In this document: piece after piece, positions 1 through 35,471 of the stretch | Position numbering within the stretch: the first letter of the stretch is position 1 | How the letters are laid out: each line of letters starts with the position of its first letter | NCBI GenBank assembly: GCA_016207825.1 | Contig: JACQZI010000041.1 | Span: 1-35,471 of the forward strand | From: Planctomycetota bacterium | Lineage (GTDB): Bacteria > Planctomycetota > MHYJ01 > JACQXL01 > JACQZI01 | Reading direction: 5' to 3' | Length of the DNA: 35,471 bases | Notes under the pieces: model-generated | Told to the model about the DNA's origin: nothing | The model's input: the letters and a program-made list of their open reading frames with translations, nothing else | Databases searched by the model: none | Made by a program: the position numbers and the translations under genes

Positions 1-432
1 AGGGGGGTAGTGGTCGGAGACGGAAAAATCCGCCCTAATTTCTTATAAAACAAGCAGATACAAACTGACAAACCCATAACATTCAATAAAATATAGAGTT
101 GGAGAATCTCAAAATCCATGTAAAATTTTATCTCCTTATTTCCCAAGGAGTTGTAAATATAAAATCAAGAAAGTTTATAAAAACACTATATTTTCTGTCC
201 CCCAAAACTATAGAGATTATGGAGGGATAACAATAGAGGGGCTGGGTGGTTTCCGGGGAAGCCTTCCGGTTCTTCTTCCGTTAGTCCTTTAGGGCTGTCG
301 AGTTATCCGGAAATCCCGGCACTGCAGGCTGGGAAAGTATGGGGGGCGGTTCGGCTAACAATTACTCCGAGCAGGTTAAGGCCGTGCCTGGCCGGGGCGA
401 ATGAATTAAATCGGCCAGAAAGGAGAAAATGT
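1..432 (+). other. AT-rich then GC-rich leader, possible structured RNA
   Basis: No gene is seen here. Bases 1-220 are AT-rich and featureless apart from a small dyad near 18-34. From about 225 the sequence becomes GC-rich and full of short dyads: a hairpin at about 281-299 (AGTCCT/AGGGCT), several CCGG/TCCGG words between 250 and 325, and a 7-bp stem CTGGCCG (388-394) with CGGCCAG (412-418). That last stem ends one base before the Shine-Dalgarno AAAGGAG (419-425) of the gene at 433. This resembles a structured 5' leader or a separate small RNA. It matches no riboswitch class I can recall. Confidence 0.35.
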
Positions 433-1230
433 ATGTCAAACATAGTTAGCCATGGGATGTTGATGATCGGCTGGCCTTTGGATACGCCGACGGAAGTAGG
501 TGAAAAATGGGCTGCTAATATGAAAGCCAATGCGCTTCGTATCTACCAGAGCATTTTAGCCAAGATTCCGGATAAGGGCAAGTTCCAGGAAAGGATAGCC
601 GGTCCGGCAAGCACGGGCTACGCGGGTTATGTCAATCCGGGATTCGTCTCCAGAAGAGGAAACGAGGTTTCCGACATTCTGGACGGCCAGGTGGCAAACC
701 TGCGCGATTCCTACGAGAAGTTCGTCCGCAACCTTGAACACGCCTTTGAAACCGTGGATGGTGACCAAGCCAAGCGGTTCAAAGAGAAAGTGGAAAAGGC
801 CAAGGAAAACTTCATGGAAGGAATGGCCCGGCGCACACTCATCTTTGGCGGAACCAGGGTAAAGGGCCGTGGCGCGGCGGCGATTGCCCCGCACTGGCTC
901 GTGAATGACCAAAGGGTCATGGATTGGCTGAGAGCAGACGACAAGGTTTTGGAAGGCGGGCCGTTCAGGGTCTGCAAAATCCAGGACCGGTCGGCTTTCA
1001 AGGCCGCCCTGACCGAGCGGGTCATTCAAGCAGGGGTCCGGATTATCAAATCCGGCTTCTCGCCCATGGTCATCGCCAAGGAGAACAACCAGACAAACAA
1101 CCTGGTGCAGAAGTTCATAGACCCGTCACTGGGCCTGGAATCTTTCAGCACGGGCGGATTATCCCGGCTGGATTTTATCCTGCAGGGCAATAATCGTTTG
1201 TTCCTGGAAGTGCAGGTGAGCCAAGTGTGA
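433..1230 (+). CDS. Unrecognised 265-aa protein with a charged coiled-coil-like middle
   Basis: Start ATG at 433 is chosen for the Shine-Dalgarno AAAGGAG at 419-425; an ATG at 429 is out of frame. The product is soluble-looking: no signal peptide or membrane segment. Residues about 75-135 are rich in K, E, R and F in an amphipathic helical pattern that could form a coiled coil. The rest is mixed, with a Gly/Ala/Arg patch near 140-150 and a hydrophobic C-terminal end (LDFILQ, LFLEVQV) suggesting beta strands. No catalytic motif or family is recognised. It is a single-gene unit: GC-rich leader before it, intrinsic terminator after it. Codon use (many C/G-ending codons) is GC-richer than the AT-rich surface genes later in the window. 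It could be a phage- or plasmid-derived structural or regulatory protein, but nothing seen here shows that. Confidence 0.75.
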   Translation: MSNIVSHGMLMIGWPLDTPTEVGEKWAANMKANALRIYQSILAKIPDKGKFQERIAGPASTGYAGYVNPGFVSRRGNEVSDILDGQVANLRDSYEKFVRNLEHAFETVDGDQAKRFKEKVEKAKENFMEGMARRTLIFGGTRVKGRGAAAIAPHWLVNDQRVMDWLRADDKVLEGGPFRVCKIQDRSAFKAALTERVIQAGVRIIKSGFSPMVIAKENNQTNNLVQKFIDPSLGLESFSTGGLSRLDFILQGNNRLFLEVQVSQV

Positions 1231-1246
1231 TGTATGCCCCCTCCGG

Positions 1247-1261
1247 CCCCGCTTTGCGGGG
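1247..1261. repeat. Short GC palindrome CCCCGC-TTT-GCGGGG
   Basis: A perfect 6-bp stem with a TTT loop sits in GC-rich intergenic sequence just after the first gene. The core CCCGCAAAGCGGG recurs in the other orientation at 27523-27535, so it belongs to a family of short dispersed palindromes in this genome. Confidence 0.55.
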
Positions 1262-1287
1262 TCGGGGCGGGATGTCGCTACGCTCCA

Positions 1288-1320
1288 GGGGAAGGAGTCC
1301 CGGCTCCTTCCCCTTTTTTT
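1288..1320 (+). terminator. Intrinsic terminator of the 433-1230 gene
   Basis: A perfect 10-bp stem GGGGAAGGAG (1288-1297) pairs with CTCCTTCCCC (1304-1313) around the 6-base loop TCCCGG and is followed by seven T (1314-1320). This is a textbook rho-independent terminator on the plus strand. Confidence 0.92.
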
Positions 1321-1341
1321 ATTTTAACAATAATATTTCTC

Positions 1342-1370
1342 TTGTAATTTTATAAATAAATCGGTAATAT
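1342..1370 (+). promoter_or_regulatory. Sigma-70-type promoter for the barrel-TPR genes
   Basis: TTGTAA (1342-1347), a 17-base spacer and TAATAT (1365-1370) give a good -35/-10 pair. Predicted transcription starts near 1377, leaving a leader of about 22 bases with AGGGGA (1385-1390) before the ATG at 1399. It follows directly on the terminator of the previous gene. Confidence 0.6.
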
Positions 1371-1398
1371 ATTCCTGCTCGTTTAGGGGACTAAAAAT

Positions 1399-2475
1399 AT
1401 GACTTTAAAATCACTGTTTAAAACAATCATCTGCCTGGCGGTCTGCCTGATTGTCCTCTCGCCTGCAATACATCCTTCGCTAAACGCTAAAGATAATGAT
1501 AAAACCAAGGATAATCCCAAAGAACAGGGCAAAAGCGATGACAAACCTGCCTCGCCGGCAGGCGGGGACACGCATGATGATAATAGGAATAAAGATAAGG
1601 TAAAGGATAAGGATGAGAGTAAGGAAAAAGAGAAGCCTTCCACCCCTCCGCCCAAGGCCAAGAAGGAAAAGAGCGGAACCCTGAAAACCTTTGTCAAGCC
1701 TTATACGGATAAAGATAATCCCAAACATGATGATAAAAGCCATCACGACCGCCGCGGCCATGAGTCATCCGAATATTCTTCCGTCGGTTGCTACGAGTAT
1801 GAAAATGACGATGACTATGATGACGATGATGATTCCGGCTGGGGCGATTTCTTCTGGGACCTATGGTGGGAGCTCTTTTTCGGAGACCACGGTTTCCGGT
1901 ATCGCTCTTGCCCTTACGGTGAATCCGCCTACCAGGGCATTTATATTTCCAGCGACCCTTTCATTTCAGAAAGCTACAACGGGTTTGCTCTCCAGATGAG
2001 GACTTTTTACCAGAAGGTGGAAAGCGATTTGTGGGGCTACGGCGTTTACGGCAAATTGATGCTTCCCTCCGGTTTCAGCGGGGATATGTATTATAACCGC
2101 TACCGCGAGGAAATGGATGACGCAACCGATACCATGAACTTTTTTTCCATGCACTTTAATTTCGCCGGTTTTGCCAGTGACACCAATACGGTTTTCGAGC
2201 TCGGGCTGGGCGGTGCGTTTTTGACCGATGTCGAAGGGACCTCTCACGGCAGTTTATCGTTCCAGGGCAAGGTCTCCTATTTCCCGCGCGAGCCTTGGAG
2301 CCTGCAGGTATTGCTCGGTTACAGCGCATCGGCCGGGGAATCACTTATCAATCTCGATGCCACAGCCGGCTGGCACAAGAATAACTGGGAAATATTCGTC
2401 GGATACCATTCGCTCATAAATTCAGGAGGAGCTAATCTGGACGGGCCGGTCATCGGGCTTGCCATCTGGTTTTAA
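1399..2475 (+). CDS. Exported outer-membrane beta-barrel-like protein with charged linker
   Basis: The 358-aa product begins with a classical signal peptide (KSLFK, then a hydrophobic core, probable cleavage after LNA near residue 30). Residues about 31-110 are a low-complexity Lys/Asp/Glu linker with a Pro patch. Around 130-160 come an Asp/Tyr-rich run and then a very aromatic segment (GWGDFF, WDLWWELFF). The C-terminal half, from about 170, alternates polar and hydrophobic residues in strand-like blocks and ends in AIWF; a C-terminal phenylalanine is the classical signal for outer-membrane barrel insertion. So an outer-membrane protein with a charged periplasmic or surface linker is likely; no specific porin family is recognised. 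The TPR gene follows 6 bases downstream, so the two are cotranscribed. The linker contains a short GC palindrome (1546-1562) encoding PASPAGG, possibly an inserted repeat. Confidence 0.8.
   Translation: MTLKSLFKTIICLAVCLIVLSPAIHPSLNAKDNDKTKDNPKEQGKSDDKPASPAGGDTHDDNRNKDKVKDKDESKEKEKPSTPPPKAKKEKSGTLKTFVKPYTDKDNPKHDDKSHHDRRGHESSEYSSVGCYEYENDDDYDDDDDSGWGDFFWDLWWELFFGDHGFRYRSCPYGESAYQGIYISSDPFISESYNGFALQMRTFYQKVESDLWGYGVYGKLMLPSGFSGDMYYNRYREEMDDATDTMNFFSMHFNFAGFASDTNTVFELGLGGAFLTDVEGTSHGSLSFQGKVSYFPREPWSLQVLLGYSASAGESLINLDATAGWHKNNWEIFVGYHSLINSGGANLDGPVIGLAIWF
1546..1562. repeat. Palindrome CCTGCC-N5-GGCAGG inside a coding region
   Basis: A perfect 6-bp stem (1546-1551 with 557-562) in the charged linker of the barrel protein, read in frame as PASPAGG. 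The same arms CCTGCC/GGCAGG occur at the end of recG, which suggests a dispersed palindrome tolerated in coding sequence. Confidence 0.5.
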
Positions 2476-2481
2476 GGAAAT

Positions 2482-3453
2482 ATGTTTAAAAACATAGCAA
2501 CATTCTTCAGAAAGGTTGTAAACCCGCGGATGTTTTATTACCGCGGCGTCATTTCTTCCAGACGCGGTAATTTTGACAAGGCGGTTGCTTATTTTAACCG
2601 TGTTTTAAAAGATAATCCTCTTTATGCCGAAGCCTATCTGGGACTCGGCTTGATATGCAAAATACAGGGTGATTATAAGCGTGCCATCAAGCATTTTAAT
2701 AAAATTATCAAGATGCGGCCGGATAATGCCGCCGCATATTACAACCGCGGACGTTCATATTACCATAAAGGTGATTATGCCGCGGCCATCCAGGATTACA
2801 GCTTTGCCATTGCCATAAATCCGAAAAACGCCCTGATTCATTACCGCCGGGGGCGGGCTTATTACCGCCTAGGCAAATACGAACCTGCGGTTGAAGATTT
2901 TTCCAATGCGCTCAAGCTTGACCCCAAAGACACCGCGATTTATTATAACCGCGGCCGCGCTTATTATCACCTGGAAAATTATGAAAACGCCATGAGGGAT
3001 TTCGATAAAGCGATAGATATCACTCCCAATTTTCCCGAGGCACTTTACCGGCGCGGGACCATCCATATGGAAAGAGAAGATTACGAAGACGCAATCGACG
3101 ATTTTACTAGGGCGGTCGAGGTGAAGCCCAATTATACCAAGGCGTATTTTAACCGCGGGCTTGCCTATGCCCAGACCGGCGATTTGGATATGGCTTACGG
3201 TAATTTTACCAAGGCGCTCAGTATCTCCTCAAACTATGCCGAGGCGTATTTCCAGCGCGGCAGGGTTTTGCAGGAAAAAGGAATGCATGACGAAGCCAAG
3301 TCTGATTTTAAGAAAGCGCTGGAATTGGATTCCGACCATGTGGGCGCGCGCCAGATGCTGGAAGCGCCTGAAATCTTGGAAAAGAAGCCAAATGCCGGAA
3401 CCCCTGATGGAAAAGAGTCCCAGGACTCCGATTCTGCCGGGGAGCCGAAATAA
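2482..3453 (+). CDS. TPR-repeat protein, about eight repeats
   Basis: The 323-aa protein is almost entirely 34-residue tetratricopeptide repeats. I count eight, from about residue 16 to 290, each with the pattern A.aYY.RG..Y...G.Y..A..D...A....P. The N-terminus (MFKNIATFFRKVV) is amphipathic rather than a clear signal peptide. The C-terminal 30 residues are a charged, disordered tail (KKPNAGTPDGKESQD). TPR proteins are scaffolds for protein-protein contacts; no enzymatic domain is present. The start follows AAGGA six bases after the stop of the barrel gene, so it is likely translated from the same mRNA and may act in the same envelope process. Partner unknown. Confidence 0.9.
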   Translation: MFKNIATFFRKVVNPRMFYYRGVISSRRGNFDKAVAYFNRVLKDNPLYAEAYLGLGLICKIQGDYKRAIKHFNKIIKMRPDNAAAYYNRGRSYYHKGDYAAAIQDYSFAIAINPKNALIHYRRGRAYYRLGKYEPAVEDFSNALKLDPKDTAIYYNRGRAYYHLENYENAMRDFDKAIDITPNFPEALYRRGTIHMEREDYEDAIDDFTRAVEVKPNYTKAYFNRGLAYAQTGDLDMAYGNFTKALSISSNYAEAYFQRGRVLQEKGMHDEAKSDFKKALELDSDHVGARQMLEAPEILEKKPNAGTPDGKESQDSDSAGEPK

Positions 3454-3480
3454 TTAAGAGTCTCTAAGAATGAACTTCCC

Positions 3481-5523
3481 ATGCAGCAACTACTTGATTC
3501 CGCCCAATATATTAAAGGCGTCGGTCCCGAGCGATTCAAGCTTCTTAATAAATTAGGCATAAAAACCATCCGCGATTTAATGTATCATTTCCCGCGCCGC
3601 TACCTGGACCGCTCCAGGATAAAAACCATTGCCGAGGTGCTGGAAGAAGGGCGCAAAGCATCTCCCGGTGCTTTGCCTGAACAAACTGTCCAAGGGAAAA
3701 TATTGGAATCCGTTCTTAAGCGGACCAGGCGATGGCTATCTATATTCCAGATTGCAGTGGGCGATGATACCGGAATCGTTTACGCCACCTGGTTTAACCA
3801 GCCGTTCCTCGAGGAATACTTCAATAAAGGCGATGAGGTAATACTTTCCGGAAGACTAAAGTTTTATAAGCAGCCGTTCTTAGAATCGCCCGAATACGAA
3901 ATAATAAAAGGAGAGGAGTACGAGCCCCTGCACGCCGGCCGGATTATTCCCTGTTATCCTTTGACCGCGGGCTTAAACCAGAAATACCTTCGGCGGATAA
4001 TCAAGGGTGCGGTAGAAACTTATAGCTCCTCTCTTTCCGATACGCTTGGCCGGATACCGGATAAACCTGCCGGACTTTTGCCCGTACCGGAGGCGGTTAA
4101 ACGGATTCATCTTCCCGAATCGGAAAGTGATATCAGTAACGCCCGCACAAGCCTGGTTTGGGAGGAATTATTCCTGGTGCAGTTGGCGCTTGCCGAGCGT
4201 TACAGGGCAATCAAGAAAAACACGGTCAAGCACCCGCTGGCTATCTCCGATACCCTCGAACAGCGCATACGGCAGCGGATTCCTTTTACGCTTACCGCCG
4301 CTCAGGAGAAAGTAATTAATGAAACAAAAAACGACCTTACCGGCAAGTATCCGATGAACCGCCTGCTTCAGGGCGATGTCGGCTCAGGGAAAACCATCGT
4401 GGCGGTTTACGCCATCCTCGCCGCAATCGGCAACCATACGCAGGCGGCTTTAATGGCGCCTACGGAAATACTGGCCGAACAGCATTACCAGACTGTTTCA
4501 CGGCTCTTGGAAAATTCCAAGGTGCGCATTTCCTTGATGGTCAGCGGAATCCAGCGTAAAGAACGCCAGGAGCAAATTGAACTGGTTAAAAAAGGCGAAA
4601 TAGATTTAGTCATCGGCACACATGCCCTTATCCAAAAGGCGGTGGTGTTTAACAAGCTTTCTTTGTTAATCATAGATGAACAGCATAAATTCGGGGTAGA
4701 GCAGCGCGAGACATTGAAGTCAAAGGGCGAAAACCCGCATACCCTGATTATGACCGCCACGCCTATCCCGCAAACACTGACCCTGACCCTTTTCGGAGAC
4801 CTTGATTTATCCGTCATAGACGAAATTCCCCCGGGCAGGAAGCCGGTAAAAACGATCCTGCGCCCCTCGGCTAAAATGCCCGAAGCGCTTGAATTCATCC
4901 GGCAGAAAATACACGAGGGCAGGCAGGTTTATTTTGTCTATCCCTTGATAGAAGAACAAAGAGCCAAGAGCGAAGAGGAAAAAGCCAGCCGGGCGATGCT
5001 GCGTTCCGCTACCCAAATGGCGAAACACCTTAAGGCGAAAGTATTTCCGGAATATAATATCCAGCTTTTGCACGGCGGGATGAAGCAGAAAAAGAAGGAT
5101 GAAATAATGAGGGACTTCCGCCAGGGGAAAACCAACATCCTTGTTTCCACCGTGGTTATAGAAGTTGGTATCGATGTTCCCAACGCCTCGGTCATGGTCA
5201 TTGACCACGCCGAGCGCTATGGCTTGGCGCAGCTGCACCAGTTAAGGGGGCGAATCGGGCGAGGTCAGCATAATTCATATTGCCTTTTATTCGGGGATTT
5301 CAAGACGCCCGATGCCGAAAAGCGCCTAAAGATAATGGAAGAGACCAGCGACGGATTCAGGATTGCCGAAGAGGATTTAAGGATACGCGGCCCGGGAGAG
5401 TTTCTTGGGACAAAGCAAAGCGGATTCCCGGAATTGAAAATCGCGGATTTATCCAAAGATTTGGATATCCTGAAAGCCGTCCGCAAGCACGCCTTTAAGA
5501 CCTACCTGCCGACAGGCAGGTAA
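3481..5523 (+). CDS. recG: ATP-dependent DNA helicase RecG
   Basis: This superfamily 2 helicase remodels stalled replication forks and Holliday junctions. The 680-aa product has the RecG layout: an N-terminal wedge/OB domain (YIKGVGPER near the start; OB strands around 70-150), then helicase motifs: Walker A GDVGSGKT (about 298-305), Ia APTEILAEQH, II DEQHKFG (about 399-405, the RecG form of DExH), III TATPIPQT, and motifs V/VI IEVGIDVPNA and QLRGRIGRG. The C-terminal RecG signature DFRIAEEDL..RGPGEFLG appears here as DGFRIAEEDLRIRGPGEFLG. No clear Shine-Dalgarno precedes the ATG. The protein ends rather abruptly in TYLPTGR, and those last codons plus the stop lie in an 8-bp palindrome (5503-5522), so the end may have been altered by a repeat insertion. 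The gene is convergent with the molybdenum hydroxylase operon. Confidence 0.97.
   Translation: MQQLLDSAQYIKGVGPERFKLLNKLGIKTIRDLMYHFPRRYLDRSRIKTIAEVLEEGRKASPGALPEQTVQGKILESVLKRTRRWLSIFQIAVGDDTGIVYATWFNQPFLEEYFNKGDEVILSGRLKFYKQPFLESPEYEIIKGEEYEPLHAGRIIPCYPLTAGLNQKYLRRIIKGAVETYSSSLSDTLGRIPDKPAGLLPVPEAVKRIHLPESESDISNARTSLVWEELFLVQLALAERYRAIKKNTVKHPLAISDTLEQRIRQRIPFTLTAAQEKVINETKNDLTGKYPMNRLLQGDVGSGKTIVAVYAILAAIGNHTQAALMAPTEILAEQHYQTVSRLLENSKVRISLMVSGIQRKERQEQIELVKKGEIDLVIGTHALIQKAVVFNKLSLLIIDEQHKFGVEQRETLKSKGENPHTLIMTATPIPQTLTLTLFGDLDLSVIDEIPPGRKPVKTILRPSAKMPEALEFIRQKIHEGRQVYFVYPLIEEQRAKSEEEKASRAMLRSATQMAKHLKAKVFPEYNIQLLHGGMKQKKKDEIMRDFRQGKTNILVSTVVIEVGIDVPNASVMVIDHAERYGLAQLHQLRGRIGRGQHNSYCLLFGDFKTPDAEKRLKIMEETSDGFRIAEEDLRIRGPGEFLGTKQSGFPELKIADLSKDLDILKAVRKHAFKTYLPTGR
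5503..5522. repeat. Perfect palindrome across the recG stop codon
   Basis: TACCTGCC (5503-5510) and GGCAGGTA (5515-5522) form an 8-bp stem with loop GACA. It encodes the last residues of RecG and two bases of its TAA stop. The arms match the palindrome at 1546-1562. Confidence 0.6.
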
Positions 5524-5547
5524 GAAGCTGAATCAGAAGCAGCTTTT
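5524..5547 (+). terminator. Weak hairpin after recG, possible terminator
   Basis: AAGCTG (525-530 of the 5000s) pairs with CAGCTT (5540-5545) over a 9-base loop, followed by only a short T run. It lies between the convergent stops of recG and the molybdenum hydroxylase gene and could slow polymerase, but the stem is short and the T run poor. Confidence 0.3.
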
Positions 5548-5551
5548 ACAC

Positions 5552-8362
5552 TTAATCACACTTTTTGCAGATATTTTTATCGCCCGCGTTTTTCTCCTGC
5601 AATGCCCTGACTATCTTTTCCGGTGTAATGGGCAGTTCTTTCATCCAAACGCCTGTAGCATTAGCAATCGCATGCGCCACCGCGCCCAGAACCGGCAGTG
5701 TTGAGCCTTCGCCGATTTCCTTGGCACCGAATGGCCCTTCGGGTTCATAGGAATCCACGATGCCGGAGAATATTTCCGGCGCGTCTTTGATGGTCATTAG
5801 GAGATATTCATGTAAGTTAGGATTGACGATTTCGCCTTTGGAGTCATAAACCGTATCTTCCATAAGGACTTCACCTGCTCCCATGACAATGGCTCCCTCC
5901 ACCTGCCCGTGCACGGCCATTGGGTTAACCGGCGTGCCGCAGTCGTGGTAATCCGTGAACTTGTCGATTTTTACCTTGCCTGTTTCCAAGTCAACGGTCA
6001 GTTCGCAGACGGATGAGCCGAATGAATATGCGGGACTGGTGCCGACAGCCGCGCCTTTGTATTTTCCGCCCAAGCCTTCGGGCGGCGCATAACAGCCTGT
6101 GCCGACCAGCGGACCTTTTTCCGAGAAATACGCCCTTGCCGCTTCCGACCAGGGCATGAACTTGTCTTTATTCTGTTTATGCCTGATAACTCCGTTTTCA
6201 GCAACAAGCTCGCTTTCGCTAACGCCGAGAACTTTCGCAGCATAAGGCATGATTTTCTTTACCACATCCTGTCCGGCGCGAGAGACCGCATTGCCGCCCA
6301 TGAGCGTGATGCGTGATGAATATGCGCCGAGATCTATGGGTCCGATATCGGAATTCCATGATTTGATACGTACCAAAGCCGGTGGGATACCTAGCGCTTC
6401 CGCGCACATTTGCGTCAATACCGTCTCGCTTCCCTGCCCGATTTCCGCCGCGGAAATTTCTAGTATTGCGACAGAGCCGTCTTCAATGATACGGACAATC
6501 GCATTTGAATGCGGGAACTTGGAGCGGTATATCGGATAACCTGCGCCGGAAACAAATCCGCCGCATCCGATTCCGATTCCTTTGCCGGGCGAGAGTTTTT
6601 TATATTTATTTTCCCAGTCGCTCTTTTCACGGACTGATTTTAATGTCGCCTTAAATTCGCAGGAGCGGATATCCAAATCGTTTACCGTTCTCGTATTCGG
6701 GTCCATGGCATTCACTTCGCGTATTGTAATCGGGTCAATCTTCAGGTCTTCCGCAATCATACTCAGAAGCGATTCGAACGCGAATCTCGGCTGTGGGCAT
6801 CCGTGCCCTCTCATTGCCCCGCAAGGCGCTTTATTGGTATACATCCGGTAGCCGTCGTATTTATAATTCGGGATATGGTAAAGGGTCGGCACCATCGAGC
6901 CGGCATAATAAGCGCTGACAATGCCGAACGAGGTATAAGCGCCGCCATCCAGATAAATCTTACTGCTCACGGCTGTGATTTTGCCGTTCTTCTTTACTCC
7001 GATTTTAAATGTCATGTGCTGTTTGTGGCGTCCGCGGAAATACAGGAACATTTCTTCCCGGCTATATGTAATCGCGACAGGTCGTCCGGTCTTCATGGTA
7101 AGCTGTATGGAAACATAATCAGCTGTGGAAGCCTCGGCTTTGCCGCCGAATCCGCCGCCTACATGCGGACGCATAATCCTGAATGAGCCGAGCGGCTTGC
7201 CGAATACCCGCGCTACCTGATAATTAAGATAGTGCGGCACCTGAGTGGATGAATAAAGGATAATCGAGCCATCACCTTCAAGCATCGCAATCGAGGCATG
7301 CGGTTCCATGGGTGATTGGTAAACATGGTTGCCGATAAATGTTTCTTCCCGGACGTAATCCGCTTCCGCAAACCCTTTTTCCACATCACCGAAATGGTGG
7401 TCGACGCGGGTATTGATGTTATTGGCGGATTTCTCATGCAGTTGAACCGCGCCTTCTTTTATGGCGTCAGCCGGATTAAATACCGCGGGTAATTCCTTGT
7501 ATTCCACCTTGATGAGCGCCAGAGCCTGTTCGGCAATTGCCTCGGTCTCTGCCGCTACTGCCGCTACTTCATCACCGACATAGCGGACTTTACCTTTGGC
7601 AAGGAAATATTTATCGTAACGAGCCGGAGAAACTCCGGTCATGACATCGGGAATATCGTCACCGGTAATGACTGCATAAACTCCGGGCAGAGCCTTGGCG
7701 CGGCTGGTATCAATCTTCTTGATAATGGCGTGAGCAACCGGGCTCTTAAGAATTTTTCCGTATAACATACCGGGAAATTTGAAGTCGCCGGTGTATTTAG
7801 CTTTGCCGGTTACCTTGTCATAGCCATCAACTCTGGGAATACTCTTGCCAACGGTCTGGAATTTATCCAAGTCTTCGGGATGGTCCACTTTCGCCTCAGC
7901 ATCCTTAAAACGGGCGTAATCCTGGACTGCCTCTATGATTCTTTTATATCCGGTACAACGGCAAAGATTGCCGGAAAGCGCTTCCTTGACATCCTCCTTG
8001 GTCGGCTTGGGATTTTCATCAATCAGGGCTTTGGCGCTCACGACCATGCCCGGAGTGCAGTAACCGCACTGGATAGCCCCGTGCTCGACAAATGATTTCT
8101 GGACCGGATGAAGTTTGCCTTCTTTCTTCAAGCCTTCAATGGTCTCAATCTTTTTCCCCTGGCATCTTTCGGCAAGGATAAGACAGCTCGCCGCGGTCTT
8201 GCCGTCTATGATAACCGTGCAGGCACCGCAGACGCCGAGCTCGCATCCCTTTTTCGTGCCGGTCAGGCCCAGCTTATCCCGCAGGACATCCTGCAGGATA
8301 TCCGAAGAAGAAATACTAACTTCGTGGTTAACACCATTGACGTTTAATGTAATTGTTTTCAT
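5552..8362 (-). CDS. Molybdenum hydroxylase: fused 2Fe-2S and molybdopterin subunit
   Basis: A xanthine-oxidase-family catalytic subunit of 936 aa in which the small iron-sulfur subunit is fused to the large one. Residues 1-155 carry two 2Fe-2S sites: a plant-ferredoxin type (C40, C45, C48, C60) and the second type (C99, C102, C134, C136, in QCGYCTPG and NLCRCTGY). From about 165 the molybdopterin domain follows, with VGGGFGGK, the active-site loop GAMRGHG, EIGQGSET, and GAKEIGEG, whose last Glu (about 885) is the expected catalytic base. GAMRGHG and the following residues resemble the 4-hydroxybenzoyl-CoA reductase branch more than classical xanthine dehydrogenase. The neighbouring YqeB/YqeC genes point to a selenium-dependent enzyme. 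It is the last gene of the operon, 2 bases after the FAD-subunit gene. The substrate cannot be told; purines, nicotinate or an aromatic acyl-CoA are possibilities. It ends with an unusual CKKCD tail. Confidence 0.93.
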   Translation of the reverse strand: MKTITLNVNGVNHEVSISSSDILQDVLRDKLGLTGTKKGCELGVCGACTVIIDGKTAASCLILAERCQGKKIETIEGLKKEGKLHPVQKSFVEHGAIQCGYCTPGMVVSAKALIDENPKPTKEDVKEALSGNLCRCTGYKRIIEAVQDYARFKDAEAKVDHPEDLDKFQTVGKSIPRVDGYDKVTGKAKYTGDFKFPGMLYGKILKSPVAHAIIKKIDTSRAKALPGVYAVITGDDIPDVMTGVSPARYDKYFLAKGKVRYVGDEVAAVAAETEAIAEQALALIKVEYKELPAVFNPADAIKEGAVQLHEKSANNINTRVDHHFGDVEKGFAEADYVREETFIGNHVYQSPMEPHASIAMLEGDGSIILYSSTQVPHYLNYQVARVFGKPLGSFRIMRPHVGGGFGGKAEASTADYVSIQLTMKTGRPVAITYSREEMFLYFRGRHKQHMTFKIGVKKNGKITAVSSKIYLDGGAYTSFGIVSAYYAGSMVPTLYHIPNYKYDGYRMYTNKAPCGAMRGHGCPQPRFAFESLLSMIAEDLKIDPITIREVNAMDPNTRTVNDLDIRSCEFKATLKSVREKSDWENKYKKLSPGKGIGIGCGGFVSGAGYPIYRSKFPHSNAIVRIIEDGSVAILEISAAEIGQGSETVLTQMCAEALGIPPALVRIKSWNSDIGPIDLGAYSSRITLMGGNAVSRAGQDVVKKIMPYAAKVLGVSESELVAENGVIRHKQNKDKFMPWSEAARAYFSEKGPLVGTGCYAPPEGLGGKYKGAAVGTSPAYSFGSSVCELTVDLETGKVKIDKFTDYHDCGTPVNPMAVHGQVEGAIVMGAGEVLMEDTVYDSKGEIVNPNLHEYLLMTIKDAPEIFSGIVDSYEPEGPFGAKEIGEGSTLPVLGAVAHAIANATGVWMKELPITPEKIVRALQEKNAGDKNICKKCD

Positions 8363-8364
8363 AA

Positions 8365-9240
8365 TTATTTACTCCCCCTGGCTCTTTTATGTGCCTGAGC
8401 AAGAGCACGACGGGTTAATACCCCAATTAAATGACAGCGATATTCTTTTGAAGCACGGATATCGGAAATCGGTTTGCCTTCATCACAGGCGATCACTCCG
8501 GCCTGGTCGAAGTTAGCCTTGGTCGGTTCCTTGCCTTTGAGATATTTGCAAGCCTGATGCGCAATCACCGGAGTCGGCGCCACTGCCCCCAGGACAATAC
8601 AGGCATCTTTTATAATATTGCGTTCGACTTTTATCATCGCCGCCACGCCGACCACAGCCAAAGCTGCAGCCTCGCGCAGGGCGAATTTCTGGTAGGAAAT
8701 TCCGGTATTGGATTTCGGGATGTCGATTTCTATTTCTTTAATAATCCCATTTTTTTTCAATACGGTTTTTCTTACTCCAATGAAGAATTCACGAATCGGA
8801 ATACTCTTTTTTCCCTTAGGACTTACCGTGATGACCCGGGCATTCGCGCACATCAAGGCCGGCGGAATATCCGCAGAAGGGACGGCCGAGGCGATATTGC
8901 CTCCGATCGTGCCGGTATTCCTGATTTGCGGGGTTGCCATAGCTAATGCCGTATCGGATAATGCCGGGAAATGCTTTTTAATAAGCGGATTGGATACCAC
9001 GGAGCTTAAGGTTGCCAGGGCGCCGACACGCAGCTTGCCCTTGGTAAAAGTGATTGCCTGCGCTTCCGGAATATCGGCAAGCGAAACCAAGTGTTCAGCC
9101 GAAATCAGATGTTCCTTGAGGTCAACCAAAAGGTCTGTGCCGCCGGCGATAGCTCTGGCGGACGAGCCGTATTTACTTAGTAACTTACAAGCTTCAGATA
9201 AACTTTTTACAGAATGCAATTCAAAATCAAGTATTTTCAT
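8365..9240 (-). CDS. Molybdenum hydroxylase FAD-binding subunit (XdhB/CoxM family)
   Basis: The 291-aa product passes electrons from the iron-sulfur clusters to FAD and on to an acceptor. It shows the family FAD motifs AIAGGTDLLVDLK (about 36-47) and TIGGNIASAVPSADIPPAL (about 113-131), followed by the CoxM C-terminal domain (ISYQKFALREAAALAVVGVAA). It lacks the Cys-rich loop that carries an extra 4Fe-4S cluster in HcrB of 4-hydroxybenzoyl-CoA reductase: the residues after TIGGN run straight on without the four cysteines. So the electron chain is of the ordinary xanthine dehydrogenase type although the catalytic subunit has an HcrA-like loop. The stop is 2 bases before the start of the catalytic subunit gene, indicating coupled translation. 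Confidence 0.95.
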   Translation of the reverse strand: MKILDFELHSVKSLSEACKLLSKYGSSARAIAGGTDLLVDLKEHLISAEHLVSLADIPEAQAITFTKGKLRVGALATLSSVVSNPLIKKHFPALSDTALAMATPQIRNTGTIGGNIASAVPSADIPPALMCANARVITVSPKGKKSIPIREFFIGVRKTVLKKNGIIKEIEIDIPKSNTGISYQKFALREAAALAVVGVAAMIKVERNIIKDACIVLGAVAPTPVIAHQACKYLKGKEPTKANFDQAGVIACDEGKPISDIRASKEYRCHLIGVLTRRALAQAHKRARGSK

Positions 9241-9260
9241 ATTTCTACTCCTTTGCCATA

Positions 9261-10160
9261 TTATAATAAAATATTTTTATTAAGCAATGTAAAAACGGCT
9301 TCCAATACGCCGCCGCCGAGCGCATTGGCTTTGGCGCTTACCTTGAAACACCTGTCGCGGTTTTTGGTCGGGTCTATTTCAATCAGTTTGGTGCCTTTCC
9401 GGACCAATACGTCTTTATGCAGGATTCCCCTGAGGATTCCTGAAGCAAGCGATACGATGTTTTCTTCGCCAACCCGGGCAATGGTATCGCCCTTGTTGAT
9501 TTCGTCGCCGATATCATAATCTGTTTTAAAGATGCCTTCATTAGATGCGAAATATACCAGGTCGGCAACTTTGATATTCTTGAAATCTTCCCCGCATAAT
9601 TCCAAATCGTTCTCCTTGGGCTTGCCGGTATAAGGCGCAGGCGTGCCTTTGTATATGACCCTGCCCAAATCCGCGCCGTTAAAGCTTTCTATTACGGCAT
9701 GGCAGTTTCCTTGTGTTTCTCTGTCCGAGGCGGATCCGCCTTTGGCGGAGAAACCGGGCCCTGCCCCGATGACCACGGGGGCATCATTAATGGTTGTGTC
9801 GTTTGGCTTCTTCATCATACGTGCATCTACCAGGATATCAAACCGGTGTTTCTTCCTGATAGAGGCATCTTTATCAATAACGACGGGCACTTGATTCTTT
9901 TCCCAATCACTAATAAAAGTATCAAGCGAGGAACAGACGGCAGTAACGCCTTCTACGGTAATGCTTCCATTGTAGATTGACTCGGAGAAGGAAACTCCGC
10001 GCCTTATTGCCAGGGGCTTTTCTATTTCCGTGGCAACTACTTTGAATCCGGCAAGATACAATCGCCGGATAATGCCGGTGGCGAAATCTCCGGCACCGCG
10101 GACGAGTATTGAAGCTCGCCCGATCCGCCGTTTAGGTGGGCGGGTAGTTTTATTTAGCAT
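9261..10160 (-). CDS. yqeB: YqeB family accessory protein for selenium-dependent molybdenum hydroxylase
   Basis: A 299-aa protein of the YqeB family, which co-occurs with SelD and YqeC in genomes with selenium-dependent molybdenum hydroxylases and is thought to help mature the Se-containing cofactor. Visible signatures are the Rossmann-like start ILVRGAGDFATGIIRRL (about 18-34), DARMMKKPNDT, GAGPGFSA (about 132-139), CHAVIES, LGRVIYKG and the C-terminal GGGVLEAVF. Two oddities: residues 140-150 (KGGSASDRETQ) interrupt the otherwise conserved GPGF.A-G..CHAVIE block and are encoded by a GC palindrome, and the first 17 residues form an Arg/Pro-rich extension encoded across another small palindrome (10125-10143). 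The gene starts inside the end of the XdhC-family gene (11-base overlap) and has no Shine-Dalgarno of its own, so it is probably translationally coupled. Confidence 0.9.
   Translation of the reverse strand: MLNKTTRPPKRRIGRASILVRGAGDFATGIIRRLYLAGFKVVATEIEKPLAIRRGVSFSESIYNGSITVEGVTAVCSSLDTFISDWEKNQVPVVIDKDASIRKKHRFDILVDARMMKKPNDTTINDAPVVIGAGPGFSAKGGSASDRETQGNCHAVIESFNGADLGRVIYKGTPAPYTGKPKENDLELCGEDFKNIKVADLVYFASNEGIFKTDYDIGDEINKGDTIARVGEENIVSLASGILRGILHKDVLVRKGTKLIEIDPTKNRDRCFKVSAKANALGGGVLEAVFTLLNKNILL
9711..9749. repeat. Palindromic insertion within yqeB
   Basis: GGCGGATCCGCC (9729-9740) is a perfect 12-base palindrome and overlaps a second stem TCCGCC-TTT-GGCGGA (9735-9749). With 9711-9728 it encodes the 11 extra residues KGGSASDRETQ in YqeB. 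The length is a multiple of three and the reading frame is kept. Confidence 0.6.
10125..10143. repeat. Small palindrome in the N-terminal extension of yqeB
   Basis: CCGCC (10125-10129) and GGCGG (10139-10143) flank a 9-base loop. The element encodes part of the RPPKRR extension that precedes the conserved YqeB start. It resembles the other CCGCC/GGCGG palindromes here but is weaker. Confidence 0.35.
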
Positions 10161-10959
10161 GGATTTTATTACTCATACTGAGCGTTGAAGTTCCAGAACG
10201 CTTGACCGCAACGATTTCCGCCATGATGGAAAGCGCTATTTCCTCAGGGGTTTCGGCATTGATATCCAATCCAATCGGCGCATGGATTTTATCCAACTCG
10301 TTCTGTTTAATCCCCTCTTCCAGGAGTTTGCTAAAGAGCACCTTTACCTTGCGCTGGGAGCCTATCATCCCCAAATAAGCGTAAGGCAGATTGATTGTTG
10401 CCTTCAATGCTTCATAGTCAATCTCGTGGCTGTGCGAGACTATAACGACGTATGTTTCCGAATTTATGAGCGACTTGAAATCAGTGCCTTTTATCGGGGT
10501 GTTATGAATAATAGAGCGAGGGAATCTTTCGCTGTTGGCGAATTCGGTCCGGTCATCCACAACCTCAACGGCAAATCCGCAAGTTTCCGCTAATCCTGCC
10601 AGGGCATGGGAAATATGCCCTGCGCCAATCAACATAATCTTTGCTCCGGCTGAGATTATGTCTATGAATATATCAAGCGTGCCGCCGCATTCCGTGCCGA
10701 TGCCGCCTTTGGTTTCCGGCAAAAGCGTATATGTTTTTAAAACGGGTTTGCCGGTTTTGAGGATTTGCAAGGAATCATCAATGAGCATCTTTTCCAGCTT
10801 TCCGCCGCCGATAGTCCCGAAGATAGAGCGGTCCGGGAAGACACCCATCTTGGCGCCCGGTTCTCGCGGGGAAGAAGCATGGATTCTTACCACGGTTGCC
10901 AAGGCAAAGGTCTTACCGGATAAAAGCGCTGAACGGTAATCATCATAAAATCTCGGCAT
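10150..10959 (-). CDS. XdhC/CoxI family molybdenum cofactor insertion protein
   Basis: The 269-aa product belongs to the XdhC family, which binds molybdenum cofactor, protects it, promotes its sulfuration and loads it into the hydroxylase. Seen are the N-terminal XdhC domain (VRIHASSPREPGAKM, GTIGGGKLE, GTECGGTLDIFID) and a C-terminal Rossmann fold (MLIGAGHISHALAGLAE; VIVSHSHEIDYEAL; YLGMIGSQRK). The start at 10959 is preferred over an upstream in-frame ATG at 11001 because AAAGGAG lies 7 bases before it and the domain begins there. It overlaps the preceding YqeC-MocA gene by 17 bases and the following yqeB by 11, tying all three into one translational unit. Confidence 0.93.
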   Translation of the reverse strand: MPRFYDDYRSALLSGKTFALATVVRIHASSPREPGAKMGVFPDRSIFGTIGGGKLEKMLIDDSLQILKTGKPVLKTYTLLPETKGGIGTECGGTLDIFIDIISAGAKIMLIGAGHISHALAGLAETCGFAVEVVDDRTEFANSERFPRSIIHNTPIKGTDFKSLINSETYVVIVSHSHEIDYEALKATINLPYAYLGMIGSQRKVKVLFSKLLEEGIKQNELDKIHAPIGLDINAETPEEIALSIMAEIVAVKRSGTSTLSMSNKIHAK

Positions 10960-12295
10960 GATAGTTTGCTCCTTTCGAGTCTGATTTGGTATCGATATCA
11001 TATTGTGAATCAGGCGAACTAAGCATGATTTTATTTATCATATCCGGGTGCGACATAATAATTTCCTTGCCGCCACGTTCGCTTTTGAGATTGAGCAGTT
11101 CCGGGAACATTACCGGATGGAAAATAACCGGATGGGCGTTTCGGCCGTCGATGAAAGGCGATGATACAGGCGCCGCGGAATCGTGAAACGCCCTTAAAAC
11201 GGTATTTATTAAATCCGATGTTACATATGGCATGTCGGCAAGCATAATCATTACGGCAGAGCCGGGATAAGCGCGCATGACTTTTTCCAGGGCTATTTTG
11301 ATGGAGGATAACATGCCTTTGGACGGCTGGGGATTACGGATGAATTCAGCTCGGTTATCTGGGATGTTAGACGCCATTTTAATCAGTTCATCTCCTATCT
11401 CGCCGACCACCACGATAAGTTTATCCAGCTTGCTTCCATTAGCCGCTTTGAATGAATGCCAGAATAAAGGTTGGGAGCGGAAAGTATCGATTAATTTGGG
11501 CGAACCGTATCGCACTGATTGTCCGGCGGCAAGCAAGATACCGATTACCGGTGTCTTGCTGTTATTTACTTCTTCTGATTTTAAGCCGTCAGTCGTGACA
11601 CTGGATAATATGATTGATTTTATGTTTTCGTGATACATTAATTGTGCCGATTGTGTTGCGGATTCATCAACCAGGTCTGATTTATTTAGCGCCAGGAATA
11701 TATCCTTCCCCTGCAGTTTAGCCAGATAACTATCGGATGCGTATAAGATATCCCGCAATACTTGCCAGGTGATTAGTGTTTCCGAATCCATGCCTTTATC
11801 TTTGAATAGTTCAGGATGAAAGACAAGGTCGTCTGAGATTTTCTTGCCCAGTATATCCATTCCGACGACTAAGATAACCTTTTTAGAGCAATCCGGAACC
11901 GCCGGTTCATGGGCGCGAGGAATCTTAAGCGATTTTCCGCGAGCACCGTCCGCTTCTACCAGGACAATATCAAAGAGTGACGCAATGGCTTTGATGTCTT
12001 TCGCTACAGGCGGTAAGCCTTTGCCATCCGAATCAAGGGAACTGAAGAAAACCGGTATTTGGCTCTTGTTTTTCAGGTTTTCTAATGTATTAAAAGAATT
12101 ATTGTTGTCTAGCAGATGATTTTGGAAACGGCTATTATTAACCGGATGCATATGGGTGGTGGTGGTTATGGCGACCGAAAATCTTTCTCTAAGCGATTGG
12201 GCAAACGCGGTGATAAGAGAGGTTTTTCCGCCTGCGCCGACAAAGGAAACTACATCGCCTTTGGTTATCGAGAATATTTTATCTATGTTTGTCAT
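10943..12295 (-). CDS. Fused YqeC and MocA-like molybdopterin nucleotidyltransferase
   Basis: A 450-aa two-domain protein. Residues 1-240 are YqeC-like: P-loop FVGAGGKTSL (18-27), VEADGARGKSLKIPRAHEP (113-131) and NKSDL (204-208), the signature of the putative selenium-dependent hydroxylase accessory protein. Residues 249-440 are a GT-A nucleotidyltransferase of the MocA/MobA type, with LLAAGQSVRYGSPK (254-267) and a metal-binding LADMPYV block; MocA attaches CMP to molybdopterin to make the dinucleotide cofactor used by xanthine dehydrogenase-type enzymes. In E. coli the corresponding functions are separate proteins, so the fusion suggests that cofactor nucleotide transfer and selenium handling are physically linked. 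It overlaps the upstream transporter gene by 4 bases (ATGA) and the downstream XdhC gene by 17. Confidence 0.92.
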   Translation of the reverse strand: MTNIDKIFSITKGDVVSFVGAGGKTSLITAFAQSLRERFSVAITTTTHMHPVNNSRFQNHLLDNNNSFNTLENLKNKSQIPVFFSSLDSDGKGLPPVAKDIKAIASLFDIVLVEADGARGKSLKIPRAHEPAVPDCSKKVILVVGMDILGKKISDDLVFHPELFKDKGMDSETLITWQVLRDILYASDSYLAKLQGKDIFLALNKSDLVDESATQSAQLMYHENIKSIILSSVTTDGLKSEEVNNSKTPVIGILLAAGQSVRYGSPKLIDTFRSQPLFWHSFKAANGSKLDKLIVVVGEIGDELIKMASNIPDNRAEFIRNPQPSKGMLSSIKIALEKVMRAYPGSAVMIMLADMPYVTSDLINTVLRAFHDSAAPVSSPFIDGRNAHPVIFHPVMFPELLNLKSERGGKEIIMSHPDMINKIMLSSPDSQYDIDTKSDSKGANYHAEIL

Positions 12296-13500
12296 GATGT
12301 AATAGTACTGTTTTTAAGCAAGCTCTTTTCCCATATAAGCGCTAAAATTGTTCCCACGACAAGCCCTATCAAATAACCATAGGGTAAGCCAACCGCCATT
12401 AAACCCACCATAATCATAAGCATAATTTGCTGTTTGTCGCCGGCGTCTCCGAGGGAGTGCGGTGCACGTCCGATGGGGAGGAATGCCGTGCCAAAGCAAA
12501 GCTTTAAGAGCGCCAGCGCCTCAAAAAACAAGATTACCCCAAGCATGGGTTTTGGGAAGATATTAACAATCTCGGCGAATACACCCCCGAAAAATAAACC
12601 CGCGATGAGATATATTAAACCGTAAATGACAATGGCTCCGCCGGTCCGCGCCCCGAAGGTGTAATGACCGGCCATGCCGCCGGCTCCGTGGCAAACCGGA
12701 ATGCCCCCGAAAAACGGCGCGATGAGATTCATTATGGAATAAGTTAGGCTGATTTTACGGACCGTCAGAGGCGGCTTATCAGGGAATAAATCACGGGCCG
12801 TCTGCTGGGTGGCTAAGATAGAATTGCCGATAGACAAAGGAATTTGCGGCAATGTGAGAATGAGAAAACCGGCCAATATATCAGGCCAGGCCGGCACATG
12901 GAATTCCGGCAGGTGCAAACCGATTCCCTGCGCGATATTGGCCAGGTTGAGGTTAAGGGTAATCGCATAGATTATTCCTATGGCTATGATAAGAAGCGCC
13001 GGCGGATACCTTCTGTTTCCCATGAGTAAAATGATGATGATAAAACTAAGTAATGCGATTCCGTATCCGATAAGCCCGTCTGCCGGGACATAATCCTTGA
13101 GCGCTAAAGTTGCCAGTTGTATGCCCAGTCCCAGTTGTATGCCGCGGACAACGCATAAGGGGACTACCCGGGCAATGAAATTAATCAGTCCGGATAGGCT
13201 CAAGAGCAGCATAAATACGCCTATGGCAAGCCCTGCTCCGCAAAGGATATTTCCGCCAAGTTTTTGTGTGATGACGATTACCGCCATGGCTTTTAATGGC
13301 TGGACCGGCATGGGAATGCCATAAATCAAACCGGTCATTATCTGCAAGATGCCGTATATCACCAGGACGCTGACCGGATTCATGCCGGAGGCAAGGATGA
13401 TGCCGATAATCAAGGGGAAATCGGTCCCGATATCTCCGAAGCTTCCGGCAAGTTCATTGCGGTCAAACTTGAGCTTGGTCTTGAGTGCTTGGAATGTCAT
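12292..13500 (-). CDS. MOT1-family molybdate transporter
   Basis: A 402-aa integral membrane protein with about ten hydrophobic segments. Three family motifs identify the MOT1 molybdate/sulfate-like transporters: GSFGDIGTDFPL (about 20-31), IPMPVQPLKAMAVIV, and CHGAGGMAGHYTFGARTGG. MOT1 proteins import molybdate with high affinity, which fits the position directly upstream of molybdenum cofactor genes. In purine-related loci one would expect a xanthine/uracil permease, so the motifs matter: this imports the metal, not the substrate. Shine-Dalgarno GGGAG precedes the ATG. It lies 26 bases after the P5C dehydrogenase gene and overlaps the next gene by ATGA. Confidence 0.9.
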   Translation of the reverse strand: MTFQALKTKLKFDRNELAGSFGDIGTDFPLIIGIILASGMNPVSVLVIYGILQIMTGLIYGIPMPVQPLKAMAVIVITQKLGGNILCGAGLAIGVFMLLLSLSGLINFIARVVPLCVVRGIQLGLGIQLATLALKDYVPADGLIGYGIALLSFIIIILLMGNRRYPPALLIIAIGIIYAITLNLNLANIAQGIGLHLPEFHVPAWPDILAGFLILTLPQIPLSIGNSILATQQTARDLFPDKPPLTVRKISLTYSIMNLIAPFFGGIPVCHGAGGMAGHYTFGARTGGAIVIYGLIYLIAGLFFGGVFAEIVNIFPKPMLGVILFFEALALLKLCFGTAFLPIGRAPHSLGDAGDKQQIMLMIMVGLMAVGLPYGYLIGLVVGTILALIWEKSLLKNSTITS

Positions 13501-13526
13501 TAGTTGCTCCCGCGAAGCCGCCGGAA

Positions 13527-15158
13527 TTATTCATTATTCATAAAAGGATATCTAAAATCCCTGGCCGGCACTAATGTCTCTTTTATCGTCCGGGGGCTGG
13601 TCCAGCGTGTCAGGTTTAAAGCACCGCCGGCCTTATCATTGGTGCCCGATCCGCGTGCCCCGCCGAAAGGCTGCAACCCGACCATCGCTCCGGTCGGCTT
13701 GTCGTTATAATAAAAATTACCGGCCGCGTAGCGCAATATCTGGCAGGCCTTGACCAGGGCGTACCTGTCATAAGAAAAGACCGCGCCGGTTAAGGCATAG
13801 GGCGAAGTTTGGTCGCAAATACGCAGGGTCTTCTCAAAATCCTTATCGTTATAGACGAAAACGCTCATTACCGGGCCGAAGATTTCTTCCCGCATGGTTA
13901 CGAAATTGGGGTCGGTCACCTCGATAACGGTCGGCTGGATGAAATACCCTTTGGATTTATCGCCCGTCCCGCCGGCCAGGATTTTCGCCTCACGCGAAGC
14001 CTTGGCTTTCTTGATATAGCGCATGATATTGTCAAAGGAAGGCTCGTCTATGACCGCGTTCATGAAATTGGACATATCTTCCACGCCGCCGACTTTTATT
14101 TCCTCAATCATTTCCAGGAGGTGCTGTTTCGTTTTATTCCACAGGTATTTCGGTATGTAAGCGCGCGAAGCGGCTGAGCATTTCTGCCCCTGGTATTCGA
14201 AGCCGCCGCGGACCATTGCCGTGGCAACTTCCACCGGGTCGGCTGAGTTATGGACGAAGATGAAATCCTTGCCGCCGGTTTCCCCGACGATTCTTGGGTA
14301 GGATTTGTATGTCCCGATATTCCCGGCCGCCATTTTCCATAAGTTGTTAAAAGTGCCGTTTGAGCCGGTAAAGTGTATGCCCGATAAATCAGGGTGGTTG
14401 ACGGCGGCATTGCCGATTACCGAGCCACTGCCCGGGACGAAATTAACCACGCCCGGCGGAAGCCCCGCCTCCTGGAAAATCTTCATGAGGTAATAATTGG
14501 AAAATAGCGAGGTCGAAGCCGGTTTCCAGACTGTGGTATTGCCCATCAATACCGGGGACATGTTTAGGTTGGACGCAATCGCCGTGAAGTTAAACGGCGT
14601 GACGGTAAAGACAAAGCCTTCAAGTGGGCGGTATTCTATCCGGTTGAGTTGGGTATGGTCGGATTTTGGCTGGAGCTGGTAAATCTCCGAGGCGAAATAG
14701 ACATTGAAACGCAGGTAATCAATCGTTTCGCAGGCCGCGTCGATTTCCGCCTGGTAAACACTCTTGCCTTGACCCAGCATAGTGGCGGCGTTGATTAGAT
14801 AACGATAGCGTTCGGATAAGAGTTCCGCGGCTCTGAGCATGATAGAAGAGCGTTCAATCCAGGAAATGCCTTGCCACTGGATTTTAGCCTCAAGCGCCGC
14901 TTTGATGGCCAGCTTTACCTCTTTATCCGTGGCCTGGTGATAAACCGCCAGTGTTTTCCTGTGGTCATGGGGCATGACGACCTTGCCGGTTTTCCCGGTC
15001 CGGATTTCCTTCCCGTTGATTATGAGCGGTATTTCTATTTGCTCTTTGCTTAGCCTTTCCAGTTCATCGACCAGTTTCCCTCTTTCCGGACTGCCCGGGG
15101 CATAGGTGTAAATCGATTCGTTCTTAGGGGATTCAAACTTAAATATAGCCTTGTCCAT
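13527..15158 (-). CDS. Delta-1-pyrroline-5-carboxylate dehydrogenase (L-glutamate gamma-semialdehyde dehydrogenase)
   Basis: The 543-aa aldehyde dehydrogenase oxidises glutamate semialdehyde to glutamate in proline, ornithine and arginine breakdown. Motifs: cofactor-binding FTGSNGTFNNLWK, the catalytic Glu in VGETGGKDF, the catalytic Cys in GQKCSAASR, and EEIFGPVMSVFVY. The N-terminal block (SPERGKLVDELERL, IPLIINGKEIRTGKTGKVVMPHDH) and the length of about 545 fit the single-domain P5CDH type found in animals and Bacteroidetes rather than the PutA fusion. The start ATG at 15158 has AAGGAG 7 bases upstream; an in-frame GTG at 15164 abuts that Shine-Dalgarno and is rejected. It heads the molybdenum hydroxylase operon behind a perfect-consensus promoter. 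No proline dehydrogenase is present in the window. Confidence 0.95.
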   Translation of the reverse strand: MDKAIFKFESPKNESIYTYAPGSPERGKLVDELERLSKEQIEIPLIINGKEIRTGKTGKVVMPHDHRKTLAVYHQATDKEVKLAIKAALEAKIQWQGISWIERSSIMLRAAELLSERYRYLINAATMLGQGKSVYQAEIDAACETIDYLRFNVYFASEIYQLQPKSDHTQLNRIEYRPLEGFVFTVTPFNFTAIASNLNMSPVLMGNTTVWKPASTSLFSNYYLMKIFQEAGLPPGVVNFVPGSGSVIGNAAVNHPDLSGIHFTGSNGTFNNLWKMAAGNIGTYKSYPRIVGETGGKDFIFVHNSADPVEVATAMVRGGFEYQGQKCSAASRAYIPKYLWNKTKQHLLEMIEEIKVGGVEDMSNFMNAVIDEPSFDNIMRYIKKAKASREAKILAGGTGDKSKGYFIQPTVIEVTDPNFVTMREEIFGPVMSVFVYNDKDFEKTLRICDQTSPYALTGAVFSYDRYALVKACQILRYAAGNFYYNDKPTGAMVGLQPFGGARGSGTNDKAGGALNLTRWTSPRTIKETLVPARDFRYPFMNNE

Positions 15159-15196
15159 AGTCACTCTCCTTATTAATTATGCTGGTGCAAAAAAAT

Positions 15197-15225
15197 ATTA
15201 TAATAACTATTTTAGCCATTGTCAA
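15197..15225 (-). promoter_or_regulatory. Perfect-consensus sigma-70 promoter of the seven-gene operon
   Basis: On the minus strand TTGACA (15225-15220), a 17-base spacer and TATAAT (15202-15197) match the consensus exactly. The predicted start near 15190 gives a leader of about 32 bases containing AAGGAGAG. It should drive the P5C dehydrogenase gene and, as no terminator is seen within the closely spaced genes below, the molybdenum hydroxylase genes too. Confidence 0.85.
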
Positions 15226-15246
15226 AAATAACTGAAGAGATTATTC

Positions 15247-15330
15247 CACCACAGAGTTCACAGAGAAATTACTTTGATTTTATATTATGAATTTAATAAT
15301 TAACTGTCTCTCTCTGTGTCCTCTGTGGTG
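15247..15330. repeat. MITE-like inverted repeat with CACAGAG words
   Basis: Arms at 15247-15266 and 15311-15330 (20 bases each) are complementary at 18 positions and flank an AT-rich centre. The arm words CACCACAGAG and CACAGAGA recur at the end of the intergenic element at 28912-29043. It lies upstream of the -35 box of the operon promoter and carries no ORF. Confidence 0.65.
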
Positions 15331-15349
15331 AAATGTACCCTTTACCCTG

Positions 15350-15442
15350 ACCGTATGGATATCGTATTAATATATATACGCCGTATGTATAATCATACGC
15401 TTTTTATACGGTTTTGGTCCTTTTAGGCGGTCCGGCCTAAAA
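15350..15442. other. Cluster of nested AT-rich dyads in the divergent spacer
   Basis: Four inverted repeats occur in about 90 bases: ACCGTAT (15350-15356) with ATACGGT (15406-15412); CGTAT (15363-15367) with ATACG (15376-15380); CGTATG-TATAAT-CATACG (15382-15399); and TTTTAGGC-N6-GCCTAAAA (15421-15442). CGTAT half-sites are spaced in a way that could bind a dimeric regulator between the two divergent operons. No known operator is recognised. Confidence 0.4.
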
Positions 15443-15519
15443 TAATTCTACTTTTCCAACTTTAATAAAATCAACCAATTAACTAATCTCTAATCACTAA
15501 TTAACTGAATTTTACCATT

Positions 15520-15536
15520 CTGGCATACAATTTGCT
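15520..15536 (+). promoter_or_regulatory. Sigma-54 (-24/-12) promoter of the surface cluster
   Basis: CTGGCATACAATTTGCT has the -24 GG and -12 GC exactly 10 bases apart, as sigma-54 requires, and fits TGGC-N8-TTGCW. Transcription should start near 15547, 15 bases before the first gene at 15562, with GAGG just inside the leader. A sigma-54 activator gene is present in the same window (32688-34259), although nothing shows that it acts here. Confidence 0.75.
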
Positions 15537-15561
15537 ATATAGTAAGATGAGGTGATGAGAT

Positions 15562-16092
15562 ATGAAAAAGATAAATAACAAAATGATGTCCAAAGGAGCG
15601 GTAAAAATAAGCCTTCTTTTAGTATCAATCGGCATTCTTTCCGCGACCGCGCTTTTAGGTTCCGGTTCATCGGCTATCAATCAGGCGAAGCATGCGTTTG
15701 ATAGTCTCGCGGCGCTGGGCTGGCTGGAGAAATTCATTATCGTCTGCGTCGTGGGCTGGATTATCTTTGTATTGAATGTAAAGAGAATCGCGGCCGGCTA
15801 TTTTAAGGATATAATTGTAAAAGCAAAGGCAAAAGCTGGCAAGACGGCTAAACCAGTTGTTAAGGGTTGGATGGCGAATAAATCCCAAGGCGCGCCTGAA
15901 AGGGAAAATAGGTTAAATATCAGCGTACTTGGTCCGGACGGTGAATGCGTTGCCCGGCAGAGTTCAGAACTTATTAGTTTAGCAGAGAGGACAAGATTTG
16001 CCAAGCCGACCCAGAATATTGCCCAAGAGAGTTTTAAGGTCCAAACGGCAGAATGGGTGAATGGCGAATCCATGCCGGTTATAACCAGATAG
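15562..16092 (+). CDS. Small membrane protein of unknown function, first gene of surface cluster
   Basis: A 176-aa protein, start supported by GAGGTGATGAG just upstream and by the sigma-54 promoter. It has an N-terminal hydrophobic segment (about 14-34, signal-like, followed by GSGSSA) and a second transmembrane segment (about 57-75, FIIVCVVGWIIFVLNV). A Lys/Ala-rich stretch follows (about 85-105), consistent with the positive-inside rule, then about 70 polar residues without a recognised fold. A topology with a short periplasmic loop and a cytoplasmic tail is likely. No family is recognised. It is cotranscribed with three downstream genes encoding a 60-aa membrane peptide and two large exported proteins, so a role in their export, anchoring or assembly is a reasonable guess only. 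Confidence 0.75.
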   Translation: MKKINNKMMSKGAVKISLLLVSIGILSATALLGSGSSAINQAKHAFDSLAALGWLEKFIIVCVVGWIIFVLNVKRIAAGYFKDIIVKAKAKAGKTAKPVVKGWMANKSQGAPERENRLNISVLGPDGECVARQSSELISLAERTRFAKPTQNIAQESFKVQTAEWVNGESMPVITR

Positions 16093-16100
16093 GGATATAT

Positions 16101-16283
16101 ATGAAAGTAATCAGTTTATGGTTGTTAGTTGTTAGCGCGGTGGCGGTGATGATATTAGGTGCAGTATTATTATTGAATCAACCGGCTAAAGAAAACCTGC
16201 CTCCGGTTTCCCAAACAGAACTAACGGCCCAAACAGAGAAACCGAACACAACTGTTATAGTTTCATATAAATGGGGGGAATGA
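16101..16283 (+). CDS. 60-aa single-span membrane peptide
   Basis: This short ORF starts 8 bases after the previous stop, behind a weak AGGG. The ATG at 16101 is preferred to an in-frame ATG at 16053 that would overlap the upstream gene by 40 bases. Residues 4-26 (ISLWLLVVSAVAVMILGAVLLL) form one transmembrane helix or uncleaved signal; the remaining 34 are polar and Thr/Pro/Glu-rich, ending in VIVSYKWGE. There is no lipobox cysteine. The stop (16281-16283) lies just before the next gene start, so translation is probably coupled. Function unknown; its conserved-looking position in a surface-protein operon suggests a small envelope component. Confidence 0.55.
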   Translation: MKVISLWLLVVSAVAVMILGAVLLLNQPAKENLPPVSQTELTAQTEKPNTTVIVSYKWGE

Positions 16284-16285
16284 GT

Positions 16286-19200
16286 ATGAAAAAAGCGATG
16301 CTAACAATTCTGGTAATAAGCTCATGCTGGCTAACCATGGCGCCCACTGGCTGCCCTATCAATGAAACAGCTAAAGACAACACTGAAACAACATCGGGAA
16401 GCAGTGTTTGTATCCCTAATGCGCCTTCAAATTTAGAGATAACAGGCCGTTCCGAAACGGGAGTAACTATTTTCTGGAAAGATAATTCAAATGACGAATC
16501 TGGTTTTAAAATAGAACGAAAATCTTCCGGAGATGCGAATTATTCTCAAATTGCAACTGTTAATGCGAATGTTATTTCTTACACCGACACCGGTTTAATA
16601 AACAATAAAACTTACTGCTATCGTATAAAGGCATATAATATTGCAGGAGAGAGTTTATTATCAAATGAGGTTTCGGCATCAACATTAATTCCTGCGTATA
16701 TGTTGCCGCAGGTTCCTAGAGGGTTTACAGCGACAGCGGTATCCCCATTTCGAGCGGATTTATATTGGGATTATGATGAAAGCAATAATTATGATTACGA
16801 ATTAGAACAGAGCATAAATGGAAGCAGTTTTACCAGGATTGCCAGTATGATTTATAATCACCCTTTTTATTTCATTAGCGACCTTACTCCGGAAACCACT
16901 TATTATTATAGAATGCGAACAATGAACTCAATAGGAACTAGCCCCTATTCAAACATATTAGACATTACCACACCGTTTATAGATAATTCTATCGAATCAC
17001 ATAATATAATAACCCCTCAACCAAATAGCTATTGGATAACAGTTTCTGCCAATAGCTCTTCTACAATTGCTTTAATGTCTGATGGCTCTCTTTGGGGCTG
17101 GGGAGATAATTATTTTGGTCAATTAGGGCTTGGAGCTGATACATCTCCTCAGTTAGTACCTGTAAGAATAGGGAAAGACAATGACTGGAAAGCTATTGCA
17201 GCCGGAGGGGGGCATACGCTTGCCTTAAAACAAGATGGTTCATTATGGGCTTGGGGGTTTAATTGTCATGGTCAATTAGGACTTGGCGATAGATATTCTC
17301 GTTATATCCCTAATAGGGTAGGAACTGATACTGATTGGAAATTTATTGCTGCCGGGTCTCAGTCTTTTGCCATAAAAGCTGATGGTACGCTTTGGGCATG
17401 GGGTTGTAATGATGGCGGAAGATTAGGGCTTGGCGATGAAATTAATCGTTATGTGCCTACGCAAGTCGGAACCGCTACTAATTGGAGTTCAGTTGATTGC
17501 GGGAACCATTCTGTCGGATTAAAAACAGATGGGACTATTTGGTCCTGGGGAGATAGTTGTTGCGGAGCATTGGGGCTTGGCGATGTAAATTCCAGCAAAA
17601 CCCCCGCGCAAATCGGAACGGATACAAATTGGAAAATAATTTCCTCCGGAAGTGAACATAATATTGCCCTGAAAACCGATAGCACACTTTGGGCTTGGGG
17701 GCGCGATGAGGCATTAGGATTAGGAGATACAATAGATAGAAATGTCCCCGTTAGAGTAGGAACGGATGATGATTGGGAAACAATCAGTGCGGGAATGGGA
17801 CACTCTTTAGCCATCAAGACCAATGGGACTCTTTGGGCATGGGGGTATAACTGCGGACAATTAGGGCTAGGCAATTTTGACAGATATTTAATACCAACAC
17901 AAGTTGGATTAGATACTGATTGGCTGGCTATCGCAGCCGGAAGCTATCATACCGCAATTATTAAAAAGAATAAAACTCTTTGGATGTGTGGTATGAATTG
18001 GGACGGAAGATTAGGGCTTGGGGATAATACGGACCGACTTGTTCCGACTCAAATAACAACTCAGGAACCACCTCATAGTCCTCCTGCCGCACCTTCTGAT
18101 CTAAGCGCTATGGTAATTTCATATTCACAAGTTAATCTCAGCTGGGTTGGTAATTCTGATAACGAAGATGGTTTTATAATAGAACGTAGTTTCAACGGAA
18201 TAAGTTTTACCCAGATAGCCACAGTCGGAGCGAATACTAATATCTATCATAATACTGGATTGGTTGAGTCAACCACTTATTATTATCGGGTACGCGCCTA
18301 CAATACAAGCGGTAATAGCGCCTATTCTAACCAATTATCTGCAACAACATTTGCTGAGTCACCGTCTGACCCAATTCCTGAGGCGCCTTCTAATTTGAGT
18401 GCTACAGCCGTATCATCTTCTCAGATTAATCTTACCTGGGCATATAATCCTGAGAATCAATATATTCAACATTGTCTCCAATGGAGGGACAGTTCAGAAG
18501 TTTCTTTTTGCCATCAAACTTGGATTGGGTCAAATACGACTTCTTATATTCATACAGGTTTAGCTATATCAACTACTTACTATTATAGAATAAAAATATC
18601 CTTCGAATCCGGCGTTACTTATTCCAATGTGGCATCTACGACTACTTTTGAGCCACCCAGTTCTATGGTTAATGCCCCATCGGCTTTGAGTGCCACTTCC
18701 GTGTCTTCGTCCCAGATTAATCTGTTCTGGGTTGATAATTCATCTGATGAGGCTGGATTCAAGATAGAACGCCGTACCGGATTGGGCGGTGTTTATCAAT
18801 TGGCCGCCATCGTCGGTCCGAATATCACTTCTTACTCCAATCAGGAACTAGCGGAAAACACCACCTATTACTATCTGGTCCGGGCATATAACTCGGCCGG
18901 AACAGACAGCGCTTATTCAAATGAAGCTTCTGCCACCACATTCGTTTATTCTCCGCCGGATGTAACCCCGACCATTAGCGGGATTGCAAGCCCATCATTA
19001 AACCAGGAATGGACGGTCGGCGATATCAATCAGATAATTACGTGGACGACAACCGCCATCGTCAATCCAGTCGATATTTATTATTCGGTCAAAGGTGATT
19101 GGACCGATACGAAACCATTGGCCTTGGGGGTGGCCGGTGGAATTGGAACGAGATACTACTCATTACCCAGCGTGCCGGACGATGTCTCAAGCGGCTATAC

Positions 19201-21073
19201 GGTAAAAATCAGGATATGCGAGGCGAGTAATCACGCTAATTATATGGATAGCGGCAGTTTTAAGATTAAGGCGTCCTTAGGAGTTGTGATACCTGTCGTC
19301 GGGATATGCAGAGTGGGGAGGGAGCAGATTATCCAATGGGTGAGCAATGCAGACTCATTATCAAGTGTAAAACTGTATTACTTAAAAGATGCCGCCCCAA
19401 ATTATATAACCACCAGGCCGAATATAAAAGGAACCAATAGTTATATGTGGAAAGTGCCGGATGCGGCAATATCGGATGATGTGCAGATAAGGATAGAGGA
19501 AGACAATGATTCTATGGTCAAAAAAGATGGGACGGTTTTTAAGGTAAAACCGGAATTGAAAATAACATCGCCCGGCGCAACTAGTGGAGAAGCATATACA
19601 GTCGGAGACCCGTTAACAATTAACTGGATATGTACGGGCACACACCCAGTCGTGGTAAACCTCGAATGGGACAGGAATGATGCCAACTGGCAACCATTGC
19701 CTAATGCCATAAACGGTTCAGCAGGAGCCAGTTCATCAATAGGTTATGCAAATATCAGCGGCACCAATTGGTATGCCTTTGCCATCCCGAATGACATGTA
19801 TTGCCAGACCGTAAGAATAAGGATAAAGCATCAAACAGATAATGACGTGTCAAGCGTATCTGCAAATACATTTAAGATTAGGGCTGATTTTGTGGACATA
19901 AGTGTAACCGGCTCCTTGGGGTTAAACATCGTTAAGGTCGGCGAAATCGCCACGATTAACTGGACACCGATTGCCCAGGCCAATTGGGTTCTTTTGACAT
20001 ATTCAAGTGATGGAATTAATTTCTCCAAAGTGATAACTCCATATTTCGTGGCTAATTCAGGCAGTTATTTATGGCGTGTCCCAAATGATATCCAGCCGTC
20101 TTGCAAGATACGAATTACTGATTTTAGCGACTGCACGGTTTCAAGCACCCAGGTTTCATCATTCAAGATACGCGGTTATTACCACTTAGATTCGCCGAAT
20201 GTGGAATTCATGGTCTGGAAAGTAGGCGAGGCAAAAACCATTAACTGGACGACCTATGGTTCGGGCGGTGGAATCGGTCAGGTTAACGTGCAGTGGTCTA
20301 AAGGCGACGGGATTTGGACCACCTTTGAAAACGGGCAGGGCATAATCGGGGTCGAAAACGGACAGGCTTCCCTCAGCATAATCATGCCCGATGCCATCAC
20401 CTCGACATTTAAAGTCAGGATGGCAATGTATTCGGATTCAACCATCTATGATGAGAGCGATTATAATATGACGGTTAAAGGGAAAATAACCGTAAATAAC
20501 CCTGATTCCTCCACGACCTGGTATTTAGGCGACCCTGAGCTGATTACCTGGACAATAAACGGAACAATGGAAAATGTCAGGCTGGATTATTGGGATAATC
20601 CTGCCGGGCAATGGAAACAAATCGTATCTTCGACGCCGGCGAAGACATTGGGGAATCTCGGTAGTTATATCTTAACCAATGTCCCTGATTTAAACAGGGA
20701 TGATGTAAAGATAAGGGTAACACAGATTGGGATAAATGCAGCGTTAAGCGCCGAGGGCGAATCTGTAGTTTTTAAGATAAGGCCTAAATTACAAATAATC
20801 TGCCCGCCCTCCACACCGGGAGAAACTTTTACGGTCGGTCAAAATGTCGCTATCCAGTGGACTTACAACTCGGATTCGCCTTTAGTGATTACCGTATCTT
20901 ACCTGAAAGACGGCAATCCGACGGTGATTGTGATAACACCCTGCCTGAAAGGAACCAATAGTTATTTATGGACTATTCCCCAAGAAGCGGTTTCAGACAA
21001 TATAAAAATAAGACTTGAATATTGGAACAATGATAAGATTGAAAGCGCCGTTTTTAAGGTTGTAACTAATTAG
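16286..21073 (+). CDS. Giant exported protein: FnIII domains, seven RCC1 blades, seven Ig-like repeats
   Basis: A 1595-aa modular surface protein. The start at 16286 is chosen because MKKAMLTILVISSCWLTMAPTGCP then aligns with the leader of the next gene; ATGs at 16271 and 16280 are alternatives. The leader ends in GC, resembling a lipoprotein signal, but with Pro at -3 it is not a canonical lipobox. Order: two FnIII domains (about 45-235), seven RCC1 repeats (about 262-590; W.WG....G.LGLGD each about 50 residues, enough for a closed propeller), three FnIII domains (about 598-690, 700-790, 795-890; APS.LSA..VS.SQINL.W), then about seven 100-residue repeats (from 895) with VGD...I.W ... W.VPD..S..V.IRI, like Ser/Thr-rich GPI-anchor-type Ig domains. 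No enzyme motif is seen; adhesion or carbohydrate/protein recognition is likely. Base composition is AT-rich up to about 18660 and GC-richer afterwards, suggesting a mosaic gene. Confidence 0.88.
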   Translation: MKKAMLTILVISSCWLTMAPTGCPINETAKDNTETTSGSSVCIPNAPSNLEITGRSETGVTIFWKDNSNDESGFKIERKSSGDANYSQIATVNANVISYTDTGLINNKTYCYRIKAYNIAGESLLSNEVSASTLIPAYMLPQVPRGFTATAVSPFRADLYWDYDESNNYDYELEQSINGSSFTRIASMIYNHPFYFISDLTPETTYYYRMRTMNSIGTSPYSNILDITTPFIDNSIESHNIITPQPNSYWITVSANSSSTIALMSDGSLWGWGDNYFGQLGLGADTSPQLVPVRIGKDNDWKAIAAGGGHTLALKQDGSLWAWGFNCHGQLGLGDRYSRYIPNRVGTDTDWKFIAAGSQSFAIKADGTLWAWGCNDGGRLGLGDEINRYVPTQVGTATNWSSVDCGNHSVGLKTDGTIWSWGDSCCGALGLGDVNSSKTPAQIGTDTNWKIISSGSEHNIALKTDSTLWAWGRDEALGLGDTIDRNVPVRVGTDDDWETISAGMGHSLAIKTNGTLWAWGYNCGQLGLGNFDRYLIPTQVGLDTDWLAIAAGSYHTAIIKKNKTLWMCGMNWDGRLGLGDNTDRLVPTQITTQEPPHSPPAAPSDLSAMVISYSQVNLSWVGNSDNEDGFIIERSFNGISFTQIATVGANTNIYHNTGLVESTTYYYRVRAYNTSGNSAYSNQLSATTFAESPSDPIPEAPSNLSATAVSSSQINLTWAYNPENQYIQHCLQWRDSSEVSFCHQTWIGSNTTSYIHTGLAISTTYYYRIKISFESGVTYSNVASTTTFEPPSSMVNAPSALSATSVSSSQINLFWVDNSSDEAGFKIERRTGLGGVYQLAAIVGPNITSYSNQELAENTTYYYLVRAYNSAGTDSAYSNEASATTFVYSPPDVTPTISGIASPSLNQEWTVGDINQIITWTTTAIVNPVDIYYSVKGDWTDTKPLALGVAGGIGTRYYSLPSVPDDVSSGYTVKIRICEASNHANYMDSGSFKIKASLGVVIPVVGICRVGREQIIQWVSNADSLSSVKLYYLKDAAPNYITTRPNIKGTNSYMWKVPDAAISDDVQIRIEEDNDSMVKKDGTVFKVKPELKITSPGATSGEAYTVGDPLTINWICTGTHPVVVNLEWDRNDANWQPLPNAINGSAGASSSIGYANISGTNWYAFAIPNDMYCQTVRIRIKHQTDNDVSSVSANTFKIRADFVDISVTGSLGLNIVKVGEIATINWTPIAQANWVLLTYSSDGINFSKVITPYFVANSGSYLWRVPNDIQPSCKIRITDFSDCTVSSTQVSSFKIRGYYHLDSPNVEFMVWKVGEAKTINWTTYGSGGGIGQVNVQWSKGDGIWTTFENGQGIIGVENGQASLSIIMPDAITSTFKVRMAMYSDSTIYDESDYNMTVKGKITVNNPDSSTTWYLGDPELITWTINGTMENVRLDYWDNPAGQWKQIVSSTPAKTLGNLGSYILTNVPDLNRDDVKIRVTQIGINAALSAEGESVVFKIRPKLQIICPPSTPGETFTVGQNVAIQWTYNSDSPLVITVSYLKDGNPTVIVITPCLKGTNSYLWTIPQEAVSDNIKIRLEYWNNDKIESAVFKVVTN
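17070..18062 (+). repeat. Seven tandem RCC1-coding repeats
   Basis: About 150-base units, each encoding W.WG....G.LGLGD and a D.DW..I.AG..H..A.K.DG.L block, occur seven times. The units have diverged at DNA level, so this is old domain duplication and not a recent variable-number tandem repeat. Confidence 0.85.
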
Positions 21074-21175
21074 TTTTTAATAATACCTTTGACAGGACGG
21101 TGCCGACTAAAGTAGGAGAATAAATATTAAGTATGAATCAACCGTCATAATCCCATGTCAATGAAAGGAACAAAT

Positions 21176-22609
21176 ATGAAAAAGATAATACTTACGATTC
21201 TGGTAATCAGCGCCTCTTGGCTGACCATGGCATCGCAAGGGTGCCCCCAAATGAACAAGGAAGATTTGGAAGACATTCTCAGCGGGAGTAGCGGGGATAT
21301 TCCATTGATCCCATCATTTCTTAGTGCGAATGCCGTATCATCTTCGCAAATAGATTTGTTCTGGCAGGATAATTCTACCAATGAAGACGGGTTTAAAATA
21401 GAGCAAAGCCTTGATGGAGAAGAATATTATCATCTCGGTACGGTTAATACTGGCGTTACCTCATATATTGTTCACAGGCTGACTAGTAATACAAGATATT
21501 ATTATCGAGTATCCGCATACAATTCATCCGGTAATTCTGGTTATTCTACGGCCAGTGCTGTTACAAATAGTTCCGGGGATACTTGGAAAACATCAGTGAT
21601 TGATAGCAAAGGAGTAAACAAGGTCGATGGAGATAATTGTATAACGGTTGATTCAAACGGAAAAATCCATATTAGCTATATTTATTATGGTCAGTATTAT
21701 TGGCTAAAATACGCTACAAATATCACGGGCACATGGAACACTTTTACGATAGAAAAAGCATGGCTTACCACCTCTATCATTTCAGATATAAATAATAAAA
21801 TTCATATATGCTATGCTTCTCCTGACTTTAAGGGAGGAGCCGATAGCTTAATTAAGTATGCGGTTAAAACTCCAAGCAATTGGGAAATTTCTGTTATTAA
21901 TAAATCGTTTAACAATATCCATTTTTCTGATATTGCATTGTCTGAAACAGTCGCCCCTTCCGTTATCCATATTGTATATCGGGATGCCGATGATTATGCG
22001 CTTAAATATGCTACAAATGAAACAGGCTCGTGGAATACTTTTTCGTTGGACAATACCGGCCAATGCGAAAGCCCTTCTGTTGCGGTAGATTCAAGCAATA
22101 AAATCCATGTTGTTTATACAAGCAGAGGCGTTCTCAAATACGCAACAAATAATTTCGGGGCATGGATGGCTTTCAATATTTCTTCGGAGCAGGCTCGTTT
22201 TCCTTCAATGGCTATAGATTCTAATAATAAGCTTCATATAAGTTATTTAAGCGGTTGTAACAGCGGTTCCGGCCCTCTTAAATATGCAACAAACGCCGGC
22301 GGAAGTTGGGTCGTTTCTACTATTGAGCAAGCGGAATCTTCGGAACAGCATGATTTAGGAAATGCGGGATGGTCCATCTCCATTGCGTTAGACCAAAATA
22401 ATAAAGCGCACATTAGTTATTACGGTAACAAGGGTGAGCTTAAATATGCCACAAATAAAAATGGAAATTGGGTTAGAATAATTATTGATGATATTGGCTC
22501 AAACAGGCACACTAAATCTACTTCAATCGCTGTTGATTCTGATAATAAAATCCATATTAGTTATTATGATGAGGTTAATAATAACCTGAAATATGCAACA
22601 AATAAATGA
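21176..22609 (+). CDS. Exported FnIII plus seven-repeat beta-propeller protein
   Basis: A 477-aa protein with start at 21176 (AAAGGA 8 bases upstream; in-frame ATGs at 21155 and 21161 lack a good site). The leader MKKIILTILVISASWLTMASQGCP is nearly the same as that of the preceding gene, again ending in GC with a non-canonical -3 residue. One FnIII domain (about 43-130; SANAVSSSQIDLFWQDNSTN) is followed by seven repeats of about 45-55 residues (about 137-477), each with the pattern I.(V/I)DS.NKIHISY.......LKYATN..G.W. Seven repeats closing on LKYATNK indicate a seven-bladed propeller; the family is not named with certainty, but it is not RCC1. Likely surface-exposed and binding-type rather than enzymatic. 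It ends the sigma-54-driven cluster. Confidence 0.87.
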   Translation: MKKIILTILVISASWLTMASQGCPQMNKEDLEDILSGSSGDIPLIPSFLSANAVSSSQIDLFWQDNSTNEDGFKIEQSLDGEEYYHLGTVNTGVTSYIVHRLTSNTRYYYRVSAYNSSGNSGYSTASAVTNSSGDTWKTSVIDSKGVNKVDGDNCITVDSNGKIHISYIYYGQYYWLKYATNITGTWNTFTIEKAWLTTSIISDINNKIHICYASPDFKGGADSLIKYAVKTPSNWEISVINKSFNNIHFSDIALSETVAPSVIHIVYRDADDYALKYATNETGSWNTFSLDNTGQCESPSVAVDSSNKIHVVYTSRGVLKYATNNFGAWMAFNISSEQARFPSMAIDSNNKLHISYLSGCNSGSGPLKYATNAGGSWVVSTIEQAESSEQHDLGNAGWSISIALDQNNKAHISYYGNKGELKYATNKNGNWVRIIIDDIGSNRHTKSTSIAVDSDNKIHISYYDEVNNNLKYATNK

Positions 22610-22620
22610 AAGGAATGAAT

Positions 22621-22674
22621 ATGAGAAATGTTACTATAATAAAGAAACGAAAACCCCTAAAAAAATCCGCGTGA
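22621..22674 (+). other. 17-codon ORF, possible remnant of a third exported gene
   Basis: After the propeller gene, AAAGGA and an ATG at 22621 open a 17-residue ORF (MRNVTIIKKRKPLKKSA). The spacing and the GGAATGAATATG context repeat what precedes the two large exported genes, but the leader-like core is absent. It may be the decayed start of another family member or a meaningless short ORF. Confidence 0.2.
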
Positions 22675-22716
22675 ATTCTTGATAAAAGATTCGTATATTT
22701 TAGCTAATAACATTAT

Positions 22717-22752
22717 AAAAAAACAAGGGTAAGGAGTTTCGGCTCCTCCCCC
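22717..22752 (-). terminator. Intrinsic terminator downstream of kbl
   Basis: On the minus strand a hairpin (AGGAG/CTCCT core with loop CCGAAA, extended by GGG/CCC across a two-base mismatch; 22727-22752) is followed by TTG and then seven T (22723-22717). It lies about 90 bases after the kbl stop and would also separate it from the surface cluster that ends at 22609. Confidence 0.7.
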
Positions 22753-22841
22753 TGCTTTATTGTTTCCGTTACTGGATTATTTATGGTATAGGGCTATCGC
22801 CCTAACCACTGAAAATCACATTAAAGTTATCTTGTAATGAT

Positions 22842-24044
22842 TTACTTGATTATCCCCAGCGCTTTGCAGCATTTGCCGATTTTGTCCAGCACGAAGGTCA
22901 GTTCCTCTTTTGTATGCGTCGCCGTCACAATCGTCCGAACGCGCGCCTTGCCCCTTGCCACGGTCGGGAATACGATTCCCACCCCCAGAACGCCCTCTTC
23001 AAATAGCTTCTTGGCAAGTTCCATCGCCTTCCGTTCCTCTCCCACGATAATCGGCGCAATCGGGGTCTCGGTCTCGCCTATATCCAATCCCAACTGCCTC
23101 AAACCTTTTTTAAAGAAATCCGCGTTCTCCCATAATCTCGCGTGGATTTCCGGCTCGCTTTCCAGCACTTCCAACGCGGCGATGCATGCCGCCGCCACTC
23201 CCGGAGGATGACCCGTCGAGAACAGGAACGGACGCGCCTGGTGCACCAGATATTCGGTCAGGTTCTTTGTCCCGGCGATATAGCCGCCCAAACTTCCAAG
23301 CGCCTTGGAAAGCGTGCCCATATCGATATCCCACTTGCCGTGAAGCCCGAAGTGGTCAACCGTCCCGCGCCCGTTTTTACCGAGGACACCTTCCCCATGC
23401 GCGTCATCCACCATGGTGAATGCCCCGTATTCCTTGGCAAGCTTGTAAATCTTATCTAAGGGTGCGATATCTCCGTCCATGCTGAAAACGCCGTCCGTTA
23501 TAATCATGATGCGCGGAGCGCCCTTGTTTTCCTCCAACACCTTCTTCAGGTCGGCCATATCCTTATGCTTATAGATATGCCTTTTCGCTCTGGTTAAGCG
23601 GACGCCGTCAATAATGCTGGCGTGGTTAAGCTCGTCGCTGATGACGACGTATTCGCCTTCCTCGTCTTTATTCAGCGGATTGGTCAGAATCGCCTGAATA
23701 CAACCCCGGTTGGCGGCGATGCCTGCCACGAATGTTAGCGCGGATTCCACTTTCTTGAATTTCGCCAGCTTTTCATCCAGCTCCTTGTGGACGGACATGG
23801 TGCCGATAATCGGACGGACCGCGCCGGCGCCAGCGCCCCATTTCTCGGTCGCCTTTATCATCGCATCCTTAAGCTTGGGGTGGGTGGCAAGCCCGAGGTA
23901 ATTATTGGAAGAAAGGTTCACCACCTTTTTGCCGTTGACGATGCAGGTGGGCGTCTGCGCGCTTTCCACCACCTTGACGTAATTATAAATCCCTTTGGCT
24001 TTCAAGTCGTCCAGATAAGGTTGTAAGAAATCCAATCCTGCCAT
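22842..24044 (-). CDS. kbl: Glycine C-acetyltransferase (2-amino-3-ketobutyrate CoA ligase)
   Basis: A 400-aa PLP enzyme of the alpha-oxoamine synthase family. It cleaves 2-amino-3-ketobutyrate with CoA to glycine and acetyl-CoA, the second step of threonine breakdown, and works in reverse in vitro. Motifs: NYLGLATHPKL, DELNHASIIDG (His141), VDDAHGEGVLG (213-223), and the PLP lysine in GTLSKALGSLGG (Lys247). Kbl, 8-amino-7-oxononanoate synthase (BioF) and 5-aminolevulinate synthase look alike; the N-terminus LDFLQPYLDDLKAKGIYNY and the FPTVARGKARVRTIVTATHT block fit Kbl best. Shine-Dalgarno AAAGGAG precedes the ATG. No threonine dehydrogenase lies nearby. It follows ruvX on the same strand after 134 bases that contain GC palindromes, so it may have its own promoter. 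Confidence 0.88.
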   Translation of the reverse strand: MAGLDFLQPYLDDLKAKGIYNYVKVVESAQTPTCIVNGKKVVNLSSNNYLGLATHPKLKDAMIKATEKWGAGAGAVRPIIGTMSVHKELDEKLAKFKKVESALTFVAGIAANRGCIQAILTNPLNKDEEGEYVVISDELNHASIIDGVRLTRAKRHIYKHKDMADLKKVLEENKGAPRIMIITDGVFSMDGDIAPLDKIYKLAKEYGAFTMVDDAHGEGVLGKNGRGTVDHFGLHGKWDIDMGTLSKALGSLGGYIAGTKNLTEYLVHQARPFLFSTGHPPGVAAACIAALEVLESEPEIHARLWENADFFKKGLRQLGLDIGETETPIAPIIVGEERKAMELAKKLFEEGVLGVGIVFPTVARGKARVRTIVTATHTKEELTFVLDKIGKCCKALGIIK

Positions 24045-24070
24045 ATCTCAATCTCCTTTCAAACGCCCCC

Positions 24071-24118
24071 GACCCCGAATGCTTTCGGGGTCAGGGCTGG
24101 TTCCGCCTCTTCAGCGGG
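24071..24118. repeat. GC-rich palindromes between ruvX and kbl
   Basis: GACCCCGA-ATGCTT-TCGGGGTC (24071-24092) is a perfect 8-bp hairpin; a second stem CCGCC/GGCGG follows at about 24103-24122. Neither has a T run. They resemble the short GC palindromes in other spacers here and could be repeat copies or mRNA-stabilising structures. Confidence 0.5.
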
Positions 24119-24178
24119 CGGGATATACATCAATTTAATCTTACTCTAATCCAAAATCCGGTCAAAATAATTTGCTCT

Positions 24179-24598
24179 TTATCCAACCGGCTTTTTACTA
24201 TCCAGATACCCCTGCAAAATCAGCTGTGCGGCAACGGCGTTGATGCGTTTCCTTTTATCCTGCCGGCTCATCTTTATCTCACGCAGGCGCTCTTCCGATT
24301 CCACGCTGGAAAGCCGCTCGTCATACGTCTCGACAGGGAGCGAAAGTTCTTTCCTTAAGGACTCGGCAAAGGCAAGGACGGTTTTGGCGCGCTCTCCCAA
24401 TGACCCGTCATATTTATAAGGGATGCCGATGACGATTTTGCCGATATTTTCTGAACGGGCGATATCACCGATGGCGGAAAGCTTTTCCGCGGAGTCTTCG
24501 GTCTCTATGACGCTATGCGGGAGCGCCAGGGTTTCTTTATCATTCGTAATAGCCACGCCGACCCTTTTAGTCCCGTAATCAATCCCTAAAATGCGCAT
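24179..24598 (-). CDS. ruvX: RuvX/YqgF family Holliday junction resolvase-like nuclease
   Basis: A 139-aa RNase H-fold protein. Family motifs are GIDYGTKRVGVA (5-16; first catalytic Asp in GIDYG), GIPYKYDGS (about 58-66), YDERLSSVES (about 92-101) and the C-terminal INAVAAQLILQGYL with its catalytic Asp region. YqgF/RuvX proteins are essential in many bacteria and take part in pre-16S rRNA 5' end processing and possibly junction resolution. Length and motif order are normal. The gene starts 23 bases after the TPR lipoprotein gene and lacks a recognisable Shine-Dalgarno, suggesting it is read from that transcript. Confidence 0.95.
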   Translation of the reverse strand: MRILGIDYGTKRVGVAITNDKETLALPHSVIETEDSAEKLSAIGDIARSENIGKIVIGIPYKYDGSLGERAKTVLAFAESLRKELSLPVETYDERLSSVESEERLREIKMSRQDKRKRINAVAAQLILQGYLDSKKPVG

Positions 24599-24621
24599 AA
24601 ATCAGAACGTTACATTTATAT

Positions 24622-25791
24622 TTACTGCTGGGATTCTTCTTTTATCCTTTCCATCTCTTTAAGGGCGTCTTTGGCATCTTGATGATTAGGGTCGATTTCA
24701 AGAACTTTCTTAAAGTTCTCTTCAGCCCGAACGGCATCTCTTTTTTGGACATAACATAAACCGATGCTGAAATAAGCGTCGGTATCCTTTGGATTAAATT
24801 TTGTCACCTGATTATAATCGGCAATGGCTTTATCAAATTCCTGAAGGTTTTCGTAAGAAAGCCCCCGGTTATAATACGTATCAAACATTTTGGGATTCAG
24901 TTCAAGTGCTTTGCTGTAATCCTTAACTGCTGCTTCGTAATCGCCTTTCATATGTAAAGCCGAACCGCGGCATTTATACACATCAGCAAAATCAGGTTTA
25001 ATATTCAGGGCTTTATTATAATATTCGATGGCCTTATCCAAATTACCGGAAGTTTTATGAACCAATCCTAATCCCATATAAGCGGCGGCAAAGTTAGGGT
25101 TAATTTTAATTGCCTGGTTATAATCTACCATCGCATTTTTCAAATCACCGCTTGTGTAATAATTAAAACCCCTGTTGACATAGGCTTTATCAAAAGACGG
25201 CTCCATCTTGATTGCTTTAGTAAAATCCGCAATGGCGTTGGCGTAATCGTTATTTTTCTGGTAGACGATACCGCGATTAAGGTAAGTACGCGGGTTTTCC
25301 GGATCCAGTTTAATTACTATATCATAATCAGCCAATGACTTTTTATATTCTCCCAATACTTCATAAATTATTCCGCGGTTCATATATGCTTCCGTATGTT
25401 TCGGATTAATTTTTATATCTTCTGAATAATCTGACAGGGCATTAATATTATCCCCTTCTTTTTCATAAGCCATGCCTCGATAGAAATAAACCTCAGGGTA
25501 AGCAGGATTAGACATGATTACCTTGGTAAAATCCGTAATGGCCGGCTTGCCTTCACCTTTTCCTGCAAGATAAGTATAGCCGCGGTTGTAATAAGCATCT
25601 ACATGATTCGGATTAAACTCAATCGCCTTGTTGAAATTAGCAATTGCCATATCGGCATTTTTCTGTTCAAGATATTTTATTCCTTGTTCAAAATAATTAT
25701 TAGCCTGTGTTATATTGCTTGAAGAAGCGCATCCTATGACTAAGAAAAGACCAAGAACCAAAACCATAAGTATTCCAGTGTATATCTTCAT
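24622..25791 (-). CDS. TPR lipoprotein, about ten repeats
   Basis: A 389-aa lipoprotein. The start at 25791 follows AAAGGAG and gives a clean lipoprotein signal: MKIYTGILMVLVLGLFLVIGC with a canonical lipobox VIGC (Cys21). An upstream in-frame ATG (25866) would bury the signal and is rejected. Residues about 28-370 are ten tandem TPRs (AY.NRG..Y...G....A..DY..AI..NP), then a charged tail. Bacterial TPR lipoproteins of this kind typically scaffold envelope complexes; no partner is evident. It shares a repeat style with the cytosolic-looking TPR protein at 2482 but carries a lipid anchor. It is divergent from metG, with a candidate -10 (TATAAT, 25843-25838) in the spacer. Confidence 0.92.
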   Translation of the reverse strand: MKIYTGILMVLVLGLFLVIGCASSSNITQANNYFEQGIKYLEQKNADMAIANFNKAIEFNPNHVDAYYNRGYTYLAGKGEGKPAITDFTKVIMSNPAYPEVYFYRGMAYEKEGDNINALSDYSEDIKINPKHTEAYMNRGIIYEVLGEYKKSLADYDIVIKLDPENPRTYLNRGIVYQKNNDYANAIADFTKAIKMEPSFDKAYVNRGFNYYTSGDLKNAMVDYNQAIKINPNFAAAYMGLGLVHKTSGNLDKAIEYYNKALNIKPDFADVYKCRGSALHMKGDYEAAVKDYSKALELNPKMFDTYYNRGLSYENLQEFDKAIADYNQVTKFNPKDTDAYFSIGLCYVQKRDAVRAEENFKKVLEIDPNHQDAKDALKEMERIKEESQQ

Positions 25792-25876
25792 AATATTCTC
25801 CTTTCTTTGTATAAAAAGAAAAATATATCCTAATTTAATTATATACGAAAAGCAAGCAAAAGACACCTGTTTTTAC

Positions 25877-25904
25877 TTTACAATTGCGCCTATTCTGATA
25901 TAAA
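25877..25904 (+). promoter_or_regulatory. Promoter of metG, nearly leaderless
   Basis: TTTACA (25877-25882), a 16-base spacer and TATAAA (25899-25904), the last preceded by TGA as an extended -10. The predicted start near 25911 is only about four bases before the metG ATG, which has no Shine-Dalgarno. Confidence 0.6.
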
Positions 25905-25914
25905 TTAATCAATT

Positions 25915-27471
25915 ATGGCTAAATTTTATATCACGACACCCATATATTATGTAAATGCGGAGCCGCACATCGGCACGGCATACACGACCATTGCGGGCGA
26001 CGTCCTGGCGCGCTACCACCGGATGAAGGGTGACGAGGTATTCTACCTGACAGGGACGGACGAGCACGGGCAGAAAATCGCCCGCACCGCCAAGGAAAAA
26101 GGCATCACCCCCAAGGAACTGGTCGATACGCTCGTTCCCAAATACCAGGAGGTCTGGCAGATGCTCAATATCACCAACGACGGATTTATCCGCACAACCG
26201 ACCCGAAGCACGAGGCGGCCGTCCAGGCACTCTTCCGTAAGATTTCTTTATCCGGCGATATCTACAAAGGCAAATACGCCGGCTGGTATTGCGTCCCGTG
26301 CGAGCGGTATCTACTTAAAGATGAGCTGAAAGAGCAGGCCGGCGTGGCGACGCCCTTATGCCCGATTTGCAAGCGTCCTGCCGAGCATACCGAAGAAACC
26401 AACTATTTTTTCAGGCTTTCCAAATACCAGAATAAATTGCTGGAACATTTCAAGGCGCATCCGGATTTCGTCCTGCCCAAGAGCAGGTATAATGAAATAA
26501 TTTACCGGCTGGAAACGGGAATCGACGATATCTCAATCAGCCGCTCGGCATTCGACTGGGGAGTGAATATGCCGGACGACCCCACGCAGGTTATCTGGGT
26601 CTGGTTTGACGCGCTGATTAATTACATCTCGGCAATCGGCTATCCGGCTGACGAGAAGCAATTCCGGAAACTCTGGCCGGCAGAGATTCACCTTATCGCC
26701 AAAGACATCCTCTGGTTCCACACGGTCATCTGGCCGGCGATGCTCTTTTCCGCCGGGGTGGAACCGCCCAAGCAGGTCTTTGCCCACGGCTGGTGGACGA
26801 TGAACTCAGAAAAGATATCCAAATCCAAGGGCAATGTCGTTTACCCGCAGGACGTGGTGGACAAATTCGGGGTTGATGGCGTCCGTTATTTCTTACTGCG
26901 CGAAGTGCCGTTTGGCCTCGACGGGGATTTTTCCTACCCGGCTTTAATGGGACGCTATAATAACGATTTGGGGAACGATTTGGGCAATCTCCTTCTGCGG
27001 ACGCTCACCATGATAGAAAAATATTTCCAGGGAGAAATCCCGTATATGCCGGACGCAGCGGATTCAAAAGAGCTCAGGGAAATGCTTGAAGGCTTGAAGG
27101 TAAGCGTGGATAAGGAACTGGGCAAACTCCAGTTCAGCGCGGCGCTGGAAAGAATCTGGGAAGTGGTCAAGCGCGCCAATAAATTCATAGAAGAAACCAA
27201 GCCCTGGTCGCTGGCAAAACAGAATCCGGAACGGCTAAAACCGGTTTTATATACACTGGTCGAGACCATAAGAATTATCGCGGTCTGGATTTCGCCTTTT
27301 ATGCCGGGAACGGCGGATGCGATACTGTTGCAGTTGGGAATAGGCGACGGTAAATCCGACGGATTTAAAACGCCGCCGCATTTACAGATACCCAAGGCGC
27401 TTGAGTGGGGACAGGTGAAGGGGAAGGTCTCCAAGTCAAAGCCCCTGTTCCCGCGGATTGAGGATAAATAA
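25915..27471 (+). CDS. metG: Methionyl-tRNA synthetase
   Basis: Class I aminoacyl-tRNA synthetase of 518 aa that charges tRNA-Met. Seen are the HIGH motif as HIGT (18-21) after PIYYVNAEP, the zinc knuckle C126-C129 and C149-C152 (CVPC, CPIC), and the KMSKS motif as KISKS (about 300-304). The anticodon-binding helical domain follows (NDLGNLLLR, FSAALERIWEVVKRANKFIEETKPWSLAK). The protein ends shortly after that domain, so it is the short form without the C-terminal EMAP/Trbp111-like tRNA-binding domain, as in several thermophiles and many anaerobes. The ATG lacks a Shine-Dalgarno and sits about four bases from the predicted transcription start. Confidence 0.97.
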   Translation: MAKFYITTPIYYVNAEPHIGTAYTTIAGDVLARYHRMKGDEVFYLTGTDEHGQKIARTAKEKGITPKELVDTLVPKYQEVWQMLNITNDGFIRTTDPKHEAAVQALFRKISLSGDIYKGKYAGWYCVPCERYLLKDELKEQAGVATPLCPICKRPAEHTEETNYFFRLSKYQNKLLEHFKAHPDFVLPKSRYNEIIYRLETGIDDISISRSAFDWGVNMPDDPTQVIWVWFDALINYISAIGYPADEKQFRKLWPAEIHLIAKDILWFHTVIWPAMLFSAGVEPPKQVFAHGWWTMNSEKISKSKGNVVYPQDVVDKFGVDGVRYFLLREVPFGLDGDFSYPALMGRYNNDLGNDLGNLLLRTLTMIEKYFQGEIPYMPDAADSKELREMLEGLKVSVDKELGKLQFSAALERIWEVVKRANKFIEETKPWSLAKQNPERLKPVLYTLVETIRIIAVWISPFMPGTADAILLQLGIGDGKSDGFKTPPHLQIPKALEWGQVKGKVSKSKPLFPRIEDK

Positions 27472-27521
27472 AATGATAGCCACCTCATTCTGGGACTCCC
27501 TATTATCGGGTGTCCCCGAAA

Positions 27522-27536
27522 TCCCGCAAAGCGGGA
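27522..27536. repeat. Short GC palindrome TCCCGC-AAA-GCGGGA
   Basis: A 6-bp stem with an AAA loop in the metG-larA spacer. Its core CCCGCAAAGCGGG is the reverse complement of the core at 1248-1260. Confidence 0.55.
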
Positions 27537-27556
27537 TGGAGCGGGGCTAAGACTCA

Positions 27557-27597
27557 AAGGCACTAAGAATTTCTTCGTGTCTTGGTGCCTTGGTGGC
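27557..27597. repeat. Inverted repeat of the CTTGGTG family
   Basis: AAGGCACTAAGA (27557-27568) and TCTTGGTGCCTT (27580-27591) are complementary at 11 of 12 positions. The words TTCGTGTCTTGGTG and CTTGGTGGC recall the other GTGTC/GTGGTG elements in this window. The right arm supplies the possible -35 box of the next gene. Confidence 0.55.
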
Positions 27598-27610
27598 AAA
27601 TTACTATAAA
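27582..27610 (+). promoter_or_regulatory. Leaderless promoter of the larA-like gene
   Basis: TTGGTG (27582-27587), a 17-base spacer and TATAAA (27605-27610). Transcription would start at about 27616-27617, at the ATG itself. The -35 lies within the inverted repeat. There is no Shine-Dalgarno, which supports leaderless translation. Confidence 0.5.
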
Positions 27611-27615
27611 GTTTT

Positions 27616-28911
27616 ATGAAAGATAAAACAATCTTTCTTCCTTACGGCAAAAGCCAAATCAGGCTCAGGATTCCCGACCATATAAAGTTTAAGGTGCTGG
27701 ATATAAAGAAAACGCCTCCGGTGGGTAATTTTAAGCAGACACTAAACAAGGCGCTGGATAAGCCCATCAATGCGTTGCCCTTCAATCGTAATTTCAGGAA
27801 AGGCGATAAGGTAACAATCGCCATACCGGATAAAAGCCGCAGGGGTTATTCCCAGCTGGTCTTAGAAATCCTGGTACAGCGGCTTAAGGCGTGCGGGATT
27901 CCGAAATCAGATATCACCATTATCATCGCGCGCGGCACCCATCCGGCCCATTCAAAAGAGGAACTGAAGGCACTGATGGGAGAAAAGATTTACAGAACGT
28001 TTAAGATAGTAGACCACGACTGCCGCGACGCCAAGCAACTCGAATATGTCGGCCGGACATCTCGCGGGACCGAGGCGTCTTTAAACCGCGCGATAACCGA
28101 AGCGGATAAGATTATCACCTGCGGGGTGATACAGTTCCATTACTTTGCCGGGTTTTCGGGAGGACGGAAACTGATTACACCCGGATGCGCAGACTATAAT
28201 ACCGTTCTTAATAACCACCGCCTGGCATTAAATCCGGAACCGAAAACCGGGAAGCATCCGAATGCCACGATTGGCAGGCTCGCCGGAAACCCGATGCACA
28301 ATGACCTTATGGAAATTATAGAGCTCCTTAAAGCGAAGGGGAAAGTGCTATTTTCCATAGATATGGTCTTGAATTCCGAGCGCGAGGTTTCTCACTTTTC
28401 CTGCGGCGATATAAGAAAAGCGCATGAAAAAGGCTGCGCCCTGGTTAAGAAAACATATACCAGGAAGCTTGACAAACCAGCCGATTTCATTATCGCTTCC
28501 GCCGGGGGATTCCCTTCGGATATAACCTTTATCCAAACCCATAAAACCATCGAGCACGCCTCAAAGGGATTGAAGTCTGGTGGGAATATGCTGGTTTTAG
28601 GTGAATGTGCCCAGGGAATCGGCTCGGAGACTTTCCTGCCATGGCTGAAGTATAAAAACCTGGATAAACTGGAAAAGAATTTGAGGCGCAATTTCGCGAT
28701 AAACGGGCACACCGCCTTATGCACCCTTATCAAGGCAAGGGATTTTAATATCTATATGAAAACCGCGCTTAACGACAAGCTGGTTCAGGATATGGAAATA
28801 AATCTTGTTAAAGATGTGCAGGAGACATTGGATAAGATACTGGAATCACTGCCGCCAAGGGCATCGGTTGTAATCATTCCGCAGGGGTTTAATCTGGTGC
28901 CGGCATTGTAA
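27616..28911 (+). CDS. LarA-family nickel-pincer racemase/epimerase
   Basis: A 431-aa homologue of LarA, which uses a nickel-pincer nucleotide (NPN) cofactor to racemise lactate or related 2-hydroxy acids. Key residues sit almost at the positions known for Lactobacillus plantarum LarA: Arg75 in DKSRR, His109 in ARGTHPAH (LarA His108), His175 in QFHYFAGFSGGRK (His174), Lys185 that carries the pincer in SGGRKLITPG (Lys184), and His201 in NNHRLALNP (His200). All are conserved, so it should bind NPN. The substrate is uncertain, because the family is broad and many members do not act on lactate. No LarB, LarC or LarE cofactor genes are in the window. It follows metG on the same strand across a 144-base spacer with repeats. 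Confidence 0.85.
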   Translation: MKDKTIFLPYGKSQIRLRIPDHIKFKVLDIKKTPPVGNFKQTLNKALDKPINALPFNRNFRKGDKVTIAIPDKSRRGYSQLVLEILVQRLKACGIPKSDITIIIARGTHPAHSKEELKALMGEKIYRTFKIVDHDCRDAKQLEYVGRTSRGTEASLNRAITEADKIITCGVIQFHYFAGFSGGRKLITPGCADYNTVLNNHRLALNPEPKTGKHPNATIGRLAGNPMHNDLMEIIELLKAKGKVLFSIDMVLNSEREVSHFSCGDIRKAHEKGCALVKKTYTRKLDKPADFIIASAGGFPSDITFIQTHKTIEHASKGLKSGGNMLVLGECAQGIGSETFLPWLKYKNLDKLEKNLRRNFAINGHTALCTLIKARDFNIYMKTALNDKLVQDMEINLVKDVQETLDKILESLPPRASVVIIPQGFNLVPAL

Positions 28912-29043
28912 CCACGGATAAACACGGATTCAACCGCAAAGACGCAAAGCAATTCTTTATAAGGAATCCAGAAAGACATGATATTCTTGGTTTCTTGGTC
29001 TCTTTATAAAAAGAATAATCTGCCTCTGTGTCTCTGTGGTGAA
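28912..29043. repeat. Composite intergenic repeat between convergent genes
   Basis: The spacer begins ACCACGGATAAACACGGAT and ends CTCTGTGTCTCTGTGGTGAAA, so its ends are partly complementary (ACCAC.GA ... CTGTGGT). Internally CGCAAAGACGCAAAG and TTCTTGGTTTCTTGGT add the other words of this family. The right end matches the right arm at 15311-15330. It separates the convergent larA-like and activator genes. Confidence 0.6.
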
Positions 29044-29050
29044 AAACAGC

Positions 29051-29839
29051 TTATTTATTCTCCGCGGCCATGACTGCCGCGCCTAACGCGCCGACGTATT
29101 CCGGCTCTTCGGGAATCAGGAGGTTTTCCACTTCCAGGCTTTTCTTAAGCGATTCGACAAAGCCCTTATTACGGGAAACGCCCCCGATAAGCACCACATC
29201 CTTTTCTATCCCGATACGGCGCACCATTGATGTGATGCGGCTGGCAATGGCATCGTGGACCGCGCGGGCAATATCCGCCTTGGGGGTTTTGGCGTGGACC
29301 AATGAGACGACTTCGGATTCGGCAAAGACCGCGCACTGGGCGTTCATCGCCACGGCCTGCTGTGATTGCATGGAAAGATTTCCTATTTCCTCTGTCTTCA
29401 CTTCCAAAGCGCGCGCCATGGCTTCGGTAAAGGAGCCGGCTCCGGCCGCGCATTTCTCATTCACGGCGAAATCTATGACCTTGCCGGTGGCATCGCACTT
29501 TATGCCTCTGCCTTCTTCGGCGCCGACATCAACCACGGTCCGGGCAGAAGGGAAAAGGGTGACCGCGCCGCGTGAATCTGCGGTCACTTCGGTCACTTCC
29601 TGGTCGGCTGAAATCGGCGGGTGCATATAGACTTCTTTTTTGCCGATTCCGGTAACCGTGATTCTTTCAATATCGTTCCTGGATATTTTTGCCGCGGCAA
29701 GCGCTTCGGCAAAGGCCTTTTCCGCGGAGGCGCGCTGGTCGAATCCGCCCAGAATCATGGATTTACCGATAATCTTTTTATCTTTGAGAATGACAATCTT
29801 AATGGTCTTGGCTCCCATATCAACGCCGGCGGTTATCAT
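29051..29839 (-). CDS. BcrD/HgdC-type activator ATPase
   Basis: A 262-aa ASKHA-fold ATPase of the BadF/BadG/BcrA/BcrD family. As a homodimer bridged by one 4Fe-4S cluster it uses ATP to push electrons at very low potential into a partner iron-sulfur enzyme. Seen: phosphate-binding GVDMGAKTIKIVI (5-17), DVGAEEGRGIKC (104-115), and the two cluster cysteines in NEKCAAGAGSF (Cys130) and NAQCAVFAESEV (Cys169), then GGVSRNKGF and the C-terminal GALGAAVMA. DVGAEE with NEKCAAGAG recalls the BcrD-type subunits of benzoyl-CoA reductase more than HgdC. It is 14 bases downstream of the BcrB-like gene, so the two form a pair; no Shine-Dalgarno is visible, suggesting coupling. Confidence 0.93.
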   Translation of the reverse strand: MITAGVDMGAKTIKIVILKDKKIIGKSMILGGFDQRASAEKAFAEALAAAKISRNDIERITVTGIGKKEVYMHPPISADQEVTEVTADSRGAVTLFPSARTVVDVGAEEGRGIKCDATGKVIDFAVNEKCAAGAGSFTEAMARALEVKTEEIGNLSMQSQQAVAMNAQCAVFAESEVVSLVHAKTPKADIARAVHDAIASRITSMVRRIGIEKDVVLIGGVSRNKGFVESLKKSLEVENLLIPEEPEYVGALGAAVMAAENK

Positions 29840-29853
29840 ATTTAATCTACTTT

Positions 29854-31158
29854 TTAATCTTCAAGTTTCTTCAGATTCAATGTTTCCATGAATGTATCAA
29901 TTCTGGTCATGGTACGCGCTTCGTCGAATTCCCTTTCATCGCCCATATTGCCTTCAAAAACCATTACCGGGAATCCGGCTTTTTGTATCGCTAATCTATT
30001 TTCGGCAATGCCCAATGACAGGCCTTCGCACCCGCGGTTGTAATGGAGCATCACACCGTTAAGTTTCCATTCCTTGGCGATTCGTATCATCATATCGCTT
30101 TTCAAGGACGGCGAATAGAAATGCTGCCATTCCGGCTTGGAAATGTTCCATTCAGCCAGGACCCTTAAAGCCTGGTCGCGTGTCTTTATCTTGATGCCTT
30201 TCTGCTGGGGAGTGGTTTTAGCGCCCCAAGAGCCGTCCGGTTTTTCTTCCCACAAGCCGATTAGCCCGAAGGTATAAAGCGAGCCGACCGAGACGCAGCC
30301 GAACTTTTCCAAATACCTGAATACCTTTAAGAAAGCCCAGGGCGGCTGGGTATCGCTCATTACCCGGCAACGTTCGTTGGGAATGGCGGCGATACCGCGT
30401 TTTACCCTGTCTTTTACTTCGTCGCGCAGTTCTTCGTAGAAATCCGCCACGATTTTGTGGTGTTTCATGAGTGTCCCAAGGACGTAGAGCGAATACATGG
30501 TCTTTTCATCCAGCGGCGCCGGCACGGCCTTATTATAAAGGCAGACTTCTGCCCAGGCCGAAGTCGCGCGGCATTCGTCATACACGGCATTAATCAGTTT
30601 CTCATCGTTGTATTTGCGCTTGGTGGTCTTTTCCAGCCAGTCAATTCCTTCATGCATCTGGCCGACCACGTAATCAACCCGGTTTTTAGTTACCTCATGC
30701 TCCGGCCCAACCGCGACATCAATGCAAAATGTCGGTATGCCGCCTTCAAGGTCACTGGCTACCTGGTACCATTTGGCGTGGCTGCAGCAGATATGGTCCT
30801 GCCACATGAAATCGGGCTTGGGAAATTTTCCGCCGAAGGCGTATTTATCCAGGAGCACCGAGCCCCAGTAATTTCTCATATAGGAACACAGGTCTCTGGC
30901 GAATCCGTATTTTTCCGAGGCTTCCTGGCATTCCAAAGCGAATTCCTTGTTCCAGGCGATGGACGCTCCGTAAGGCTCGCCGGTCAAGGGATAGACATCA
31001 TCACCCAATCCTGCGGGGATAGCGCCGAAAGACCAGGCTCCCCCTGCCCAGCGCAGAGCACCTTTTTCGCGGGCGGTGGCGTAGTTTTTGTAATAATCCA
31101 TCCTGATTTCTTTGGCTTTATCCCAGCATTTTAATTGTTCGGTCGGATACTTATTCAT
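29854..31158 (-). CDS. 2-hydroxyacyl-CoA dehydratase / benzoyl-CoA reductase family protein (HgdB/BcrB-like)
   Basis: A 434-aa member of the HgdB/BcrB family, the iron-sulfur partner of the adjacent ATPase. The start at 31158 is chosen for AAGGA about 8 bases upstream; an in-frame ATG at 31254 would add an unconserved extension. Candidate cluster ligands are Cys91 ([12 protein letters not shown]), Cys124/Cys125 ([11 protein letters not shown]) and Cys377 ([12 protein letters not shown]), followed by the family C-terminal block [31 protein letters not shown]. Only one such subunit is encoded, whereas benzoyl-CoA reductase has BcrB plus BcrC and two ATPase subunits, and the dehydratases have two different subunits. 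A homodimer served by one ATPase, as in double-cubane cluster proteins (YjiM/YjiL type), is therefore a good alternative. Substrate unknown. Confidence 0.85.
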
Positions 31159-31291
31159 ACAAAATCCTTCCCTTATAGAAATTATTTTATCATCATTAAT
31201 TGGCGAATGTTCATTGTAATTACCAGCAGAAAAGATGTCAATAAAAACAATCACCGAAGTCCTGAAGCCGAAACCGATGGAAGCGTTATCT

Positions 31292-31319
31292 ATTATATAC
31301 TGAGTTTATCGAAGGACAA
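31292..31319 (-). promoter_or_regulatory. Candidate promoter of the BcrB-like pair, inside a repeat
   Basis: On the minus strand TTGTCC (31319-31314), a 16-base spacer and TATAAT (31297-31292). The predicted leader would be about 127 bases. The -35 overlaps the dispersed word TGAGTTTATCGAAGGA. Confidence 0.4.
31300..31317. repeat. Dispersed word CTGAGTTTATCGAAGGAC
   Basis: This word belongs to a well-known type of short interspersed repeat in many uncultured bacteria (CTGAG-TTTGTCGAAGG-like; often mistranslated as LSLSK peptides). Only one copy is in this window, so the assignment rests on recognition. Confidence 0.45.
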
Positions 31320-31342
31320 CGCCTTTTAAATAGAAAACTATT

Positions 31343-31371
31343 TTGACATTTCAATTGGCAAGTGTTATAGT
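31343..31371 (+). promoter_or_regulatory. Leaderless promoter of the yfmF-like gene
   Basis: TTGACA (31343-31348), a 17-base spacer and TATAGT (31366-31371) form a near-consensus promoter. The ATG at 31378 is exactly seven bases after the -10, i.e. at the predicted +1, and no Shine-Dalgarno exists. Confidence 0.8.
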
Positions 31372-31377
31372 TATGGC

Positions 31378-32670
31378 ATGAAAATTACGGAAAAAGAAAT
31401 CCGCTCGTTCAATAAAGTAAACCTCGGTTCGGGAATTAACCTCTACCTATGCCCGACAGACCAATTCAAGACCGTTTATCTCAAGCTTTTTATCCACACG
31501 CCACTGGATGAAAATGTTACCGCCAATTCCCTCTTAACCAGCGTGCTTTTGCGCGGATGCAAGAAATATCCGAATATGAGAAAAATCGTGGCGTTCCTGG
31601 ATTCGCTTTATGGGGCAAATTTCGGGAGCGATGTCAGTAAAATCGGCGAGCGCCATCTCCTGGAATTCCATTTCGAAGGCGTGGCAGACCGCTTCCTGCC
31701 GGAAAAGGCGCACGTCCTGGAAAACGGATTGACATTCCTTAAGCGGCTTCTTGCCGAACCTTTGGTCAGGAATAATGGGCTTCCGGCGGATTATGTAACA
31801 CAGGAAAAGCGCAATCTTAGGAATGAAATAAGCGGCCTTAAAGACAACAAAATCGCCTATGCCCACCAACGCTGCGTGGAGGAAATGTGCCACTCCGAGC
31901 CTTACCGCATCTATGAAGAAGGCAGAATAGAGGATATCGATTGCCTGACCGGGCAGGATTTACTGAAACGGCTCCAAGAAGTTATTTATAAATACCCGAT
32001 AGATATTTTCATACTCGGCGCGTTCAGCCCGGATAAGATAGAAAAATCCGTCCGGCGGATATTTTCTGTAAAGCGCGACAAGGCCTCAACTGAAGTGCCG
32101 GCAACATTCGTCAACAAGAAAGTGGAAAAGGAAAATATCATCCGGGAAAAAGCAGAGGATGCCGAGCAGGCAAAACTGGTCATGGGTTTCCGCACTTATA
32201 CCACCTGGAGTGACGAGGATGTCTTCCCGATGATGATATTTAACGGGGTACTCGGTGCATTCCCGCATTCCAAGCTTTTCTGCAATGTCCGCGAAAAAGC
32301 GGGACTGGCGTATTACGCCTCATCATCAATAGAACGCAACAAGGGGCTAATGTTTGTCCAGGCGGGCATCGGGTCGGATAAATTCGAGCCGGCGGGCAAT
32401 ATCATCAAGGAACAGATTAACGAGATTAAAAAAGGCAATGTCTCTGACGATGAGATGTCCGCAACCATTAAATCCATCGACGACCGTTACAAAACCATCC
32501 GCGACACGCCGTTTTCTTATATCGGCTATACGCTGGAACAGCTTATCAACCAGCGAACGGATTCCCTGGAAACATTGAGGGAAAAGATACGTTCGGTTAC
32601 CAAGAAAGACGTTATCCGCATGGCGGATAAGGTAAAGCTGGATACGGTATACTTTTTATCTAACAAATAA
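31378..32670 (+). CDS. Inactive M16 peptidase-fold protein of the YfmF type
   Basis: A 430-aa M16-family protein resembling Bacillus YfmF, a protein linked with EF-P 5-aminopentanol modification: matching features are the order G.NLY..PTD.FKTV.L, PLDENVTANSLL..VLL.G.KKYP, LDSLYGA.FG.DV.K.GE.H and VEEMCHSEPY. The zinc site HxxEH of active M16 enzymes is absent: where HFLEH is expected the sequence reads NSLLT (50-54), so it should have no peptidase activity. Inactive M16 subunits normally pair with an active partner (YfmH in Bacillus), but none is next door. The gene has a leaderless promoter and is followed 17 bases on by the sigma-54 activator gene, so the two are probably cotranscribed. Confidence 0.82.
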   Translation: MKITEKEIRSFNKVNLGSGINLYLCPTDQFKTVYLKLFIHTPLDENVTANSLLTSVLLRGCKKYPNMRKIVAFLDSLYGANFGSDVSKIGERHLLEFHFEGVADRFLPEKAHVLENGLTFLKRLLAEPLVRNNGLPADYVTQEKRNLRNEISGLKDNKIAYAHQRCVEEMCHSEPYRIYEEGRIEDIDCLTGQDLLKRLQEVIYKYPIDIFILGAFSPDKIEKSVRRIFSVKRDKASTEVPATFVNKKVEKENIIREKAEDAEQAKLVMGFRTYTTWSDEDVFPMMIFNGVLGAFPHSKLFCNVREKAGLAYYASSSIERNKGLMFVQAGIGSDKFEPAGNIIKEQINEIKKGNVSDDEMSATIKSIDDRYKTIRDTPFSYIGYTLEQLINQRTDSLETLREKIRSVTKKDVIRMADKVKLDTVYFLSNK

Positions 32671-32687
32671 AGCAGACCGGAATAACT

Positions 32688-34259
32688 ATGTGCCCTGATA
32701 TTAAATCAACGCTCCGGCCGGAAGACCTCATTTCACTTATCGAGATTTCCAAGGCAATGGTGGCAGAACCGGATATGGATAAGCTCCTGACGTTTATCCT
32801 TAACAAAGCAACCGAGGTCCTTAAAGCCGAGCGCAGTTCCTTATTTATGTATAATCCCCAAACCAACCAGATGGAAAGCCGGATTGCCCAGAAGGCGGAT
32901 TTTAAAATCACTGTTCCCATGGGCAAGGGAATTGTCGGCCACACTGCCCAAGAACGCAAAAGCGTAATCTGCCCGGATACATACAACGACCCGCACTTCA
33001 TGCAGTTGATAGATAAGATGACCGGCTACAAGACGCGCAATATCCTTTCCACCCCGCTTATCACCCCGGAAGGCGATTTGATAGGCGTAATCGAGGTCTT
33101 AAATAAAATAGAAGCGCCCAATAAATCTGAAACTTTCTCGGATTACGATGTCAGTCTGGTTGAGGCATTTGCCTCTTACGCGACGATTGCCATCCGGAAC
33201 GCCGCCCAGCGCGCCGAAATACATCTCTTGAATAAACAGTTGAGCGATAAGCTGGAAACCATAGAAAAAGAGCTTCAGGTTAAATATCAATACGGCAACA
33301 TCATCGGGCAGAGCCCGAAAATGCAGGAAATCTACCGCCTCCTGGAAAAAGCCAAGGACACCTCTTTCGCGGTTTTGATACAGGGCGAAAGCGGGACCGG
33401 AAAGGAACTTATCGCCCGGGCGATACATTTTAACGGGCCGCGCGCCGGGGAAAAATTCCTTTCCCAAAATTGCACGGCGATTCCGGAATCGTTGCTTGAA
33501 GCCGAGCTTTTCGGCTATGCCAAAGGCGCGTTTACCGGCGCCAACCAGGACCGTAAAGGCCTTTTCGCGCTGGCTGACAAAGGAACGCTCTTCCTGGATG
33601 AAATCGCGGATATGAGCCAAGAGATGCAGAAAAAACTCCTGCGCGTCATACAGGAAGGGGAGCTGCGTCCCATCGGCGGGAAGGAAATCCTCAAAGTTGA
33701 TGTGCGCCTGGTAACCGCCAGCAACAAGGATATCCGGGAACTCGTCCAGCAGAAGAAATTCCGCGAAGACCTTTTCTATAGGCTGAACGTGATACCGATA
33801 ACGCTTCCTCCTTTAAAAGAAAGGAAGGACGATATTCCGCTTTTGGTCAACCACTTCCTTGATAAGATTGCCAAAGAGACCAATTCCGAAAGGAAAGCGC
33901 TTGATAAAGAAGCGCTGAAGATATTTATTTCCTATAACTGGCCAGGGAACGTGCGCGAGCTTGAAAACGAGATTAAGAGGATGACGGTCCTCTGCGATGA
34001 GACATTGAGGGCGCAGGATATTTCGCCCCATATATTAAATACCACGACAAAGATATCAATTGCCGGCGCGGCAGGGGAAAGCCTGACCCAATCCAAGATA
34101 TTGAAGGAAGGCAGGAAAGAGATAGAAAAGCACATTATCACTAGAGCACTCGAAGAAAATGGGTGGAATATTACCAAGGCAGCGGAGTATCTGAAGATGC
34201 TCCGTCCCAACCTTTCCGCCAAGATGAAGCAACTGGGGATAGAAAGACCTGAGAAGTAA
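32688..34259 (+). CDS. GAF-domain sigma-54-dependent transcriptional activator
   Basis: A 523-aa enhancer-binding protein. Residues about 12-170 form a GAF sensor domain (LIEISKAMVAEPDMDKLL; ERSSLFMYNPQT; GKGIVGHTAQERK; TPLITPEGDLIGVIEVLNK). A short coiled linker (about 175-200) leads to the AAA+ domain (about 204-430): Walker A GESGTGKE (about 233), the sigma-54-contacting GAFTGA (about 280), Walker B TLFLDEIADM (about 301) and FREDLFYRLNVIPI with the arginine fingers. A Fis-type helix-turn-helix ends the protein (about 475-520, NITKAAEYLKMLRPNLSAKMKQLGI). There is no receiver domain, so the signal is probably a small molecule or partner bound by GAF. The window's one sigma-54 promoter (15520) is a possible but unproven target. 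Confidence 0.95.
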   Translation: MCPDIKSTLRPEDLISLIEISKAMVAEPDMDKLLTFILNKATEVLKAERSSLFMYNPQTNQMESRIAQKADFKITVPMGKGIVGHTAQERKSVICPDTYNDPHFMQLIDKMTGYKTRNILSTPLITPEGDLIGVIEVLNKIEAPNKSETFSDYDVSLVEAFASYATIAIRNAAQRAEIHLLNKQLSDKLETIEKELQVKYQYGNIIGQSPKMQEIYRLLEKAKDTSFAVLIQGESGTGKELIARAIHFNGPRAGEKFLSQNCTAIPESLLEAELFGYAKGAFTGANQDRKGLFALADKGTLFLDEIADMSQEMQKKLLRVIQEGELRPIGGKEILKVDVRLVTASNKDIRELVQQKKFREDLFYRLNVIPITLPPLKERKDDIPLLVNHFLDKIAKETNSERKALDKEALKIFISYNWPGNVRELENEIKRMTVLCDETLRAQDISPHILNTTTKISIAGAAGESLTQSKILKEGRKEIEKHIITRALEENGWNITKAAEYLKMLRPNLSAKMKQLGIERPEK

Positions 34260-34265
34260 AACTGG

Positions 34266-34292
34266 TGGTATAATATCCTTGTTATAAAGGAG
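34266..34292 (+). promoter_or_regulatory. Extended -10 promoter and Shine-Dalgarno before the last large gene
   Basis: TGGTATAAT (34266-34274) is an extended -10; no good -35 is seen. AAAGGAG at 34286-34292 is 13 bases from the ATG at 34306, longer than usual. A second Shine-Dalgarno AGGAG (34331-34335) lies six bases before an in-frame GTG at 34342, so either start could be used. Confidence 0.45.
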
Positions 34293-34305
34293 TTTTATCG
34301 GTGGG

Positions 34306-35187
34306 ATGTCCCGAACTCACGATTTGAATGAGGAGATTGATGTGAATACTATAGCTGTTTCAGAAAAAGGCAATAAGGTGTTTGTTGAAATCATAAAAGA
34401 TTTAGAAACCGCTATTCCTAATATGTCCTTAAATGATTGGAAAGATATTTTGTTACACGCAACGTTTGAAAGCTTCAATGAAACTCTTACCCATAAGGAA
34501 GAAATTGGACAAAACATATGGGAAGGAGTTAGAAGTATTTATGATAACAAGGAAAAGATAGTGTCTGATTTGTGTGATTCTACTATGGCGTTAATTGATA
34601 AGTATTATGCAAAAGGATTTACGAACGCCCTATCGGAAGATTTTGAAACCGTAAAGCAATACGCCGAAAATTCAAAAGACGATGCGATGAAAAAGCTTGA
34701 AGGTTTCTATAATCTTTCGCGTGAAGAAAAAATAGAAATACTGGCGATCGTGGTTTTAACATTGCTGGTGTTTTTTGCTTCTGCCGGGGGGTTGGATTTA
34801 GAAGGGGGGATGCCTGATCTTGATATAACGTTTTTAGGTATCGGAGGACATAGAAATATATTTTTTCACAGCATAATTATCGGGTTGGGATTTGAATTCC
34901 TTTTACGCTTTGTCACGCATTTGATTAATGCTTGTTATAAACATCTTCCTGAATCCCACAATAAAACTTGGGATGTAATAAACAATATTATAACAAAATC
35001 AGAAAAATATTCTGTTATGGCTTTGTGGGTAGGTGTCGGGGCTCATTTACTAAAAGACGCCAAAGTATTTGATGGCCGGATAAAACCGTATGCTGGCTTA
35101 CCAGGAAGTCATCCTATGGGTTTTCATAAAGTACTTTTAGCCTCAAATGCATTCGCTTCCGCAATATTCAGCTGGCATAAACAATAA
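34306..35187 (+). CDS. Membrane protein with YdjM/DUF457-like His-Asp motifs and helical N-terminus
   Basis: A 293-aa protein (281 if translation starts at GTG 34342). Residues 1-140 are charged and helical. From about 144 hydrophobic segments alternate with short loops: ILAIVVLTLLVFFASA, then GGMPDLDITFLGIGGHRNIFFHS (168-189), a second span (about 189-205), and WVGVGAHLLKDAKVF (241-255). PD.D, HR....HS and HLL.D in this order are the hallmark of YdjM/DUF457 membrane proteins, often called metal-dependent hydrolases; Asp171, Asp173, His182, His188, His247 and Asp251 could bind metal. The activity of the family is poorly known. Codon use is clearly AT-richer than in the upstream genes and it has its own promoter, so it looks like an acquired single gene. 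The N-terminal helical domain is not part of the usual family. Confidence 0.7.
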   Translation: MSRTHDLNEEIDVNTIAVSEKGNKVFVEIIKDLETAIPNMSLNDWKDILLHATFESFNETLTHKEEIGQNIWEGVRSIYDNKEKIVSDLCDSTMALIDKYYAKGFTNALSEDFETVKQYAENSKDDAMKKLEGFYNLSREEKIEILAIVVLTLLVFFASAGGLDLEGGMPDLDITFLGIGGHRNIFFHSIIIGLGFEFLLRFVTHLINACYKHLPESHNKTWDVINNIITKSEKYSVMALWVGVGAHLLKDAKVFDGRIKPYAGLPGSHPMGFHKVLLASNAFASAIFSWHKQ

Positions 35188-35246
35188 ATTGGTAGGGCCT
35201 TGAAAAAGAGGGGACTTTCTCTCTGAGTGACTTCTCTGGGGAACAA

Positions 35247-35441
35247 TCACCGCGTCTTGTAACCCCCTATTTTTCCGGAATACAAACCATCCTTTTTGGG
35301 AAATACCGGCTCGACAGAACCGCCGAAGACTTTTAAAAACCCTACCCTCCCCAAGAGAGAGTCCCAGTATTCCATAGCGAAGATGCCCGGATACCCAAGC
35401 GAATAACTCCCCATACCCAATAAATGCATTCCCCTTACCAT
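35247..35441 (-). CDS. Doubtful 64-aa ORF at the window edge
   Basis: This minus-strand ORF has a strong Shine-Dalgarno (GAGGAGG, about 10 bases before the ATG at 35441). The product is Gly-rich and aromatic (MHLLGMGSYSLGYPGIF) without a signal peptide or known motif, and ends in GGYKTR. It could be a small gene or a fragment of a longer decayed one. The intervening bases 35188-35246 contain nothing I recognise. Confidence 0.35.
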   Translation of the reverse strand: MVRGMHLLGMGSYSLGYPGIFAMEYWDSLLGRVGFLKVFGGSVEPVFPKKDGLYSGKIGGYKTR

Positions 35442-35471
35442 TGTAATATATCCTCCTCAGCGTATAGAATA

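Follow-up and report, generated by a model that had tools for sequence, protein, structure and literature searches.

The YqeB gene of the analysed window, the whole 35.5-kb contig G000:C41 of a source genome of 2.89 Mb (97.6% complete), is interrupted in frame by a 30-bp double-hairpin sequence that very probably represents a mobile palindromic element, small, non-autonomous and of REP/RPE-like character, which preserves the reading frame of the genes that it enters; this confidence does not extend to the enzyme that may move it. The host gene (9261..10160, minus strand) is still an open frame, and its product matched the NCBIfam profile TIGR03309 with 247 bits, above the curated cut-off of 220. 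We take YqeB to be a selenium-dependent molybdenum cofactor biosynthesis protein, and the genes beside it, for an XdhC-like factor and a YqeC/MocA-like fusion, are in keeping with a locus for a selenium-dependent molybdenum hydroxylase. A PDB search for YqeB relatives gave no significant match, and an AlphaFold model of the protein with a two-sequence alignment as input had a mean pLDDT of 34.

Alignment of the protein with nine full YqeB homologues (one from Natroniella and eight from genomes of the phylum, of which one belongs to the order) revealed that residues 138-147, SAKGGSASDR, are absent as an exact 10-residue gap from all nine. A first-pass annotation of this DNA had proposed an in-frame insertion here and had asked for such an alignment, which showed the gap at the insert site; the insertion is real, with a size of 10 residues and 30 bp instead of 11 and 33. 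The annotation had further suggested a surface-loop position for the insert, for which the AlphaFold model, with its low pLDDT, gave no support. Its boundaries had also been shifted, with residues 140-150 (KGGSASDRETQ) taken as the insert, and the interval 9711-9749 began nine bases too far to the left, the element being located at 9720-9749. The coding strand of the window reads GGG CCC GGT TTC [TCC GCC AAA GGC GGA TCC GCC TCG GAC AGA] GAA ACA CAA, and the uninterrupted YqeB site of an order relative (G002) reads GGG CCG GGT TTC GAG GCC GGC. In silico excision of 9720-9749 left GPGF-ETQGNCHAVIE, which aligns with GPGF-EAGVDCHAAIE of the order relative. The insertion site is TC^GA (9718..9751, minus strand), of the TN^NA target type, and the corresponding TTC^GAG codons are uninterrupted in that relative. 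Loop length also varies further downstream in the YqeB alignment, as would be expected if the insert were ordinary loop-length variation combined with GC-rich DNA that is palindromic by chance. The exact uninterrupted site in the order relative argues against this explanation, and it was refuted by the 18 copies of the full double element found in the source genome (pattern TCCGCCNNNGGCGGATCCGCCNNNGGCGGA, up to 3 mismatches) vs 0 for the reversed-pattern control, leaving it a negligible probability.

The consensus element, TCCGCCNNNGGCGGA-TCCGCCNNNGGCGGA, is made of two abutting 15-bp hairpins (30 bp in all) and carries no gene. The first hairpin is TCCGCC-NNA-GGCGGA and the second its inverted counterpart, TCCGCC-TNN-GGCGGA: over the 78 distinct copies retrieved, the left loop was NNA in 69 and the right loop TNN in 67, and the second hairpin is therefore the first in inverted form. 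Compensatory stem changes in these 78 copies amounted to 22 cells vs a shuffled mean of 2.2 and maximum of 8, with none of 2000 shuffles reaching 22. One long hairpin as the unit was rejected, with 37% of the changed cells still pairing vs 57% under the double hairpin. The palindromes recorded in the first-pass annotation, GGCGGATCCGCC at 9729-9740 and TCCGCCTTTGGCGGA at 9735-9749, are both in place, and the 12-base palindrome that it had regarded as the unit is replaced here by the double hairpin.

The window copy, the complete element at 9720..9749 (minus strand; TCCGCCAAAGGCGGA-TCCGCCTCGGACAGA), encodes SAKGGSASDR and has 2 mismatches to the consensus. Its first hairpin (9735..9749, minus strand) is intact, TCCGCC AAA GGCGGA with a 6-bp stem and a 3-nt loop. 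Inspection of the sequence indicated that the second (9720..9734, minus strand; TCCGCC TCG GACAGA) is decayed, with two of the six pairs broken. The breaks stem from two G-to-A changes (coding strand), each of which also alters an amino acid (GG to DR). Because this hairpin has lost two pairs, the copy is probably not a recent insertion. It was observed to be decaying within YqeB, yet with the reading frame kept. A repeat search of the window detected an imperfect palindrome of 20+20 nt at 9715..9754, to which no strand is assigned and whose outer GTTTC/GAAAC arms are host sequence outside the element.

The genome search that the first-pass annotation had also called for returned many further copies, in coding as well as intergenic DNA. 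Exact TCCGCCNNNGGCGGA was found 28 times in the source genome vs 0 for the reversed pattern, and the nine genomes of the order, whose assemblies span 1.2-4.1 Mb (several to most of them fragmented, some incomplete), contained 81 copies with up to 3 mismatches and 0 control matches. With at most 1 mismatch, the element was present in all nine genomes of the order. Of the genomes outside the order, none of 14 from the class and none of 383 sampled from the phylum had it. These data indicate that, as far as sampled, the element is confined to one bacterial order. Among 2.9 million viral contigs, the sole exact copy was at L078:4886-4915, on a contig listed as viral. Five of the copies in G002 (L131, L132, L133, L135, and L136) lie at the same place, TCATTCTGAACTCGGTT^CAGAATC, in a larger dispersed repeat that spans TCATTCTGA...CAGAATC, and may represent a composite that was amplified together rather than separate insertions; for this reason G002 weighs less than the other genomes.

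Analysis of the flanks revealed a short preferred target. At the element ends, T occupies position -2 in 79% and T or G position -1 in 82%, the flanks being nearly random beyond two bases on each side, and TKMA flanks 35 of the 78 copies vs 1.8% of the 4-mers in the same loci. The target is TN^NA (often TT^CA, TT^AA, TT^GA or TG^AA), with insertion between the middle bases. Uninterrupted orthologs have these flanking bases, which are therefore target and not element: MurE, with a copy in G001, reads TTT^CAG in G004; LarC, with a copy in G000, reads ATT^CAC in the same-genus G001; and a flavoprotein oxidoreductase, with a copy in G000 and G001, reads TTT^GAY (TTT^GAC) in four genomes of the order. 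Exact 10-residue gaps were likewise observed for MurE of G001 and LarC of G000 against same-genus orthologs, and comparison of TrxB and PGM with their PDB homologues gave such gaps too. A search over 25 offsets for a target duplication of fixed length gave none, the excess being small and diffuse. The YqeB, MurE, LarC and flavoprotein sites fit what a precise gain of 30 bp in a pre-existing TN^NA, without target duplication, would leave, and the differences between congeneric genomes at the MurE and LarC sites suggest that the element is mobile. For LarC (L181, L183) and IspG (L103), orthologs within the order were seen to have insertions of unrelated kinds in or close to the same loops; these may belong to further insertion families.

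The copies might alternatively be a functional DNA or RNA site, such as a terminator, a protein-binding site or an uptake signal, that is maintained by selection and lies within genes incidentally. The conservation of both sequence and pairing and the order-wide presence would be in keeping with such a role, which is nevertheless very unlikely: many copies lie mid-gene in conserved genes, each an exact gain of 30 bp that orthologs lack, only one of the sites examined is shared between genomes, and then within a genus only (L039/L123, common to two congeneric genomes and missing in five other genomes of the order), and an Rfam search of the window gave no match.

Conserved genes bearing the element include those for MurE (L126), TrxB (L080), IspG (L103), DNA polymerase I (PolA, L115), PGM (L127), LarC (L046), a FabG-type reductase (L125), Fpg (L113), and DnaX (L109); the other Pfam hosts were a nucleotidyltransferase (L128), Pyr_redox_2 (L039), a BadFG ATPase (L081), the SecA linker (L096), peptidase M1 (L102), an integrase (L129), the RpiB C-terminus (L116), and HGD-D (L111). 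Coding status, which rests on codon score and Pfam hits and not on expression, was called from the scores of the six frames around each copy under a codon model, for which the long ORFs of the loci served as training set. In 19 of the 22 strong coding calls the element was read in the phase that gives SAxGGSAxGG (binomial P = 4e-7). A 23rd strong call, fructose-1,6-bisphosphatase (L121), was dropped, the element lying there upstream of the ribosome-binding site and ATG. Among the 31 host proteins supported by Pfam or NCBIfam, with the shared L039/L123 insertion counted once, 27 were in this phase (P = 9e-10), and 24 of 28 after removal of three N-terminal cases (L047, L138, and L092; P = 2e-8). 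The exceptions were L122, L104 and L110 in phase 2 and L085 in phase 1. The other frames of the element encode PPxADPPxA and RxRRIRxxR, with stops arising from certain loops only, and stop codons alone thus do not account for the bias. Its simplest reading is selection for a small, flexible peptide; the alternative would be a choice of target that depends on codon phase.

We hold with middling confidence that these copies make up an undescribed, order-specific family of 30-bp double hairpins that behave as mobile, nearly self-in-frame linkers, with length and palindromic structure possibly shaped by survival within genes. If this is correct, every insertion gives its host protein one flexible Gly/Ser/Ala decapeptide. 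Most known cases of tolerated selfish DNA in essential bacterial protein genes come from Rickettsia, with fewer from REPs; the present element is far shorter than an RPE, and its lineage is unrelated and has larger genomes. The clean uninterrupted sites in close relatives, together with the phase bias, make the survival of insertions in genes directly measurable. Furthermore, inserts of 10 residues with the pattern SAxGGSAxGG in proteins of this order should be read as DNA parasites and not, by default, as adaptations.

As for the mechanism, insertion in the middle of TN^NA is clean and adds exactly 30 bp without duplicating the target site. With this length and a sequence free of stops in every frame, except with a few loop sequences, the element can enter genes without loss of frame, and the intragenic copies that survive are nearly all in the phase that gives the small, flexible SAxGGSAxGG. 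The copies would move as single-stranded hairpins, with a Y1 (HUH, RAYT-like) transposase acting in trans. The two hairpins, the lack of target duplication and the blunt insertion at a fixed, short target are what single-strand transposition by HUH/Y1 enzymes would leave. Y1_Tnp is present in 8 of the 9 genomes of the order vs 5 of 14 from the rest of the class (P = 0.017, Fisher test), which points to such an enzyme, a step that we consider about as probable as not; Y1_Tnp was also found in class relatives that do not carry the element. The only Y1_Tnp match of the source genome is partial, covering 68 of 121 positions in a 94-codon open frame (L054; G000:C32:46583-46789) that is possibly a remnant of the mobilising enzyme.

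Spread without any transposase, through replication error, template switching or recombination with single-stranded fragments, is a live alternative, if a rather improbable one. No target duplication was found and no transposase is linked to the element, as this route would predict, and the hairpins with their compensatory changes are compatible with hairpin-templated correction. Against it, precise blunt insertion of 30 bp at a preferred TN^NA in unrelated genes looks enzymatic.

The copies might instead belong to a REP (REPIN) family of the GTAG/CGTC-tagged kind that has a RAYT transposase of its own; the system would then be ordinary and only its lineage unusual. REPs tagged with GTAG and CGTC have been described as forming inverted dimers and as occurring within genes, with RPE-4 and RPE-6 of R. 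conorii included in that description (PMC3733652). The present element resembles them in being a palindrome of 20-40 bp arranged as inverted dimers with intragenic copies and possibly moved by an HUH transposase, and the frequency of Y1_Tnp in the order would suit a REP system. Most REPs are intergenic, intragenic ones being known in several species with DNA polymerase I, also a host here, among the genes concerned (PMC3733652), whereas a large share of the copies of this element is intragenic, with one phase strongly preferred. In addition, GTAG/CGTC tags, on either strand, were near only 8 of 156 element ends, the element has no unit spacer, and linkage to a RAYT is missing: an exact hairpin lay within about 1.5 kb at 1 of 20 Y1_Tnp loci, so that the Y1 genes are not element-flanked. 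A tagged REP family is thus unlikely; because the tags are missing, the element is REP-like but not a tagged REP.

The mobile palindromic element favoured here also recalls the RPEs, which as first reported (Ogata et al. 2000, 2002) are Rickettsia sequences of about 150 bp, according to the description in PMC10969869. As far as that description extends, both are dispersed palindromic DNA found in frame in unrelated conserved genes, kept there, and present in intergenic DNA as well, and the defining trait of RPEs, an in-frame palindromic repeat in protein genes whose homologous site is uninterrupted, was found here. On the same description, the element is set apart from RPEs by its 30 bp (10 residues), its pair of 15-bp hairpins, its different lineage and the larger genomes in which it occurs. 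The RPE-like process invoked in the first-pass annotation is thus apt as an analogy, and the element is not an RPE, its length and host group being different. The open-access literature that we searched yielded neither a report of this sequence nor one of such elements from any comparable lineage, which is weak evidence.

Transposition of the IS200/IS605 type uses hairpin ends and inserts beside a short fixed target with no target duplication. The element shares the hairpins, the short fixed target and the lack of target duplication but has no enzyme gene, and its dependence on a Y1 enzyme is putative. Mitochondrial double-hairpin elements are organellar and mostly intergenic or intronic; by description only, they are comparable in that the mobile unit is two adjacent GC-rich hairpins. 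At another locus of the source genome (L036:1990-2040; near 67071 on G000:C27), one hairpin of the standard type, TCCGCCAAAGGCGGA, was seen joined to a different hairpin, CCCCGACAACCGTCGGGG, the hybrid lying, again in phase 0, within an apparent succinyl-CoA ligase alpha ORF, and from this hybrid the two halves of the element may be exchangeable.
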